A DNA stretch of 59,447 nt from Elusimicrobiota bacterium (GTDB lineage Bacteria > Elusimicrobiota > Elusimicrobia > Elusimicrobiales > UBA9959). Within the stretch, counting starts at the first letter, position 1. The number at the start of each line of letters is the position of its first letter. The notes under the pieces were generated by a model, which was not told the origin of the DNA, did no database searches, and saw only the letters and a program-made list of their open reading frames with translations. Both the position numbers and the translations under genes were made by a program. Shown here piece by piece: positions 1-59,447 of this stretch. The DNA lies in assembly GCA_029267355.1 (NCBI GenBank), contig JAJUJA010000005.1, positions 1 to 59,447 on the forward strand. The letters are read 5' to 3'.

Positions 1-107
1 CCGCCTCAAAGCTCTGAAATCTACAGTGTATTCCGGTTTTTTCTTTTCGAGCAATTCGGATGTTTCTTTTGCCGCCTCAAAGCTCTGAAATCTACAGTGT
101 ATTCCGG
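1..107 (-). CRISPR. Type V-B CRISPR array, leader-proximal end (2 repeats, 1 spacer visible)
   Basis: Two identical 36-base repeats lie at 1-36 and 72-107, separated by a 35-base spacer at 37-71. The array continues past the left edge of the window, so its length is unknown. The cas genes and the tracrRNA candidate are all on the minus strand, and the anti-repeat is complementary to the repeat read from the minus strand. The array is therefore inferred to be transcribed leftward. In that orientation the repeat starts CCGGAATACACTG and ends GCTTTGAGGCGG, and the 3' end would be the part kept in mature crRNA. No copy of the spacer was noticed elsewhere in the window by eye. Confidence 0.93.
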
Positions 108-221
108 AGCCGCTACATTAAATGATTATTTCTGCAGTGTTTTTTTAATATTTCGCGAGTGTGAATCAATTTAACATTCATATGCGGCATAAAAATAGCT
201 CTATGTGATTTTTTTCATATT
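108..221 (-). other. CRISPR leader region
   Basis: AT-rich, gene-free stretch between a terminator-like hairpin (222-274) and the first repeat. It is expected to hold the array promoter and the integration-proximal leader. A TTGATT box can be read on the minus strand near 165-170, but no convincing -10 follows at normal spacing, so no promoter is assigned. A ten-base stretch at 131-140 (TCTGCAGTGT) resembles the middle of the repeat but is not spaced as a repeat unit. Confidence 0.5.
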
Positions 222-274
222 CAAAAATCCTGCGAGCGCCACGTATAATACGCCTCAGGATATAAGCACTCGCA
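222..274 (-). terminator. Terminator-like hairpin downstream of the tracrRNA
   Basis: On the minus strand TGCGAGTGC (274-266) pairs with GCGCTCGCA (239-231). This is a nine-pair stem whose only irregular pair is a U-G wobble; on the plus strand the same position would be a C-A mismatch, so the structure fits a minus-strand RNA. The loop carries a small nested CGTA/TACG stem. GGATTTTTG follows directly. It could end the tracrRNA or the whole cas transcript before the array. Confidence 0.5.
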
Positions 275-284
275 TCAAGTAACA

Positions 285-372
285 CACAGCAAAAAATAAC
301 AAGAACACACGCAGGTTTCAAAGAACTTTGTCTTTTCAATGGCGGGGAAAAGATGGTCGTTGGCCTTAGCCA
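285..372 (-). ncRNA. tracrRNA candidate of the type V-B system
   Basis: The gap between cas2 and the array holds a sequence that can pair with nearly the full crRNA repeat. Minus-strand bases 330-300 read CAAAGTTCTTTGAAACC and continue; they match the complement of the repeat with a two-base bulge, a one-base gap and mostly A-to-G or C-to-T changes that keep G-U pairs. A second short block, CCGCC at 345-341, complements the GGCGG 3' end of the repeat. Cas12b guides are known to pair with their crRNA in two separate blocks like this. Near the 5' end TGGC-TAAG-GCCA can form a hairpin. The 3' end is set at a U-rich run (TTATTTTTTG); a longer form could run to the hairpin at 222-274. Ends are inferred. 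Confidence 0.72.
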
Positions 373-377
373 CTAAT

Positions 378-406
378 AGTCTAGCAAAAAATTTTAAAAA
401 AATCAA
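378..406 (-). promoter_or_regulatory. Promoter for the tracrRNA candidate
   Basis: On the minus strand TTGATT (406-401) and TAGACT (383-378) are separated by exactly 17 bases, just downstream of the cas2 stop. Transcription would start near 371-372, at the start of the tracrRNA candidate. The match is to sigma70 consensus by eye only. Confidence 0.5.
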
Positions 407-422
407 GCAATAAATTTAAGCA

Positions 423-716
423 TCATATAATGGTGATTCTTGTCTTACCGCAATAAGGCCTCCCTATGGACTCTACTCGTACATTAGCATCCCCACTTTC
501 GGGACCCAAAGAAATAAACAGAACCTGATCATCTTCATGATTTAGCTCTTTTTGAATTTGTGATTTTAACTTTTCATACCTAAAATCATTCAAATGAGTC
601 TCAAAAACTGAATTCTGCAAACGGCGTCCATAACCTTCCATAATCCTGGCAATATTTCTTAAACGATGCGGGTTACTAATATCGTAGCTTACAATGTAAA
701 CCTTATTTCTGCTCAT
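423..716 (-). CDS. cas2: CRISPR-associated endonuclease Cas2
   Basis: A 97-residue ferredoxin-fold protein of typical Cas2 length. Cas2 dimers bridge two Cas1 dimers in the spacer-integration complex. The N-terminal beta strand VYIVSYDIS carries the conserved Asp12 of the family, followed by helix residues RLRNIARIMEGYGRRLQNSVFE, shown here only in outline: R-rich, with the QNSVFE strand typical of Cas2. The start overlaps the end of the cas4-cas1 gene by four bases, so the two are translationally coupled. It is the last protein gene before the tracrRNA candidate and the array. Assignment is secure from sequence and position. Confidence 0.95.
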   Translation of the reverse strand: MSRNKVYIVSYDISNPHRLRNIARIMEGYGRRLQNSVFETHLNDFRYEKLKSQIQKELNHEDDQVLFISLGPESGDANVRVESIGRPYCGKTRITII

Positions 717-2404
717 CTAGTAGTAAATGATGTGTAGGTATCTGCTTCGCCTCGTAAAAATCTCCAAAGCTGCCTAGCTTGTATTTCAAACATTCTCCTG
801 TAACTCATTTTGTAACCAAAAACAGGGTGTGTTATTTCCGTATCAAGCCTCCTAACCCATCCCTGCCAAAACGTTCTTCGCCCACCATCATTTAAGTTAC
901 ACCCACTAGAAGAAAACATGAAATCTGATTTCAAGTCAAGTTCCCCCCTATTAATCAAAGAAATTACAAGACTATCAACGATAAGCGGCCTAAATTCCTC
1001 CATAAGATCAAGAGCCAAAGCAGGCCTCCCATACCTCGGGTGATGGTAAAACCCAAGAAATGGGTCAAGGCCTACTGTGTAACACACGCCCGTAATCTCT
1101 TTTGCGAGAACGCTATAACCCAAAGAAAGGAGTGAATTCACCGGGTCCCTTGGCGGCCGACGGTTCCTATTTTTAAAATCGAAACTAATATTTTTTATCA
1201 TCGTTGAAAATTGAGAAAAATAAATTGCTGCCGCTTCACCTTCAATACCAAGAAGCTGATTTTCATTTTCAGCACTGTTGGCCTTATCTTTCAGATATTT
1301 CATCTTCCCAATGAAGATTTCATTGGGCTCGCCGTTTCTCATTAATAGAACTCTTTGGTTGGTAATCTTTCCTCTTATTATTTCTCTTGAAAGTTTCATT
1401 TTTATTTCTGGGTTATCAAAAAGCATGTACTGAGCACGTCTTGCGTCAATACCTGAGACAGGTAAACCGCGCAAAAGGCCAAGAAATCTTCCAGAAGATG
1501 AAAAATATGAAACATCTATATTTTCCTCAAGACATGTCTGCATCAGTTGTGCACTTATTTGAACAGGCCCGTATAGGTATATAGAACGAAGCTGATGCAC
1601 AGGAATTTTGCTTGCTGCAATACCATCACAACTTACATATATTTCTTCCCCGTGTTTCCCGACATAGGCTTTAGGATTTTGCACCACCAAAACTTCCCCA
1701 TCGTCGCTGTCAGCCATTGGCGGTTTAATTTCATTTTCAGATTTTGAATCTGGGTTTGCCCAATATCTGCTTTCGTTTGGTAAGCAAACCGGATAAGCCG
1801 AACAGTATAAACATCTACTATCATCTTTTAGAGGTGGAGGGCACTTGCCGGATGCCGCTAGTTCTCTTGCGTCAAGAATAAGTTTCCTTACCTTTTCAAA
1901 TAAATCCTCAGTTAAATCAACAGGCACACGTTTTTTATCAGCAGCATAATAAACGAAAGCCCTGTTTACGGCAAGGCCGTTCTCTCTCATTAACAAGGCC
2001 TGTGCTGCAATTTGCATGGCATCAGGTTCCTTGACAGCATATTCACCCTCACTAAGATGTCGTGAAGAGCCTCTTTTATACTCAACAATTTCTGTTAAAT
2101 TCGCATCTTTCTCAATTATGTCTATTACACCCACAAGTCCAAGTGATTTGCTTTCCAATTTGAGACTTTTTATCGTAGTGCCATCGGAAAGTTCAAATTT
2201 ATCTATATCTGAAAACTTAGATGGTTGATCCACATTCCTATGAACATAACTCCCAGAAACTGTATCGGCATTTTCCTGAAAGATATTCTCCACCCACTGT
2301 AAATAAAAAAGCCGCGGGCAGTAAACAAAGTTGTGAAGATTGCGGATGCCCATTACAGGCTGCTTTCCATAGTCATTGTCTATCCTAAGATGTGAGTCTG
2401 TCAT
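713..2404 (-). CDS. cas4-cas1: Cas4-Cas1 fusion protein (CRISPR adaptation)
   Basis: 563 residues holding two enzymes. Residues 20-215 are a Cas4 RecB-like nuclease: Cys29 and the C-terminal trio Cys198, Cys201 and Cys207 are placed to bind an iron-sulphur cluster, with the IVEYKRG nuclease motif between. Residues 235-563 are Cas1, with its metal-binding residues in LLGIEGEAA (Glu388), GFYHHPRYGR (His454) and LALDLMEE (Asp466). Cas4 trims prespacers and checks the PAM; Cas1 integrates them. Fused Cas4-Cas1 is characteristic of type V-B loci, which agrees with the neighbouring effector. The start lies 38 bases after the cas12b stop. All expected active-site residues are visible, so the adaptation module looks intact. 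Confidence 0.95.
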   Translation of the reverse strand: MTDSHLRIDNDYGKQPVMGIRNLHNFVYCPRLFYLQWVENIFQENADTVSGSYVHRNVDQPSKFSDIDKFELSDGTTIKSLKLESKSLGLVGVIDIIEKDANLTEIVEYKRGSSRHLSEGEYAVKEPDAMQIAAQALLMRENGLAVNRAFVYYAADKKRVPVDLTEDLFEKVRKLILDARELAASGKCPPPLKDDSRCLYCSAYPVCLPNESRYWANPDSKSENEIKPPMADSDDGEVLVVQNPKAYVGKHGEEIYVSCDGIAASKIPVHQLRSIYLYGPVQISAQLMQTCLEENIDVSYFSSSGRFLGLLRGLPVSGIDARRAQYMLFDNPEIKMKLSREIIRGKITNQRVLLMRNGEPNEIFIGKMKYLKDKANSAENENQLLGIEGEAAAIYFSQFSTMIKNISFDFKNRNRRPPRDPVNSLLSLGYSVLAKEITGVCYTVGLDPFLGFYHHPRYGRPALALDLMEEFRPLIVDSLVISLINRGELDLKSDFMFSSSGCNLNDGGRRTFWQGWVRRLDTEITHPVFGYKMSYRRMFEIQARQLWRFLRGEADTYTSFTTR

Positions 2405-2442
2405 TTCTATTACTTAACACCCCTATCAAATTAACCTTGCAT

Positions 2443-5400
2443 TTACTGTACCTTTTCCCCGTTAATCTTAGCGCATACTACCCATTCCAAATCCCTTACG
2501 GTTTTCCATAATGCTTCCCCGCTAAAAACTTTTATACCTTTGCCTTCCAATTCTGCACAACCCCACTGAACCTTACCAGAAATATCTATAAAATAGTTCG
2601 GGTTCCTGTCTTCCTCCTCATCAGATGATCCTTGATTTTTGTTAAGAATTTTTACAGATTCATTTCCTAAAAACCTTTTTTCGTTCGCATAAATATCATT
2701 TTTGATTTTCTTGCTGCGAATACGAGAATGTATAGATAATTCTTCAGGGGATGCTATTGCTCTCAGGCCAATATTCACCGCTGCATTTACGTCAGCCTGA
2801 ATTATTTTTGGCTTAAGCCCGTCCCTTTCTGTTTCAAAAGTTATAGGAATGAAGATTGGGCCTCCGCTGATAGGCAGAAGAATTGTATTTTTTTTATTAC
2901 CTCCAGACAAATTTTCCATATTCTTAAGAAGCTTTTTCGCTTCCTGTATTTTGACAGCCATCTCTGTATAAGACCCATCCTTATTTTTTTTCTCCTTCAG
3001 CCAAGACCATGGGGCGGTATTTTCAAAACCACTGGAAACTTCAACTGCTCTGAAACCTGCAACACCGGTTCGAGAACAAAATCGGGAAGAATAAGCTGCC
3101 GGCACCTCGATTACCATGGGAATATTCTTTTTACCAACTTTTATAGAGGGATAAAAAACTTCAGAAAACATTTTTAATTTATCTATCACAGCCCTGTGAC
3201 ACCATTTCATTAAGCGGCTATTTTCTCTGGGTGCTCTGCCTTGAGAAGAAAGATAACGCGACAAATTTTCAACAACTATAAAATCAACAGGTTCATATTG
3301 TCTCTCATAACTACCATGGTGGTCTCCGATGTTACCTTTGCTATTTTCTGATGGTTTTGAAAGTCTGAGACCGAGAGCCTTAGCAATTATCATATGAGCT
3401 GTTTGATTAATCCGCTCTTCCTTAATTCTGTCCAGCTTCTCCAATATATCAGGACAACAATCAGGTATTGACTCATCTCTGCTAATAATGAAATCTTCAC
3501 TTGTTTTACGTCTTAATAAATGATTCATGGATTGGAAACGCTTGCGAAGTTCAGTCAATTGCTCTAATCTAGACATAGATAAACCTCTTTGCCCACAAAC
3601 AAGAACATTTTTGGGGGCAGAACCATTTTGGGTAAGAATACCATAATCCGTGTTCTGCGGATGTCTTTCCCATTTCCAACTTCTACCTCTCAAGGGCAAT
3701 ATGCGATTTGCTATACTAACGAGTATATCAGGCAGTTCTCTCTTTCTCTTCTCTATCTCTTTTTTTATTTCATCCAAAACAGCTTCTTTGTTCGATTGAA
3801 TGTTTTTTTTCCAATAATCAGGAATACTGCTATCTTCTTGTATTTCGTTAACTGCAATACCAATCTTATTTCCCAGGCCTAAAAAAAATGCCCATCTGTA
3901 AAGTTTAGATAAATATGTTTGATATCTTTTGACGGCGACGAGCAGCTTATCATTCTGCTCGGGGAATGAAAGATCTACCTTCCAATTTGGCGCTAGACTA
4001 TTTTCAACATCGAAGCCAAGTTTTAAAAAAAGAGCTTCTGCCTCTTTTGACTCATAATCCAAAGATTTACGTCCTTTTGATCCGGATAACTCTTCAAGAT
4101 ATTTGAACTCTCCATTGTCATCTTTACGCCATATTTTTACATCCTCCCCATGCAACCTTAACAGGCCAATATCGACGACCTTTGAATACCATTTATTTGT
4201 TCCATCAAAACCTATGTATCTTGATTTACCATCACTTTTCTTTGAAATTTTCAACCTCGCGTACGCTCCGGCATTTCTTTGACCAAGATCTACGGAAAGA
4301 CATGAAAATGAATCCAACATATCCCACCATCCTTTTTCAGGAGGATTTTTAGGTTTTTCTTCATTTGGCCAACGAAGACTGTTAATAGTCTCATGCCCGA
4401 AATTAAATTGCCCTTTCCAATTAATCCCTCTAGAAACTTTTTTTTGGATATTTTCACTCTTGAGCTCAACAGGAAACACGAGCTGAATATTGTCCATCGC
4501 ATAGGGCATTAGAGTAACCTTGGTTCTATCAAAGTTTTGATTATCATATTCTTTAATACCTAGAGCTTTCATCATAGGCTGAATCCAAGAAACAGACCCA
4601 AGGTTTTCTTCTCCTTCATGACGCAAGGCATCTCTAATCATACGGGGGGAGGAATAAGTTATCTTTATTTTCTTGACAATATACGGCATAGTCCCGCCAT
4701 TATTTTTTACACACAGGTGTACTTCCAATGACATATGGCCGTGAACATCCAATCCTTTTACATGACTCGCAGAATACTCGCCATCTTTTGGAAAATCAAA
4801 ATAGCGCGGAGAAAAAGTAGAATGAGCCGGGGTAAAATGTATGGGCCTTGTTTTATCTTTGTAGTCAAGTAAAAGAACACTATAGTTCATCCATGCATAC
4901 AAAACATCCTTTGCGTGATACTGCTCAGTTCCTTCATCTCGCCATATCGGCTGGTATTTTTCTTCAATGAGAGCATTAAACAATGGGGCACTGCCGAAAT
5001 CATCGTAATGTGCGGACTGTAATTCAACAAGAGTTTTTTTAAGCCTCAATCTCAATTCAACCTGTTCAAGATTTTGTCGGGCCAATTTTAGCCACTTATC
5101 ACGCAATTCCTTGTATCCACGCAAAGTTCTTTGAGATACTGAGTATTCTCTTATTCCGGATGATACCCCGTCTTCTGACTCAGTCAAGTAGCCAAGTTTA
5201 TTACAGAGAAGATCTTTAATCAGTTCAACTCTTTTATCATCTTTAAATCCAGGTATTACTATCTCTTCTTTATCATCGCCTTGAATTGAATGTTTAGTTA
5301 ATGATCCTTCACCTTCAAAAAAATCTATTTTTCTCTTTATTTCTTTAGCCTCTTCATCTCTTTTTTGGGTATCTTCAAAATATCTATGAGGGGCAATTAT

Positions 5401-6519
5401 TGCCTCTATAAAAGCAGCTAAATCCATTTGGAACCATGAGGCCCTATTGTTCTTTTTATTGGCAATTACCAAGTTGGTGAAATATTCAAACGGGTTTTGA
5501 TTATTATTCGAACTTCTTAAAGCATTAAGATAATCAATTGACTGTAGCGTATTTTCTTTTCCTCCTTCCTTGTTACTTTTCTTTGCTCTTACAAACTCAC
5601 TTTTTGTAAGTTTCTGAAATATAGCAACAATATCTCTGTGAGGAAAGTAGCTAAAAACCACCGCACATGGAAATACACCAGAAGGCTTTCTACCCAATTT
5701 CTTAAGAGGCTTTCCTTTAATTTTCTCTCTCAATCTTTTCTCGTATTCTCCTCTAAGTTGCCTTATATTATCATATTTCTTCGAGAGATCGTCAAAATAT
5801 TTAATTGCAAGAGACTCACCTGAATCTTCAAGCTTTTTATCCTCAGGGATTTTAGTAATGAAAAGGTAGGGATTAACTTCTTCTGAAAGTTTATTTAGTT
5901 TTTCTTCGTCTAAATTTTCTTCATGAAGCTTTTTTATGAAAGGCAGTCTCCCTATCTTTTGTTTTTCAGATTCATCTTTTGATGTAGCATTAAAACATTC
6001 TTTCTTGGAACATAAAAAAGGCAAAACTTCGCTGCAAACTTTGTTTAAATCGCGACCTCTGGAAATATCCAACAAGTAAAGCAGGGCTAATCCCATATTT
6101 TTGGAATCTCCATTATATAACTTACTAATCTCTTTCTTACAAGAATCAAAATCAGATTTACAATTGAGCAGTTTAGAAATTTTTAATCCTGGCCCATCAA
6201 ATTCAATAAATCTCTTCTTCCCTTTAGTCCAGTTATTTCTGACCTCATTGGACCAATCAGCTACAGCTTTAATTTTGGCTTTAGCATTAGACTTTTCATC
6301 AGGCTCATTAAATAAACTTAAATATTTTTTTTCGAAGTCTCCTGATTTGCAAGTTTCAGCCATAGTTGCCAGCATAAGAGTATAATAGTTTACTGCATCT
6401 TGAAAGAGCTCGTGATGGTGCCAAAGAATATTTTGCCACTCAGATTTCGACATTTTTCCCCATTGTCCAGCATTATAAGACTCAACCTCAATAACTTTAC
6501 CCTGATACATTCTGTTCAT
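2443..6519 (-). CDS. cas12b: Cas12b (C2c1), type V-B CRISPR effector nuclease
   Basis: 1358 residues. Cas12b is a single-protein, dual-RNA-guided DNA nuclease that uses one RuvC site to cut both strands next to a T-rich PAM. The three split RuvC motifs are present: CLSVDLGQRNAG with Asp744, FIVVENLSRYL with Glu1084, and IIQADVNAAVN with Asp1243. Between motifs II and III, ENSRLMKWCHR and AAYSSRFCSRTGVAG match the corresponding Cas12b segments. RGLSMSRLEQLTELRKR precedes motif II. No HNH domain is seen. The first 740 residues, the recognition lobe, diverge and are not resolved by eye. The protein is longer than well-known family members of roughly 1100-1130 residues. The start is fixed by GGAGG five bases before ATG. 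Intact, no frameshift. Confidence 0.95.
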   Translation of the reverse strand: MNRMYQGKVIEVESYNAGQWGKMSKSEWQNILWHHHELFQDAVNYYTLMLATMAETCKSGDFEKKYLSLFNEPDEKSNAKAKIKAVADWSNEVRNNWTKGKKRFIEFDGPGLKISKLLNCKSDFDSCKKEISKLYNGDSKNMGLALLYLLDISRGRDLNKVCSEVLPFLCSKKECFNATSKDESEKQKIGRLPFIKKLHEENLDEEKLNKLSEEVNPYLFITKIPEDKKLEDSGESLAIKYFDDLSKKYDNIRQLRGEYEKRLREKIKGKPLKKLGRKPSGVFPCAVVFSYFPHRDIVAIFQKLTKSEFVRAKKSNKEGGKENTLQSIDYLNALRSSNNNQNPFEYFTNLVIANKKNNRASWFQMDLAAFIEAIIAPHRYFEDTQKRDEEAKEIKRKIDFFEGEGSLTKHSIQGDDKEEIVIPGFKDDKRVELIKDLLCNKLGYLTESEDGVSSGIREYSVSQRTLRGYKELRDKWLKLARQNLEQVELRLRLKKTLVELQSAHYDDFGSAPLFNALIEEKYQPIWRDEGTEQYHAKDVLYAWMNYSVLLLDYKDKTRPIHFTPAHSTFSPRYFDFPKDGEYSASHVKGLDVHGHMSLEVHLCVKNNGGTMPYIVKKIKITYSSPRMIRDALRHEGEENLGSVSWIQPMMKALGIKEYDNQNFDRTKVTLMPYAMDNIQLVFPVELKSENIQKKVSRGINWKGQFNFGHETINSLRWPNEEKPKNPPEKGWWDMLDSFSCLSVDLGQRNAGAYARLKISKKSDGKSRYIGFDGTNKWYSKVVDIGLLRLHGEDVKIWRKDDNGEFKYLEELSGSKGRKSLDYESKEAEALFLKLGFDVENSLAPNWKVDLSFPEQNDKLLVAVKRYQTYLSKLYRWAFFLGLGNKIGIAVNEIQEDSSIPDYWKKNIQSNKEAVLDEIKKEIEKRKRELPDILVSIANRILPLRGRSWKWERHPQNTDYGILTQNGSAPKNVLVCGQRGLSMSRLEQLTELRKRFQSMNHLLRRKTSEDFIISRDESIPDCCPDILEKLDRIKEERINQTAHMIIAKALGLRLSKPSENSKGNIGDHHGSYERQYEPVDFIVVENLSRYLSSQGRAPRENSRLMKWCHRAVIDKLKMFSEVFYPSIKVGKKNIPMVIEVPAAYSSRFCSRTGVAGFRAVEVSSGFENTAPWSWLKEKKNKDGSYTEMAVKIQEAKKLLKNMENLSGGNKKNTILLPISGGPIFIPITFETERDGLKPKIIQADVNAAVNIGLRAIASPEELSIHSRIRSKKIKNDIYANEKRFLGNESVKILNKNQGSSDEEEDRNPNYFIDISGKVQWGCAELEGKGIKVFSGEALWKTVRDLEWVVCAKINGEKVQ

Positions 6520-6557
6520 GATTCCTCCAGAAAGACAAACTTATTCTACCACATCAT

Positions 6558-6577
6558 CGCGACAGGGACGTGTCGCG
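6558..6577 (-). promoter_or_regulatory. Perfect inverted repeat upstream of cas12b
   Basis: CGCGACA at 6558-6564 and TGTCGCG at 6571-6577 form a perfect seven-base inverted repeat with a six-base spacer, 39 bases before the cas12b start. It stands out as GC-rich in an AT-rich stretch. It could be an operator or a 5' leader hairpin. A possible -10 box, TAGAAT, lies between it and the Shine-Dalgarno site on the minus strand, which would place the repeat over the -35 region. No T run follows, so it is not a terminator. Confidence 0.45.
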
Positions 6578-6703
6578 GTAAAAAAGAGGTTTTAAATAGC
6601 TTTTATGCCCGCAAGACTACAATTCTAATTTACAAAAAATGAATGTATATTTCAAATTTATATCTTGTCTGGGCACAAAGTCCTACCCGAACCGGGGGCG
6701 GGG

Positions 6704-8521
6704 TTAGATGAATTGCTTGTCGCCGCGTTTCCTGAGGGAATGGTCAAGTATTTTTTTTCTCATTCTTACGCTTTTGGGAGTGACTTCCACAAACTCGTCT
6801 TCGGCTATGTATTCAAGCGCCTGCTCTAATGAAAGCCGCCGCGGCGGAGTAAGAATTATTGACTCGTCAGAGCCGGAGGAGCGCATATTGCTTTGCTTCT
6901 TTTCTTTACAGGGGTTCACGACCAGATCATTGTCTCTGAGATTTTCGCCCACTATCTGGCCCATATAAACATCTTCGCCTGGTCCGACAAACATTTTGCC
7001 GTGGTCCTGAAGATAATTAAGGGAATAGGAAGCTGTCTGGCCTGTTTCTTTGACTATGAAAACGCCGAGCCTCGCCGGCGGCTGGAAGGCGCCTTTCGGC
7101 ATATAGCCGTGAAAGCTTTGATGCATAAGGCCGTTGCCCTTGGTCAAGGTCATAAATTCATTTTTGAAACCTATAAGGGCCTTTGAAGAAATCAAATATT
7201 CAAGCCGTACTCTGCCCTGGGAATCTGTTTCCATATTTCTCATTTTGGCGTTTCTTTTGCCCATTGAATCCATGACCGCGCCCTGAAATTCGCTTGGCAA
7301 ATCAACTATTACCTCTTCCACCGGCTCGCACACCACGCCGTTTTCCGTTTTCTCTATTATTTTCATCTTGGACACGCAAAGCTCAAAGCCCTCTCTGCGC
7401 ATAGTTTCAATTAAAACCGAAAGATGAAGCTCGCCGCGGCCGGAAACTTTATACCCGCTTTCGCCGGGTATATCCTCAACTTTAAGCCCGACATTTACCT
7501 GAGCTTCCCTGAAAAGTCTGTCTCTAATCTGGGTTATATTAACGAATTTCCCCTCTTTGCCGGCGAATGGGCCGTCATTGGCGTAAAATTCCATTGATAT
7601 TGTCGGTTCATCTATTTTAAGCCCTTCAAGAAAGCCGGGATTTTCCTCGCAGGATACGGTGTCGCCTGCGTCTATGCCGTCAAGCCCGTAAAGAGCGGCT
7701 ATATCGCCGCATACCGCCTTTTGAACCTCTTTCTTTTCAAGCCCGTCGTACTTCATTATCTGTAAAACTTTCCTTTTTAAATTTTTTCCTGCCGCAGACA
7801 TCAAAACAACATTTTGATTTTTGGACACTTCCCCTGAAACTATTCTGCCTATGCCTATTCTGCCTGTATAAGGGCTGTAATCAAGCATGGTTACAAGCAT
7901 TCTCAGCGGTTTATCTCTTTCGTCTTTGGGCCCCGGTATATGCCTGATTATCGCCTCAAAAAGCGGGTCAAGATTTTCGCCTTTTTTATTCAGATCATCT
8001 GTCGCTATCCCCTGCTTGCCTGAAGCGTAAATCACGGGGAAATCAAGCTGTCTGTCAGAGGCGTTCAAGTCTATGAAAAGCGAAAAAACCTTGTCCAGCG
8101 CCTTGTGAGCTTCCGCATTGGGCCTGTCTATCTTGTTTATGACCACCAGAGCTTTAAGGTCCAGCTCAAGAGCTTTCTTCAAAACAAATCTTGTCTGCGG
8201 CATAGGGCCGTCGAGAGCGTCAACAAGCAGCAGAACGCCGTCCACCATCCTTAAAACTCTTTCAACCTCGCTTGAAAAATCGGCATGGCCCGGCGTGTCA
8301 ACTATATGTATGGCCGTATCCTTGTATTTTACTGATGTGTTTTTGGAAAGTATGGTTATGCCTCTTTCTCTTTCCAGATCATTTGAATCCATTACGCATT
8401 CAGCATTTTCATCCTTGACCTTGAAATAACCGGTCTGTTTCAGCATAGCGTCAACAAGAGTTGTCTTGCCGTGGTCAACATGGGCCACTATGGCTATATT
8501 GCGCAAATCTTTTCTTTCCAT
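6704..8521 (-). CDS. typA: Ribosome-associated GTPase TypA/BipA
   Basis: A translational GTPase of the EF-G family that binds ribosomes and helps 50S assembly and stress growth. GTP-binding motifs are clear: AHVDHGKTT (P-loop), DTPGHADF (G3) and NKIDRPNA (G4). EF-G-like domains II, III and V and the BipA-specific C-terminal domain follow, and the length of about 605 residues is normal. The start is placed at 8521, where AAAGGA sits eight bases before ATG (MERKDLRN). An upstream in-frame TTG at 8539 would add six residues but overlaps that Shine-Dalgarno site. It ends 184 bases from cas12b and reads in the same direction. It is an ordinary chromosomal gene flanking the CRISPR locus. Confidence 0.96.
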   Translation of the reverse strand: MERKDLRNIAIVAHVDHGKTTLVDAMLKQTGYFKVKDENAECVMDSNDLERERGITILSKNTSVKYKDTAIHIVDTPGHADFSSEVERVLRMVDGVLLLVDALDGPMPQTRFVLKKALELDLKALVVINKIDRPNAEAHKALDKVFSLFIDLNASDRQLDFPVIYASGKQGIATDDLNKKGENLDPLFEAIIRHIPGPKDERDKPLRMLVTMLDYSPYTGRIGIGRIVSGEVSKNQNVVLMSAAGKNLKRKVLQIMKYDGLEKKEVQKAVCGDIAALYGLDGIDAGDTVSCEENPGFLEGLKIDEPTISMEFYANDGPFAGKEGKFVNITQIRDRLFREAQVNVGLKVEDIPGESGYKVSGRGELHLSVLIETMRREGFELCVSKMKIIEKTENGVVCEPVEEVIVDLPSEFQGAVMDSMGKRNAKMRNMETDSQGRVRLEYLISSKALIGFKNEFMTLTKGNGLMHQSFHGYMPKGAFQPPARLGVFIVKETGQTASYSLNYLQDHGKMFVGPGEDVYMGQIVGENLRDNDLVVNPCKEKKQSNMRSSGSDESIILTPPRRLSLEQALEYIAEDEFVEVTPKSVRMRKKILDHSLRKRGDKQFI

Positions 8522-8650
8522 ACTTTTTCCTTTACTCAAGTTCTTTTTATTTTCAAACCGGTCAATCGTAAAATGAGGGCACCGGAAGGTAAAAAGACAA
8601 TATATTTTAGCAAATTTGAAAGTTTGCGGTAGTAAGATTATTGGTAAATA

Positions 8651-9898
8651 TCAGGGCAAAAGCATCCAATCCTGCCAGTAAACTTCTTTTTTCTCCGGCT
8701 TTTTTTCCTGCTTTTTCGGCTTCTTTTCAGCCGGCTTGACAGTTTCCGGGCTGATGTTTTCAGTTTTGGATTTTTCAGTATCTTTTTTAAGTTCTCCGGC
8801 CTTCTTTTTCTCTTTCTGCGCTTTTTCAAATTCTTTCACGGCTTTGAGATTGTCTTCCTTTCTGTTTCTGACGAAATTCTTTTCATTCATTTTAAGGTAT
8901 TTCAAGGATAGCACCTCGGCTTTTTTCTTAATCTGCCTGAGCTTATAAACTTCAGCCCTGTCTTTATCGCTGTGAGATGAAAATTTCACCACAAGCGCTA
9001 TCCTTTGAGTGCCATTACCGAAGGTATCCGGGAACTGCGCCGCATATTCAAGCCTTACAAGGGATATATTCAAGGCGAAACCGGCCGTCATAAAATTGCC
9101 GTTATACGACTGCTTATATCCGCCCATAATGGAGAAAGGCATTTTATTGAATTCCAGTTCAGCGCCTATGCCCTTTTCTATGAAACTTTCCTTAAGTATT
9201 TTTTTGGCGGAAAGACCAAGGTATAGATTTTGATATTTTGAGCGATGGCTTATGCCTGCCTCAATTTTTGCCGAAGTCGGCAATTTCTCGTCTTCATATC
9301 TGTAATTAAGGCTGCCGCCGAAATTATCCAGCAAAAATGAGGCTGTAAAAAAATCGTCAAGAGACTTATAAACCGCGCCTGTGGCAAAGGTCAAAGATGA
9401 AGCCTTGTATTTCTCTGCCAGAGAGCTTTTCACGCTTTTAGCTTTGAAACCCCAGAATAATCTTTCGTCAAAAGGGATGCCCCAGCCGCCGCTTAAGGCA
9501 TAATCGCTTTGCAGATTTATGTTATACTCATTGCCCGATAAATCATAAAATCTTTCATCTCCGCTGTTATAGCCGAGATATGAAAGGCTGAAGCTGCCGA
9601 ATTCGCCGGCGGAATAAATAAGCCCGGCTGAGCCGTATTTGCCTATGCCGTCAGGCGCATTCCAATAAGAAAGCGAAAGCGAGCTTTCCGTAATATGCCC
9701 GAGAAGCCCCGGATTTGACAGGGCTGCGCCTGCGTCATTTACCAGAAAAGAACAGGCGCCGGACAGGGCAAAACAATGCGGAGACGCTTCTTCATTTAAA
9801 AACATAACCGAGGATGTGCCGTAAGTTTCGCAAAATGAAAGGTTAGGCGCCGCCAGAAGCGCCAAAAGCGAGATGAAAAGTATGGCCTTTTTCCTCAT
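8651..9898 (-). CDS. PorV/PorQ-like outer-membrane barrel protein with charged tail
   Basis: 415 residues. A signal peptide (MRKKAILFISLLALLAAPNLSFC) precedes a segment, ALSGACSFLVNDAGAALSNPG, typical of PorV/PorQ proteins: an early region with an NPG motif followed by alternating beta strands. PorV homologues are outer-membrane beta barrels that in Bacteroidota shuttle type IX cargo to the cell surface. The barrel ends near residue 300; the last 110 residues are an extended Lys/Glu-rich, coiled-coil-like tail ending VYWQDWMLLP, unusual for the family. The gene starts two bases after the stop of the secreted protease upstream, so the two are co-transcribed. Family assignment is by pattern; the exact role is unknown. 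Confidence 0.7.
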   Translation of the reverse strand: MRKKAILFISLLALLAAPNLSFCETYGTSSVMFLNEEASPHCFALSGACSFLVNDAGAALSNPGLLGHITESSLSLSYWNAPDGIGKYGSAGLIYSAGEFGSFSLSYLGYNSGDERFYDLSGNEYNINLQSDYALSGGWGIPFDERLFWGFKAKSVKSSLAEKYKASSLTFATGAVYKSLDDFFTASFLLDNFGGSLNYRYEDEKLPTSAKIEAGISHRSKYQNLYLGLSAKKILKESFIEKGIGAELEFNKMPFSIMGGYKQSYNGNFMTAGFALNISLVRLEYAAQFPDTFGNGTQRIALVVKFSSHSDKDRAEVYKLRQIKKKAEVLSLKYLKMNEKNFVRNRKEDNLKAVKEFEKAQKEKKKAGELKKDTEKSKTENISPETVKPAEKKPKKQEKKPEKKEVYWQDWMLLP

Positions 9899-9900
9899 CT

Positions 9901-12900
9901 TTATTTAACAACAAGTATTCTCTTTGTCTCTTTATAAGACGGAGTCTCTATAACGACAAAATACACTCCGCTTGAAACCTTCCTGCCGGCCTCGTTCAGG
10001 CCCGGCCATATATCGTCATAGCCGCCGGCCGGCCTGTAGCCCTCAAAAACCGTCATAACAAGCCGTCCCTGCTGATCATACACCTTAACCGAAAATTTGC
10101 CCGCCGAATCAGATTTAGAAGTTATATGCGCCTTTTCATTTAGCGAAGGGTTTATTATCCCGCCGTATATTTTGGTTTTATTTGAAGGAGGCGCTATTAT
10201 GTGGAAATAATCGCCGTATATACCGGACTGAGAATCTGTATTTGTAACTGTCAAATTCCAGTCGCCCGGCGGAGCCGAAGCAAGGGGCAGATCGCAGACT
10301 ATTTTGTCATTTGAAACTGAAATTACGGAAGCGTTTATATCGCTGGAACCAGTTTTTGATAAGGTTACCGAAGCTCCGCTTAAAAATCCATAGCCGTAAA
10401 CTTCAAGTCTGAACAAGCCTGTATTAATAGCTGTATTGGCGCTTAAAGACTCCACATACGGCGCTGCGTTATTTATGACAAAAGCACCGCCGGAAACATC
10501 ATATTGCCCGTCAGGATTCAGCACATAAACATCCCATGAACCGGCGGAGCTTCCGGAAAGAGACAGCAGACAGTTTATCTGATAATTCCCCGTCAGAGAT
10601 ATGTTTGAACAAGGTATTACTCCCCCCATACCCCTTTTAAGGAAAGCATTCAAGCCGGGCAAAAAATTAGAGCCGTTTATCCTGACCGTTATATTGCCGT
10701 AGTTTATGGCGGTATTCGGGTATATGGTTGAAATGGAAGGAGGCGGATTCATCACTGCAAGAGCATTGGAAAGAACTGCTTCCTGAGAGTCTGAATTTCT
10801 TACCACCAGATCCCAGTAGCCGGCAGCGGCGCCGTTAAGATTCACTGTACAGGTTATTGTAGAACTGTCGACCCTGTTGATATTAGCGGCATAAATATCG
10901 GAGTATCCCGGCTTTGTAAATCTAACTGAGGGGTTTTCAGAAAAATTGCTGCCTCTTATTGTTACCCCGCTCAATACGCCGTTATTTACCCCTGAAGCCG
11001 GAGACATTGATGTCAGAGCAGGCGGAGGCAGCGTAACAGTAAAAGCAGAGCTTAAAGTAAAGCTTTGCCCGTCAGGATTTATTACCTGAATATCCCAAGT
11101 CCCCGGTTCGGCGCCCGACAAAGGGAAAATACAGGTTATTTTTGTCGGAGAAACCACATTGACGGAAGTTGCGTTTATACCGGAAAAACCGGACCTTATA
11201 AGTTTAACAGAGGCGCCGTTTATAAAATTTGTGCCGCTTAAATCCGTTATTGAGACATTACCAGTATTAAGGCCGGTGTTTGGGGTAATTGAGGTAATAG
11301 TCGGCGGCGGATATATTACCGTAAAAGCGCCGGGCAAAGTGGCGGATGAGCCGTCAACATTGACCACCTCCACATTCCAAGTGCCGGTGCTGGCCCCGCC
11401 TATCGGGAAATCGCAAGTTATCTTGTTGAGATTGACAACATTTACATTCAAAGCGGAAATATCAGAATAGCCTGTCCTTTTAAGTTTTACGGCCGCGCCG
11501 CTCATAAAGCCGCTGCCGGCTAAATCGCTGACCGGCACGCTGCCGTCATTTCTGCCTGATGAAGGAGAAATGGAAGTTACGGAGGTTTTAAGATTATTCA
11601 GTGCATTATAGGCATCCGCTATACCGGCGCCGCATTTATTTGTGCCGTAGCAGAATGAAGAAGGCGGGAAATTTCTGGCGCTTTTTGAGATATTGTAAGT
11701 CATTTCGCTTATTGAGAGATTAGGCTTGAAAGCCAGCATCAAGGCTGCCAGGCCGCTTACATGAGGCGCAGCCATACTGGTGCCGTTTTTTTCTGCATAT
11801 GTATCCGAACCCGGGTTGGTAACGCCGTTATTTCCAAGAGATAAGACGCCATTGCCGGGCGTGCTTTCGCCGCCGGCGGCAGATATATAGACCGTCGGGC
11901 CGTAATTGGAATATGAGGCCATATCGCCGTCAGTTCTAAGCGCTCCCACTGTCACGACATTGGAGCAATTGGCGGGGAAATATGAAGAAGCCCAGTCGGC
12001 TGAATTTCCGGCTGCCGCAACAACTAAAGCTCCTGCCGATACAGCTGAATCTATGGCGCTTTGAATAATGGCCGGACATGAGCCGTAGCCGCCAAGACTC
12101 ATATTTATAACTCTGGCAGGACTTGAATTTGTTGCCGCGCCTGCCACAGGCAAGCCGGCCGCCCACCTTATGCCGTCGGCTATGTCATTTGTATAGCCGC
12201 CCCCTTTACCCAAAACTCTCACCGGAATTATTTTGGCGTTCCAGTCCACGCCGGCCACACCGAGACTATTGTCTGTAGCCGCGCCTATGGTGCCGGTCAC
12301 ATGAAGGCCATGCCATGAACTGTCATCGGTTTGACAGTAAGGGTCTGAGGGATAATCTTCGCAATAGCTGTCATAACACGGGCTGTATGGATCTATTTTT
12401 TCCGCCGCCGTACACCAGTCGCCCGGGTCTGAGGGATCGGAATCCCTGCCGTCGCCGTCATTGGCCGTATCCACATCGCTTATCATATCGTAGCCGGAGA
12501 GAATCCTTGAAAGAGAAATATCTTCATGAGACAATATGCCTGTATCTATAACAGCCACATTTATTGTCGGCGAACCTTTCACTATGTCCCAGGCCAAAGG
12601 CAAATTAAGCCCGGCCGGTTCTGAGCCGGAAGAATGATAATGCCATTGCGCCCAGTATTGAGTGTCATTCGGCACAGCCGCTATTCTGGCCTTGTAAACC
12701 GGTTCCGCTATCTCAATATCGGGGTCCTTTTTTATCTCCTCCAGGATGGAGTCTATCTGAGATTTTTTTGCCCTGTAAGACAGGCGGTACAGCTCAAAAT
12801 CTCCGCCTACTTTCCTTTCATAAGACAAAGCTATGCCGCGGCTTTGAAAAGCGGATATTTTTTTGGAAGCTATGGAAAGGTTTTTTTTGACCGCTTTGTC

Positions 12901-13020
12901 CTTATATTTGACGAGAATTTTATTCGGATGATAGACCGGCTCTTTCCTTGCGGCAAAAGCGGCATTTGAGAGATTGAAAATTAGAGAAAAAACAAGAAAA
13001 ATCCCGATGTTCCTTTTCAT
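9901..13020 (-). CDS. Secreted subtilisin-like (S8) protease with TIG/IPT repeats and FlgD/type IX-like C-terminal domain
   Basis: 1039 residues. The order is: signal peptide (1-23), an inhibitor-type propeptide (about 30-112), and a peptidase S8 domain (about 140-475) with the triad Asp159 (AVIDTG), His237 (SSWHGLHVTG) and Ser415 (NGTSMAAPH), plus oxyanion Asn339. A Cys-rich acidic insertion lies just before the His. About five repeats of roughly 85-90 residues follow, each opening with a motif like SISPSSGRNDG and containing a GFxxGAxV strand (IPT/TIG-like). The last 85 residues resemble the FlgD-like or type IX sorting domain (VSSGVYFVVIETP). The partner gene downstream encodes a PorV-like protein, which suggests surface delivery. 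All catalytic residues are present, so it should be active. Confidence 0.88.
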   Translation of the reverse strand: MKRNIGIFLVFSLIFNLSNAAFAARKEPVYHPNKILVKYKDKAVKKNLSIASKKISAFQSRGIALSYERKVGGDFELYRLSYRAKKSQIDSILEEIKKDPDIEIAEPVYKARIAAVPNDTQYWAQWHYHSSGSEPAGLNLPLAWDIVKGSPTINVAVIDTGILSHEDISLSRILSGYDMISDVDTANDGDGRDSDPSDPGDWCTAAEKIDPYSPCYDSYCEDYPSDPYCQTDDSSWHGLHVTGTIGAATDNSLGVAGVDWNAKIIPVRVLGKGGGYTNDIADGIRWAAGLPVAGAATNSSPARVINMSLGGYGSCPAIIQSAIDSAVSAGALVVAAAGNSADWASSYFPANCSNVVTVGALRTDGDMASYSNYGPTVYISAAGGESTPGNGVLSLGNNGVTNPGSDTYAEKNGTSMAAPHVSGLAALMLAFKPNLSISEMTYNISKSARNFPPSSFCYGTNKCGAGIADAYNALNNLKTSVTSISPSSGRNDGSVPVSDLAGSGFMSGAAVKLKRTGYSDISALNVNVVNLNKITCDFPIGGASTGTWNVEVVNVDGSSATLPGAFTVIYPPPTITSITPNTGLNTGNVSITDLSGTNFINGASVKLIRSGFSGINATSVNVVSPTKITCIFPLSGAEPGTWDIQVINPDGQSFTLSSAFTVTLPPPALTSMSPASGVNNGVLSGVTIRGSNFSENPSVRFTKPGYSDIYAANINRVDSSTITCTVNLNGAAAGYWDLVVRNSDSQEAVLSNALAVMNPPPSISTIYPNTAINYGNITVRINGSNFLPGLNAFLKRGMGGVIPCSNISLTGNYQINCLLSLSGSSAGSWDVYVLNPDGQYDVSGGAFVINNAAPYVESLSANTAINTGLFRLEVYGYGFLSGASVTLSKTGSSDINASVISVSNDKIVCDLPLASAPPGDWNLTVTNTDSQSGIYGDYFHIIAPPSNKTKIYGGIINPSLNEKAHITSKSDSAGKFSVKVYDQQGRLVMTVFEGYRPAGGYDDIWPGLNEAGRKVSSGVYFVVIETPSYKETKRILVVK

Positions 13021-13027
13021 AATTTAA

Positions 13028-13033
13028 ATTATA
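13028..13033 (-). promoter_or_regulatory. -10 box of the protease gene, leaderless arrangement
   Basis: TATAAT on the minus strand ends seven bases before the ATG at 13020, with no Shine-Dalgarno sequence between. The transcript would begin at or next to the start codon. The -35 is weak. It lies back to back with the dapB promoter. Confidence 0.55.
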
Positions 13034-13052
13034 TAATAAGCCGGTCACAAAA

Positions 13053-13081
13053 TTGTTTTTTTTTTGTTAAATGAATATAAT
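13053..13081 (+). promoter_or_regulatory. dapB promoter, leaderless arrangement
   Basis: TTGTTT (13053-13058), a 17-base spacer and TATAAT (13076-13081). Six bases separate the -10 from the ATG at 13088, and no ribosome-binding site fits there. This decides the dapB start: the TTG at 13064 lies inside the promoter. Confidence 0.65.
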
Positions 13082-13087
13082 GGACTT

Positions 13088-13771
13088 ATGAGTTTTTCTC
13101 TTATAATAAACGGCTGCGAAGGAAAAATGGGACGCGAAGTTGCCGCCCAGAGCCGGCTTTTCGCTCAAATAAAGGAAATCATCGGCATTGATAAGGACAA
13201 TAACCTTTTTTCAAAGACAGACCTGAAATACTCGCACAAGCCCTTGTTGATAGATTTTTCATCTCCTGAAGGCGCACTATCCGCCCTTAAATTCTGCCAA
13301 ACCAATAAAATCCCTGCGGTAATCGGAACCACCGGCTTTTCGGAAAAACAAAAAAGAGAAATTTTGTCATTCTCAAAAAAAATACCGGTGTTTTTATCCT
13401 CAAATATGAGCGCCGCAGTAAATTTGACTTTTCTTGCAGCTGAATTTCTGGCCGGAAATCTTGATTTTGACATTCACATACATGAAACGCATCACACAGC
13501 CAAAAAAGACGCGCCGAGCGGCACGGCTTTAACCTTCGCTTCCTTTATTGAAAAGGCCGGGAAAAAAGCGGCTATAACAAGCGCAAGAATAGGAGACATA
13601 AAGGGCGAGCATGAAATAGTATTTGCCGGGCCGGGCGAAAAGGTCGTATTGAAGCATTGCGCCTTTGACCGCTCAATATTTGCCGGAGGCGCGATTAAAG
13701 CCGGTCTTTGGCTCGCCGGCAAAAAACCGGGGCTTTATAATTTCCAGGACTATTTCAAGGCAAAGATATGA
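13088..13771 (+). CDS. dapB: 4-hydroxy-tetrahydrodipicolinate reductase
   Basis: 227 residues. It reduces hydroxytetrahydrodipicolinate with NAD(P)H in lysine and diaminopimelate synthesis. The N-terminal Rossmann motif INGCEGKMG matches the family GxxGxMG signature, and the active-site segment HETHHTAKKDAPSGTA holds the catalytic His and Lys and the substrate-binding SGTA. The ATG at 13088 is preferred over an upstream TTG because it begins just before the cofactor strand and follows a -10 box. It overlaps the start of the aminotransferase gene by four bases, which pairs two steps of one pathway. Confidence 0.95.
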   Translation: MSFSLIINGCEGKMGREVAAQSRLFAQIKEIIGIDKDNNLFSKTDLKYSHKPLLIDFSSPEGALSALKFCQTNKIPAVIGTTGFSEKQKREILSFSKKIPVFLSSNMSAAVNLTFLAAEFLAGNLDFDIHIHETHHTAKKDAPSGTALTFASFIEKAGKKAAITSARIGDIKGEHEIVFAGPGEKVVLKHCAFDRSIFAGGAIKAGLWLAGKKPGLYNFQDYFKAKI

Positions 13772-14937
13772 TAAAACTAAGTTCCAATCTGAAAAAATTC
13801 AAGCCATTTCTGTTTGAAGAGCTTTACAGAAAGGAAAGGGCGGAAAGAGCCAAAGGCAAAAAAGTTATAAGCATGGCTGTAGGCGATCCGGATATACCGA
13901 CGCATCCGGATATAGTTGAATTTGCTCTTAAAGAGACTCAAGATGCTATAAATCACCGTTATCCCAATACTAAAGGTAATCAGAATTTAAGGGAAGCCGC
14001 GGCGCGCTGGCACAAAAGAAGGCACGGCATAGATTTTCATCCGCATGATGAGATTTCGATTTTGATAGGCTCAAAAGAAGGGATAGCGCATTTGCCTTTT
14101 GCCGTAATGGAAAAAAAAGACATTTGCCTTATTCCCGACCCGACATATCCAACTTACAGAACAGGCGTTCTTTTGTCAGGCGGAGAGATATATGATGTGC
14201 CTTTGAAAGAGGAAAATGGTTTCCTTCCTGACCTGGCCAAAATACCTCAAAAAATAGTAAACAGAACAAGCCTGTTCTTTTTGAATTATCCCAATAATCC
14301 GACGGGAGCGGCAGCTGATAAGAATTTCTATAAAGAGCTGGTTAAATGGGCGCTTAAAAATGAAATAGTGATAGCGCTTGACGCCGCCTATTGCGAGATT
14401 TACTTTGGAGAGCCGACAAGCAGCATTTTTGAAATTCAAAACGCAAAGAAAGTCGCGGTAGAGTTTTATTCCGCCTCAAAAACATACTGTATGGCCGGCT
14501 GGCGCATAGGCTGGGCTGTCGGCAACTCCAAACTTGTCTGCGCTTTAAATCAGCTTAAAGAAAACATAGATTCGGGGCAGTTCAATGCCGTCCAAAACGC
14601 TGTAGCCTACGCCCTGGATAATCATGAGAGAGTATCGCCGCCTGTAAGGGAAAAATTCAGGGAAAGGGCCGATTTTTTCTCAAAAGCCCTTATTGAATGC
14701 GGCTGGAAAATAGTAAAGCCCGGCGGGTCCTGCTTTATATGGGCAAAAACGCCGGTTAAATGTAAAAGCGAAAAAGCAGCTGTTTTTCTGCTTGAAAACG
14801 CCGAGGTTCTCGCCGCGCCCGGGGCCGGCTTCGGCAAAAACGGAGAGGGCTATATAAGATTTTCGCTTACTCTGGAAGATGAGCTTCTCAAGCAAGCCGC
14901 TGAAAAAATTCAAAATCTGGACTGGAGCAAAATATGA
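13768..14937 (+). CDS. dapL: LL-diaminopimelate aminotransferase
   Basis: 389 residues, class I/II PLP aminotransferase fold. DapL converts tetrahydrodipicolinate directly to LL-diaminopimelate, bypassing the acylated route. Sequence marks are AVGDPDIPTHPDI near the N-terminus, GSKEGIAHLPFA, NYPNNPTGA, and SASKTYCMAGWRIG with the PLP lysine Lys238, followed by KENIDSGQF, which is typical of DapL. Placement directly after dapB supports the substrate, since many related enzymes act on other amino acids. It ends in a four-base overlap with the next gene. Confidence 0.88.
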   Translation: MIKLSSNLKKFKPFLFEELYRKERAERAKGKKVISMAVGDPDIPTHPDIVEFALKETQDAINHRYPNTKGNQNLREAAARWHKRRHGIDFHPHDEISILIGSKEGIAHLPFAVMEKKDICLIPDPTYPTYRTGVLLSGGEIYDVPLKEENGFLPDLAKIPQKIVNRTSLFFLNYPNNPTGAAADKNFYKELVKWALKNEIVIALDAAYCEIYFGEPTSSIFEIQNAKKVAVEFYSASKTYCMAGWRIGWAVGNSKLVCALNQLKENIDSGQFNAVQNAVAYALDNHERVSPPVREKFRERADFFSKALIECGWKIVKPGGSCFIWAKTPVKCKSEKAAVFLLENAEVLAAPGAGFGKNGEGYIRFSLTLEDELLKQAAEKIQNLDWSKI

Positions 14938-15854
14938 CTGCGCAAGAAATCATAATCTGGACTATTCTGTGTTTAATAGCTCTTTTCGTTCTAAGCGTCT
15001 ATCTCTCGTATAAAAAAAGAGACGCCATATTGAATCCCCCCAACCGCCGCTCGCCTGTAACAACCACGCCGGAAAATTTTCATCTGGCTTATGAAACTGT
15101 GTTCTTTAATTCGTCAGACGGCATAGAGCTTAACGGCTGGTTCATACCCTGCTCCAGCGGAGAAAGCTCAAAAACGATAATATTTTGCCACGGCTGGGCG
15201 TCAAACAAGGGAGAATTGCTCAAAGATACGCATTTTCTTGCCGAAAAAGGATTTAACCTTTTCTATTTTGATTTCAGGGGCTGCGGGGAAAGCAAGGATG
15301 CCGGTATATCCTCAGTCGGCTATCTGGAAACAAGAGATTTGGACGGCGCTTTCAAGTTCATCACAAGCGCGAGGCCCCAGCAGGCCCGGGAAGTTTATCT
15401 TTACGGCTGTTCAATGGGAGGATCAGTGGCCGTTTACCATGCCGCTCACAACAGCGAAATAAAGGCTGTTCTTGCCGAAAGCACTTTTTTCTCCTTTGAT
15501 TCAGTCATAAGAAGATGGAGCTGGAAAAGATTGAAAGTTCCCTATTTTCCCCTGGCTGCAATGACCATTTTCTTTGTCAAAAGAAAACTTAAGGTTGATC
15601 CCAATCTCTATTCTCCGGCGGCAAATATAGGCAAGATTTCAGTTCCGCTGTTTTTGATAAACGGCGATAATGATGATCTCGTTTCAATACAGGAGGCGCA
15701 AAAACTCATTGAGCTTTGCGCTTCGCCGGCAAAAGACCTGTGGATAGTAAAGGGCGCAAGCCATGCCAAATGCCCTGAAACTGCCGGTATTCATTTTGCT
15801 GAAAAGGTGACGGAATTTTACTGCTCGGCTGCGCAGCCCGCCGCGGCTAAATGA
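14934..15854 (+). CDS. Membrane-anchored alpha/beta hydrolase
   Basis: 306 residues. One N-terminal membrane helix (about 6-25) is followed by an alpha/beta-hydrolase domain. HGWAS gives the oxyanion-hole strand, GCSMGG carries the nucleophile Ser160, NGDNDDLV carries the acid near Asp245-Asp248, and GASHAKC carries His277. This is the arrangement of BEM46/YqkD-like hydrolases. The substrate cannot be told from sequence. It overlaps dapL upstream and the DUF454 gene downstream by four bases each, so it is co-expressed with lysine genes, but no functional link is evident. Confidence 0.85.
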   Translation: MTAQEIIIWTILCLIALFVLSVYLSYKKRDAILNPPNRRSPVTTTPENFHLAYETVFFNSSDGIELNGWFIPCSSGESSKTIIFCHGWASNKGELLKDTHFLAEKGFNLFYFDFRGCGESKDAGISSVGYLETRDLDGAFKFITSARPQQAREVYLYGCSMGGSVAVYHAAHNSEIKAVLAESTFFSFDSVIRRWSWKRLKVPYFPLAAMTIFFVKRKLKVDPNLYSPAANIGKISVPLFLINGDNDDLVSIQEAQKLIELCASPAKDLWIVKGASHAKCPETAGIHFAEKVTEFYCSAAQPAAAK

Positions 15855-16198
15855 AAAAAAGCCTTTTTATAATTTCCGGTTTTATATTTCTGCTTACAGG
15901 CCTGATAGGCGTATTCATTCCGCTTCTGCCGACCACTCCGTTTCTGCTTCTGGCAATTTTTTGCTGGACAAAAGCAGACGGCAGTCTCAATAAAATTATT
16001 CTTGAATCAAAATACCTCGGCCCTTACGTGAAGAATTACCTTGAGGGGCGAAAGACTCCTCTCAAGGTAAAGATAATTTCAATAATTTTTCTGTGGGTCT
16101 CTTTAACCGCCGGATTCATAATCTCAGGCAAAGAATGGCTGGCAATTCCGCTTGCCGCTATCGGAATAGGTGTAACCTGGCATATATTGAAAATTTAG
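15851..16198 (+). CDS. DUF454 (YbaN-like) inner-membrane protein
   Basis: 115 residues with three to four hydrophobic segments. The signature GLIGVFIPLLPTTPFLLLAIFCW, quoted here as its core IPLLPTTPF, is diagnostic of the DUF454/YbaN family of small inner-membrane proteins of unknown function. The mid-section LGPYVKNYLEGR is also typical. It closes the dapB operon, and 24 bases separate it from the convergent purNH gene. No hairpin terminator is seen between them. Confidence 0.87.
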   Translation: MKKSLFIISGFIFLLTGLIGVFIPLLPTTPFLLLAIFCWTKADGSLNKIILESKYLGPYVKNYLEGRKTPLKVKIISIIFLWVSLTAGFIISGKEWLAIPLAAIGIGVTWHILKI

Positions 16199-16222
16199 CC
16201 GCGCGCCTTTAAAAAAACCTTA

Positions 16223-18352
16223 TCAATGCTTGAAATGTCTTATACCTGTCAAAACCATTTTTATCCCAAGCTCTCTGGCCTTGGCTATGACCTGCTCATC
16301 TCTTATTGAACCGCCGGGCTGTATTATGGCAGACACCCCTATGGCAGCGGCCTGCTCAATGGCGTCTTCAAAAGGGAAAAAGGCGTCCGAAGCCATAAAA
16401 AGCGCCTGCGGTTTGCTATTATTTTTAAGCCATTGGGAATATTTATGGCCCGCCATAAAAACCGAATCCACTCTGGACATCTGGCCCGCGCCTATGCCAA
16501 CGGTTTGAACCCCGTCGGATAAAACTATGGCATTGGACCTTACATGTTTAACGCAGACAAAAGCGAAGGAAAGGGCTTCTTTTTCGCTTTGAGAAAGCTC
16601 GCCTGACACCTCTTTCCACGGCCAGTCAAAAATCTTATCGTCTGCACCGCAATACAAAATCTGATTTCCCAATGACCTGAAGGACGCAAGATTCCTTATG
16701 TCCCTTGAAAACTTTATTATCCGCAGATTTTTTTTGGACTTCAGAATTTCAAGCGCCCGCGGCTCAAAATCAAAAGCGGCGACAACTTCCACAAACTTTT
16801 TCTCTATGAATCCGGCCGCCTCAACCGGAAGCTTTCCGTTAAAGGCTATTATTCCGCCGAAAGCCGACAGAGGATCGCAGTTAAAAGCTCTTTCAAAGGC
16901 CTGGCCGTGATTTTCTCCTATAGCGGCGCCGCAAGGCGTAACATGCTTGAATATTACGCAGGCCGGCCTGTCAAAATCGCATACAGCGCGCATACTTTCG
17001 TAAATATCAAGGAGATTGTTGTATGAAAGCTCCTTGCCCCAAAGTTTTTCAAAGGGCAAGGAATCCATTGAGTAAAGAGCGGCTTTCTGATGAGGATTTT
17101 CGCCGTATCTGAGATCAAGCTCCTTTTTTGCAGTTTTGGCAAAAATATTTTTTTCGGAAAGTTTTTCGCAAATAGCGCTGTCATAGGCGGCGGTATGCGA
17201 GAAAGCCTTAACAGCCATGGCCTTTGAAGTTTCAAGAGATAAAGAGCCCTTTTCTTTAAGCTCGGCAAGCACGGCATTGTAATCAGCCGGGTCGCAGACC
17301 GGGCAGCAATCCTGATAATTTTTGGCGGCAGCCCTTAACAGAGAAACGCCGCCTATGTCTATATTTTCTATCAATCTTTCAGACCAGTTTTCTTCGCCGG
17401 CGGCAGTTTCAACAAAAGGATAAAGATTAACAGCGGCTATATCTATTGAGGGTATGAGATTGGCGGCCGCCTGCGAAGCGTGCTTTGGATCATTTCTTTT
17501 ATATAAGAGGCCGGCAAAGATCCTGTTATTAAGCGTTTTCACTCTGCCGTCAAGTATCTCCGGATATGAAGTTAAGGCGTCAACGGCTATCACATCAATG
17601 CCGCCGCTTTTGAGCAGATTGTAAGTGCCTCCGGTGGCAATAAGCGTAAACCCCATACCGCAAAGCCCTTTTGCAAATTCCAAAGCGCCTGTTTTATCGC
17701 TTAAAGATAAAAGCGCAAAACGCATTCTTTTGCCCTTTTCGTGCGGCAGAATTGATGCTTTTCCATTTTCAACCTTTATAAGCCCTCTGCAAAAAAGCTC
17801 GGCTATTTGCGGATATAAATACAGTTCCGTTCTGTTTATTTTTTCAGCCAGCGTTTCCGGAGTTTCGCCGTCTTCAATGAAAACCTGCTGCTGGGCTATT
17901 ATCGGCCCTTTGTCATATTCCTCATTTACAAGATGAACTGTTACGCCGGAGATCTTAGCGCCGCTTGCTATTACAGCCTGATGAACTTTTTCGCCGTAAA
18001 AGCCTTTGCCGCCGAAGGCGGGAAGAAGGGAAGGATGAACATTAAGTATTCTGCCTTCATATTTTCTTACGAATCCGCGGGGAAGTTTTGAAAGAAAACC
18101 GGCCAGAAAAACCGCCTCCGCCCCTTTTTCTTCAACGGCTGAAATAAGCGCATTTGAATACTCGGCCTCATTTTTAAAGTCTTTGGAGGAGATTTTGACG
18201 ACCGGCACGCCTTCGCTTGAAGCCTTTGAGGCGGCGGGGCAATCCCTGTCGGTAACCGCCAGAACAACCTGCGCGGCGCCTGTTTTCCTGAAGCGGCTTA
18301 TCAAAGCGGCCATATTGCTGCCCCGGCCGGAAGCAAAAATACAAACCTTCAT
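16223..18352 (-). CDS. purNH: Bifunctional-fusion purine enzyme PurN-PurH
   Basis: 709 residues uniting three activities of purine synthesis. Residues 1-205 are phosphoribosylglycinamide formyltransferase, with FASGRGSN, catalytic Asn104 and His106 in LNVHPSLLP, and Asp147 in YDKGPIIAQ. From about residue 210 begins PurH: an MGS-like IMP cyclohydrolase domain (LSLSDKTGALEFAKGL, IATGGTY), then AICAR transformylase with RYGENPHQKAA and FKHVTPCGAA. PurN and PurH are separate proteins in most bacteria; here no stop codon lies between them. An internal Met210 could in principle restart PurH. It follows purM and a serine hydrolase gene in one operon, so the pathway context is consistent. Confidence 0.93.
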   Translation of the reverse strand: MKVCIFASGRGSNMAALISRFRKTGAAQVVLAVTDRDCPAASKASSEGVPVVKISSKDFKNEAEYSNALISAVEEKGAEAVFLAGFLSKLPRGFVRKYEGRILNVHPSLLPAFGGKGFYGEKVHQAVIASGAKISGVTVHLVNEEYDKGPIIAQQQVFIEDGETPETLAEKINRTELYLYPQIAELFCRGLIKVENGKASILPHEKGKRMRFALLSLSDKTGALEFAKGLCGMGFTLIATGGTYNLLKSGGIDVIAVDALTSYPEILDGRVKTLNNRIFAGLLYKRNDPKHASQAAANLIPSIDIAAVNLYPFVETAAGEENWSERLIENIDIGGVSLLRAAAKNYQDCCPVCDPADYNAVLAELKEKGSLSLETSKAMAVKAFSHTAAYDSAICEKLSEKNIFAKTAKKELDLRYGENPHQKAALYSMDSLPFEKLWGKELSYNNLLDIYESMRAVCDFDRPACVIFKHVTPCGAAIGENHGQAFERAFNCDPLSAFGGIIAFNGKLPVEAAGFIEKKFVEVVAAFDFEPRALEILKSKKNLRIIKFSRDIRNLASFRSLGNQILYCGADDKIFDWPWKEVSGELSQSEKEALSFAFVCVKHVRSNAIVLSDGVQTVGIGAGQMSRVDSVFMAGHKYSQWLKNNSKPQALFMASDAFFPFEDAIEQAAAIGVSAIIQPGGSIRDEQVIAKARELGIKMVLTGIRHFKH

Positions 18353-18369
18353 TACGCCTCCCGTAAAGA

Positions 18370-19665
18370 TCAGAATGTTTCCATGCCGACCTGATTTATA
18401 ACGCTCTGCATTGTCTGGAAATAGCTGTTATTGTCTATCGGCCTGCTTTCATCGCTGGAACCCGAAGAAACGCAATACCATGTGGAGCTTTTCGTCTCAA
18501 GAAGCCAGTTCATGCTTATAACTCCCGGCTCGCCTCCCCCCTTATAGCCGGCATATTTGAAGCCGCCGGTTTTAATATCAAGGCCGGGATTAAGCGATAA
18601 TACGGCGTTCACCTTGGCATTATTTTTTTTCCTGAAATAATCCATAAGACGGCAAATATCTTCGGGCGAAGCGAACCACTCTATAGCATTTATGTAAGAA
18701 GCTTTATTGCCGGGATAAACCGATTTAATATCCGGCAGCGGCTTCTTTTCAAGCTCTTTTAAAATTTTCCTGCGGCTTTTCAAATCAGCCAGGGCGTATC
18801 TGGCCGCCAGCTGAGGGTCCGACTTGAGCTTGAACATCTCTGATGTTTTCAGAAAGGGCCTGTTCAAATCAACGAACGAATTATGAAAAAGAGAAAGGGA
18901 ATTTTCAATTTTTTCCCTGCCTATGAAATCTATCAGCATATCCGCGGCGGTATTATCGCTTTCGCTTATCATCGCCTGCGCCAGAGAGAAAACAGTAAAG
19001 GGAGAGCCCTCCGGAAAATTTTGAAGCCGCCCGGTAGGCAATGACTTGTCGCGCTCCCTTATCTTTATTATTTTGTCCCACGGCGCATCATTTTCAGCCA
19101 GCCAGGCGAGCACATAAAGTTTGAAAGCCGAACCGATAGGCATAGGTTTGGCCTCGTTTTTTGCGTAAATATTATCCTCAAGCCCTGACAATCTCTTTAT
19201 GAGTATCGCGTTATTTTGATACGGCAATTTCTCAAAAGGCGAGGAGCTTTCAGCCAGAGAAGGCGCATTTTTGAAGGCAGGCCTGAAGAAAAGGCCTGTC
19301 ACCTTCCATTTGGAGTTTTCCACGGTCACAGTTGCCGGAATTATGAAATCTTTATCGGTGTAAAAAAAGAAATCGGCCGTGAGTCCGCCCTTGTATGAAA
19401 CCGTGCTTACATTGACGACAGAGCCGTTTTCAGCATGCAATTGCTTGAATATTTCCGTCATTTTGTCCCTGGACACATAGTTAAAGAAGGACTTATCAAA
19501 GACATAGTTAAGCTTTTGAGGGTCAGGAGAAATTCTTGACGAAATCTTCCATGCCGCCACTATAAGCTTTTTAAGTTCCGGGCCTTCCTGTTTCTGCTCC
19601 TCCTGTGCCTGCTGGCAGTAAAGCGGCAGCGGCAGCAGTAAAAGCGTTAAAAGCGATTTCTTCAT
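18370..19665 (-). CDS. Secreted class A beta-lactamase-fold serine hydrolase
   Basis: 431 residues. A signal peptide (1-17, ending near LPLYCQQA, with a possible lipobox Cys17) precedes an NTF2-like or DUF3887-like domain (about 25-130) and a beta-lactamase/transpeptidase-type domain. Catalytic motifs are SAFK (Ser179, Lys182), SDN (236-238) and KTG (365-367). The two-domain layout resembles ORF12/LpqF-type esterases rather than resistance beta-lactamases, so antibiotic hydrolysis is not implied. It overlaps the purM end by four bases and precedes purNH by 17 bases. A secreted hydrolase inside a purine operon has no obvious reason and may only reflect gene packing. Confidence 0.82.
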   Translation of the reverse strand: MKKSLLTLLLLPLPLYCQQAQEEQKQEGPELKKLIVAAWKISSRISPDPQKLNYVFDKSFFNYVSRDKMTEIFKQLHAENGSVVNVSTVSYKGGLTADFFFYTDKDFIIPATVTVENSKWKVTGLFFRPAFKNAPSLAESSSPFEKLPYQNNAILIKRLSGLEDNIYAKNEAKPMPIGSAFKLYVLAWLAENDAPWDKIIKIRERDKSLPTGRLQNFPEGSPFTVFSLAQAMISESDNTAADMLIDFIGREKIENSLSLFHNSFVDLNRPFLKTSEMFKLKSDPQLAARYALADLKSRRKILKELEKKPLPDIKSVYPGNKASYINAIEWFASPEDICRLMDYFRKKNNAKVNAVLSLNPGLDIKTGGFKYAGYKGGGEPGVISMNWLLETKSSTWYCVSSGSSDESRPIDNNSYFQTMQSVINQVGMETF

Positions 19666-20642
19666 AATGAAATACCCCTTATCTCAACTTTTTTGGTTCC
19701 TTTCTCTATTTTCCCTATCAAACTGGCCGTTTTATCCTGCTTAAGTATCAGCGGAACCGCTTTTTGAGGCACCACAGCTATCATGCCGATACCCATATTG
19801 AAAGTGGCGAACATTTCAGCCGCCTTTATATCAGCCTCATCGGCAAGTTTCTTCATAAGCGGCGGAACTCTCCAGCTTTTTGCATCCAGAACTGCGCTAA
19901 TCCCGTCTGGAATTATCCTTTCCAGATTGCCTTCTATTCCGCTGCCGGTTATATGCGCCAGTCCGCCTATCTTGAGTTTTTTCTTTGAAAGCGTATCCTT
20001 CATTTTTTCTATTTGCCTTACATAAATTCTTGTGGGCGTAAGAAACTGCTTTGAAAATTTCTTCAAAGATGGTTTTTTCTCCATAGCTTTCCTTATGAGA
20101 GAATATCCGTTTGAATGAAACCCGGAGGAAGCAAGTCCTATAACAGCGTCTCCCGGCCTTATTGAACTTCCGTCTATTATCTCGCTGTTTTTAACTATGC
20201 CTACGGAGAAGCCGCCCAGATCATATTCCCCTTTGGCATAAAAACCCGGCATTTCGGCCGTCTCCCCCCCCAAAAGTATCATACCCGACATTTTACAGCC
20301 TTCAAGAATGCCTTTTATTATGCTCTTTGATTTTTCCAGCTCAAGCTTGCCGGTGGCGTAATAATCAAGAAAGAACAGGGGCTTGCCGCCGCATGTTATA
20401 AGATCATTTACGCACATAGCCACGAGGTCTATGCCTATGGTATCATGGCGGTTCAATGCAAAGGCAAGCTTAAGTTTGGTTCCCACTCCGTCAGTGCAGG
20501 CGACAAGAGAGTAATCGCAGCCGTAATCCTTAAGGCCGTAAAGGCCGGCAAAGCCGCCTATAAGCGGCGATTTCTTTTCTAAAAATTCCGTGAATCTGTC
20601 AGACAGCGCGCTGTCAACTCCGGCTTTTTTATAGGAAATCAT
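19662..20642 (-). CDS. purM: Phosphoribosylformylglycinamidine cyclo-ligase
   Basis: 326 residues of the AIR-synthase family, converting FGAM to AIR with ATP. Recognisable segments are CTDGVGTKLKLA, GIDLVAMCVNDLITCGGKP, LLGGETAEMPG and GLASSGFHSNGYSLIRK. CTGGAGAAG lies before the ATG and sets the start. It is the first gene of the minus-strand operon purM, serine hydrolase, purNH. The intergenic stretch to the divergent radical SAM gene (20643-20859) holds TTGACA on the minus strand about 20 bases from a TATACT, a loosely spaced promoter; no purine riboswitch core was recognised. Confidence 0.95.
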   Translation of the reverse strand: MISYKKAGVDSALSDRFTEFLEKKSPLIGGFAGLYGLKDYGCDYSLVACTDGVGTKLKLAFALNRHDTIGIDLVAMCVNDLITCGGKPLFFLDYYATGKLELEKSKSIIKGILEGCKMSGMILLGGETAEMPGFYAKGEYDLGGFSVGIVKNSEIIDGSSIRPGDAVIGLASSGFHSNGYSLIRKAMEKKPSLKKFSKQFLTPTRIYVRQIEKMKDTLSKKKLKIGGLAHITGSGIEGNLERIIPDGISAVLDAKSWRVPPLMKKLADEADIKAAEMFATFNMGIGMIAVVPQKAVPLILKQDKTASLIGKIEKGTKKVEIRGISL

Positions 20643-20823
20643 TGCTTCTCCAGTTTTTTGAATTTTATCGGATTAAAAAGAGCTTTGAGACAAGTATATG
20701 TTATTACTTTGAGATTTCCCTGTCAAACGCGGCTGAAGCTGGAAATATTTCCGCCAACAGCATAAGATTTATCCCGGATTTGCCGCTTTAAGGAATAATG
20801 TTTTAACAGCCGTAAAAGAGAGC

Positions 20824-20853
20824 TTAAAAAGGGCTTTGGCAAAATGTTAAAAT
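20824..20853 (+). promoter_or_regulatory. Promoter of the radical SAM gene, leaderless arrangement
   Basis: TTAAAA (20824-20829), an 18-base spacer, and TAAAAT (20848-20853). Six bases separate the -10 from ATG at 20860, with no ribosome-binding site. The -35 is weak. Confidence 0.45.
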
Positions 20854-20859
20854 ATAGTC

Positions 20860-21504
20860 ATGAAAGAACCGGCTTTGGCCTATGAATACGGCAAAGGACT
20901 TTATCTGAACATAACGAACAAATGTCCCACATCATGCGTATTCTGCATAAAAAGAAAATGGAAAATGTCCTACAGAGGAAATGACCTTAACCTCGGCGCC
21001 AGAGAGCCGTCCCTTGAGGAAGTAATTGCACAAATTAAAAATAAATCATCGCAGAAAAGATTTGAGGAGCTTGTTCTTTGCGGCTATGGCGAACCGACTC
21101 AAAGATTTGACATCATAAAAAAGCTGGCAGGTTCGGTCAGAAAAGGCGAAATAGAAGGTTTGCCGAAAGACATCAGGATAAGGATAAACACGAACGGACT
21201 GGGCAATCTGATAAACGGCTATGACATAACCCCGCAGATGAAAGGCCTCATAAATTCACTTCATATAAGCCTTAATTCGCATAAGCCGGAAAACTGGAAA
21301 AAACTGATGAGGCCTATGCCCCAATATGAGAAAGAAGGTTTTGACAGCGTAATTAGCTTTATAATCTCAGCCCGCTCTCATGTAGATGAGGTTGTTATTA
21401 GCGCCGTAAAGGGTTTGGAGCCGGATATTGAAGGATTGAAAAAATTTGCCGAAAAAATTAATGTGCCGCTGAGATTGCGCCCGGAGCTTGAAAATGAGAA
21501 TTGA
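20860..21504 (+). CDS. TatD-associated radical SAM protein
   Basis: 214 residues, short for a radical SAM enzyme and without a C-terminal auxiliary cluster domain. NKCPTSCVFC supplies the CX3CX2C cluster ligands Cys22, Cys26 and Cys29. The next segments, FEELVLCGYGEPT and RINTNGLGN, match the family often found next to or fused with TatD nucleases; no tatD gene is in this window. The reaction is unknown. The 3' end overlaps the start of the glycogen-binding protein by 11 bases, so they are co-translated. Confidence 0.83.
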   Translation: MKEPALAYEYGKGLYLNITNKCPTSCVFCIKRKWKMSYRGNDLNLGAREPSLEEVIAQIKNKSSQKRFEELVLCGYGEPTQRFDIIKKLAGSVRKGEIEGLPKDIRIRINTNGLGNLINGYDITPQMKGLINSLHISLNSHKPENWKKLMRPMPQYEKEGFDSVISFIISARSHVDEVVISAVKGLEPDIEGLKKFAEKINVPLRLRPELENEN

Positions 21505-21964
21505 AAGAAAGGATTTGCTTATAGCGCTGGCAGCCGCGCTTTTTATTTTCGTATCCGTGCCGGGAGTTATATTCAACTCGGCCATAAAAAAATATCTCGG
21601 TTTTCTAAATATCTGGTCACAAAAACCGATAACCTCCGTAAGACATCATAACGGGCAAATCCCCCCTGCAAGGTCATATACTTTCAGGGCTGACATTAAA
21701 GAGCCGGAACTCAAGGTGATATCATTTTCACTGAAAACCAAAAAAGCCGGAGAGATATTTATAGCAGGAGATTTTAACAAGTGGAAGAAAAACGATATAA
21801 AACTTTCCAGGAAGGAAAACGGCGCGAGCGAAACCATGATAGCGCTGGCGCCCGGAAAGTATAGATATGTTTTTTACATAGAAGGAGAAAAAGTCCTTGA
21901 TCCTTACAATCCGTCAGTAGCTGAATTTGAAGGAGAAAAGGTCTCCATCATAGAGGTTAAATGA
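21494..21964 (+). CDS. Membrane-anchored CBM48/AMPK-type glycogen-binding domain protein
   Basis: 156 residues. An N-terminal membrane helix (about 8-25) is followed by a linker and a carbohydrate-binding module of the CBM48/AMPK-beta type (about 70-156). The marks are FSLKTKKAGEIFIAGDFNKW (family FxxxxxxAxxVxVxGxFNxW), LAPGKYRYVFYIEG and VLDPYNPSVAEF. Such modules bind alpha-1,4 glucans. The ATG at 21494 is preferred to a TTG two codons earlier. It overlaps the next gene by four bases. Together with the GH57-like product downstream it suggests handling of starch-like polysaccharide at the envelope. Confidence 0.82.
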   Translation: MRIERKDLLIALAAALFIFVSVPGVIFNSAIKKYLGFLNIWSQKPITSVRHHNGQIPPARSYTFRADIKEPELKVISFSLKTKKAGEIFIAGDFNKWKKNDIKLSRKENGASETMIALAPGKYRYVFYIEGEKVLDPYNPSVAEFEGEKVSIIEVK

Positions 21965-23442
21965 AAGTATTTTTCACCCTTCTTTTAATTGCCTCTTTGA
22001 GCCATGCCAAAGACGCCGCATTTCTCTGGCTGCCGCCGAGAGAGGCGGACTTTTCAGTATTTTCCTCTTCACTTCCGGCTTCATTTCGGCTTACAATAGC
22101 CTGCGAGCCGGAGAAATGCCGGCCGATTGAAAAGCTTATCTCAGGCGGAAATTTTGAGCAAGCGGCCGTGCCGCCGGGGCTGCCTTTTGTCTCAATTTCA
22201 TATTTCCCCTCGTCGGTTGACATAGATTATTTTAAAACGATGAATGACAATCCCTATATTTTCGCTTCGCTTATAAATGAAGTAAAAAAACAGCTTGAAG
22301 CGGCCGGGCCTGTTTACGGTTTTTTAACGCCCTATGGAGACTTGAATATCTCTGAACTTTCGCTTTATAAAGCTCTTGGCTATTCATGGGCTGCAGCTGC
22401 CGGACACAGGGAAAAAAATGATTGCGTTTTTGATTATCAGGGGCTTAAGATACCTTCTTTTGAAGTTTATTCTTCCACACAGCAAGTATTCTCTTCTTCA
22501 TGCCCTTTTTTTATCATAGACGATTCAGCTTATTCGGCTGACTATTCTTCGCAAACAATACTTTCTCTTTTATCGTCTCAGGATTTGAATCTTCTTACGG
22601 TAAGCGGGGCGATAGCCTTATCAACCGCAGCTGCCTTAAGCGATACCGATATATCATTTTATCCGTGGGTAGGATACAAAGATTATCTGAGCCAGGAAAA
22701 TATGTATGCATATCTGAAAACTCTTTCTCTGGTCAAAAAGGATATTTCAGTTTTCATAAACTCAAATCCCAAAAAAGAAAAAGAGCTTCTGGGGCAATAT
22801 CTTGAAGCCGAAAAACTTATTAAAGACTTAAAGAACTGCAGCGATATTTCCCAGCTTGAAGAGGAAGCGTCATCAGCTCTGGCCGCCGTTTATCAGCTTA
22901 TGGGCAGGCCGGCCCCCGATTTCGTTTATAAACCCTTCTTTGAGAAAAAAGAGGAAAAAAATTACGATATTTCGCAGAAGGAGAACTCCATAATTTTTTC
23001 CGCGCTCAATCCGGCCTTGTCAATATCTGAATTTTCGGTAAGCAGACAAGATAAGGGACTTTTATTCTCTTTGAAAGCCTCCACTTCCTCAAGGATTGAG
23101 GATTTGGCCGTTTATCTGGATATAAACTCCGCTGTCGGCGCAGGCAATGTTTCTCTTTTAAATTCTGTGAAAGCAAAGCTTTATGTCAAGAACGCCTGGG
23201 ATTACGCTTTGGCTTTTGAAAAAGACAGCGTTATTCTTTACAGTTATTCGTTCTATTCGCTAAAAAAAATCAAAACATACAGGCTTAATAGAAATAACGG
23301 CGAAATGCAATTTCTGATTCCAAAAGGCGATATACCTCAAAATTTTGAAAAATGGAAATATGCCGTTATCAACTCCTCCAATGGTACGATAATTGACGGC
23401 ATTTACAAAGAACTGGACAAGGGCTTCGTTTATCCCGTATAG
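21961..23442 (+). CDS. Secreted protein, divergent GH57-like with glucodextranase-type C-terminal domain
   Basis: 493 residues with a signal peptide (1-16, SLSHAKDA). The stretch GPVYGFLTPYGDLNISELSL, followed by YKALGYSWAAAAG, resembles the GH57 pattern GFWPSEG...LAELGFKW, although the usual catalytic Glu position reads TPYGD. The C-terminal 150 residues (EDLAVYLDINSAVGAG, MQFLIPKGDI) resemble the beta-sandwich found at the end of glucodextranases. It is therefore most likely a catalytically altered or very divergent glycoside hydrolase relative. The operon partner has a glycogen-binding module. No confident family can be given; a structure-based search is needed. Confidence 0.5.
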   Translation: MKVFFTLLLIASLSHAKDAAFLWLPPREADFSVFSSSLPASFRLTIACEPEKCRPIEKLISGGNFEQAAVPPGLPFVSISYFPSSVDIDYFKTMNDNPYIFASLINEVKKQLEAAGPVYGFLTPYGDLNISELSLYKALGYSWAAAAGHREKNDCVFDYQGLKIPSFEVYSSTQQVFSSSCPFFIIDDSAYSADYSSQTILSLLSSQDLNLLTVSGAIALSTAAALSDTDISFYPWVGYKDYLSQENMYAYLKTLSLVKKDISVFINSNPKKEKELLGQYLEAEKLIKDLKNCSDISQLEEEASSALAAVYQLMGRPAPDFVYKPFFEKKEEKNYDISQKENSIIFSALNPALSISEFSVSRQDKGLLFSLKASTSSRIEDLAVYLDINSAVGAGNVSLLNSVKAKLYVKNAWDYALAFEKDSVILYSYSFYSLKKIKTYRLNRNNGEMQFLIPKGDIPQNFEKWKYAVINSSNGTIIDGIYKELDKGFVYPV

Positions 23443-23494
23443 AGATTGAAGTCAATATAGGCCTTAAGGTCCTCCATTTTTAGACTTAGGACAT

Positions 23495-23523
23495 TAGACA
23501 TACGTTTCATACGATACTATAAT
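23495..23523 (+). promoter_or_regulatory. Promoter of the phospholipase D gene, leaderless arrangement
   Basis: TAGACA (23495-23500), a 17-base spacer and TATAAT (23518-23523), seven bases before ATG at 23531. It is the best-matching leaderless promoter in the window. Confidence 0.7.
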
Positions 23524-23530
23524 TTTACAG

Positions 23531-24727
23531 ATGAAAAAATTCAGACTGCTGATTGCCTCGCTTCTTTTGATGCCGGTCCTTGCTTTCTCCGGCCAGGCGG
23601 CAAGCCAGTTGTCGGGTTTTGGATATCCATCTTTCGAAATACCTCAGCCTCAAGCTCCCTATAAAGACGCCTCGCAGATAACGGGACTTCCGCTTTATTC
23701 CTTCTCCAGAGAAGGGATGATTTCATCTTATCTTAAAGCGGCTATAGACTCTTCCCGGTATTCAGTGGACATAGCGATATACGGCATAAGCGACTCACAG
23801 CTGGCGCAGGCGGTAATAGAGGCGAAACAAAGAGGCGTCAAGGTCAGAATGATAGTGAATCAGGCGCATCTTTTTGCAGCAAAAGTTGATCCGTCCCTTC
23901 AGGCCCTTATAGACGCAAAAGTTGAGATAAGAACTCTCAAAGGCGGCGGAAGATACGGCATAATGCACAATAAACTTGCGATTTTCGATTCAAGGATACT
24001 ATTCGGCGGCTCTTTCAACTGGACATTAAAGGCCAATAATTCAAATTTTGAAAATGCAATCTTTTCGGCAGACTCAAAGTATATATCCGGTTATAAGGCA
24101 TATTTTGAATGGATGTGGTCATATGCCAGGCCTTATGAACAGGGGCCTATGAGCGACTATGATGTTTCCAATCTTAAATTCATTCCGTCCGACAATTCTC
24201 CATCGGTTTCCTTTAATTCAATAAGATTGCCGTCCTACGCTTTCTCGCCAAACGGCGGCATAAAAGAAACCATAATAAAAGCCATAGATGCAGCCGGCAA
24301 AGAGATCAAAGTCGCCATTTTCAGTTTTTATGACGAGAAAATCTATGATGCGCTTAAGCGCGCAGCTTTAAGAGGAGTTAAAGTTAAAATGGTGGCGGAC
24401 AGGGTCCAGTCCAGCCAGAGCGACATAGTAAAGAAAATGTATTTAGAGGGCTATGACTTCAGATGGTCAGCCGGGTTTTCCGGCGGCGTTATGCACAATA
24501 AGTTTATTGTACTGGATTCCAAGCTTCTTATAAGCGGCTCTTTCAATTTTTCAGACAGCGCCCAGTATTACAATTTTGAGAATATATTTATAACCGACAA
24601 AAGTTCATATACGTCGGCCTTTGAGCAGGAATTTGACTATATATATTCCCAGGCCAGAAAGCCGTCCCAGGAAGAAATAGACTCAATAAATTCATTTTCC
24701 TCAGACAGCAGATTTGAGTCTTTCTGA
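23531..24727 (+). CDS. Secreted phospholipase D-family protein with two HKD motifs
   Basis: 398 residues. A signal peptide (1-22, ending AFSGQA) precedes two PLD-like domains. The first motif is IMHNKLAIFDS (His146, Lys148) followed by GGSFNWT; the second is VMHNKFIVLDS (His322, Lys324) followed by SGSFNFSDSA. Both half-sites of the composite active site are intact. PLD-family members include phospholipases, cardiolipin synthases and nucleases such as Nuc; the short size, secretion and paired GSFN motifs fit a periplasmic or extracellular Nuc-like phosphodiesterase. It has its own promoter. The substrate remains open. Confidence 0.87.
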   Translation: MKKFRLLIASLLLMPVLAFSGQAASQLSGFGYPSFEIPQPQAPYKDASQITGLPLYSFSREGMISSYLKAAIDSSRYSVDIAIYGISDSQLAQAVIEAKQRGVKVRMIVNQAHLFAAKVDPSLQALIDAKVEIRTLKGGGRYGIMHNKLAIFDSRILFGGSFNWTLKANNSNFENAIFSADSKYISGYKAYFEWMWSYARPYEQGPMSDYDVSNLKFIPSDNSPSVSFNSIRLPSYAFSPNGGIKETIIKAIDAAGKEIKVAIFSFYDEKIYDALKRAALRGVKVKMVADRVQSSQSDIVKKMYLEGYDFRWSAGFSGGVMHNKFIVLDSKLLISGSFNFSDSAQYYNFENIFITDKSSYTSAFEQEFDYIYSQARKPSQEEIDSINSFSSDSRFESF

Positions 24728-24747
24728 GGCAAAGCCCGCCTATTTGC

Positions 24748-24753
24748 TATAAT
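24748..24753 (+). promoter_or_regulatory. -10 box of the PAS kinase gene, leaderless arrangement
   Basis: TATAAT, then seven bases, then ATG at 24761. The downstream bases TTTTAC also match those at the phospholipase D promoter. No clear -35 is seen. Confidence 0.5.
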
Positions 24754-24760
24754 TTTACTG

Positions 24761-25852
24761 ATGGTACATGATATAACTAGGATTCTCTGCCAGGCCATTA
24801 CTCAGTCGGATATTTCATATTTCATTACCGACAAAGACGGCAAAATCATTTTCGCAAATTCCGCCTTTGAAAAAAACACCGGCTATTCCTCAAAGGAAAT
24901 CGAGGGAAAAACTCCTTCTTTGATAAAAAGCGGAAAACATAACAGCGAATTTTACCAAAATCTCTGGAACACCATAAAAACCGGCAGTAAATTTAAAAGC
25001 CGCATAATAAACAAAAAGAAGAATGGTCAGCTCTATACCGTTATGCTGAGCATACAGCCTGTCAGAATAGATGGCGAGGTTAGATATTATATAGGCAGAG
25101 AGGAAGACATTGAAGGGCTGATGCAGCTTGAATCCAAGCTGATAGAATCGCAGAAAATGGAATCTCTGGCCACAATGACAGGCGAGCTGGCTCATAATTT
25201 CAACAATTTGCTTACGGTCATAATAGGCTCCATGGAGCTTATTTCCGAAGAATTAAAAGAAGATTCTCCGACAAAAAAGCTTTCTGTTGAGCTTTTGAAA
25301 AGCGCAAAAGAACAGGCCAAAACCATAAAACAGCTTATGATCTTTGCGAGAAAACAAAACTCTTCAGAAATAAAAGAAGCGGACATAAATGAAACTCTAA
25401 GGGATCTTCTGCCCTTGATACAATCGCAGGTAGGATCCAAAATAAGGGTCTTTTTCATTCCTTCCGGCACCATCTATAAAGCGCGTATAGACGAAAATCA
25501 GATCAAGCAGGCAGTACTTAATCTGACTTCAAATTCAAAAGACGCCATAGACGGCACAGGAGAAATAAATATTCTGACCTACACGATCAATAATCAGACA
25601 GAAGAAAAAGAGCCCTACCACACAGGAAATTTTTCAGTTATAGAGGTGCAGGATAATGGCTCAGGAATACCGGAATCGGCCATAGAACATATATTTGAGC
25701 CTTTTTATACCACAAAACAGAAGGGCAAAGGCACGGGACTGGGTCTTTCAAGCGTTTACGGTATAGTAAAAAATCACGGCGGCTATGTTTATGCCTCAAA
25801 TCTTAAGCCCAAAGGCGCATCCTTCAAAATCTATCTTCCGTCAGCAAAATAA
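24761..25852 (+). CDS. Soluble PAS-domain sensor histidine kinase
   Basis: 363 residues, no membrane segment. A PAS/PAC domain (about 15-120, DISYFITDKDGKIIFANSAF) is followed by a phosphoacceptor helix GELAHNFNNLL with His145 and a HATPase domain with N-box LNLTSNSKDAI, G1 VQDNGSGIP and G2 GTGLGLSSVYG. The HNFNN signature marks the HPK4-like kinase group common in this window. No response regulator gene adjoins it, so it is an orphan kinase. It ends 18 bases from the convergent RND pump gene. Confidence 0.92.
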   Translation: MVHDITRILCQAITQSDISYFITDKDGKIIFANSAFEKNTGYSSKEIEGKTPSLIKSGKHNSEFYQNLWNTIKTGSKFKSRIINKKKNGQLYTVMLSIQPVRIDGEVRYYIGREEDIEGLMQLESKLIESQKMESLATMTGELAHNFNNLLTVIIGSMELISEELKEDSPTKKLSVELLKSAKEQAKTIKQLMIFARKQNSSEIKEADINETLRDLLPLIQSQVGSKIRVFFIPSGTIYKARIDENQIKQAVLNLTSNSKDAIDGTGEINILTYTINNQTEEKEPYHTGNFSVIEVQDNGSGIPESAIEHIFEPFYTTKQKGKGTGLGLSSVYGIVKNHGGYVYASNLKPKGASFKIYLPSAK

Positions 25853-25870
25853 TTTTTTTCCGCAGCGCTT

Positions 25871-28800
25871 TTAACTTTCTCTTTTACCAAAGCCGAATTT
25901 ATCTTTGAGCCATTGCTGCATATCATCCATATAAGAATATGTAACAGGCGTCATAAGAAGAGTTATGAGAAGCGAAAGAGACTGACCGCCTATTATGACC
26001 CAGGCCATGGAACGCCTCATATTCGCGCCGGGGCCTGTGCCGAAAGCTGTCGGCAGCATGGCAAAGATGAGAGTAAGAGTCGTCATAAGTATGGGCCTGA
26101 GCCTTGTCCTGTTGGCCTCTATCATTGCCTCATACCTCGGCTTGCCTTCAGCCCGCAGGGTATTCGTATAGTCAACCTGAAGTATGGAGTTTTTCTTTAC
26201 TATGCCGAAAAGCATAAACATGCCCATAAGAGAAAATATAGTCAGGTTGGAGCCGGTTAAAAACAGCGATATTATCGCAAAAGGCAAAGTTAGAGGCAAA
26301 ACCACTATGATTGAAACTGGATAAACAAAACTTTCAAACTGAGCCGCCAGCACTATATATACGAACAAAAAGGCAAGTATAAAAGACATAATGAAACTCT
26401 TAAGCATTCTTCCAAATTCCTTGGCCTTGCCTGTCGGCTGAGCCTTATACTGAGGCGGAAATTTCAGAGAGGCGAAGGAAGATTGGCATATATTCAGCAG
26501 CTTGCTTAAAGAGGCCTCTTTTTCCAGATTGGCATAGATTGATATCTTTCTTTGCCTGTTATAACGGTCTATTTGCGTAGGCCCCATGCCCTCTTCAAGT
26601 TTAGCCACGCTGTCAAGACGGACAACGCGTCCCTGTGCGGCCGGCACCATAAGAGCCTTTACCACTTCGGGGCTGTTTCTATAATTTTTGTCTGCCCTTA
26701 CCCTTACCTGATACAAGTCGTCTCCTTCCTTGTACTTGGTTATATTTTCAGCCCCGCCTACCATAGTCCTAAGCGAAGTGGCTATATCTTCCGGCTTCAC
26801 CCCGAGTTTTGCCGCCTTTTCCCTGTCTATGATGACTCTGTACTCGGGTTTGGCATAGGTAAAACTTGTGTCTAAATCCACAGCGCCCCTGATATTTTTG
26901 AGTTTTCCCAAAATCTCGGAAGAGGCATATTGAAGCTTGTCCAGTTCCGGTCCGGTTATCACATATTCCATGTCATAATTTTTCATCCCGCTTATGCTGC
27001 CCTGACCGCCTATTATCACCGAGGTTCTGAGCGTATTATATTTCTCGAGCATTTTTCTGGCTGAAGCCATCACCGCCGAAAGGGGAACGCTTCTTTCAGA
27101 AGCAGGAGTCAACTCAAAGAACAGAGAGGACTGATTTGAGGCATTTACATTTCCCTGGCCTGAACCGACAAGGACAAGACTTTCCTTTACATAAGGGATT
27201 CTTTTCATCTCCTTTTCTATCTGGAAGGACACATTCTTCATCATTTCTATATTTGTGCCCTCAGGAGCTGTTATATTAACCTGAAACATTCCGGTATCGT
27301 CCTGCGGCAAAAAGTCTTTTCCTATGAGAAAAAGCAGAGGAAACATTGAAGCTATGACAAGAAAAGCAAAAAGCACCATTTTTTTCCTGTTGGATAAGGC
27401 CCATTCCAGCACAATCACATATCTGTCGGCAATGTACTTATTAAGTTTGTCAACAAACTGCTGAAATTTTGTTGAACCGTGGGCTTTTTTCAAAAAAATG
27501 GATGAAAGCATCGGAGTTATTGTTAAAGCCACAAAAGTGCTTATGGCGACTGCATAGGCTATGGACAGGCCGTAGCTGTTTATGAATCTGCCCACCATTC
27601 CGGACATATAGGCCAGGGGCACAAAGATGGCCAGAAGCGAAATTGAAATGGCTATAACGGCAAAGCCTATTTCGGCGGAACCTGAAATAGCCGCCTCATA
27701 AGGACTCTTGCCGTATTTTTCCATATGCCTGTGTATATTTTCTATCATAACGACAGCATCGTCTATGACAAGGCCGACAGCTATCATAAGGCCGAGAAGC
27801 GTCATATTGTTCAGTGTAAACCCGCTCTTATCCATAAGAGCAAAGGCGCCTATTAAAGAAACTGGTATGGCCACTGATGATATTATGGTGGAACGCCAGT
27901 CGCCTATAAAAAGCAGTATTATCAGAGAGGCCAAAATTGAGCCCAATACCAAGTGTTCATAAACGGCATGCACTGAACCTTTTATAAAAATGCTTTGATC
28001 GCCTATAACCTTTACTTCCACATCCTTGGGCAAAGTTTTTTTAAGTTCAGAAAGCCTTTCCTTGACCTTGTCTATAACCTCAACCGTATTGGTCCCTGAC
28101 TGTTTTCTGACCGTAAGCGTTATTGCCGGCACGCCGTTGAGATAGGAAACGCTCTGAATTTCCTCTCCTGTATCTTCAACTTTGGCTATATCCGAAATTT
28201 TAATCTGGGCGCCGTTTGCTGAAGCAACTACTATATCTTCAAAATCCTTTGGAGAAGTTATTCTGCCGAGAGTTCTCAAAACGAAATCCTTGTCCTTTTG
28301 CTCAACTTTGCCGCCCGGTATTTCCACATTATGCTGGGTGAGAGCGTCTTTGACCTGTTTTATGGAAATATTGAGCGCCTGAAGTTTTAAAGGATTTACA
28401 AGTATATGTATTTCCCTTTCCCTTCCGCCTATCAAATCTATGGCGCCTACTCCGTTGACGGTTTCTATATTTTCCTTTATCTGTTTTTTGACTATGTTGG
28501 TGAATTCAATTATGTTCCTTCTTGAAGCGGCCGCTATACTCATAACCGGCATACTGCCGAAGTCAACCTTGCTTATAACCGGCTGATCGGTGCCCTGAGG
28601 CAGCTGGCTTAATACGGAGTTTACCTTGTCTCTGATTTCCTGAGCGGCCACATCCGGGTCTTTTTCAAGCTCAAATTTTATCATTACAACCGAAAGGCCC
28701 TCATAGCTTGTGGAACTTAAATCCTCTATGCCGCTTACAGTATTTACCGCTTCCTCTATTATCTTTGTAACTGACGATTCAATTTCCTCGGGGCTGGCGC

Positions 28801-28957
28801 CTCTCAGAGATGTTTGAACCGTGACAAAAGGGAACTCTATGTTGGGGTAAAGGTCAACGCCCAGTCTTGCAAAGGCAAATAAGCCGAGAACAACTATGGC
28901 CACGGAAGTCATTGAAGTGAAAACCGGCCTTTTCACTGAAAATTCTATTATTTTCAT
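25871..28957 (-). CDS. RND-family (HAE1-type) multidrug efflux transporter
   Basis: 1028 residues, the standard length for AcrB/MexB-like pumps, with 12 expected membrane segments and two large periplasmic loops. The proton-relay pair of helix 4 is in GLVIDDAVVMIENI, and the C-terminal half ends RPILMTTLTLIFAMLPTAFG, given here by its family-typical core RPILMTTLT. It exports small molecules across the envelope with the adaptor and channel encoded upstream. GGAAGG precedes the ATG. It is the last gene of a three-gene operon under a TetR-family regulator. Substrate specificity cannot be read from sequence. Confidence 0.95.
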   Translation of the reverse strand: MKIIEFSVKRPVFTSMTSVAIVVLGLFAFARLGVDLYPNIEFPFVTVQTSLRGASPEEIESSVTKIIEEAVNTVSGIEDLSSTSYEGLSVVMIKFELEKDPDVAAQEIRDKVNSVLSQLPQGTDQPVISKVDFGSMPVMSIAAASRRNIIEFTNIVKKQIKENIETVNGVGAIDLIGGREREIHILVNPLKLQALNISIKQVKDALTQHNVEIPGGKVEQKDKDFVLRTLGRITSPKDFEDIVVASANGAQIKISDIAKVEDTGEEIQSVSYLNGVPAITLTVRKQSGTNTVEVIDKVKERLSELKKTLPKDVEVKVIGDQSIFIKGSVHAVYEHLVLGSILASLIILLFIGDWRSTIISSVAIPVSLIGAFALMDKSGFTLNNMTLLGLMIAVGLVIDDAVVMIENIHRHMEKYGKSPYEAAISGSAEIGFAVIAISISLLAIFVPLAYMSGMVGRFINSYGLSIAYAVAISTFVALTITPMLSSIFLKKAHGSTKFQQFVDKLNKYIADRYVIVLEWALSNRKKMVLFAFLVIASMFPLLFLIGKDFLPQDDTGMFQVNITAPEGTNIEMMKNVSFQIEKEMKRIPYVKESLVLVGSGQGNVNASNQSSLFFELTPASERSVPLSAVMASARKMLEKYNTLRTSVIIGGQGSISGMKNYDMEYVITGPELDKLQYASSEILGKLKNIRGAVDLDTSFTYAKPEYRVIIDREKAAKLGVKPEDIATSLRTMVGGAENITKYKEGDDLYQVRVRADKNYRNSPEVVKALMVPAAQGRVVRLDSVAKLEEGMGPTQIDRYNRQRKISIYANLEKEASLSKLLNICQSSFASLKFPPQYKAQPTGKAKEFGRMLKSFIMSFILAFLFVYIVLAAQFESFVYPVSIIVVLPLTLPFAIISLFLTGSNLTIFSLMGMFMLFGIVKKNSILQVDYTNTLRAEGKPRYEAMIEANRTRLRPILMTTLTLIFAMLPTAFGTGPGANMRRSMAWVIIGGQSLSLLITLLMTPVTYSYMDDMQQWLKDKFGFGKRES

Positions 28958-28977
28958 ATTTTCCTTCCAGAGATGCT

Positions 28978-29871
28978 TCAGTTATCCTGCGCCAGAGATA
29001 TCTTTGCCTTGTCATAAATGCCGTAAAGTCCGACAGTGACAATTTTATCTTTCGGCGAAATATTTTTGACCTGCGCATACTGAGAATCGCTAAGTCCCAA
29101 AGAAGCCTTTATTTCCCTTACTGAATGGCCTGTTTCATCCACAGCGTATATATAGGGAATATTGTCCTTGTAGACTATGGCGGAAAGCGGCACAGCCAGC
29201 ACATTTTTGGCTTCATTGACTGAAATTCTTGCCTCGCAGAACATTCCTGATTTAAGATAAGAACCGCTGTTATCCGCCACAGCCTCAACAAGAGCGGTTT
29301 TTGAAACTCTGTCCACCACAGGACTTATTTTTTCTATAACTGCGTAAAAAACTTTTTCAGGCCAGGCCTCAACCCTGAAACTGACTTTCTGGCCGAGACG
29401 GACATTTGAAAGATATTTCTCCGGCACATCCATTTGTATTCTGACCTTTTTCTGATTTACCACAAGAGCTATCGGCGTCTGAACCGTTATATCAGCTCCA
29501 GGGTCCTGGTATATTCTGCCTATGACTCCATCCAGCGTGGAAGGTATCGGAGCCGGTTCATAAACGACGCCCACCTCATCTTTCTTAACATAAGCTATAG
29601 CCTGATCTTTTGCGACGGCATCGCCTTCCCTAAGGACGTTTTCAACCAATTTTCCGTTAATTCTTGAATATATAGTCGCTTCTTCCATAGCCTTAACTGC
29701 GGCGCCAAGGACTATCTCATTTGAAATAGTTCTTAAAGAAGGATTTTCCGCTTTTACAAAGAAAACGTCCTTCTCAATAGCGGCAAAAGCCTCGGCTTCC
29801 CTGTTTTTACAGGAAGTAAAAGAAAGAGCCAAAAGCACCGCACCCAAAAGAATAAATTTTTTATTTTCCAT
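28978..29871 (-). CDS. RND efflux periplasmic adaptor lipoprotein
   Basis: 298 residues. The signal sequence ends LSFTSC, a lipobox that predicts lipidation at the Cys. The order is a barrel-sandwich half (ATIYSRINGKLVENVLREGD, short lipoyl-like motif), a minimal hairpin region, the second lipoyl half, a beta-barrel (KVRIQMDVPEKYLSNVRLGQ) and a membrane-proximal domain. The alpha hairpin is nearly absent, so this is a compact adaptor. GGAGG six bases before ATG at 29871 decides the start; a longer reading from 29907 would overlap the upstream gene. It links the RND pump to the outer-membrane channel. Confidence 0.93.
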   Translation of the reverse strand: MENKKFILLGAVLLALSFTSCKNREAEAFAAIEKDVFFVKAENPSLRTISNEIVLGAAVKAMEEATIYSRINGKLVENVLREGDAVAKDQAIAYVKKDEVGVVYEPAPIPSTLDGVIGRIYQDPGADITVQTPIALVVNQKKVRIQMDVPEKYLSNVRLGQKVSFRVEAWPEKVFYAVIEKISPVVDRVSKTALVEAVADNSGSYLKSGMFCEARISVNEAKNVLAVPLSAIVYKDNIPYIYAVDETGHSVREIKASLGLSDSQYAQVKNISPKDKIVTVGLYGIYDKAKISLAQDN

Positions 29872-29888
29872 AAAGTCCTCCAAAAATC

Positions 29889-31745
29889 TTAATCGCCAAG
29901 CTCCCATTCAAGCCGGGCCAGATTACTGCAATAATCATGTTCAGCCTGAGCCCAGAGAGTTTCAGCCCTATTTAAGGCCAAAGCTGTATCATTAAGGTCA
30001 AGCTGTCCGGCAAGGCCGTTTCTGAATCTGCTTTCCATCGCCTCAAGCGCCTTCCTGGCCGTTGAAACGGAAGTTTTCTGCGAGTCCATTCTTTTTTTAG
30101 CTTCCTCTAAATCCAGAATAGCGCTTTTAAGATCTATCTTTATCTTTCTTTTCAAGTCGTCAAGATTTCTCTGAGCAACTGTTACTCCGCCTTCGGCCTG
30201 CTTTATTCTCGCAGATACTGAAAAACCGCTGAAAATCGGCATATTGAATTTTATGCCCGCTACGGCGCTCCATGAACGCATGGATGAAGAAGGAAACCCC
30301 GAATCGCTTTGGCCTGAGAAAGATTTGGAGGCAAAACCGTAAAGGTTAGGCCAATGTCCGGCCTTTTCCAGACGCAGCTGCTTTTTAGCCAGCTCAAGAT
30401 TTAAAGAAGCCAGTCTGTAATCTGAACGTTTTTTAAGCGCCGCGGCATAAAGCTGATCATAGTCAGGAACTGTAAATTCCCCGCAAAAAGGGCCCGAGGA
30501 AAGCTCTATTTTCTCGTCAGGGTCCAGACCTATTATATTTTTCAAAGCGAGCAGACCTTGATTATAGGCATTTTCAGCTTTTATAAGACTCGGCTCATTA
30601 TTTGAAACCTCAACTTCCTGCCTCATAACTTCCAAATCGCTTTTCAATCCTTTTGAAAACTGCTCCTTTATAGTAGCCAGATGCTGTCTGGATATTTCCA
30701 AAGTCTCTTTCTGTATTTCAGCCATTTCTCTCATCAAGGCGACGGAGTAATATGTTTGTTTCACGGTTCTTTTTATGGTTCTTTTTGAAGAAAGCAGATT
30801 TTCCTTTGCCGAATCGGCATAAATTTCCGCCATTTCTATGCCCGTGCCTACTTTTCCGCCAGCCCAAAGCACCTGATTCAAATCCAGACTGGCAGAATAA
30901 GCATTGTCCATTCCTATCTCTATTTTGTTACCGCCGAAAAAAAGAGACTGTTTTTCTATATTTCTTGTATATGAAGCGGAAAGCGAAAGCGAGGGATAAA
31001 CTCCGCCCCAATATTCACGTATTCTTTGCTGATATATTCTCTGATTTTCAACAGCATTAAGAACTGACACATTTTTGCTCATTGCGGTTTCAACCGCTTC
31101 TTCAACGCTAAGCTGCGCAAAGGAAAATGAAGATAAGAAAGGAATCAAAATGACAAACAACATATACTTCATATTCCTTATTCCGGCGGCGGCTATAGCT
31201 GACAATTTTTTAAGTAAATCCGGGCCTATTGAATTTTTAGCCAATCTCGTTTCAAGTATCTGATAAGACAAAAGCGCCGATATCATATGGATTATGTATT
31301 CAAGGTCATTTTTCCTGATTTTCCCTGCCTCAACCATGGCTGACAGCTTTTCTCTCACCTTTTGCCTGTTTTTTTCTCTCATCTGCATGGCATGTTTTCT
31401 TATAGGGCTTGATTCAGGGGCATCCATTATTTTCATAATGCATTTTACGACATCTGGATTTGAATTTAAAAAATCATGATGCTTTTTCAATACTGCATAA
31501 ATAATATCTTGCGGATTTTCACATTTATCGGAGTCAAACTCCAGATCTTCCAGTTCTCTTGCTTTGCAGGAAAAAACCTGTTTTATAAGATCTTCCTTAT
31601 CCTTGAAGTAATAGTAAATCATCGGCTTGGTAACTGAGAGATTGGCCGCTATCTCGCGCATTGAAACGGCTTCAACGCCTTTCTCCCCCATGAGCCTTAC
31701 GGCTTCCTTCAAAATGTCTTCCTTTGAAATTTTTATTTTTCTCAT
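29889..31745 (-). CDS. TetR-family regulator read in frame into a TolC-family outer-membrane channel
   Basis: One uninterrupted frame of 618 residues. Residues 1-191 are a complete TetR regulator: ILKEAVRLMGEKGVEAVSMR and an HTH (REIAANLSVTKPMIYYYF), then a ligand-binding domain. Met192 begins a perfect signal peptide (MKYMLFVILIPFLSSFSFAQ), then a normal TolC-like channel protein of 427 residues (LSVEEAVETAMSKN). A cytoplasmic DNA-binding protein joined to an exported barrel is hard to reconcile, so a second start at 31172, with AAGGA just upstream, is likely, with the regulator lacking its own stop codon. Either a real fusion, stop-codon loss or an assembly error would explain it. Both halves look intact. 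Confidence 0.88.
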   Translation of the reverse strand: MRKIKISKEDILKEAVRLMGEKGVEAVSMREIAANLSVTKPMIYYYFKDKEDLIKQVFSCKARELEDLEFDSDKCENPQDIIYAVLKKHHDFLNSNPDVVKCIMKIMDAPESSPIRKHAMQMREKNRQKVREKLSAMVEAGKIRKNDLEYIIHMISALLSYQILETRLAKNSIGPDLLKKLSAIAAAGIRNMKYMLFVILIPFLSSFSFAQLSVEEAVETAMSKNVSVLNAVENQRIYQQRIREYWGGVYPSLSLSASYTRNIEKQSLFFGGNKIEIGMDNAYSASLDLNQVLWAGGKVGTGIEMAEIYADSAKENLLSSKRTIKRTVKQTYYSVALMREMAEIQKETLEISRQHLATIKEQFSKGLKSDLEVMRQEVEVSNNEPSLIKAENAYNQGLLALKNIIGLDPDEKIELSSGPFCGEFTVPDYDQLYAAALKKRSDYRLASLNLELAKKQLRLEKAGHWPNLYGFASKSFSGQSDSGFPSSSMRSWSAVAGIKFNMPIFSGFSVSARIKQAEGGVTVAQRNLDDLKRKIKIDLKSAILDLEEAKKRMDSQKTSVSTARKALEAMESRFRNGLAGQLDLNDTALALNRAETLWAQAEHDYCSNLARLEWELGD

Positions 31746-31747
31746 AA

Positions 31748-31767
31748 TTTACCTACCGGCAAGTAAA
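31748..31767 (-). promoter_or_regulatory. TetR-type operator upstream of the efflux operon
   Basis: A 20-base near-palindrome, TTTACTTGCCGGTAGGTAAA on the minus strand, with eight of ten base pairs symmetric. It lies between the -10 box and the ATG, over the expected transcription start. This is a classic position for repression, and the CCGG-centred form with flanking TAC/GTA is common for TetR-family sites. The regulator is the first gene, so autorepression is likely. Confidence 0.8.
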
Positions 31768-31796
31768 TTATAACTTAAAAAAGCCGGCACTGTCAA
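31767..31796 (-). promoter_or_regulatory. Efflux operon promoter
   Basis: On the minus strand, consensus TTGACA (31796-31791) and consensus TATAAT (31772-31767) are separated by 18 bases. It is the strongest sigma70-type promoter in the window and its downstream edge joins the operator. Confidence 0.85.
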
Positions 31797-31826
31797 GCTT
31801 GGTTTTTTGTAAACGAAAAACGCGGG

Positions 31827-33287
31827 TTAAAATCTGGAGCTTTTAAGCAGATTAAAAAGCTTAATATACTCGCCGGCGGATTTATTCCATGAGTAATCGC
31901 CTTTCATCGCATTTCTGACAGCGCTGTTCCAAAGCTCTCTGGATGAGTAAAGAGATATTATACGGCCAAGAATACTTGACATATTCTCCGCATTGGGGAA
32001 GGCCATGGAAAAGCCGTTTGAGGCGGTAAAATTATCTTTGTCATAAAAGACTGTATCCCTCAGCCCGCCGGTGGCATTAACAACCGGCAAAGCGCCGTAT
32101 CTCATTGATATCATCTGGCTTAAGCCGCAGGGCTCAAACCTTGAAGGCATAAGAAAAATATCGCAAGACGCGTAGATCTTATGCGCCATTTCCTCGTCAA
32201 ATGAGTTTATGAAAGCGGCCCTGCCCGGATTTTTTTCGGCAAGATCTTTCAAAGCCTCCGTAATTGCCGGCTCGCCTACTCCCAGAAATACGAATTGCAT
32301 TTTATCCAGAAAAGCCGGCGCGGATTGGGCGATTATATCCACGCCCTTTTGCCAGTCCAGTCTTGAAACGCAGCCGGCCAGAACGGCGTTTTTATCCTCT
32401 TTAAGTCCCAGTTCTTTTTGCAATGATTTTTTGCAATGCGGCTTGCCGCGCCAGAAGGTCTTGTGATCATATCCTCTGTAGATAAAGGTATCAGTGGCCG
32501 GGTCCCATATTTCGGTGTCTATGCCGTTTAGTATGCCGAAAAGCTTTTCGCTTCTGCTTTTAAGCACGCCTTCAAGCCCCTTACCGAAGTCCGCGCCTGA
32601 TTGAATTTCAAGGGCATAGGTCGGGCTGACCGTCGTAACAAAATCGGCAAAGATTATCCCCGCCTTCATAAAATTTATTCCGCCGTAAAACTCAAGCTTG
32701 TCAGGTGTAAAATCCATCCACCCGAAACCGGCCTTTACGAAGGTCTCTCTCGGAAACATGCCCTGATAGGCGATATTATGTATTGTAAATACAGTCCCGG
32801 TTTTAGCAAAAAAAGCGTCTATCAAATACAGCGTTTTCAAATAGGCGGGAATTAAAGCGGTCTGCCAGTCATGACAATGTATTATGTCGGGCTTAAAGCC
32901 CAGGAATTTCGCGCCTTCAAGAACAGCCCTGGAAAAGAAAATAAATCTTTCATCATTGTCCTGATAATCGCCGTGCGGACCCCTGTAAAGTCCCGGCCTG
33001 TCAAAATATTTTTGATTCTCAACAAAATAAACCTTAACCTTGCCCCATTGCGCCAGATAAAGAGAAGCTTTCTCAAGCCTGCCGGAGACGGGGACAAGAT
33101 AGCTTCCGGGCACGGCCTTAAATGAAAAAGCGCCGCCGCCGGTATTTCTGTATTTAGGCAGAAAAAGAACAAGTTCGTCAACATTTTCGCAGCCGGAAAA
33201 AAACCTTGAAAGAGCCCCTGTCACGTCGGCAAGGCCTCCCGTTTTACAAAATGGAAAAGCTTCTGAAGCCGCCTGAAGAATTTTCAT
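31827..33287 (-). CDS. glgA: Glycogen synthase (ADP-glucose type, GT5)
   Basis: 486 residues of usual GlgA length. The N-terminal KTGGLADVTGAL carries the nucleotide-sugar-binding KxGGL motif, GFKPDIIHCHDWQTALIPAY is family typical (core HCHDWQTAL), and the C-terminal SRFEPCGLSQM plus ATGGLRDTV complete the GT-B site. It elongates alpha-1,4-glucan from ADP-glucose. It overlaps galT by four bases and is the last gene of the operon that begins with the M50 protease. With the CBM48 and GH57-like proteins it shows that the organism makes or handles glycogen. Confidence 0.95.
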   Translation of the reverse strand: MKILQAASEAFPFCKTGGLADVTGALSRFFSGCENVDELVLFLPKYRNTGGGAFSFKAVPGSYLVPVSGRLEKASLYLAQWGKVKVYFVENQKYFDRPGLYRGPHGDYQDNDERFIFFSRAVLEGAKFLGFKPDIIHCHDWQTALIPAYLKTLYLIDAFFAKTGTVFTIHNIAYQGMFPRETFVKAGFGWMDFTPDKLEFYGGINFMKAGIIFADFVTTVSPTYALEIQSGADFGKGLEGVLKSRSEKLFGILNGIDTEIWDPATDTFIYRGYDHKTFWRGKPHCKKSLQKELGLKEDKNAVLAGCVSRLDWQKGVDIIAQSAPAFLDKMQFVFLGVGEPAITEALKDLAEKNPGRAAFINSFDEEMAHKIYASCDIFLMPSRFEPCGLSQMISMRYGALPVVNATGGLRDTVFYDKDNFTASNGFSMAFPNAENMSSILGRIISLYSSRELWNSAVRNAMKGDYSWNKSAGEYIKLFNLLKSSRF

Positions 33288-34264
33288 CTTTCCTCCCTGT
33301 CAGGATTAAAAATTTTTCCCTTTCTCAGAATATCTGCCGCAGTTTCCGGCTTGAGAGAATTTATATGAAAGCCGCTGCCCCATTCAAATCCGGCCATATT
33401 GGCAAGTTTGGGCAAAATCTCTATATGCCAGTGATAATGCCTGTAATCGCCCTTCGGCGAGCTGTGAATTATCATATTGTAGGAAAGGTCTTTTACGCTT
33501 TTTTTCAGTTTTGAAAAAACATTCTTCACGGCAGCCGCCAGAGAATAGAAATCATTATTCCCTGCTTCAAATTCCGGCTGATGTTTTTTAGGCATAATCC
33601 ACACTTCAAAAAAGAATCTGCTGGCAAAAGGGCAGAAGGCGGCATAGGAACTATTTTCATAGACCAGCCTTTCCTTAAGTTTCATCTCATTTTTTAAAGT
33701 TTCGCAAAAAAGGCATTTTCTGTTCTTCTTATAGAAAGCGGCAGATTTTTGAAGCTCGTTTTCAGCTGTAACAGGCACGAGCGGAAGGCCTATGATCTGC
33801 GAATGAGGGTGTCTGAGGCTGGCGCCGGCATTTCTTCCCACATTTTTGAAAACCATGGCGTATTTTATGTTCTTTTCCTTTTTCATCCCGGCGCATCTCT
33901 GAGCGCAAATCTCAAATATTTTGCCGATTCTTTCAGTAGAAAATTTTTCCATGCTTGAATTATGCTCGGGCGTTTCAATGAGCACATCATGCAGGCCGTA
34001 GCCGCCGGCATACTCATAAAGACCATTTGACGGTTTGATGAAATTTTCGATTGAAGTCAAAGCCGGATATCTGTTGGGAACCAGCCTTATCTGCCAGTTC
34101 TTTTTTGACGGCCAGCTTAATATTTCAGGCGGCGTCTCTTCTTCGCGCCCGCGGCAAAACGGGCATTTAATGCCTTTTTTCTCATAATCATTCGGCCGGC
34201 CCATTCTTTTGTCCGAGAATATTACCCAGCCGTTGCCGAAAGCATCTTTTCTTATCTCAGGCAT
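33284..34264 (-). CDS. galT: Galactose-1-phosphate uridylyltransferase
   Basis: 326 residues, HIT superfamily. Zinc ligands are suggested by CPFCRGREEE and CLFCETL. The active-site motif is LRHPHSQIIG, with the nucleophilic His in HPH, and HYHWHIEILP follows near the C-terminus. It exchanges UMP between UDP-glucose and galactose-1-phosphate; some homologues act on other sugars or as ADP-glucose phosphorylases, and the pairing with glgA makes the latter possible here. It starts on the last base of the scpB stop codon. Confidence 0.88.
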   Translation of the reverse strand: MPEIRKDAFGNGWVIFSDKRMGRPNDYEKKGIKCPFCRGREEETPPEILSWPSKKNWQIRLVPNRYPALTSIENFIKPSNGLYEYAGGYGLHDVLIETPEHNSSMEKFSTERIGKIFEICAQRCAGMKKEKNIKYAMVFKNVGRNAGASLRHPHSQIIGLPLVPVTAENELQKSAAFYKKNRKCLFCETLKNEMKLKERLVYENSSYAAFCPFASRFFFEVWIMPKKHQPEFEAGNNDFYSLAAAVKNVFSKLKKSVKDLSYNMIIHSSPKGDYRHYHWHIEILPKLANMAGFEWGSGFHINSLKPETAADILRKGKIFNPDREER

Positions 34265-34980
34265 TATTTTCCTTCTTGAGAATTTTCAGTTTGTGAATCT
34301 TCTTCCTTCTGCTCAACCGCGGCAGTTTGCGGGGCCTGAGACTGAACTTCAGTTTCAGGATCTTTTTTCAACTCACCGGCCGCTTCCTCAAAAAGCGACG
34401 GGGTCTGCTCTTCCTGTTTTGGGCCCGCCATTATTTCATTGACTCTGTCAACGCTTTCCTTTGAAATCATATTTTCAAGATGAGGCAGGTCGGCCAGCGA
34501 GTTAAGGCCGAACTGTCTCAGGAATTCTTCCGTAGTTCCGAAAAGTATCGGTCTGCCTATGGTCTCAGCCCTGCCGAGAACCGTTATCAGCTTTCTTTCC
34601 AGCAAAGTGTCAAGCGGCCCCATAACGTCAACACCTCTTATTCTCTCTATCTGAGCCCTTGTCACCGGCTGTTTATAGGCAATTATACAAAGCGTTTCCA
34701 GAGCCGCATTTGAAAGCCGCATGGTAAGCCTTGTCTGATAAAGTTTTCTCACCCAGAGACTATACTCGCTTCTCGTGGCCATTTGCCAGCCGCCGGCGAC
34801 TTTCATAATACAAAGCGCGCGGTTTTCAATATCATAGGAGTGTTTGATCTTCTCCAGTATTTCTTCCATATGCTTGACATTCTTGACTTCGCATATCTTG
34901 GCCATTCTTTCGGTTTTTATCGGCTCATCCGTTATGAACAAAAGAGTTTCAACGGCTTTTATCAATTCATTTTCTTCCAT
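34264..34980 (-). CDS. scpB: Segregation and condensation protein B
   Basis: 238 residues. Two winged-helix domains span about 1-180 (ELIKAVETLLFITDEPIKTE, ETLCIIAYKQPVTRAQIERI in outline; the core IIAYKQPVTR is diagnostic). The last 50 residues are a Glu/Gln-rich disordered tail. With ScpA it regulates SMC ATPase in chromosome compaction. A GGAG site precedes the ATG. It lies 12 bases after scpA, the standard order. Confidence 0.93.
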   Translation of the reverse strand: MEENELIKAVETLLFITDEPIKTERMAKICEVKNVKHMEEILEKIKHSYDIENRALCIMKVAGGWQMATRSEYSLWVRKLYQTRLTMRLSNAALETLCIIAYKQPVTRAQIERIRGVDVMGPLDTLLERKLITVLGRAETIGRPILFGTTEEFLRQFGLNSLADLPHLENMISKESVDRVNEIMAGPKQEEQTPSLFEEAAGELKKDPETEVQSQAPQTAAVEQKEEDSQTENSQEGK

Positions 34981-34992
34981 AGTGTTCTCCGA

Positions 34993-35703
34993 TTAATTTT
35001 CCGGCTCTTTTCTGGCGTAAATTCTCACTTCCTTGAAAGCATCATCTTGAGAAACAATTATCTTTCTCTGCTTTATAAGCTCAAGCATGGCCAGAAAGCA
35101 GGTTATTATCGCAAGTTTTTTAGTCTCATTTTCAAAAACCTCGTCAAGAAGAACCCATTCTTTCGCGGCGAGAAGATTCATTATTTTTTCCATCCTGCTT
35201 TCTATAGGAAAATCCTCTCCGCTTATCTCTTTTCTATCCGGCAGTTTTTCAAAAGCCCTTTTAACCGCCTCTATTATGGCCGCAAATTCGGCGTCCAGAA
35301 CTTTATCCTCCACGCTGAAAACCGGGGAGCCTCTGTAAAAAACGTCTCTATACTTGACAAAACGCTCTTCCAGAACCTTGGAAGCGGTCTTAAATTTCTG
35401 ATACTCTTCAAGCTGCTGTATGAGCCCGGCTCTGGGGTCCTGCCCTTCCTCGCCTTCCTCCGGACTCGGCTGTTTAGGCAAAAGCATCTTCGCCTTTATC
35501 TGCATAAGAGTTGAAGCCATGACAAGGAATTCCCCAGCTACTTCCAGATTAAGCTCTTTCATCACTTCCAGATAGGAAAGATATTCGCTTGTTATTTCCG
35601 ATATCTTTATGTCGTATATATCCATGTTGTTTTTTTTGACCAGATACAGAAGCAGGTCAAGAGGCCCTTCAAAAACCTCAAGATGTATGTCCATCATATT
35701 CAT
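34993..35703 (-). CDS. scpA: Segregation and condensation protein A (kleisin)
   Basis: 236 residues. The N-terminal LEVFEGPLDLLLYLVKKNNM is the kleisin signature that contacts the SMC neck, followed by DIYDIKISEIT and EFLVMASTLMQIKAKMLLP. It bridges the SMC heads and binds ScpB. The ATG at 35703 overlaps the trpS stop as ATGA and is chosen over a far upstream in-frame start at 35757 that lies inside trpS. Confidence 0.93.
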   Translation of the reverse strand: MNMMDIHLEVFEGPLDLLLYLVKKNNMDIYDIKISEITSEYLSYLEVMKELNLEVAGEFLVMASTLMQIKAKMLLPKQPSPEEGEEGQDPRAGLIQQLEEYQKFKTASKVLEERFVKYRDVFYRGSPVFSVEDKVLDAEFAAIIEAVKRAFEKLPDRKEISGEDFPIESRMEKIMNLLAAKEWVLLDEVFENETKKLAIITCFLAMLELIKQRKIIVSQDDAFKEVRIYARKEPEN

Positions 35704-36785
35704 ATAAGTTTGGCCTCCGCCGAAGCTTTTTTCATGGTTTCTTCGGCCTTTTCGCATGCCTTTTCGGCTCCTTCTTTCAGCACTTTTTCAACATAAGCGA
35801 AATCCGAGCAGTATCTTGAAATTTTCTCAGACATATCCTTCATTGAAGGATTCATCAGTTCATAAAGATGTTTTTTGCAGGCTCCGCATCCTATGGCGCC
35901 TTCCCTGCACTCTCTCTCTCTGACCGAAAAATTATTATTGTAAAGCTTATGAAAAGCGAACACGACGCAGCCGTCTGGATTGCCCTTGTCATTTGCTTTA
36001 AGTTTTGAGGGGTCCGTGAACATCTTCTTTATCTTGCCTTCCAGCGCCGCATCGCAGTCTGAAAGCTCTATGGTATTGCCGTAGGATTTTGACATTTTCC
36101 TTTTATCAAGGCCGGGGACGAAGGGAGAAGAGGTAAAAAGAGGCTGAGGCTCAACAAATACCTTGCATTTGAATATATGGTTAAAGCGCCTGGCTATTTC
36201 CCTTGTCAGCTCCAGATGCGGCAGCTGGTCTTTGCCTATGGGAACATGCGAGGCGCCGTAAAGCAGTATATCAGCCGCCTGTAAGACTGGATAGCCAAGA
36301 AAGCCGTAATTGCTCAGCTCGGAATTCAGGGCCATATTTTCCTCGGCAGTGAAGCCGTGCGATGAAGCCACAGCATCCATGGCGCCTTCGCTCTTTTTCA
36401 TCTTGTCTTCCTGGCCTTTGTATTTTTGCCTATAAAGCTCCGTCAATTGCTCCTTAAAAGTCGGATTTCTCAAAAGCCAGGATATCGGCGTTATCATTCC
36501 AAGCATCAGATAAAGCTCGCTGTGCGCTTTTACATGGGATTGTCTGAAAATGACGCATTTTTCCGGATTTAAGCCCGCGGCCAGCCAGTCGGCGGCCAGT
36601 TTAAGAGTATTTTCATTTACGGGTGTTTTTTCAAAAGCTGTGGTGAGGGCATGCCAGTCGGCGGCAAAGAAATAGCATTCGCAGTTTTCCTGAAGCTCAA
36701 GATAATTTTTTAAGGCGCCCCAGTAATTGCCCAAATGAAGGCGTCCCGTGGGGCGCATACCTGACACTATTGTTCTTTTTTCCAT
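35700..36785 (-). CDS. trpS: Tryptophanyl-tRNA synthetase
   Basis: 361 residues, class I synthetase. PTGRLHLGNYWGAL contains the HIGH-type motif and KMSKSYGNTI is the KMSKS loop. It charges tRNA-Trp. A Cys-containing insert near the C-terminus (CREGAIGCGACKKHL) resembles a metal-binding site seen in some TrpRS proteins. The ATG at 36785 is placed one base after the M50 gene stop; an upstream start at 36806 would run into that gene. Confidence 0.95.
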   Translation of the reverse strand: MEKRTIVSGMRPTGRLHLGNYWGALKNYLELQENCECYFFAADWHALTTAFEKTPVNENTLKLAADWLAAGLNPEKCVIFRQSHVKAHSELYLMLGMITPISWLLRNPTFKEQLTELYRQKYKGQEDKMKKSEGAMDAVASSHGFTAEENMALNSELSNYGFLGYPVLQAADILLYGASHVPIGKDQLPHLELTREIARRFNHIFKCKVFVEPQPLFTSSPFVPGLDKRKMSKSYGNTIELSDCDAALEGKIKKMFTDPSKLKANDKGNPDGCVVFAFHKLYNNNFSVRERECREGAIGCGACKKHLYELMNPSMKDMSEKISRYCSDFAYVEKVLKEGAEKACEKAEETMKKASAEAKLI

Positions 36786-36786
36786 G

Positions 36787-37422
36787 TTATACCGCCAGTC
36801 CGGCAAGAGCCATCAATTTTAAAACTAAACCCATAGGATAAACGATAAAAAGCTTGAACAGGCCTGTCAGAGCCATGAATATTATGATGTAAAAGCCGTA
36901 GGGTATATGCCTTTCATAGACCTGAAGCGCCTTATAAGGCAGAAGCCCCATAAGTATCTGGCTGCCGTCAAGAGGATATATGGGGATGAGGTTAAAGAAA
37001 GCCAAAGCGATGTTTATATACACCATAAAAGTCAGAAGATGGTAAAAAGGGACAAAAAAGGCAAGACCAAAAAGGCCTGAGATATAAAAAAGCTTAAGGA
37101 CAGCCGCGCTTAGAAAGGCAAGAGCGAAGTTGGAAGCCGGGCCGCTGGCAGCCACAAAAACCATATCATATCTTGGATCTCTCATCCTGTATGGATTTAC
37201 CGGCACCGGCTTGGCCCAGCCTATGAAAGGCATATGTGAAAAGTATGCCAGAGCCGGCAAAATTATGGTGCCGACCGGGTCTATATGCGGTATGGGATTA
37301 AGCGTGAGACGGCCGGAGAGATATGCCGTATCATCGCCCCTTTTATAAGCCGTATAACCATGCATAAATTCGTGAATTATGATGGAAAAAAACAAGGCGG
37401 GTATTTGTAAAATCCACTCCAT
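36787..37422 (-). CDS. M50 site-2-protease-family membrane metalloprotease
   Basis: 211 residues with five to six hydrophobic segments. The zinc motif HEFMH lies in the first helix and the third ligand motif is in YPLDGSQIL. This is the compact, PDZ-less Rip-like group often found upstream of trpS and scpAB in bacteria. It cleaves substrates within the membrane. Two starts are possible: ATG at 37428 lies only two bases after a -10 box, while 37422 (MEWILQ) lies eight bases after it and is preferred. It heads the operon down to glgA. Confidence 0.9.
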   Translation of the reverse strand: MEWILQIPALFFSIIIHEFMHGYTAYKRGDDTAYLSGRLTLNPIPHIDPVGTIILPALAYFSHMPFIGWAKPVPVNPYRMRDPRYDMVFVAASGPASNFALAFLSAAVLKLFYISGLFGLAFFVPFYHLLTFMVYINIALAFFNLIPIYPLDGSQILMGLLPYKALQVYERHIPYGFYIIIFMALTGLFKLFIVYPMGLVLKLMALAGLAV

Positions 37423-37430
37423 AAGCATAA

Positions 37431-37460
37431 ATTATATTATTTATTTGATTTGACTTCCAA
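37431..37460 (-). promoter_or_regulatory. Promoter of the M50-trpS-scpAB-galT-glgA operon, leaderless arrangement
   Basis: On the minus strand TTGGAA (37460-37455), an 18-base spacer and TATAAT (37436-37431). The -10 ends eight bases before the preferred ATG at 37422. Confidence 0.6.
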
Positions 37461-37472
37461 ATGGTTAAGAAA

Positions 37473-39008
37473 TCAAAGCATCTTGAATAGAGAGACGGTG
37501 GAAGTTTTGCCCTTCAGGCCTGTATCGGCAAGAAAAACAAATCTTTCTCTGAAGGTTTTTTCGATTACCGCATTGAGAAAGTCCCGGCTTGCAATCACAT
37601 CGCAGGCAAAGTCTTTCGTTTTTCCCTCTATTCTGGCCGCAACATTTACAGTATCGCCTATGAAGGTATATTCAAGCCTTGAGGGCGTGCCGACATTTCC
37701 GGCTACAAGAGTGCCTGCATGCAGGCCTATGCCGAAGGCGACATCAAAGGGATACTTTTTAAGCGAATTGAATTTTTTAAGAGCTTCCCGCATTGCAATT
37801 GAACAATTAACCGCCGCATCGGCGTAATTTTCGCAGCCCAGAGTCGGCGAGAATACGCACATTATCCCGTCTCCCATAAACTTGCTGACTATGCCCCTGT
37901 TTTCTATTACCGGCGGAGTTATGTATGAAAAATAATCGTTCAGGAAAGCCACCAGGTCCCTGGGAGACATTTTTTCGCTTATACCGGTGAAGTTTCTTAT
38001 ATCGCAAAACATCACGGCCGATTTTATTTCGTCACCGCCGAGGTTTACCTTGCCTTTTTTTACAAGCTCTCTGGCTATTTCTATTGACAGATATTTTCCG
38101 AATGTGGAATAAAGGTATTCTCTTTCCTTAAGGCCTTCAAGCATAAAATTAAAGCCGGCTTTTATTTTTCCTATCTCATCATTGAAATAAACCCTGGTCC
38201 TTGCCTCATAATCCCCGTTAGAAGCCCTTTTCATTTTCTCGGCGAGAATATCAAGTGGTTTTTGCAGGCCGTGGAATATGCTGGTAAGTCCGGTAAACAG
38301 AAACATTATGAAAAACAAAACGGCGGAATTTATATCTCCGCTGTACTTGGCAAGAGGAACATCCGCCTTAAGCGCCAAAAAAAGCATAATAAAAGGCAGG
38401 ACAGCGCAGGAAATTACAAGAGCCATAAGCTTATAAAAAAAAGGCACAGTTTTTCCCATTCTCGGCAGGTAAAGCTCGTTCTTGTCATAAAGCTGAAGCA
38501 TCAGGTCATCTATTCTGTAAAGAGTTGAATCCACATAGGGAAGTATGAATCCAAGCTGAACGATAAAGGAAAACAAAACGGCCGGAAACATGGTTTTCCA
38601 GAATGATAATCCCGCCGCATCAAAGCGAAGCCAGTAAAAAAACTCAAACAAAAAAAGGGATAAGACATAAAAGTAGATGAAAGAGAAATTGATATTTTCT
38701 ATTTTTTTTCTCAATCTCAGTTTCAGGCTCTCATCAGGGTTTTTCAAGTATTTCCTGAAATCAGAAAACCACACATAGGCGGCTATAGCCATGAAAGGAA
38801 CGGCTCCAAAGGCCGCCCCTCCGGCTTTGCCGATAAGTATTTCAAGATTTTCACCAGAAAGGCCTGTGTAACCGGAAAAGGTTATCAAAAAAAATTTTGA
38901 GAAACTCTCGTTTATTGCATAAACCAGGAAAAGCAGAAAACCGATGCCGTAAAGCTTTTGCAGCTGCTTTTTGGCTTTTTCATTGAGAATAATTTCATTG
39001 TCTTTCAT
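37473..39008 (-). CDS. Membrane adenylate/guanylate cyclase (class III) with HAMP-like linker
   Basis: 511 residues. About six membrane helices (roughly 20-250) and a HAMP-like segment (LQKPLDILAEKMKRASNGDY) lead into a class III cyclase domain from about residue 310: SAVMFCDIRNFTGISEKM with a metal-binding Asp, KFMGDGIMCVFSP with the second Asp, and FIGDTVNVAARIEG with the transition-state Asn and Arg. It makes a cyclic nucleotide second messenger in response to a membrane signal. The start is put at 39008, because the in-frame ATG at 39029 lies inside the tRNA gene. It begins 12 bases after the tRNA and is probably transcribed with it. Confidence 0.9.
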   Translation of the reverse strand: MKDNEIILNEKAKKQLQKLYGIGFLLFLVYAINESFSKFFLITFSGYTGLSGENLEILIGKAGGAAFGAVPFMAIAAYVWFSDFRKYLKNPDESLKLRLRKKIENINFSFIYFYVLSLFLFEFFYWLRFDAAGLSFWKTMFPAVLFSFIVQLGFILPYVDSTLYRIDDLMLQLYDKNELYLPRMGKTVPFFYKLMALVISCAVLPFIMLFLALKADVPLAKYSGDINSAVLFFIMFLFTGLTSIFHGLQKPLDILAEKMKRASNGDYEARTRVYFNDEIGKIKAGFNFMLEGLKEREYLYSTFGKYLSIEIARELVKKGKVNLGGDEIKSAVMFCDIRNFTGISEKMSPRDLVAFLNDYFSYITPPVIENRGIVSKFMGDGIMCVFSPTLGCENYADAAVNCSIAMREALKKFNSLKKYPFDVAFGIGLHAGTLVAGNVGTPSRLEYTFIGDTVNVAARIEGKTKDFACDVIASRDFLNAVIEKTFRERFVFLADTGLKGKTSTVSLFKML

Positions 39009-39020
39009 ATAAAACAAAAC

Positions 39021-39092
39021 TGCGCCCATCGAGAATCGAACTCGAATCTACGGCTTCGCAGGCCGGCGCTCTATCCATTGAGCTATGGGCGC
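39021..39092 (-). tRNA. tRNA-Arg, anticodon GCG
   Basis: A 72-base cloverleaf: acceptor GCGCCCA/TGGGCGC, D stem GCTC/GAGC with GG in the loop, anticodon stem CCGGC/GCCGT (four of five pairs), loop CTGCGAA, T arm TCGAG-TTCGATT-CTCGA and discriminator A. No CCA is encoded. The anticodon GCG reads CGC and, by wobble, CGU; most bacteria use ACG (edited to inosine) for this box. The gene sits 11 bases after the stop of the aldehyde dehydrogenase and 12 bases before the cyclase start, all in one direction. Confidence 0.93.
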
Positions 39093-39103
39093 GGTCAAAA
39101 CTC

Positions 39104-40732
39104 TTACTTCTCCGCCATGAACGGATACTTATAGTCGCAGGGCGGAACAAAGTTTTCCTTAACAGCCCTTGGAGAAGTCCATCTTATGAGGTTGAGATAG
39201 CTTCCGGCCTTGTCATTTGTGCCGCTGGCTCTGGCGCCGCCGAAAGGCTGCTGACCCACCACAGCGCCTGTGGGTTTGTCATTGATGTAGAAGTTTCCGG
39301 CTGAATTCTCAAGGGCGTCCATGGCCTTTATTATAGCCGTCCTGTCCTGCGAGAAAATCGCTCCGGTCAGGGCATAAGGCGAGGTTGCATCGCAAATCTC
39401 CAGCGTTTCCTCAAACTTGGAATCTTTGTAGATATAGACGGTTATCACAGGGCCGAATATTTCCTCGCGCATGGTCTTAAAATCAGGCTTCATGGCCTCT
39501 ATGAGAGTGGGTTCTATGAAATAGCCCTGGGAATCATCGCATTTGCCGCCGGCCAAGATTTTTGCGTCGGAAGAAGAAGCGGCATAGTCTATGTAATTCT
39601 TTATGTTCTGGTAGGCGGACTTGTCTATCACGGCGTTCACAAAATTGCTGAAATCTTCAGCCGGTCCCATTTTGAGGCCTTTGATCTGGCTTATGAGCTC
39701 GTCCTTTATCTCTTTCCATACGCTTTCAGGTATATAAGCCCTTGAAGCAGCAGAACATTTCTGGCCCTGATATTCAAAAGCTCCTCTGACTATGGCTGTT
39801 ATAAGCGCCTTCCTGTCAGCTGAAGGATGGGCGAAAATAAAATCTTTGCCGCCTGTTTCGCCGACTATTCTCGGATAGCCTTTATAGTTGTCGAGATTTT
39901 TAACTATTGTAGACCACATGCCGTTGAACACCCCTGTTGAGCCGGTAAAATGAAGCCCCATAAAATCGGGGCTGTTCAGGGCTGGATTGCCGACATCTCC
40001 GCCTGAGCCGGGAACCATATTTATGACCCCATCAGGAAGGCCGGCCGCCTGCCAGAGCTTCATAAGGAAATAAGCCGAATAAACGGCGGTTGAAGCCGGT
40101 TTCCACAGCACCGTATTGCCCATTATGGCCGGCGAAGTCGGCAAATTGCCGGCTATTGAAGTGAAGTTAAACGGAGTGACTGCAAAGACGAAGCCTTCAA
40201 GAGGCCTGTAATCCATATAGTTCCATGTCGGCCTGGGAGAATAAGGCTGATTTGAATAGATTTGCTGAGCAAAATAAGTGTTAAAACGGTAAAAATCCAC
40301 AAGTTCGCAGGCGGAATCTATTTCGGCCTGAAAGGGATTCTTGGACTGGCCGAGCATTGTGGCCGCATTCAGCGTTTGTCTCATAGGCCCGGCAAGAAGC
40401 TCAGCGGCTTTAAGGAAAATGGCCGCTCTTTGCTCAAAAGGCATTTTCGCCCATATCTTTTTCGCCTTTTTGCTTTCTTCAATGGCCATCTCCACCTCTT
40501 TGGCCGAAGCTCTGTGATATCTGCCTATTACTTTTTTGTTTTCATGCGGAATAACTATATCGGAGGTTTTTCCAGTTCTTATTTCCTTGCCTCCTATAAA
40601 AAGCGGTATATCTATTACCTGGGCTCTGAGCTCCTCTATTTTATCTTTTAGCTCCTTTCTCTCAGGCGCGCCGGGCGCATAAGAAAGGACCGGCTCATTT
40701 TGCGGCGTGGGGACTTGAAGAATTGCGTTCAT
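39104..40732 (-). CDS. pruA: 1-pyrroline-5-carboxylate dehydrogenase
   Basis: 542 residues, aldehyde dehydrogenase superfamily. It oxidises glutamate semialdehyde to glutamate in proline and arginine breakdown. Catalytic Cys is in YQGQKCSAASRAY, the general-base Glu in VGETGGKDF, and the C-terminal PFGGARASGTNDKAG is typical of the P5CDH type rather than other dehydrogenases. It has no PutA proline dehydrogenase domain. A Shine-Dalgarno GGAGG precedes the ATG. Confidence 0.93.
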   Translation of the reverse strand: MNAILQVPTPQNEPVLSYAPGAPERKELKDKIEELRAQVIDIPLFIGGKEIRTGKTSDIVIPHENKKVIGRYHRASAKEVEMAIEESKKAKKIWAKMPFEQRAAIFLKAAELLAGPMRQTLNAATMLGQSKNPFQAEIDSACELVDFYRFNTYFAQQIYSNQPYSPRPTWNYMDYRPLEGFVFAVTPFNFTSIAGNLPTSPAIMGNTVLWKPASTAVYSAYFLMKLWQAAGLPDGVINMVPGSGGDVGNPALNSPDFMGLHFTGSTGVFNGMWSTIVKNLDNYKGYPRIVGETGGKDFIFAHPSADRKALITAIVRGAFEYQGQKCSAASRAYIPESVWKEIKDELISQIKGLKMGPAEDFSNFVNAVIDKSAYQNIKNYIDYAASSSDAKILAGGKCDDSQGYFIEPTLIEAMKPDFKTMREEIFGPVITVYIYKDSKFEETLEICDATSPYALTGAIFSQDRTAIIKAMDALENSAGNFYINDKPTGAVVGQQPFGGARASGTNDKAGSYLNLIRWTSPRAVKENFVPPCDYKYPFMAEK

Positions 40733-40740
40733 TTTAACCT

Positions 40741-40785
40741 CCGAAATTCGGCCATTGGGCCGTAAAATTGTTCAATATAATTATA
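40741..40785 (-). promoter_or_regulatory. pruA promoter -10 and leader with competing hairpins
   Basis: On the minus strand TATAAT (40785-40780) is followed by a 47-base leader. In it CGGCC-CAAT-GGCCG (40762-40749) forms a hairpin, and the overlapping CCGA-ATT-TCGG (40751-40741) could form another that reaches the Shine-Dalgarno GGAGG. The two cannot form together. The -35 is weak. Confidence 0.4.
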
Positions 40786-40831
40786 ACAAGTTAGGGGAGA
40801 TCAAAAAAGCCGAATAATTACTTGTCAGGTT

Positions 40832-42604
40832 TCAAATGCCCAAAAGTTTCTTCCACCAGGTTTTTTCAACAGCAGGCTCCATCTCCTTCTTTTCCGTCTC
40901 CCTGTAAACTGGCAGTGAAAAGGTAAAAACGGCGCCTTTGCCCGGCTCGCTTTGAACGGTTATATTGCCCCCCTGCATTACAACCATGGCCTTGGTTATA
41001 GCCAGTCCAAGTCCTGTTCCGCCGGCTTTTTCGCCTGAAGCCGCCTGAACGAACTTATCAAAAATTTTGCCTATCTCCTCTTTTTTGATTCCGCATCCGC
41101 TGTCTTTAACGGAAAAGAAAACGAAATTTGACAGGGCGTCTTTCCCTCTGTAAGCGTAAATCTCTATTTTACCGCCTGACGGAGTAAATTTCAATGAATT
41201 GGACAGCAAATTTATTACGATCTGTTCCGACCTTCTCTTATCGCAATATACAGCCGGCAAATTCTCCTCAAATGAGACTGATATAGGCACCTGTTTTGAC
41301 TGAGACCAGGCCCTCATGGACTCCGAAGCGCCTTTTATTATTTCTTCCGGCCTGTTTTCCATAAGGCTGAAAGTCATTTTCCCGGATTGAAGCTTGGAAA
41401 AATCAAGTATGTCGCTTATTATGGAATTAAGCCTTTCAGAATTTCTTATGGCCGTTTTTATCATATTATCCACTGAAGGCGCCAAACTTTCTCTTGAAAC
41501 AAGGTCCAGAGCCATTTTGATGGATGTAAGCGGGGATCGAAGTTCATGCGTCATAGTTGATATAAAGTCATCCTTGAGTTTGTCCAATTCCTGAAGCTTT
41601 GCTATATCCGTAGGCAGAGAGATGGTACCTACTATTTTGCCGTCCTCGTTCTTTATTAAAGCGGTTGAATTTTTTATCGTCTTTGACAGATCTTCCTTGC
41701 CTTTAATGCTCACATTCTGTTCAACCTTTCTGTCCTCGGGACTTTTAAGCTCATTTGCTATGTTCACTATCTGGCTTTCAAGGTTTGCCACATCAAGTAT
41801 CTTTTTGCCGGCAATCTCACTTAAAGGCCTGCCTGTTATCGCCTGTGCCTGAGGATTCATCATTATCACATGGCCGTCCTTGTCAACCGTCAATATGCCG
41901 TTTGCTATATTGGTTATTACGGCCTGCGTTCTCTCATAGTCGTTTTCAAGTCTTGTTTTTTCTTTTCTTATTTTTTCAACCGCCTGATTTATCCTTGTCT
42001 CAACCTCGCTTCTGAATTTTTCAAACAGAGCATCTATTATCATTTTTTGCTGGGCAGGGTCTTCGGTAAGTTTTGAAACTATTGTTCTTAAGCTTTCTTC
42101 AAAATTTTTTCCGCTTATATCTTTTGAGATATCAGCAGTATTTACGCCAGACTCTTGTGGTTTTGAGCCGGGAGCATCTTTTGACGCCTTCACATAAAGG
42201 GACTTTATCAGCCTTATTTTTTCTATCTCAAAAGTTTTAAGGAATTCCTCGGCGCTTGATTTATGCGAAATTATTTTTGGAAAAGCCACCAGCTCCTTTT
42301 GTGAAACTTCGGGAGAGAAAACTATGCTGTCGCAAGCCGTTTTTTTATAGATATTTGCGAGGGAATTCGGCACTCTGTCCGCGCTTAAAAGCTGCACTCC
42401 GTTAAAAAGAAGCCGCCCCTGCTCCAGAGTAAAAACCAGCTCGTTTATTCCTTCGCTTTGAGCGACTGACTCTATATATTTTTTGGACTCAGCGGAAGCT
42501 TCAATGACCTGCGGATGCCCGCTTGAATAAAGATTGCTTTGAACAATAAGCCTTGTAAAGCTTTTCAAAAAATTTATAAGTTCGGCTCTTGTTTTTTCGT
42601 TCAT
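40832..42604 (-). CDS. PAS sensor histidine kinase with uncharacterised N-terminal domain
   Basis: 590 residues, no clear membrane helix. Residues 1-140 form an alpha/beta region not recognised by eye (SSGHPQVIEASAESKKYIES, LEQGRLLFNGVQL), of the kind seen in some cytoplasmic kinases and HD-GYP proteins. A helical linker (about 165-225) leads to a PAS domain (about 225-335), phosphoacceptor THELRSPL with His353 and a HATPase domain with GTGLGLAITKAMV. It overlaps the UDP-sugar dehydrogenase gene by four bases. No adjacent regulator. Confidence 0.9.
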   Translation of the reverse strand: MNEKTRAELINFLKSFTRLIVQSNLYSSGHPQVIEASAESKKYIESVAQSEGINELVFTLEQGRLLFNGVQLLSADRVPNSLANIYKKTACDSIVFSPEVSQKELVAFPKIISHKSSAEEFLKTFEIEKIRLIKSLYVKASKDAPGSKPQESGVNTADISKDISGKNFEESLRTIVSKLTEDPAQQKMIIDALFEKFRSEVETRINQAVEKIRKEKTRLENDYERTQAVITNIANGILTVDKDGHVIMMNPQAQAITGRPLSEIAGKKILDVANLESQIVNIANELKSPEDRKVEQNVSIKGKEDLSKTIKNSTALIKNEDGKIVGTISLPTDIAKLQELDKLKDDFISTMTHELRSPLTSIKMALDLVSRESLAPSVDNMIKTAIRNSERLNSIISDILDFSKLQSGKMTFSLMENRPEEIIKGASESMRAWSQSKQVPISVSFEENLPAVYCDKRRSEQIVINLLSNSLKFTPSGGKIEIYAYRGKDALSNFVFFSVKDSGCGIKKEEIGKIFDKFVQAASGEKAGGTGLGLAITKAMVVMQGGNITVQSEPGKGAVFTFSLPVYRETEKKEMEPAVEKTWWKKLLGI

Positions 42605-43899
42605 AGTCTTTCTATATTTGCGCTTTTGAAGCCTCTAAGTCCGTTTCTTGCGTCAAAGATGAGCCGGGCTTTTTTGACAAGGGTTGGATAATCAAAGCTC
42701 GAATGATTTGTAACGATAAGCACGCAATCATAGCGCTCAAGGTTCTTGAAACCTGCGTCCAGATATTTTTTGCCGGCCGCCTTCAATTGCTTTATGTAGG
42801 GGTCATGGTAGAAGACCTTCGCCTTATGTTTGGCTAAAAGGGCAATAATATCCAGCGCGGGGGACTCTCTTTCATCGGAAATGTCCGGCTTATAAGCCGC
42901 TCCCAGCACAAGTATCTTAGCGCCTTTTAGCGTTTTGTTTCTTTCTCCTAGGAGCCGGTAAAGTCTATTAACTATGTATTCGGGCATGGCTGAATTTATA
43001 GCGCCGGCCAGCTCTATGAAGCGCGGCTCAAAATTAAGGGTTTTCATCTTCCAGCCGAGATAATGGGGGTCAAGAGGTATGCAGTGTCCGCCTATACCGG
43101 GGCCTGGATAAAAAGGCATAAAACCGAAGGGCTTTGTCTTTGCGGCCTCTATTATCTCCCAGATATCAAGATTAAGTCTTTCGCACATTAAGGCCATTTC
43201 ATTTATCATCGCGATATTTACGGCCCTGAAAGTATTTTCCAGAAGCTTTACGGTCTCCGCCGCCTCGCATGATGACACCGTAACGACTTTTTCCGCCGCT
43301 ATGGAATAAAGTTTTGAAGCAAGCATAGAGGATTTACTGTCTATGCCGCCGACTATCTTCGGGGTATTTCTTATACCGTACTTTTTATTGCCCGGATCCA
43401 CTCTTTCGGGCGAAAAGGCGAGCCAGAAATCTTTCCCGGCCTTAAGGCCGCTTTGCTCAAGGATCGGACGGACAAGCTCGGTAGTTGTGCCCGGATAGGT
43501 GGTGCTTTCAAGAATTATGAGCATGCCCTTTTTTATGTTTCTAGATAGGGTTCTGCAGGCAGAAACGATATAGGAGACATCAGGGTCTTTGCTTTTCCTT
43601 AAGGGAGTGGGCACGCAAATTATAACAGCATCGGCTTTTTTGAGAGCCGAGAAATCGCTGAAAGCCTTTATTTTCCCCTTTTTGACTAGGGGCGCCAATC
43701 TATCGCTTTTTATGTCTATGACATAGGATTGTCCGCTGTTTACAGAGCGGACTTTTTTTTCATCAGTTTCAAAAGCGTTTACCTCGATGCCGTTTTCGGC
43801 AAATTCTACGCCGAGCGGCATTCCGACATAGCCGAATCCTATAATAGCCACCCTGATATTTTTCTGATAGATCTTCTTTTCAAGTTCCTGTGTCTTCAT
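42601..43899 (-). CDS. UDP-N-acetylglucosamine/UDP-sugar 6-dehydrogenase (WbpA/WbpO type)
   Basis: 432 residues. An N-terminal Rossmann fold (RVAIIGFGYVGMPLGVEF) binds NAD, the central domain holds VIILESTTYPGTT-like sequence (ILESTTYPGTT), and the catalytic Cys is in GPGIGGHCIPLDPHYL. The C-terminal part ILVLGAAYKPDISDERESP is the sugar-binding domain. It oxidises a UDP-sugar twice to the uronic acid, for surface polysaccharide. The ATG at 43899 is chosen; a TTG at 43968 in frame would overlap recG and its promoter. A -10 box lies seven bases upstream. Confidence 0.9.
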   Translation of the reverse strand: MKTQELEKKIYQKNIRVAIIGFGYVGMPLGVEFAENGIEVNAFETDEKKVRSVNSGQSYVIDIKSDRLAPLVKKGKIKAFSDFSALKKADAVIICVPTPLRKSKDPDVSYIVSACRTLSRNIKKGMLIILESTTYPGTTTELVRPILEQSGLKAGKDFWLAFSPERVDPGNKKYGIRNTPKIVGGIDSKSSMLASKLYSIAAEKVVTVSSCEAAETVKLLENTFRAVNIAMINEMALMCERLNLDIWEIIEAAKTKPFGFMPFYPGPGIGGHCIPLDPHYLGWKMKTLNFEPRFIELAGAINSAMPEYIVNRLYRLLGERNKTLKGAKILVLGAAYKPDISDERESPALDIIALLAKHKAKVFYHDPYIKQLKAAGKKYLDAGFKNLERYDCVLIVTNHSSFDYPTLVKKARLIFDARNGLRGFKSANIERL

Positions 43900-43906
43900 A
43901 GCATTA

Positions 43907-43912
43907 ATTATA
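43907..43912 (-). promoter_or_regulatory. -10 box of the UDP-sugar dehydrogenase gene, leaderless arrangement
   Basis: TATAAT on the minus strand ends seven bases before ATG at 43899. No Shine-Dalgarno sequence and no good -35 were found. Confidence 0.5.
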
Positions 43913-43955
43913 TATTTTTTACGGACAAAATAAGCTGTAAAAGCCGGCTTTTTAT

Positions 43956-43961
43956 TATAAT
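43956..43961 (+). promoter_or_regulatory. -10 box of recG, leaderless arrangement
   Basis: TATAAT ends six bases before the recG ATG at 43968. It is divergent from the dehydrogenase promoter 44 bases away, so the two may share control. The -35 is weak. Confidence 0.5.
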
Positions 43962-43967
43962 ATTTCA

Positions 43968-46052
43968 ATGCCTCAATTTTCCCTTAACGCCGACCTGAAA
44001 TATCTCAAAGGAGTAGGTCCTGCGAGAGCCGCGCTTTTGTCTTATCTTGGATTAAAAACAGCAAGAGATTTACTCCGCTATCTGCCTTCAAAATGGAAAG
44101 ACAGGAGAGGCTTGAATGAACCTCTGCCGCATTATGTCGAAAAAGAGTCTGTTTTCAAAGGGAAAGTCATATCTGCCTGTCAGGTCTATACCTCCTCTGC
44201 CGTGCTTGTTTTCAAGGCGCTGCTCAAAGGCGACAAAGGCGAAGCTGAAGCGATTTTTTTCAGAAAAAAAAAAGGCAGATTTGATCCCCTGATACCCTTA
44301 AAAAAAGATTTCACACCTGAAAAAGAATTCTGGCTTATGGGTGAACCTGAACCTGATTTTCTCAAAACCAGGATAAAGGTATCGGAATATTATCCGGCTG
44401 ACAAAGAAAATATTTTTCTGCATGCCGGCTCAATTATTCCTGTGTATCCGTCCACTCAAAAGCTGAGCCAGAAATTTCTCAGAGAGCTTGCCTTCAGGGT
44501 GATAAGCGATTATTTGCCTCTTGAATGCGAATTTTTGCCGCAAGAAATCTTGATAAAAAGAGGATTCCTGCCGGCGCAAGAATCCATAAAAAACATACAT
44601 TTTCCGCCCTCCCTCAACGCTCTTGAAAAAGCCAGAGAAAGGGCCGTTTATGAGGAATTTTTCCTCATGCTTTGCGCCTGGGGCATAAAAAGAGCTCAAA
44701 CGCGGGTTTCAGACAAGGGCCGTATTTACGAAGTTAAAAAAAATCTGCTTTCCCCGTTCAAAAACAGGCTCGGATTTGAATTTACGGCCTCTCAAAAAAA
44801 AGCGATAAATGAGATTTTTTCAGATATGCGCTCAAGCGCGCCGATGTCTAGGCTTTTACAGGGAGATGTCGGCTGCGGCAAGACTGTGGTAGCTTTAAGC
44901 GCGGCCCTGCTGGCCTGCGAAAACGGCCATCAAACCGCCTTTATGGCGCCGACTGAAATTCTGGCAAGACAGCATTATGAAACCATATCCGCATTTTTGA
45001 GCGGACTCAATGTTAGGATTGCGCTTTTGACCTCTTCCATAAAACCGTCCGAACGCGAATTAATAAAAAAACAGGCGCAGGCGGGCGAGATAGACATTCT
45101 CATAGGCACTCATTCTCTGATAGAAAGGGAAATTCTGTTCGAATCTCTGGGGCTTGTTATAATTGATGAGCAGCATAAATTCGGCGTAAGACAAAGAGCC
45201 GCCTTGAGAGGAAAGGGCTTTAATGCTGATATGCTGATAATGACAGCCACTCCGATACCAAGGACCATGGCTTTGTCATTGTACGGAGACCTTGATATCT
45301 CCATAATAAATGAGATGCCTCCCGGAAGAAAGCCGGTAAAGACATATACGGCATCCAGAAGAGAAGCTTTTGAAATGCTTGAAAAGGAAATAAAAGCCGG
45401 CGGGCAGGCCTATGTAGTGCATCCGGCTATAGAGGAAAATGCGGCCGAAATAAGGTCTGTCAAAAAAGAATTTGAGTTTTTTTTAAAAGCTTATCCGCAA
45501 ATAAAAGCCGCTATGGTATACGGCACGATGAAATATTCGCAAAAAGAAGAAGTAATGAGGAAATTTGCCGCCAAAGAGATAAAAGTTCTTTTTGCCACGC
45601 AGGTCGTTGAGGTCGGCATAGACGTTAAAAGCGCGACTATGATGATAATACAAAATGCGGAAAGATTCGGACTCGCCTCGCTGCATCAATTGAGGGGACG
45701 AGTGGGCAGAGGCGAAAGAGAATCGGTATGTATAGCCGTAAGCGAAAACCCCGGACCTTTGGCGTCTGAAAGGCTTAAGGCCTTCTGCCGCTTTTTAGAC
45801 GGCTTTTCCCTGAGCCGGCAGGATGCCATGCTCAGAGGCCACGGCGAAATTTTCGGCGTGAGACAGCATGGAGATATTGAATTTGTTATAGCGGACATAT
45901 ACTCAGACAGAGATATTCTTATGAAGGCATATGAGGATAAACAGGAATTGATGCAAAATGACCCTCTGCTTAAAAATCAGGAAAATGCGCTTTTAAGAAA
46001 AAAAATGCTGGAAATGTACGGGGACAAGCTGAAACTTATAGAAGCGGGCTGA
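43968..46052 (+). CDS. recG: ATP-dependent DNA helicase RecG
   Basis: 694 residues. RecG reverses stalled forks and branch-migrates recombination intermediates. The N-terminal wedge domain (about 1-240, LKYLKGVGPARAALL) is followed by a superfamily 2 helicase core with Walker A LLQGDVGCGKT, DEQH box VIIDEQHKFGVRQR, motif III MTATPIPRTMALS and motif VI QLRGRVGRGE. Length is normal. A single gene with its own promoter, convergent with the signalling genes to the right. Confidence 0.96.
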   Translation: MPQFSLNADLKYLKGVGPARAALLSYLGLKTARDLLRYLPSKWKDRRGLNEPLPHYVEKESVFKGKVISACQVYTSSAVLVFKALLKGDKGEAEAIFFRKKKGRFDPLIPLKKDFTPEKEFWLMGEPEPDFLKTRIKVSEYYPADKENIFLHAGSIIPVYPSTQKLSQKFLRELAFRVISDYLPLECEFLPQEILIKRGFLPAQESIKNIHFPPSLNALEKARERAVYEEFFLMLCAWGIKRAQTRVSDKGRIYEVKKNLLSPFKNRLGFEFTASQKKAINEIFSDMRSSAPMSRLLQGDVGCGKTVVALSAALLACENGHQTAFMAPTEILARQHYETISAFLSGLNVRIALLTSSIKPSERELIKKQAQAGEIDILIGTHSLIEREILFESLGLVIIDEQHKFGVRQRAALRGKGFNADMLIMTATPIPRTMALSLYGDLDISIINEMPPGRKPVKTYTASRREAFEMLEKEIKAGGQAYVVHPAIEENAAEIRSVKKEFEFFLKAYPQIKAAMVYGTMKYSQKEEVMRKFAAKEIKVLFATQVVEVGIDVKSATMMIIQNAERFGLASLHQLRGRVGRGERESVCIAVSENPGPLASERLKAFCRFLDGFSLSRQDAMLRGHGEIFGVRQHGDIEFVIADIYSDRDILMKAYEDKQELMQNDPLLKNQENALLRKKMLEMYGDKLKLIEAG

Positions 46053-46085
46053 TTTGTCACAACAACCATTTCAAAAAATTACAAG

Positions 46086-46208
46086 GCAAAAAAAAATCCA
46101 GCGTCGCACGGCTTAGCATTGTGTCTTGGGGACTATGCTTTGGGGTTTGGGGGTTAGGGGGGCAGCACATGCAACGCTGGATAAATCTTTCTGTTTTTAG
46201 AGAGCCTC
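46086..46208 (-). ncRNA. Candidate C-rich structured ncRNA with long closing stem and T run
   Basis: This 213-base gap between convergent genes holds an element bounded by ATCCAGCGT and ACGCTGGAT (46096-46104 and 46074-relative pair at 46174-46182). On the minus strand the stem extends to 13 pairs with one U-G pair and is followed directly by nine T residues, like a factor-independent terminator. Inside lie three C runs (CCCCCCTAACCCCCAAACCCC) and a nested hairpin GCAT...GTC-CCCAA-GAC...ATGC. Upstream on that strand TTTTGA (46242-46237) and TATAAC (46220-46215) are 16 bases apart, giving a start near 46208. It may instead be only a bidirectional terminator for recG and the kinase gene. The plus strand has quadruplex-forming G runs. 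Confidence 0.4.
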
Positions 46209-46214
46209 GCTACA

Positions 46215-46242
46215 GTTATATTCTACAAACAATAACTCAAAA
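46215..46242 (-). promoter_or_regulatory. Possible promoter of the C-rich ncRNA
   Basis: On the minus strand TTTTGA and TATAAC with 16-base spacing. A modest match, useful mainly because it is placed correctly for the structured element at 46086-46208. Confidence 0.3.
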
Positions 46243-46265
46243 AAAACTCAATTTTATTTCAAAAA

Positions 46266-47741
46266 TTAGAGTTTCTCTTTCTCTATTTTTCTTCTGAATA
46301 TCTTGACTATTTTGGCGGCTTTTTTGATTGACTTGTCTATTATTTTGAGGCCATTTTTTTCGTCGACATCTTCCTTTATGGACTCGCCTATAAGAGAAGT
46401 GTATCCCGACATAACCGCCAGCGTATTGTTTATATCATGGGAAAGATCGCTTGTTATTTTTTTAATTTTCTCTCTGGCTTTCATCAAAGCCAGCTCGCTT
46501 TCTATCTTTTTTATACGGCTTATATCCCGGCCGATGGCAAGCACATACTTTACCCGCCCGGTTTCGTCTTTTATCGGAGCCTTCACCACATTGACAGTTC
46601 TGCCCCTCCATTCATAGACTGCATTTATGGTCTGGCCTTCAAGAACCTTTTTTTCATCCTCTCTTATCTTGCCGGCAAGCTCTTTTCCAAACAGGTCATA
46701 ATCAGTGCGGCCTATCATCTCTTTCCTTGACTTTTTCATAAAATGTGAACAGGCCTTATTTGCCCCTACGTAAAAGCCTCCAGCATTTTTTATATATATC
46801 ATATCCGGAGCTATTTCATATATTTTGTGGAGTATTTCTTTCTGGGAGGCTATTTTACCGAAAAGCTCCCTTTCCCTGCCAGAATCTCTTATACTGCCTA
46901 TTATCTTGTAAGGTTTCCCGTTTTTGAAAATCACCGAAGATTTCTGGTCGGCGTAAAAAAAAGAGCCGTCTTTTTTCATTATCCTGTATTTAAGTATATC
47001 CCTGGTTTTACCGCTTTTAACGGCGCTGTTAAAGGCCTTCATAACATAGGGCAAATCCTCTTTATGCGTAAACTCAAACATATTATGGCCTATCACATCG
47101 CTTTCCTCATAACCGTAGCTTTTGTACCTCCTGTTCATATATTCTATTTTCCCGGACATATCTGCCATATAGATTATATCTCTGGCATTTTCAACTATCT
47201 GCCTCAAATTTTCATTCTGATCTTCAATTCTTTTGAGATTAAGCAGATTATAAACTATCATGGCATAAAAGCCGGCCATAACAGACATAAAATTCAATTC
47301 TTTTTTGCCGTAACCGCCTTTCCTGTCGGCTACGGCCAAAACGCCCACTGTATTGTTTTTTATGACCGCCGGGACAGCCAGAAAGCTTTTCATCCTTATG
47401 TGGCCTTCAGGCAGTTTTCTTTCTCCCATATCAGAGGGCAAATCGTTTGAGATAAAAGGCTTTTTGCTTTTTATGGCAATGCCGTAGACCGTATCAAAAT
47501 TCTTGAAAACTATCTGCCTGTTTTCAACTCTGCACTCACTGATGACATTTTTGGATAAGGTTGGAACTATAAGATAGCCGGTTTTATCATCCAAATAGCC
47601 GGCAAAACCGTACATACTCTGCGTTTCCTTCTTTATTATTCTCAGAACTTTCTCTGATATTTTGAAAAAATCAGGGTCTTTGTCCGTAAGGTAGGAAAAA
47701 ATAAGTTTTTTAAGAGATTTCTGATAATGGCATTCTCTCAT
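46266..47741 (-). CDS. GAF-PAS-PAS sensor protein ending at the phosphoacceptor domain (no kinase catalytic domain)
   Basis: 491 residues. A GAF domain (about 15-165) is followed by two PAS/PAC domains (about 185-300 and 305-425) and a phosphoacceptor helix SDLSHDINNTL with His435. The protein stops 56 residues later, at the end of the helical hairpin; there is no HATPase domain, and none follows in the 213 bases downstream in any frame. It could be phosphorylated by another kinase or act as a dimerising decoy. The preceding gene, an OmpR-type regulator, overlaps it by four bases, so the pair forms an operon. Deletion of the catalytic domain is a second possibility. Confidence 0.88.
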   Translation of the reverse strand: MRECHYQKSLKKLIFSYLTDKDPDFFKISEKVLRIIKKETQSMYGFAGYLDDKTGYLIVPTLSKNVISECRVENRQIVFKNFDTVYGIAIKSKKPFISNDLPSDMGERKLPEGHIRMKSFLAVPAVIKNNTVGVLAVADRKGGYGKKELNFMSVMAGFYAMIVYNLLNLKRIEDQNENLRQIVENARDIIYMADMSGKIEYMNRRYKSYGYEESDVIGHNMFEFTHKEDLPYVMKAFNSAVKSGKTRDILKYRIMKKDGSFFYADQKSSVIFKNGKPYKIIGSIRDSGRERELFGKIASQKEILHKIYEIAPDMIYIKNAGGFYVGANKACSHFMKKSRKEMIGRTDYDLFGKELAGKIREDEKKVLEGQTINAVYEWRGRTVNVVKAPIKDETGRVKYVLAIGRDISRIKKIESELALMKAREKIKKITSDLSHDINNTLAVMSGYTSLIGESIKEDVDEKNGLKIIDKSIKKAAKIVKIFRRKIEKEKL

Positions 47742-48427
47742 ATTTCCAGTATATATCCGTGGCCGCTTACTTTTTTCAGGCTTTCTTTCAAGCCCAGTTT
47801 TTTTCTAAGGCTTGAAATATGCTGTTCTATGGTATGAGGGCCTGAAGAAACTATTTTTTCATAGCCCCAGACAGCATCCATAATTTTTTCCGAAGGCACT
47901 ATTTTCCCTTTCTCCTTTACAAGTATAAGGATCAGATCAAACTCCTTTCTCGTAAGTTTGATCTCTTTTTTGCCGCAGAAAAGTTTTCTTGAGTCAAGGT
48001 CAAGGCTGAATTTCCCTGCCGATATCAAATTTTTTCCTTCATTCCTTTCAGGATAAGCTCTTTTGATCAAATTCTTTATCTTGGCGGCCAAAACCTGCAT
48101 TGAAAAAGGCTTAACAAGATAATCATCGCTGCCCTTGTGATAGCCCTCTATCATATCAAGTTCTGAAATCCTTTTACCTGACATCATAATTACCGGAGTT
48201 CTTGAAAATTTAGGATTTTCCCTGATTATCTTTATAAAATCAAAACCGCTTAGGCCGGGCATTTCTATGTCGGTGATTATAATGTCCGGAGAAATTTTGG
48301 AAATTGCCGACAGGGCCGCTTTTACATTTGGAAAACCGTATACGGAAAATCCGGCCGTTAAGAGGTACCTCTTAAGCATATCCAGGAAGTCTTTGTCATC
48401 GTCGGCTATAAGAACTTTGAAACTCAT
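47738..48427 (-). CDS. OmpR/PhoB-family response regulator
   Basis: 229 residues. The receiver domain (1-120) has acidic residues ADDD, phosphoacceptor Asp53 in ITDIEMPG and the signalling Lys in YLVKPFSM. A winged-helix DNA-binding domain (about 130-229) follows: TRKEFDLILIL, SSLRKKLGL and SGHGYIL. The ATG at 48427, next to a GGGGGC site, is preferred to the longer reading from 48466. It is the first gene of an operon with the truncated GAF-PAS kinase, its likely partner. Confidence 0.93.
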   Translation of the reverse strand: MSFKVLIADDDKDFLDMLKRYLLTAGFSVYGFPNVKAALSAISKISPDIIITDIEMPGLSGFDFIKIIRENPKFSRTPVIMMSGKRISELDMIEGYHKGSDDYLVKPFSMQVLAAKIKNLIKRAYPERNEGKNLISAGKFSLDLDSRKLFCGKKEIKLTRKEFDLILILVKEKGKIVPSEKIMDAVWGYEKIVSSGPHTIEQHISSLRKKLGLKESLKKVSGHGYILEI

Positions 48428-48436
48428 AAGCCCCCT

Positions 48437-48466
48437 TATATACCTCCCCCCCAAATACAAAGACAA
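48437..48466 (-). promoter_or_regulatory. Promoter of the response regulator operon
   Basis: On the minus strand TTGTCT (48466-48461), an 18-base spacer containing seven G residues in a row, and TATATA (48442-48437), nine bases before ATG at 48427. Confidence 0.55.
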
Positions 48467-48496
48467 TATACAAATTTTATCCCGCTATGGCAATAT

Positions 48497-48526
48497 TTGA
48501 TTCAGCGATATCTCTTATTGTATACT
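48497..48526 (+). promoter_or_regulatory. Promoter of the minimal kinase gene, leaderless arrangement
   Basis: TTGATT (48497-48502), an 18-base spacer and TATACT (48521-48526), six bases before ATG at 48533. Confidence 0.6.
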
Positions 48527-48532
48527 TGATGT

Positions 48533-49210
48533 ATGCTTGAGGGTGAAATAGTAATAGACAAAGATGAAAAGCTTGAAGCGATGACCGGCGCCATAAATAG
48601 GCTGGCTCATGACTACAATAATTTTCTCGCCGCCGTGGAAGGATATACGGAACTTATTTTAAGAGAAACTCCGTCAGCGTCACAGACGGCTTCGGACTTG
48701 GGCGAAATAAAGACGGTTTGCGACAAAATGGCTGCCTTGAACAAGAAATTGCTTTCCTTTGCAAGAAGAAAAAGTCCGCTAACTGAAGAAATAAACCTCT
48801 GCGAACTGATAGATCAAAATGCCTCTTACTTTTCAAAAAAGTGCCAGAATCATATTTTCAAGGTCAGTAAAAATGACGTATTTTTAAAGGGCAGTTCCGA
48901 TCAGATAACGGAACTGATATCTCATTTGCTTGAAAATGCCTGTTTATTTTCACCTGAAAAATCGGAAATAGAGCTTGGATGCTCCTATGAAGGAAAGAAT
49001 CCGTTTTTATTTGTAAGGGACCATGGTCCCGGTTTTCCAGACAACCCGGTTCGTTTTTTCTATCCCTATGAAACAACAAAAAGCGAAAGGTTGGGACTGG
49101 GTCTGAGCTGCGCTTACGGCATAGCCATGCGACATAAAGCCTTTTTCAGGATAATAAAAACCAGCGAGCATAATGAAATAAGGACGGTTTTTGAGGCGGA
49201 TAATGGCTAA
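48533..49210 (+). CDS. Minimal histidine kinase without sensor domain
   Basis: 225 residues. It consists only of a phosphoacceptor hairpin (INRLAHDYNNFL, His26) and a HATPase domain (N-box LISHLLENACLF, G1 VRDHGPGFP, G2 RLGLGLSCAYGIA). No sensing or membrane region exists, so the signal must come from a partner. It faces away from the truncated kinase that lacks this catalytic domain. Its 3' end overlaps the tandem receiver gene by eight bases, so the two are co-translated and likely work as a pair. Confidence 0.88.
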   Translation: MLEGEIVIDKDEKLEAMTGAINRLAHDYNNFLAAVEGYTELILRETPSASQTASDLGEIKTVCDKMAALNKKLLSFARRKSPLTEEINLCELIDQNASYFSKKCQNHIFKVSKNDVFLKGSSDQITELISHLLENACLFSPEKSEIELGCSYEGKNPFLFVRDHGPGFPDNPVRFFYPYETTKSERLGLGLSCAYGIAMRHKAFFRIIKTSEHNEIRTVFEADNG

Positions 49211-49976
49211 AATACTTGTTATAGATGATGACGGAATAGTCAGAGACGCTCTCAAAGCTTTTCTTACAAGAAGCGGTCACAGCGTTTCCTGCGCAGCAGA
49301 CGGCTTAAACGGGCTCACCCTTTTTAAAAACTCCAAGTTTGATATAGCCATCTTGGACAGGGAAATGCCTAACTTGACCGGCTCGCAGGTTCTCGCCAAG
49401 ATAAAGGATATATCCAAAGCCACCCCCGTAATAATACTTACAGGCTACGATTCCAGCGAAGATGCCGCCGAATATATCAAAGCGGGGGCCGCTTCTTTTA
49501 TCTCAAAGGCTATGGGCCTTGAACCGCTTCTGGAAGAAATTGAAAATTTTGTATCCTCTCCTCAAAGCGGCGTCGGCAAAAACCTGGGAAAGGATTCAGA
49601 AAGACGCGAAAAGCCGAAAATCCTGATAGCTGACGACGAAGAGCCTGTGAGAAATATGCTTTCAAGATTCGCCGTTTCAGCAGGTTTTGAGCCTATTGCT
49701 GCCGCAAACGGCCTTGAAGCCGTTGAAATATTCAAAAAAGAAAAGCCGGATATTGTATTGCTTGATATTTATATGCCTGTTAAAAACGGCATAGAGGCGC
49801 TTGAGGAAATTATTTCATTTGATTCAAAAGCGGCCGTTATGATGATAACCGGAAACGATGAACAGGAACTGGCTAGAATATGCCTTAAAAAAGGCGCCTT
49901 TGATTATATTTCAAAACCGATAAATCTTAAAAATCTTGAAATTTCCGTTAAGACGAGAATGGCGATAAGTGATTAA
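49203..49976 (+). CDS. Tandem-receiver response regulator (two REC domains, no output domain)
   Basis: 257 residues. REC1 (about 1-118) has IDDD, phosphoacceptor Asp52 (ILDREMP) and Lys in FISKAMG. REC2 (about 137-257) has ADDEE, Asp188 (LLDIYMP) and Lys in YISKPINL. No DNA-binding or enzymatic part is present, so output must be through protein contact or phosphotransfer. The ATG at 49203 is chosen because it begins the first beta strand and overlaps the kinase stop; an in-frame start at 49191 adds four residues. Confidence 0.9.
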   Translation: MAKILVIDDDGIVRDALKAFLTRSGHSVSCAADGLNGLTLFKNSKFDIAILDREMPNLTGSQVLAKIKDISKATPVIILTGYDSSEDAAEYIKAGAASFISKAMGLEPLLEEIENFVSSPQSGVGKNLGKDSERREKPKILIADDEEPVRNMLSRFAVSAGFEPIAAANGLEAVEIFKKEKPDIVLLDIYMPVKNGIEALEEIISFDSKAAVMMITGNDEQELARICLKKGAFDYISKPINLKNLEISVKTRMAISD

Positions 49977-49991
49977 GACGGTCAAATCTTG

Positions 49992-49997
49992 TATAAT
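49992..49997 (+). promoter_or_regulatory. -10 box of the small helical protein gene
   Basis: TATAAT, 12 bases before the preferred ATG at 50010. No Shine-Dalgarno sequence and no clear -35. Confidence 0.4.
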
Positions 49998-50009
49998 CTT
50001 ATTTGTGCT

Positions 50010-50183
50010 ATGAAGAAGGAAATGACAACACAGCTGAGACATTTGACCGCCAAAATAAATGTGCTCGGCTATATAATAGCCAATACAAAGAATAAGAATC
50101 TGGTAAAAAAGAAACTTTCTGATATGAGCAAGATGCTTGAAGAGGCGAAAAAAATAGCGGCCGCTCTCGAGCGGTGTAACTGA
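50010..50183 (+). CDS. Small helical protein resembling a kinase dimerisation hairpin
   Basis: 57 residues, highly charged, predicted as two amphipathic helices (about 5-23 and 28-54). Aligned on the GY motif, its layout matches the phosphoacceptor hairpin of the minimal kinase 1.5 kb upstream: INVLGYII corresponds to AVEGYTEL, and the closing KKIAAALER to DKMAALNKK. The aligned phosphoacceptor position is Leu9, while His11 lies two residues further on. It may be a decayed kinase remnant, a stand-alone phosphotransfer or dimer-disrupting protein. It has its own -10 box and lies among receiver genes. That it is a gene at all is likely, not certain. Confidence 0.55.
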   Translation: MKKEMTTQLRHLTAKINVLGYIIANTKNKNLVKKKLSDMSKMLEEAKKIAAALERCN

Positions 50184-50189
50184 ATTAAC

Positions 50190-50218
50190 TTGTTTATATC
50201 AAAAGCGCTGGCTATAAT
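50190..50218 (+). promoter_or_regulatory. Promoter of the single-receiver gene
   Basis: TTGTTT (50190-50195), 17 bases, TATAAT (50213-50218). A short leader with GGGAGG precedes ATG at 50237, so this gene, unlike its neighbours, has an ordinary ribosome-binding site. Confidence 0.7.
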
Positions 50219-50236
50219 TTACTGGGAGGCAAGGGT

Positions 50237-50605
50237 ATGAGCAGCAGGGTGTTGATAGTAGAAGATGATGCCGAGCTTTGCCAGCTTGTGGCTGAAGCCT
50301 TCAAGATTGAAGGTTTTGAAACTCTAACAGCCACTTCAATAGAAAAGGCGCTTGATGTGCTTTCCCGCCACAAAATAGATTTGATATTCGCCGATATAGT
50401 TATAAGTGACAAGAAGAGCACAGACTATATAAAACATGTTTTGGATAAAAACAAGGATTTGAATATAATTTTCACGTCTGCTCATTATGAGCTGGTAAAG
50501 AAGGAAAATCTTGCGCCTGAAGAGAGGGTAACAGCGGTCTCAAAACCTTACGATATAGAGGAAGTTATCAAAAAAGCCAAAAAAATCCTTGATTCAAGGC
50601 AATAG
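50237..50605 (+). CDS. Single-domain response regulator (CheY-like)
   Basis: 122 residues, one receiver domain. VEDD is the acidic pocket, Asp53 in FADIVISD is the phosphoacceptor, TSAHYE gives the Thr/Ser position and VSKPYDIEE the signalling Lys. No output domain. Its end lies only four bases from the end of the convergent hybrid kinase. A strong promoter with a ribosome-binding site suggests good expression. Confidence 0.92.
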   Translation: MSSRVLIVEDDAELCQLVAEAFKIEGFETLTATSIEKALDVLSRHKIDLIFADIVISDKKSTDYIKHVLDKNKDLNIIFTSAHYELVKKENLAPEERVTAVSKPYDIEEVIKKAKKILDSRQ

Positions 50606-50609
50606 CGGC

Positions 50610-53453
50610 TTACTTTCTATCAAGATAACCGCTTATCATTCTCTTTACATCTTCAAACTTGTAGGGCTTGGGCATGGCGGCGTCAAAGCCTTTTGACATA
50701 TAATCGCCCAGACCCTGTTCGCTGTATCCGCTTGAAACAATGGTGTAAATTTCAGGTTTTATCTGTTTAAGCTTTGCATTGACGGCATATCCGTCAATAT
50801 CTCCCTTCAATGTAAGGTCCACAAAGGCAATATCTACCTTATCATTGGAAACGATTGTTTCCGCTTCATACGACTTTTTTGCAATAAAACAGTCATGGCC
50901 CAAGGATTTTATTATCCGAGAAAGAGATTTCAATACAATTTCCTCATCATCAAGTATTAATATATTCAGTTTTCTAAAAGAGGCGCTTTGGGCAGTTTCT
51001 TTTGCTTCATTAAAGGTCTCGCTCAATGCTGGAATATAGATTATAAACTCGCTTCCTTTTCCTTTTTCAGATTTAACCTCTATATAGCCCGAATGTTTCA
51101 CTATGACCCCGTAGGCAATATAAAGCCCCAGACCGCTTCCGGTTTTTTTGGTCGTAAAATAAGGATCGAATATTCTCTTGATATTCTCGCTGTCTATGCC
51201 GCAGCCGTTATCCCTTATTGAAATTTTTACATAATTTCCCCTGGTCATATTGCTTTTATCTTGTGCAGAAACGATGTAATTTTGGACTTTTATATCTATC
51301 CTTGGATTTGAAACACCGGCCAGCGCCTGAGAGGCGTTTATAAGCATATTTGAAATGACCTGAGTTATCTGTCCTCTGTCTATTTCAAAGGCTGAAAGAT
51401 TTTCATCTATTTCAATTTTAGTTTTGACCGAGCCTATGCCTCTTGAAAGAAAATTAAAGGTGTCTCTGAGAAATTTGGTTGAATCTGTTTTTTGTCTTAA
51501 AGGTTTATAGCCCTTGGCAAGAAACATAAGCTGGGAAGCTAGAGATTTGGCTGAATCCGCTGCCTTTATGGAATCTTCCACTATATCCCTATTCTCGCCT
51601 GAAACCCTTTCAGCCAGCAGAGAAAGATTTGCAGTTACAGCGCTTAAGAGATTGTTGAAATCATGGCCTATGCCTCCTGCCAAAGTGCCAAGAGACTCAA
51701 GCCTCATAGCATTTGTCATGTCTTGCCTTATTTTTTCCTCTTTTTCCTTTAACTTCTGATTTTCCAGTATGGTATAAACCCTGTCCGCCATATGAGAAGC
51801 TATTTTTGAGATAAGGGATATGTCCTTATCGCTGTAACCTTCTTTTTTGCCGGCCAGCAAAATCACGCCGTAAACGATTGAACCATAAGATAATGGTATG
51901 GAGACAGCGCTGTCTATTTTTATATGTCCGGCAGGGGCATTACCCGGTCCATTTAATATGTTTATCTTTCCTTCCTTCAAAGATTTGGCCCACAAAGAAG
52001 AAGAATTTTTCACCATTGAATGGACTATAGAATCGCCGAGATTGCAGTCGCCGTAGACATTCTCTGTCATTACCCTGGCGACTAAATTCTGATTTTCATC
52101 CAGAAACCCCAAAAAACCGTATTTGCTGTAAGTCAAAGATAAAAGCATATCCAAAAGCTTCGGGAAAACGTCTTCACTTTTGTTTTTTATGAATATGGCA
52201 TCAACCTGCGAGGTTATCAATATGGCTTTGGTATAGGAGTTTATATCTTCATTATACTTGGTCTCAGCCGTTATGTCTCTTACCGCTGCCTGAACGGCTG
52301 TCAGCTTATTATTCTCGTCGTATATAGGCGAAAATGTCCTTTCTGTCCATATCACCGTGCCGTCTTTTTTTATCCAGCGAAGCCTCAATGAGGCTTTAAA
52401 TAAATCACCCGATTTTAAAAAATCATAAAGCTTCGGCCTGTCTTCCTCATGAACCAGTCTTTCTATGACTTCGCCGCCTGCTTCATAAAGCTCCTGTTTT
52501 GTATATCCGGTGAGATCATAAGCCATATCATTTACATACTCTATTTTTTTTGAAGGCAGGCTCATTACATAAACGCCGAAAGGCATACGCTCAAAAAAAT
52601 CTTTATATCTATTTTTTTCAAAGTCCAGACTCCTGATTAATCTGTGATTTTCCTCCACAATGGCAACTGCTTTGGATAAAATATGAAGTCTCTCTTTTTT
52701 TATCCTTTCATCTTTAAAGAAAAAGCATAAAACCCCAAATTTTACGCCATCCTTCTTTACAAGAATCCCGTAATATTTCCCGGCGCCTTCTATCAGTGTC
52801 TCATTTTGATTAAGATCCTGTTCCAACTCATCAAGATTGCTGTCATAGAGCTTTTTGCAAGGAGTGCCTTCAGCCTCAAAATCTTTCGGGAAAGAAGCCG
52901 GAACGCCGATTGAAAAAATTGTTTTTATCTTGCCGTTCTCTATCGCATTGTAGAAACAGGCCAGAGCGCCGGAAATTTCATAAGCGGTATTGAGAAGATT
53001 TTTCAAATTTTTTTCATAATCCCTGCTTAGAGAGAGGAAAGCTTCATTTATTCTCCTTATATCATGCTGGTATTCGCTTCTGAATGTTATATCATCGCCT
53101 ATACTTAAAACATACTCGATCTCTCCTTTTTCATTTTTAAGCGAATGATTATGCCAGAGTATTAATTTTTTATCGCCATTCCTGCATAGTATGTGGTTTA
53201 TATCGGTTTTCTCTTCTTTTCCGGATATTATTTCATTAAAAAGAATATCAACTTTTTCCTCTGCCAAAGTGAATAATTCCAGGAATTTTTTACCTTTTAC
53301 GAATTCATCATAGCCGGTTAAATCAAGGAAAGCGCGGTTTACATAAGAAATTTCGCCATTCGTATTTAATATGACGCAGATAAAACTGCCGTTATCGAAA
53401 AAATCCTTCTGGTTCAGATTGATTAAATCAATATGTCTTTTTTCCAGTTCCAT
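50610..53453 (-). CDS. Hybrid sensor histidine kinase (PAS-GAF-PAS-GAF-kinase-receiver)
   Basis: 947 residues, soluble. In order: PAS (about 20-130), a GAF-like region (about 150-275), PAS/PAC (about 285-400), GAF (about 410-560), phosphoacceptor GGIGHDFNNLL near residue 600, HATPase with GSGLGLYIAYGV, and a C-terminal receiver (about 825-945) with ILDDEE, FVDLTLKGD and MPKPYKFED. The internal receiver implies a phosphorelay; the free CheY-like and tandem-receiver proteins next door could be partners, but no Hpt gene is seen. It is the last gene of the operon that starts with the PLP enzyme. Confidence 0.9.
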   Translation of the reverse strand: MELEKRHIDLINLNQKDFFDNGSFICVILNTNGEISYVNRAFLDLTGYDEFVKGKKFLELFTLAEEKVDILFNEIISGKEEKTDINHILCRNGDKKLILWHNHSLKNEKGEIEYVLSIGDDITFRSEYQHDIRRINEAFLSLSRDYEKNLKNLLNTAYEISGALACFYNAIENGKIKTIFSIGVPASFPKDFEAEGTPCKKLYDSNLDELEQDLNQNETLIEGAGKYYGILVKKDGVKFGVLCFFFKDERIKKERLHILSKAVAIVEENHRLIRSLDFEKNRYKDFFERMPFGVYVMSLPSKKIEYVNDMAYDLTGYTKQELYEAGGEVIERLVHEEDRPKLYDFLKSGDLFKASLRLRWIKKDGTVIWTERTFSPIYDENNKLTAVQAAVRDITAETKYNEDINSYTKAILITSQVDAIFIKNKSEDVFPKLLDMLLSLTYSKYGFLGFLDENQNLVARVMTENVYGDCNLGDSIVHSMVKNSSSLWAKSLKEGKINILNGPGNAPAGHIKIDSAVSIPLSYGSIVYGVILLAGKKEGYSDKDISLISKIASHMADRVYTILENQKLKEKEEKIRQDMTNAMRLESLGTLAGGIGHDFNNLLSAVTANLSLLAERVSGENRDIVEDSIKAADSAKSLASQLMFLAKGYKPLRQKTDSTKFLRDTFNFLSRGIGSVKTKIEIDENLSAFEIDRGQITQVISNMLINASQALAGVSNPRIDIKVQNYIVSAQDKSNMTRGNYVKISIRDNGCGIDSENIKRIFDPYFTTKKTGSGLGLYIAYGVIVKHSGYIEVKSEKGKGSEFIIYIPALSETFNEAKETAQSASFRKLNILILDDEEIVLKSLSRIIKSLGHDCFIAKKSYEAETIVSNDKVDIAFVDLTLKGDIDGYAVNAKLKQIKPEIYTIVSSGYSEQGLGDYMSKGFDAAMPKPYKFEDVKRMISGYLDRK

Positions 53454-53463
53454 AGTTCCTTGG

Positions 53464-54327
53464 TTATTTTATTAATTCAGCAGCCGGCATTTCAAACAGA
53501 AAGCCTTTTTCATTGCTCATAACAATATTTTTACCGTTAAAAGCAATGCCTTCCGCCTGTCCCAAATTTATTTTCTTTTTATAAAACTTGCCTTTAAAAA
53601 AATTTCCGTCCTTTTTTTCAAAAATCCAGAGATAATCGTATGTCAGAACGGCGAGATATTTGCCGTCTTCGCTTACAGAAGCGTCGGTGACCATACCGTC
53701 AAAATCAAATGTATCATAAATTTCGGCTGTATTATCTTCATTGGATTTAAGATTTTCAAAAACATATATCTTTGCAGGCCCCTTGCCGCGATTTTTGGAT
53801 ATTGAAAAAAGTTTTCCGCCGTCAGCATAGCAGGCCTCGCTGTCAAAATTCATCTCATCCTGAGCCGGCGGCCATTGTTTTTGATCCGAATAATGAAATG
53901 AATATTTGGCTATAATGCCCGTTTCATCATTAAGGTAAGGGTTGGGCTCTCTCAACTTGTAAAAAGCCAAATCGCTTCTGTAATTGTAATTATTGCCGGC
54001 GTCAAAAATATACATATAGCCGCTGCCGTCAAGAGTCAGACACTCCCAGTCCCTGTTATAAGCTTCGTTTATCTTGAGGCCTTTATACTCCTTAAGCCAG
54101 AACGGTTTTATAACTTCCCCCTTTTCGTTTAAACCGAAAATCCTTGCGCTGTCGCCCGAATCATTCAAAGTCCAAAAAACGCCTTTATACTGGCGGCTTA
54201 ATTCAAGAGTGGAACCTTCATCCACCAGAGGAGAATTTATTTTGGCAAACGGTTTAAGCGAGTAATCCTTGTCTGCGGCTGATAGCAAAGAAAAAAACAA
54301 AAACTGCAGCATTAAAGCATATCTCAT
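53464..54327 (-). CDS. Secreted beta-propeller protein (SdiA-regulated/esterase-like)
   Basis: 287 residues with a signal peptide (MRYALMLQFLFFSLLSAADK). Repeated strands with WTLNDSGDSARIFGLNEKGE and DWECLTLDGSGYMYIFDAGN indicate a beta-propeller of the kind annotated as SdiA-regulated or phytase-like esterase. No catalytic residues can be assigned. The ATG at 54327 overlaps the CCA-transferase stop as ATGA, which decides the start; a longer reading from 54387 lies inside that gene. It probably acts in the periplasm. Confidence 0.72.
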   Translation of the reverse strand: MRYALMLQFLFFSLLSAADKDYSLKPFAKINSPLVDEGSTLELSRQYKGVFWTLNDSGDSARIFGLNEKGEVIKPFWLKEYKGLKINEAYNRDWECLTLDGSGYMYIFDAGNNYNYRSDLAFYKLREPNPYLNDETGIIAKYSFHYSDQKQWPPAQDEMNFDSEACYADGGKLFSISKNRGKGPAKIYVFENLKSNEDNTAEIYDTFDFDGMVTDASVSEDGKYLAVLTYDYLWIFEKKDGNFFKGKFYKKKINLGQAEGIAFNGKNIVMSNEKGFLFEMPAAELIK

Positions 54328-55412
54328 TTTTTCTCCCTTAAAGCAAGGCGCCTGGCGGCGGCCATGCCCGATATTTTCCCTGACCATTGAAGAAAAGAAA
54401 TTTTTTTCATTATCTCTCCGCAGCGAGCCGGCTCAAAACCGGCAGAATAGAGATATGAAAAATCAATAAAGAGAGGCTTAAGGTTTCTTTTGTAAAGCGC
54501 CCTGTATATCTTTTTCTGTAAAGGTGAAGGGCTGACAGGATTCCTCCTTAAGTCAAATGGCTTTAGTTCATATAAAGCGCGCTTTTTATCTTCACCCGGC
54601 AGATTGAGAGAAGATATAAAATCAAGAGGAGAAGGAAAGCAAGCGGCAAAAAAAACAAGCCGTTCAAAACCGGGCTTGAAAGAATCTATTTTCTTTTCAA
54701 TCCTTGCAAAAGGCCATGCCTCATCCAAAGCGCCCCAGTCTTTTAAAAGTTTCAAGGCGGAAAAAGACTTTTTTTCGCCCAGTATTTTCAGCAGCTCATT
54801 TCTTTTTCTTTCCTGAGACAAAAGGGAGATATTCCTGTTTTTAACGGCTTTCTTCAGGGCCTTAAATGTGGTCTGCTCAAGTTTAAGGGAAAATCTCGCG
54901 CAAAACCTTGCGGCCCTGAAAATTCTGGTCGGATCATCCGTAAAGCTTCTTAAGTAAAGTATTCTAAGCCGCCTTTTTATCAAATCGCCGCAGCCGCCAT
55001 AAGGGTCCTCAAGCTTATATTTGTCTTCTTCATTTAAAGACAAAGCCATGGCATTTATCGTAAAGTCTCTTCTTTTAAGGTCCTGCTTCAATGTGCCGGC
55101 TTTTGAAACTGACGGCAGCACTGCCGGTTTTGGATAAGTCTCTTTTCTGAATGACGCAAAATCCAGTCTCTTGCCTTTAAGCAGAACTCTCGCCGTCAAA
55201 AATTTATCAAAACTCTCAAGCTTGCCTCCAAGATGCTGCGCCGCCTTTGAGGCGGAAAAAAGATGATTACGGTCAAACAAAAAATCCAAGTCCCCGCATT
55301 TTATCCCCAAAATCCAGTCCCTTACGCAGCCGCCCACCAGATATTTTTTACCCTTGTGAAAAGATGCGATTTTATTTATCAAAGCCAGATCATTAAGCGG
55401 CCTAAGCGTCAT
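54324..55412 (-). CDS. tRNA nucleotidyltransferase/poly(A) polymerase family protein
   Basis: 362 residues. The class II nucleotidyltransferase head has YLVGGCVRDWILG and the metal-binding GDLDFLF; RRDFTINAMAL and DDPTRIFRAARFCARF give the neck motifs that bind the tRNA end. It adds CCA or A residues to tRNA 3' ends. No HD domain is attached. The visible tRNA-Arg gene lacks an encoded CCA, so such an enzyme is needed. Four-base overlaps join it to genes on both sides. Confidence 0.92.
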   Translation of the reverse strand: MTLRPLNDLALINKIASFHKGKKYLVGGCVRDWILGIKCGDLDFLFDRNHLFSASKAAQHLGGKLESFDKFLTARVLLKGKRLDFASFRKETYPKPAVLPSVSKAGTLKQDLKRRDFTINAMALSLNEEDKYKLEDPYGGCGDLIKRRLRILYLRSFTDDPTRIFRAARFCARFSLKLEQTTFKALKKAVKNRNISLLSQERKRNELLKILGEKKSFSALKLLKDWGALDEAWPFARIEKKIDSFKPGFERLVFFAACFPSPLDFISSLNLPGEDKKRALYELKPFDLRRNPVSPSPLQKKIYRALYKRNLKPLFIDFSYLYSAGFEPARCGEIMKKISFLQWSGKISGMAAARRLALREKK

Positions 55413-56050
55413 TTTTTCAAAACCGATTTTATTTCTTCATTTGAACAGGTTCTCAGAAAATCCCTGAGTTTGCCGAGTCTCTTTAATCTGTCATTTATGG
55501 AATAAATTTTTTCGCAGGCCGCAGCCGCCGATTCAATAGAAAAATTTTCCTCATAAGGCATGGAAAAAAGAAAATCCTTTTCTCTGGCGGCGCTTTTCCT
55601 TATAGCGGCAAGCTTGTACCCCGCCTCTTTGGCCAGAAATTCCATAACCTCGGTTTCCTCTTCTATATCCCTGTCATTAAGCAAAAGACCGGCCAGCTCA
55701 TCGGCCCCGAAAAGATAATACGGCTTGAATGATATGGAGCTTTCCTTTTGAATGGAGCCCTTTATGAGCTCATAGTCGGCTTTCATCTTTTCAATCAGCT
55801 CTGCGGAATTTTCCTGATTTGAAGGCAATACAAAAGCCATAATTTCGTCTTGAGGGTCCATATACACAAAAGTGTCCTCATATGAGAAGACCTTTGAGCA
55901 TTCCGGGCATAAAAGGAGATCAAATTCGCCGTTTATAATCATCTCCTTGAGCTCAAAATCCAGATCGCCTCTGACGACTGTCCAGAATATAGCGTCAAAG
56001 GCGCGCCGGCAATGCGGACATGTGACTCTTTTTTTGCCCTGATTAGACAT
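55409..56050 (-). CDS. CpXC-domain protein
   Basis: 213 residues. CPHCRRAFDAIFW at the N-terminus and LLCPECSKVFSYED form the paired Cys motifs of the CpXC family, likely binding zinc; the rest (about 75-213) is helical without a known motif. The function of this family is unknown. It starts one base before the PLP-enzyme stop and overlaps the CCA-transferase gene by four bases, so it is tightly co-expressed with both. Confidence 0.82.
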   Translation of the reverse strand: MSNQGKKRVTCPHCRRAFDAIFWTVVRGDLDFELKEMIINGEFDLLLCPECSKVFSYEDTFVYMDPQDEIMAFVLPSNQENSAELIEKMKADYELIKGSIQKESSISFKPYYLFGADELAGLLLNDRDIEEETEVMEFLAKEAGYKLAAIRKSAAREKDFLFSMPYEENFSIESAAAACEKIYSINDRLKRLGKLRDFLRTCSNEEIKSVLKK

Positions 56051-56051
56051 A

Positions 56052-57500
56052 TTAAATAAGGCCGACTTCCCTGTTGAACGCCTCTATATCCTTGTCAAGC
56101 TTATCTGCCTGAGAAAACATTTCATCCCAGAATTCCGGCTCCCATAGTTTTCTGAGCTCATCGGAATTCCTGCCCTGCTGCTCAATCCATGTAAAGTATT
56201 TCAAATTATGCACGGCCTTTCTGTCATAATAGCCAAGCTCTTTGGTATAGTCCGTTTTCAAGCCGAGCAGATATCTTTCAAAATCAACAAGCGCTTTTTC
56301 CCTGGAATACCTGCCCAATTGTTCATCCAGCTCCTTTAAGCGCGAACCGTAAAGTTCCATAGAGTCGGTAAAAACCGTGAACACTATGTCGTTTTCATTC
56401 AGTTCATAGAACCTGGCCGTCTTTATGGCTGAAAGCATATTTGAAACGCCGGATATTCCCAAAAGATTAAGCTTTTCTATCACCTCTTTTTTTATTCCGT
56501 ATTCGGCCAATACCTTATGCCCTTCTTTTTCATTGAAAAGGCGTATAATTCTCATGCAGTTTTCATCGTCTATAGCCGTAACCAGATCGGTATTTCTGAC
56601 ATTATGAACCCATGGTATATGCTTGTCGCCTATGCCCTCTATCCTGTGCTCGCCGAAGCCGTTGAGAAGTATGGTGGGACATTGAAGGGCCTCGGAAGCG
56701 GTTATTTTCATCTGAGGAAATTTCTTCTTAAGATAATCCCCGGCAGCTATGGTGCCGGCAGAGCCCGTGGCTGAAACAAAGGCCGCCAATCTGGATTTTT
56801 TGTTCTTTATCTTATTGAAAACTTCCTCGGCGGCGGGGCCGGTGACATTGTAATGCCACATAGGATTGCCGAATTCTTCAAACTGATTGAATATAACGAC
56901 ATCTTTTCTGGTTTTTCTCAACTCCCAGCACTTGTCATATATCTCCTTGACATTGGATTCGGTACCGGGGGTAGCGATTATCTCTGACCCCACTGTTTTA
57001 AGCCATTCAAATCTTTCCCGGCTCATTCCTTCAGGCAGTATGGCTATTGAATGACATCCCAGAAGAGCGCTGTCAAAAGCGCCGCCTCTGCAGTAATTGC
57101 CTGTTGAGGGCCATACGGCTTTCTGGGTTTCCGGGTCAAACTCGCCGGTAACAAGTCTCGGCGCCAGGCAGCCGAAAGCCGCGCCGACTTTATGCGCGCC
57201 TGTGGGGAAAAATTTGCCCACCAGGCCGACTATTCTTGCTTTCACGCCTGTTATTTCCCTGGGGATTTCAAGGAAATTCACTTCGCCGTAAAGACCGTCC
57301 CCTTTATTTTCAACCGGATTATTCTTCCATGTTATTCTGAATAAATTCACCGGCTCCACATCCCATAGCCCTGTTTTTTTAAGCTTTGACTTTATTTTGG
57401 CAGGGACGTTCTGCGGTTCTCTCATTTGCTTAAAAGTTGGTATTACTATATTTCTCTCGCGGCAAATCCTGGCTGTTTTTTTCATTACTTTTTCATTCAT
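56052..57500 (-). CDS. PLP-dependent enzyme, tryptophan synthase beta/cysteine synthase superfamily
   Basis: 482 residues, fold type II PLP protein. FPTGAHKVGAAFG carries the Schiff-base Lys104, WPSTGNYCRGGAF is the substrate-binding loop and ATGSAGTIAAGDYL the phosphate-binding glycine loop. It is longer than cysteine synthases of about 310 residues, with an extra N-terminal segment and a C-terminal helical tail. Homologues are annotated as cysteine synthase-like or simply PLP-dependent proteins, so the substrate is not assigned. GGAGG precedes ATG. It heads the operon ending in the hybrid kinase. Confidence 0.82.
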   Translation of the reverse strand: MNEKVMKKTARICRERNIVIPTFKQMREPQNVPAKIKSKLKKTGLWDVEPVNLFRITWKNNPVENKGDGLYGEVNFLEIPREITGVKARIVGLVGKFFPTGAHKVGAAFGCLAPRLVTGEFDPETQKAVWPSTGNYCRGGAFDSALLGCHSIAILPEGMSRERFEWLKTVGSEIIATPGTESNVKEIYDKCWELRKTRKDVVIFNQFEEFGNPMWHYNVTGPAAEEVFNKIKNKKSRLAAFVSATGSAGTIAAGDYLKKKFPQMKITASEALQCPTILLNGFGEHRIEGIGDKHIPWVHNVRNTDLVTAIDDENCMRIIRLFNEKEGHKVLAEYGIKKEVIEKLNLLGISGVSNMLSAIKTARFYELNENDIVFTVFTDSMELYGSRLKELDEQLGRYSREKALVDFERYLLGLKTDYTKELGYYDRKAVHNLKYFTWIEQQGRNSDELRKLWEPEFWDEMFSQADKLDKDIEAFNREVGLI

Positions 57501-57526
57501 TGATCCTCCAAAATCGGGCTTTTTAT

Positions 57527-57532
57527 ATTATA
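57527..57532 (-). promoter_or_regulatory. -10 box of the PLP-enzyme operon
   Basis: TATAAT on the minus strand, 26 bases before ATG at 57500, with a leader containing TTTTGGAGGATCA. The -35 is not clear. Confidence 0.55.
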
Positions 57533-57561
57533 GCAATATCTTAAGCGCTCGTTATTGGACG

Positions 57562-57594
57562 CAAAATAAAAGCCCCCCGCGCGGGGCAGGGGGC
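57562..57594 (-). terminator. Factor-independent terminator after the orphan secreted gene
   Basis: On the minus strand a GC-rich hairpin, with CCCCGCGCGGGG at its core and GCCCCC/GGGGGC around it, is followed by TTTTATTTTG. It lies 23 bases after the stop of the secreted protein gene and just before the PLP-operon promoter. Confidence 0.85.
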
Positions 57595-57616
57595 AGTGTA
57601 AAATAGGCGGAAACGC

Positions 57617-58525
57617 TTACTTCGTCTGTATTACAGGGGTCTCGCCTTTGTCCATATACTTGTCTGTGGAGATTTTTCCAAGTCTCTTGAATCCCCATTT
57701 CAAATACATGCCCTTGGTGTCAAAAAGTCTCTCATTTTTGTAGGCATCGTCATTGGCCTGAGGCTTTATCAAGTCATTCTCGCCGAATACCATTTCATAA
57801 GAATCGGCAACATCAAAAACGAACTCTTTTTCGCCTTTTGAAGAATCAAACCAGTTGGAAACTGATTTCTTGAGCTCTATTTTGATGGAGACCTTTTCTC
57901 CGGCATATTCCTTGGCCCATTTGTCATTCACCTTAAAGGTGTATTTCTTGGTTTCCTTATCATATGAAAAAGAGCCGATTTCCAGACCGGCAAGGTCGGG
58001 ATTCATAGGCACTTTATACTGAGGAGTAAGTTCAAACAAGGGGTCATAGCTGCCGACCTTTCTGATGGAATACTTGTAGGCAGCTTCATATTTGTAAATG
58101 TCCATCCACGGGCCCTCAAGGCAGACTTCAAAAGTTTCTCTTTCCCACGGGAAAAGCTTTCTGGCTTTTATATTTATCTGAGCCTGCTGATTCCAGCTCA
58201 TGCCGGGCCTCTCATAGCAGTGCTGCTGCGGAATTTGCTGGCCGTTTGGACCTGCGACATAATATGTATGGCATTCCTGCACATATTCCTGGCTTCTAAG
58301 CCATACTTTTTCAGACATCAGATCATTATCTGAAGGGCCGAAAGTAAATCTGGCGCAATCTCTGGTGTATCTGCCGAAACGGCCAGGGACCGGATTAGGC
58401 AGGTAGTAGTCATTATGAGGAGCGTTTATGATCTGGGCGGTATTAACGCTTTGATCAAAATTGACCTGCGCATAAACAGCCGCTGTCAAAGAAAGCACAA
58501 AAGACAATGCTAACAATTTCTTCAT
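57617..58525 (-). CDS. Secreted protein of unknown function
   Basis: 302 residues. A signal peptide (MKKLLALSFVLSLTAAVYAQ) is followed by a Tyr/Pro-rich region and later predicted beta strands. Cysteines at CARF, QECHTYY, QQHCYERPG and FEVCLEGPW could form two disulphides. I recognise no family. It has its own promoter and a strong terminator, so it is a single-gene unit and probably well expressed. GGAGGG before the ATG at 58525 sets the start; the longer reading from 58573 spans the promoter. An envelope or surface role is only inferred. Confidence 0.75.
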   Translation of the reverse strand: MKKLLALSFVLSLTAAVYAQVNFDQSVNTAQIINAPHNDYYLPNPVPGRFGRYTRDCARFTFGPSDNDLMSEKVWLRSQEYVQECHTYYVAGPNGQQIPQQHCYERPGMSWNQQAQINIKARKLFPWERETFEVCLEGPWMDIYKYEAAYKYSIRKVGSYDPLFELTPQYKVPMNPDLAGLEIGSFSYDKETKKYTFKVNDKWAKEYAGEKVSIKIELKKSVSNWFDSSKGEKEFVFDVADSYEMVFGENDLIKPQANDDAYKNERLFDTKGMYLKWGFKRLGKISTDKYMDKGETPVIQTK

Positions 58526-58540
58526 TATTTTTCCCTCCAT

Positions 58541-58570
58541 AGAATAGGAATGAGTATATTTTACAAACAA
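58541..58570 (-). promoter_or_regulatory. Promoter of the orphan secreted gene
   Basis: On the minus strand TTGTTT (58570-58565), 18 bases, TATTCT (58546-58541), followed by a short leader with GGAGGG. Confidence 0.55.
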
Positions 58571-58593
58571 CATAAACCTTTGTAAATCGGTTT

Positions 58594-59447
58594 TTAGTCC
58601 CTTTTCGATATAGGTCTAAGGGGCAAGGCGGCAGCGGCGGCTTTCAAAAGCTCATTGGCATGGTTTAAGGCCGTCTCAGGCGAAAAACGCGAGCCGAGCA
58701 TTCTGGCTATTTCGGTTTTTCTTTCATCGGCGGATAAAACATGGAAATTTATGGAAGTTTTTCCGGCCGATGTTTTTTTCTCGGCTTTTATGTGACAATC
58801 CGCAAAAGCCGCCGCCTGAGGTGAATGAGTAATGAAAATCACCTTATTATCGCGGGAAATTTTCCTGAGTTTTTCGCCTATCAGAAAAGCGGTATTTCCG
58901 CCGACTCCGGCGTCAATCTCGTCAAAAACGGAAAAAAGGTAATTATTTTTCTGGGAAAAAGAAGCCTTTAAAGCCAGAGCCAAACGCGACAATTCACCGC
59001 CTGAAGCGCAAAATCTCAGGGGCCTGGCGGGGCTGCCTGCATTGGCAGAAAAAAGAAATTCCGCCCTGTCAAAACCTTTCGCAGATTCATACTGGGCGTT
59101 ATGCTCTATTTCAGCAAAAAAAGAGGCTTTATCAAGCCCGAGATCCTTAAGCTGCTCCGCGACAGCTCTGGTCAAATTATCAGCAGACTTCTTCCTCTTT
59201 GAGCTTAAAGCGGAAGCTTTCTTCTCCAGTTTTTTTTCCGCCTCTGCCAGATTCTTTTCAAGCTCGCTCAAATTAAACTCGTTTTCAGAAAGATTTTTTA
59301 ATTTTTCCCTTAGTTCCTGCGCCTTCTCTATCAGGCCTTCAAGTTCGCACTGATATTTTTTCTTAAGCCTCTTTATCTTTTCGTCTCTTTCTATAAGCCT
59401 GTCTATATCACTTTGAGTCAGGTCATTTTCTCCAAGCAAGCAGGATA
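58594..59447 (-). CDS. recN: DNA repair protein RecN, C-terminal part (cut by window edge)
   Basis: The frame is open to the right edge; about 284 residues are visible. The start shows a long coiled coil (LIERDEKIKRLKKKYQCELE) as in SMC-like proteins, followed by the C-terminal ATPase half: LRFCASGGELSRLALALKAS (ABC signature), VFDEIDAGVGGNTAF (Walker B and D-loop) and VIFITHSPQAAAFADCH (switch His). This combination is typical of RecN, which acts at double-strand breaks. The N-terminal Walker A part lies outside the window. It is followed by the orphan secreted gene on the same strand. Confidence 0.93.
   Translation of the reverse strand, partial: SCLLGENDLTQSDIDRLIERDEKIKRLKKKYQCELEGLIEKAQELREKLKNLSENEFNLSELEKNLAEAEKKLEKKASALSSKRKKSADNLTRAVAEQLKDLGLDKASFFAEIEHNAQYESAKGFDRAEFLFSANAGSPARPLRFCASGGELSRLALALKASFSQKNNYLFSVFDEIDAGVGGNTAFLIGEKLRKISRDNKVIFITHSPQAAAFADCHIKAEKKTSAGKTSINFHVLSADERKTEIARMLGSRFSPETALNHANELLKAAAAALPLRPISKRD

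What the first reader, a model, noticed from the sequence alone, without database searches (positions are those of the whole stretch)
285..406. tracrRNA with a two-block anti-repeat next to cas2
A promoter-like pair with 17-base spacing leads into an RNA that can pair with almost the whole repeat (300-330) and, separately, with its 3' GGCGG end (CCGCC at 341-345). Most substitutions relative to a perfect complement keep G-U pairs, which points to selection on RNA pairing. The block order equals that in known Cas12b guides.
Basis: seen in the sequence. Interest (0 to 1): 0.8.

Follow-up and report, generated by a model that had tools for sequence, protein, structure and literature searches.

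The report
Type V-B CRISPR tracrRNA beside cas2
The stretch encodes the helper RNA (tracrRNA) of an ordinary Cas12b CRISPR system in an uncultured Elusimicrobiota bacterium; it pairs with the CRISPR repeat at two places just as in known Cas12b systems, and relatives in many other phyla confirm it.

Summary
Confirmed, and ordinary. On the minus strand of window 285-406, between cas2 and the CRISPR array of a type V-B locus (Cas12b, fused Cas4-Cas1, Cas2), lies a tracrRNA: a 5' hairpin (372-361), a 7-bp stem (353-347 with 337-331) whose loop carries the short anti-repeat CCGCC (345-341), then the long anti-repeat (330-300). A covariance model built only from 18 tracrRNAs of other phyla finds 313-376 at 63.8 bits (E 2.9e-16), the only hit in the genome. 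In 22 related loci both helices covary and repeats pair far better with their own anti-repeats than with others (0 of 10,000 permutations). The promoter-like pair is weak alone (8 of 12 matches) but supported collectively. The architecture is the published V-B one: a new member of a known kind. Two side observations may matter more: a three-box leader motif with near-fixed spacing shared by V-B loci and at least one type I-G leader; and, in three Verrucomicrobiota loci (not the window), apparent natural single-guide RNAs upstream of cas12b whose guides partly match the cas operon start.

The parts
378..406 (-). promoter-like pair TTGATT (406-401), 17 nt, TAGACT (383-378)
   Evidence: 8 of 12 matches, alone not better than shuffles; collectively enriched at this position in 26 loci; nearest relative has TTGTTT-17-TATACT at the same place.
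361..372 (-). tracrRNA 5' hairpin P1, TGGC UAAG GCCA; predicted transcript start about 371-373
   Evidence: 4 of 4 pairs with changes on both sides; 84% of cells paired.
331..353 (-). tracrRNA stem P2 (353-347 with 337-331)
   Evidence: 98% of cells paired over 22 loci, 6 of 7 pairs with two-sided changes; 0 of 500 shuffles for the whole structure.
341..345 (-). short anti-repeat CCGCC, in the P2 loop, pairs with repeat 3' end GGCGG
   Evidence: compensatory CCGTC with GACGG in L055, GTGCC with GGCAC in L090, L092, L093, L094 and A. dauci.
300..330 (-). long anti-repeat
   Evidence: score 44, ranks first of 22 in both directions; 0 of 200 shuffles in the intergenic stretch.
313..376 (-). match of covariance model R1, built without Elusimicrobiota sequences
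   Evidence: 63.8 bits, E 2.9e-16 in the window, 9.2e-15 in the genome, only hit.
72..107 (-). first (leader-proximal) CRISPR repeat CCGGAATACACTGTAGATTTCAGAGCTTTGAGGCGG
1..36 (-). second repeat, at the contig end; nine more copies at the end of contig C11 of the same genome
   Evidence: spacers 34-35 nt.
37..71 (-). spacer, 35 nt
423..716 (-). cas2
   Evidence: TIGR01573, PF09827.
713..2404 (-). cas4-cas1 fusion
   Evidence: NF049935, 635 bits, cut-off 560.
2443..6519 (-). cas12b, 1358 aa
   Evidence: NF033949, 731 bits, cut-off 150; RuvC residues D744, E1084, D1243 invariant.
266..273 (-). leader box 1, GCGAGTGC (outside the finding)
232..239 (-). leader box 2, GCGCTCGC
   Evidence: box 1 to box 2 spacing 35-37 in 26 of 27 loci; shuffled mean 0.4.
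155..159 (-). leader box 3, CTCGC, 52 bases before the first repeat
   Evidence: CTCG at -54 to -50 in 24 of 27 loci; shuffled mean 0.6, maximum 4.

Best explanation
A transcript from the minus strand starting near 371-373 is the tracrRNA of this type V-B CRISPR system. It folds a short 5' hairpin and a second stem whose loop exposes CCGCC. Its 3' part (330-300) pairs with most of the CRISPR repeat and CCGCC pairs with the repeat's last five bases, forming the dual guide that loads Cas12b next to the spacer. Shown here: sequence, conserved secondary structure, co-evolution with the repeat, gene context. Inferred from known V-B systems: transcription, trimming (probably by RNase III) of the long duplex, loading into Cas12b, RNA-guided cleavage of invading DNA.
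For: Covariance model from other phyla only hits 313-376 minus, E 2.9e-16, sole hit in the genome. Of 336 genomes of the phylum, strong hits occur only in the three that have a Cas12b of this kind. 93% of helix cells paired, 10 of 11 pairs with two-sided changes, 0 of 500 shuffles, every slid control far lower. Own repeat and own anti-repeat score 48.0 against 32.7 (sd 1.4) permuted, 0 of 10,000. Compensatory change in the short block: GACGG with CCGTC in L055; GGCAC with GTGCC in the other clade. Co-fold gives hairpin 1, CCGCC:GGCGG and the long duplex at once. Cas12b, Cas4-Cas1 fusion, Cas2 and array adjoin.
Against: No transcript data. The promoter is weak by itself. The single strand folded alone prefers another structure. 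Raw complementarity over 8 kb is not exceptional. The array is cut by the contig end, and its join to contig C11 is inferred from identical repeats only.
Confidence: 0.97

Rival explanations
1. A decayed, non-functional tracrRNA in a dying locus.
For: No expression data; locus at a contig end; long anti-repeat has 2 mismatches and bulges; a distal repeat in the array is slightly degenerate.
Against: cas12b, cas4-cas1 and cas2 are intact frames, RuvC residues kept, at least 11 repeats, nearly all identical, own anti-repeat still ranks first of 22.
Confidence: 0.02
2. Chance complementarity in an A+T-rich leader; no RNA gene here.
For: Over 8 kb, raw complementarity score 44 is near what shuffled repeats reach (mean 40.5, maximum 49); promoter alone not significant.
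Against: E 2.9e-16 with a model from other phyla; covariation; conserved position between cas2 and array in dozens of loci.
Confidence: 0.005
3. The RNA extends into the leader hairpin (boxes 1 and 2), which would be its 3' end or terminator, rather than ending in the anti-repeat.
For: An inverted repeat follows the anti-repeat in 26 of 27 loci.
Against: The interior does not fold better than shuffles (mean z -0.06), spacing is nearly fixed as for a DNA site, there is no T-run, box 3 repeats the motif at -52, and a type I-G leader without tracrRNA has the same boxes.
Confidence: 0.08

Closest known systems
Type V-B (Cas12b/C2c1) tracrRNA, e.g. Alicyclobacillus, Bacillus hisashii
   Same: Stem-loop 1, stem-loop 2 with the short anti-repeat in its loop, long anti-repeat at the 3' end; gene order Cas12b, Cas1, Cas2, tracrRNA, array (PMC11246509, PMC11423069; A. 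dauci).
   Different: Repeat ends GGCGG rather than the CAC seen in 13 of 15 orthologs of PMC11423069; the short block is CCGCC instead of GTGCC; primary sequence otherwise diverged.
V-B loci of Verrucomicrobiota, Nitrospirae, Deltaproteobacteria and others with GAGGCGG repeats (L052-L087)
   Same: Related Cas12b (best-segment identity about 29-53%), same tracrRNA core, same repeat 3' end.
   Different: The variable 5' two thirds of the repeat and the matching anti-repeat.
tracr-L of type II-A (natural single guide; PMC11417352)
   Same: The cis-fused tracrRNA-repeat-guide elements seen upstream of cas12b in L055, L081 and L084 resemble it in layout and likely purpose.
   Different: Cas12b instead of Cas9; a separate copy of the RNA rather than a long form of the same gene; none found in the window.

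Membership tests
Type V-B CRISPR-Cas system | Cas12b effector with RuvC catalytic residues | tested here: met
   NF033949 731 bits, cut-off 150; D744, E1084, D1243 invariant.
Type V-B CRISPR-Cas system | fused Cas4-Cas1 and Cas2 | tested here: met
   NF049935 635 bits, cut-off 560; TIGR01573.
Type V-B CRISPR-Cas system | CRISPR array with 36-nt repeats and 34-36-nt spacers | tested here: met
Type V-B tracrRNA | long repeat/anti-repeat duplex with the cognate repeat | tested here: met
Type V-B tracrRNA | short anti-repeat in the loop of stem 2, pairing with the repeat 3' end | tested here: met
   compensatory GACGG/CCGTC.
Type V-B tracrRNA | 5' hairpin and stem 2 conserved by covariation | tested here: met
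   leave-clade-out covariance search.
Type V-B tracrRNA | expressed and required for DNA cleavage by Cas12b | not testable with these tools
   Needs RNA sequencing and a cleavage assay.
Any curated Rfam family | match at the family's gathering score | tested here: not met
   nothing above gathering score in 1-2500.

The most novel reading that the evidence does not exclude
The tracrRNA family found here has, in relatives, given rise to natural single-guide RNAs: L055, L081 and L084 carry, upstream of cas12b, a tracrRNA core fused in cis to a repeat remnant and a guide whose best nearby match lies upstream of the cas operon, each preceded by 5'-AATC, so Cas12b may repress its own operon as Cas9 does with tracr-L. 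The window itself has no such copy.
Probability: 0.55. Interest if true: 0.72.

Novelty: new member of a known kind. Interest (0 to 1): 0.35.

Why it matters
It places a complete dual-guide RNA, with its cognate repeat, next to a diverged Cas12b (1358 aa, GGCGG-ended repeats) from a little-studied phylum, so this clade of enzymes can be tested with the right RNA. The set of 22 loci gives a covariance model for V-B tracrRNAs; no Rfam family matched this stretch. The side observations make two open questions testable: which leader DNA the Cas4-Cas1/Cas2 integrase needs, and whether Cas12b controls its own expression through natural single guides.

Tried and rejected
Rfam search: no family. Single-protein searches of genome and viral contigs found no relatives; an alignment query did. 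Raw complementarity over 8 kb as evidence: not significant, rejected as an argument. Single-strand MFE of the tracrRNA as evidence: rejected. Promoter by consensus alone: rejected as stand-alone evidence. Leader hairpin as tracrRNA terminator: disfavoured. A natural single guide, or a crRNA matching the window's own cas12b promoter: looked for, not found. G129 model hit of 27 bits: not pursued after a look at the sequence, probably chance. Centring a genome search on Verrucomicrobiota was not possible.

Full report
What the window is. The window is one contig (C50) of a 1.93-Mb genome in 152 contigs. The nearest named relatives with this system are Elusimicrobia (G327 and G112 correspond in contig length and position to Elusimicrobia records). 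Its left end holds cas12b (6519-2443), a cas4-cas1 fusion (2404-713) and cas2 (716-423), all on the minus strand, with family models well over their cut-offs. A CRISPR array of 36-nt repeats begins at 107 and runs to the contig end; nine more copies of the repeat end contig C11 of the same genome. That the two contigs join is inferred from the identical repeats, not shown.

The observation. All coordinates hold once read on the minus strand: TTGATT (406-401), 17 nt, TAGACT (383-378); hairpin TGGC-UAAG-GCCA (372-361); stem TCTTTTC/GAAAAGA (353-347 with 337-331) with loop CCCGCCATT; CCGCC at 345-341; long anti-repeat 330-300. The long block makes 23 Watson-Crick and 4 G-U pairs with the repeat, with 2 mismatches and small bulges.

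Is it more than chance? By raw complementarity over 8 kb, no: a chance match inside cas12b scores slightly higher and shuffled repeats come close. Within the 315-base intergenic stretch, yes: 44 against 28.2 (sd 3.0), 0 of 200 shuffles, and co-folding with the repeat gives -27.6 against -8.2 (sd 3.2) kcal/mol, 0 of 200, forming hairpin 1, the short duplex and the long duplex. The RNA folded alone does not show the structure. The second stem and the short duplex form a pseudoknot that nested folding cannot show together; enforcing the two stems gives -39.3 against -39.4 kcal/mol.

Comparative evidence. Search by family in the phylum and by alignment in GTDB genomes gave Cas12b loci from Elusimicrobiota, Verrucomicrobiota, Lentisphaerae, Nitrospirae, Deltaproteobacteria, Alpha- and Gammaproteobacteria, Myxococcales, Acidobacteria and Planctomycetota, as named in the records. 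In 22 with a usable array the element lies between cas2 and the array, with the core GGC...GCC, CGACCA, stem, CCGCCATT, stem, CA, anti-repeat. Both helices covary: 93% of cells paired, 10 of 11 pairs with two-sided changes, 48 such cells against 10.9 expected, 0 of 500 shuffles, slid controls far lower. Repeats differ between loci and on average fit their own anti-repeats: 48.0 against 32.7 (sd 1.4), best of 10,000 permutations 39.3; the window's pair ranks first both ways, while some loci with very similar repeats do not. The short block covaries: GACGG with CCGTC in L055; GGCAC with GTGCC in the other Elusimicrobiota clade, in L093 and in A. dauci. A covariance model built from 18 sequences without any Elusimicrobiota finds window 313-376 at 63.8 bits, E 2.9e-16, alone in the genome.

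Promoter. The pair scores 8 of 12, no better than shuffles of the same A+T-rich stretch (P=0.55). Over 26 loci the mean is 8.1 against 6.8 (sd 0.16), in most loci ending 24-27 bases before stem 2, so a promoter there is likely. The two nearest relatives have TTGTTT-17-TATACT and TTGACA-17-TAGCAT at the same place.

How it works. As in V-B systems (established knowledge; PMC11246509, PMC11423069, PMC6255809): tracrRNA and crRNA pair through a long and a short duplex, stem-loop 2 is essential, and Cas12b uses the pair to cut DNA. The first steps are supported here by sequence; expression, processing and cleavage are inferred.

Known or new. The architecture is the published one. What differs is the GGCGG repeat end (PMC11423069 reports CAC in 13 of 15 orthologs) and the host phylum. 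New member of a known kind.

Beyond the finding, 1: leader boxes. In 26 of 27 loci an inverted pair CGAG...CTCG (CGGG in one) lies 35-37 bases apart downstream of the anti-repeat (shuffled mean 0.4), and in 24 of 27 a further CTCG starts 50-54 bases before the first repeat (shuffled mean 0.6, maximum 4). It is present in A. dauci and in a type I-G (annotated I-U) locus of Cereibacter sphaeroides, a type with no tracrRNA (CGAG-35-CTCG, and CTCG at -52). In Rhodothermus marinus the inverted pair is present but no CTCG at -52. The three type I-C leaders read have an analogous GCGAACC/GGTTCGC pair (by eye). I read it as a DNA site of the Cas4-Cas1/Cas2 adaptation module (inferred); the paper searches gave no description of it, but conserved leader motifs are known in other subtypes, so novelty is uncertain.

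Beyond the finding, 2: natural single guides. Upstream of cas12b in L055 (970-1102), L081 (330-398) and L084 (about 410-513), the tracrRNA core is followed in cis by a hairpin and a repeat-like end (TTTGAGGCGG, CCTGAGGCGG, TTGGTGCGG) and then a guide. L055 folds better than shuffles (z -2.2); the other two do not. Each guide's best match between itself and cas12b is preceded by AATC in all three; shuffled guides match as well in 4, 46 and 31 of 2000 cases, and with AATC in 0, 1 and 0. This looks like type II-A tracr-L (PMC11417352). It rests on three loci and no experiment. The window has none.

Noticed in passing
window 266-273, 232-239, 155-159 (minus strand); 26 other loci: Three-box leader motif: GCGAG and CTCGC as an inverted pair 35-37 bases apart, and CTCG at about -52 from the first repeat, in V-B loci of many phyla including Alicyclobacillus dauci (L103) and in a type I-G leader (L105); R. 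marinus (L104) has the inverted pair only. Probably a DNA site of the adaptation module.
   Followed up: partly
L055 970-1102; L081 330-398; L084 about 410-513: Apparent natural single-guide RNAs (tracrRNA core fused to a repeat remnant and a guide) upstream of cas12b, with guides partly matching the start of the cas operon, each match preceded by 5'-AATC.
   Followed up: partly
L087 2861-2995: Two tandem tracrRNA copies before the array; the second has only a short match to the repeat.
   Followed up: no
L070 14917-15010; L081 9267-9400: tracrRNAs with an apparently duplicated anti-repeat, the second copy seeming to fit the repeat better than the first.
   Followed up: no
L055 1239-1536; L081 513-846: A small open frame of roughly 100 codons between the single-guide element and cas12b in two loci; relation to each other not tested.
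   Followed up: no
L106, L107, L108 leaders: Type I-C leaders show a GCGAACC/GGTTCGC inverted pair in a similar place, seen by eye.
   Followed up: no
L090-L094, L025-L029: Elusimicrobiota hold two other kinds of Cas12b (about 1067 and 1450-1495 aa); those with an array have GGCAC-ended repeats and GTGCC tracrRNAs; the long kind is closest to PDB 9kln.
   Followed up: partly

Follow-up and report, generated by a model that had tools for sequence, protein, structure and literature searches.

A stretch of Elusimicrobiota DNA of 59,447 nucleotides (the window) contains, on its minus strand, a gene for a previously undescribed, small structured RNA (sRNA) that is conserved across one family of little-studied bacteria. 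The gene spans window positions 46088-46262 (-) and lies in the gap between recG and a sensor gene. Sequence comparison among relatives shows the element to be a structured RNA with a conserved promoter architecture, a boxA-like motif, and linkage to a signalling pair. The favored explanation, held with slightly better than even confidence, is a trans-acting sRNA that is activated by a response regulator, protected by boxA, and equipped with a C-rich strand that pairs with G-rich mRNA sites. The features of the locus are as follows.

Ending at 46052, plus strand: recG, one flank of the sRNA.
46088..46096, minus strand: U9 tract (nine T), the probable transcript end, with predicted intrinsic termination.
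46096..46112, minus strand: 3' arm of the closing stem, placed by arm complementarity, alignment, and covariation.
46116..46138, minus strand: apical hairpin of the predicted fold, variable in sequence among copies.
46142..46162, minus strand: unpaired C-rich strand of 21 nt, CCCCCCUAACCCCCAAACCCC (also written CCCCCCTAACCCCCAAACCCC), recognized by invariant columns, the fold, and paralogues.
46165..46182, minus strand: 5' arm of the closing stem, a 16-pair helix with covariation in 50 copies.
46193..46206, minus strand: boxA-like antiterminator GGCTCTCTAAAAAC, a motif kept in the copies and in rRNA leaders of the family.
46220..46225, minus strand: -10-like box TAGAAT, at a fixed spacing from the last repeat across copies.
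46236..46262, minus strand: operator of three 11-bp TTGAR repeats, TTGAAATAAAA-TTGAGTTTTTT-TTGAG, the sole genome-wide match to TTGARN6TTGARN6TTGAR in the window's genome.
46266..47741, minus strand: sensor with GAF-PAS-PAS-HisKA domains and no HATPase_c (Pfam).
47738..48466, minus strand: OmpR/PhoB-type response regulator (Pfam Response_reg and Trans_reg_C), the probable activator.
48428..48455, minus strand: G-rich start region of the response regulator, a possible pairing site and the strongest duplex of the 287 start regions sampled.

A sequence-only reading of this region had proposed a C-rich structured RNA, and this part is strongly supported by homologues, covariation, and the element's own conserved promoter. 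The 13-nucleotide stem arms that it described are present at 46096-46108 and 46170-46182 (92% complementary), and the nested hairpin, the CCCCCC, CCCCC, and CCCC runs, and the T9 tract (46088-46096) all occur on the minus strand. The upstream promoter-like pair that it named is not a plain sigma-70 pair, as the promoter scan found none there, but a TAGAAT box does lie behind the three 11-bp TTGAR repeats.

The minus strand folds better than dinucleotide shuffles, with a z of −4.45 (0 of 200 shuffles as good), and the transcript portion alone reaches −5.02. The homologue and covariation check returned relatives with strong stem covariation. The alignment comprises 50 of the 51 distinct copies; locus L009 was left out because it is near-identical to L008. 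RNAalifold on these 50 copies found the closing stem alone, with compensatory changes in 11 of 15 pairs. The closing helix is paired in 97.7% of alignment cells, with changes on both sides in 11 of its 16 pairs, and the apical helix in 80.0%, with compensatory change in 8 of 11. Taken together, 27 pairs that include the named apical hairpin are paired in 90.6% of cells versus 83.1% in shuffles, and sliding the same pairs by 1-3 columns leaves 30-44% of cells paired.

A covariance model matched 50 of 340 Elusimicrobiota genomes at E ≤ 0.01, 45 of them at E ≤ 1e-7, the E-values of this model being rough. All 50 belong to the window's own family, which is represented by 59 genomes. The element is single-copy in the window's genome, and a DNA search located it also in congeners and in other genera. 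Copy number is one or two, in tandem; tandem arrangement is frequent in the main clade, where every copy has a promoter to itself. A loop-pattern search of GTDB contigs returned 58 stretches, of which 14 carried off-phylum titles and were rejected, the stem being absent by eye and no convincing R1 match being found (best E only 0.057 in the R1 control on these 14 and one viral match). The remaining stretches have Elusimicrobia or Elusimicrobiota names, or belong to 'bacterium' bins with the same stem. The phage and plasmid records searched gave no real match to the element; the one viral-contig match is without the stem and was dismissed as chance. No Rfam match was obtained with 4227 models in gathering and permissive modes, the best scores over the element being far below gathering, and a literature search for small or noncoding RNA in Elusimicrobi returned no work on Elusimicrobiota sRNAs (its mentions of 'sRNA' were unrelated by title and abstract opening). 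For these two reasons the sRNA is called undescribed.

Within the element, conservation is highest in the C-rich strand. This strand is unpaired in the predicted fold, accounts for most invariant columns when the 50 copies are aligned, and has three C runs in all 50 copies. The exact motif CTCCCTAACCCAAACCC is present in 5 of the 59 family genomes. Weak matches at other loci (L140-L151) appear to be paralogues whose stems are quite different and in which the type of C strand is kept, such as CUCCCUAACCCAAACCCCCAAG or a series of four to five C runs separated by stretches of A. Within this second set (L140-L148 and L149-L151), loci L140-L142 and L146-L148 are without an evident TTGAR operator.

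Upstream of the element, TTGAR-like repeats recur with a period of 10-12 nt. Four repeats are present in 31 of the 51 copies, three in 7, and two in 12, so that 50 of 51 have two or more; the last copy has no such repeat in register. A -10-like hexamer was found in 47 of 51 copies, each time beginning exactly 15 nt downstream of where the last repeat starts. This layout, with 11-bp direct repeats overlapping the -35 region at a fixed distance from the -10, is typical of PhoB-type activated promoters. A strict triple repeat had 19 matches in 12 genomes, 17 of which fall at 11 sRNA promoters and two elsewhere (L152 and L155), and the backward control had 0. Fifteen further genomes gave 5 operator matches, none at an sRNA (control 1). 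The regulon is therefore small rather than strictly confined to the sRNA, since the matches at L309, L152, and L312 precede other genes; the gene at L312 is, by eye, a response regulator. By eye, the operator also stands ahead of likely secreted-protein genes at L308, L309, and L152, and the products at L308 and L309 look alike. These genes could be a second output of the regulator.

A boxA-like motif occurs 5' of the stem in 43 of 49 copies, versus 1.8% of mononucleotide shuffles. Inspection by eye shows that five of the six misses hold a variant lengthened by a single T; among the 43 motifs, one seems spurious. Pattern matching found the corresponding rRNA boxA in 11 of 13 16S leaders from family genomes. 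A sequence resembling GYTCTTTAANA is thus located early in the predicted transcript, as it is in the rRNA of the same organisms. In PMC5725501, this consensus is gamma-proteobacterial, and the survey states that non-coding RNAs were left aside. Should the boxA of such a short sRNA be functional, control by Nus factors would reach further than the leaders of rRNAs and mRNAs.

An OmpR/PhoB-type response regulator, accompanied by a sensor, was found near the sRNA in 13 of 13 loci, 12 by clustering and the last at L176. The order is regulator-sensor-RNA in loci of types g1, g11, and g13, and RNA-regulator-sensor in types g3, g4, g9, and g12; in genome G003 (g2), another reading frame lies between the RNA and the regulator. 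In genome G020, recG is on another contig (C32), yet the sRNA still adjoins the sensor and regulator (L179), which ties it to the signalling pair and not to recG. Ten sensors of the 13 loci were searched for domains (the window, L171, L172, L174, L175, L177-L180, and L184). PAS and HisKA were present in all ten and GAF in nine, and HATPase_c was found in none at E ≤ 0.001. Retention of the phospho-acceptor domain without the ATPase makes this conserved partner sensor unusual in itself. At 48533-49210, the window encodes a further, small protein with HisKA and HATPase domains, separate from the sensor. The best NCBIfam models for the window regulator are PhoB, both below cut-off (152.7 bits versus 270, and 151.9 versus 296.2). 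A phosphate (PhoB/Pst) regulon was rejected, as the PhoB equivalog cut-off was missed and the window neighbors tested are not pst or phoU. The adjacent signalling pair probably switches the sRNA on.

The proposed pathway begins with the ATPase-less GAF/PAS-HisKA sensor, which would feed the adjacent PhoB-type response regulator. The regulator would bind the 11-bp repeats and activate the minus-strand gene, yielding a trans-acting sRNA with a predicted length of about 125 nt. Close to its 5' end, the boxA may load Nus factors, allowing an untranslated C-rich transcript to escape Rho. The RNA is predicted to fold so that the long stem keeps the 21-nt C-rich strand unpaired, and to end at the stem and U9. 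Next, the C-rich strand would anneal to G-rich stretches of mRNAs, for the most part at ribosome binding sites. The mRNA of the regulator itself is probably among the targets in the window's genus, and this would close a negative feedback loop.

Pairing of the C-rich loop with Shine-Dalgarno sites, raised by the sequence-only reading, is a plausible candidate mode of action. When the duplex energy of the C strand was calculated against 287 start regions (~365 kb) of its own genome, the adjacent response regulator ranked first at −32.1 kcal/mol, and the runner-up had −25.3 kcal/mol. The start sites for this calculation were picked by a simple rule. Among 1000 shuffles of the C strand, 26 reached the energy of the regulator site, and reversing the strand gave −29.3, so much of the regulator signal is plain G-richness. 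The start region of the regulator ranked 2 of 76 in G002 and 3 of 50 in G017, and 21 of 62, 24 of 67, and 13 of 74 in G003, G020, and G006, respectively. In G013 and G005, scored against separate backgrounds, the regulator was not notable as a target and looks leaderless. At L174, L175, L177, L178, L180, L181, and L184, the response regulator genes are apparently leaderless, with a TATAAT a few bases before the ATG. Since the regulator looks leaderless in the g3, g4, g9, and g12 loci, there would be no Shine-Dalgarno sequence to mask in these loci. The response regulator was rejected as a universal target on its ranks in other genera and on these leaderless genes. Because the ranks fall elsewhere and shuffles match, regulator feedback can be taken as a lead within the window's genus and not as a family-wide rule. 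Cofolding the full-length RNA and the regulator leader was uninformative, since the method does not represent base pairs formed within a closed stem. As a target signature, TTAGGGG before ATG was rarer than its backward control in 4 of 4 genomes, and no shared target gene was seen among the open reading frames found in 30 loci.

No clearly conserved mRNA target emerged from the signature search or the start-region duplexes, which speaks for a different reading, in which the C-rich strand captures a protein that binds C-rich single-stranded RNA and not an mRNA. The model would be CsrB/RsmZ capturing CsrA under two-component control. Rho is the obvious candidate partner, and cold-shock or KH proteins are others. 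Across lineages, conservation extends not to one exact sequence but to a pattern of 3 to 5 C runs, each 3-6 long, with AA, AAA, or UAA in between, which agrees with a decoy, and its boxA would protect the RNA itself from Rho. Nevertheless, 21 nt is rather little C-rich RNA for a complete Rho site, and within the main clade the strand is nearly invariant, beyond what a loose decoy requires. Capture of a protein is possible but doubtful. A fuller form of this idea would make the element a new RNA class, under two-component control and with a ribosomal-type boxA, in which a one-sided C-run strand on a replaceable stem would serve as a decoy that draws off Rho or another protein binding C-rich RNA, while the RNA is shielded by its own boxA. 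This form is rather improbable; if true, the sensor could tune transcription termination or translation globally.

The element could also act in cis and not as a free RNA, either as a terminator or by forming the leader or an attenuator of the response-regulator operon. It shares a strand with the signalling genes, lies immediately ahead of the regulator in g3, g4, g9, and g12 and immediately behind the sensor in g1, g11, and g13, and its stem with U9 in the window would also end the sensor transcript. However, the very shift from before to behind the operon speaks against a cis role, as do the element's own promoter, the tandem copies with a promoter each, the second terminator hairpin that often precedes the next gene, and the TATAAT that the regulator of g4-type loci has next to its ATG. 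This reading is considered unlikely. The sequence-only reading had further offered a bidirectional terminator or a DNA quadruplex between convergent genes. The stem with U9 and the four plus-strand G runs (with one loop of 10 nt) are indeed present, but the plus strand shows no folding beyond chance against shuffles (z −0.33) and lacks a T run behind the stem. Most loci are not between convergent genes; in most other genera the element is upstream of the regulator, is served by a promoter of its own, and often carries a second terminator hairpin. The stem is preserved by covariation, and the C strand remains unpaired. The four-run quadruplex pattern with loops of 1-7 occurs in 0 of 50 copies, and in 8 of 50 when loops of up to 12 are allowed, so that a conserved DNA quadruplex is unsupported. 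A terminator or quadruplex is highly improbable.

Several characterized RNAs resemble the proposed trans-acting sRNA in part. Cuckoo/CcsR-type RNAs are multicopy sRNAs of Alphaproteobacteria that present an anti-SD-like C-rich motif in CCUCCUCCC hairpin loops, unlike the long stem with a one-sided C-run strand seen here. CsrB/RsmZ under GacA have a two-component operator that serves almost only sRNAs, and their repeated unpaired GGA motifs bind CsrA; the operator usage and repeated unpaired motifs are alike, but the motifs here are C runs, not GGA. By analogy in manner of working, the nearest known systems would be GsrN and LhrC, with which the element shares an unpaired conserved C-rich seed and its own promoter in a predicted free sRNA. 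To our knowledge, no sequence link exists between the sRNA and either of them. GsrN of Caulobacter is a stress-regulator-controlled sRNA encoded near its regulators, with an exposed C-rich loop as its most conserved part that pairs with G-rich leaders. It differs in its control by an ECF sigma factor, its structure, and its occurrence in Alphaproteobacteria (PMC5869019). LhrC1-5 of Listeria (PMC4132741, PMC5880928) is an sRNA present in several copies that requires the LisRK two-component system, with redundant CU-rich sites masking a Shine-Dalgarno; it differs in having UCCC motifs in several loops and five copies, and boxA is not mentioned in the portions of PMC4132741 used. The present element adds a strongly supported sRNA family of Elusimicrobiota, together with its likely regulator, operator, and sensor.

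Many g4-type copies (L012, L013, L014, and others) contain a second large hairpin 3' of the main stem, GCCCCGCCGGG...CCCGGCGGGGC-T6. Its loop has recurring AGACTCC and GTAAGGC motifs and is possibly a second interaction loop.
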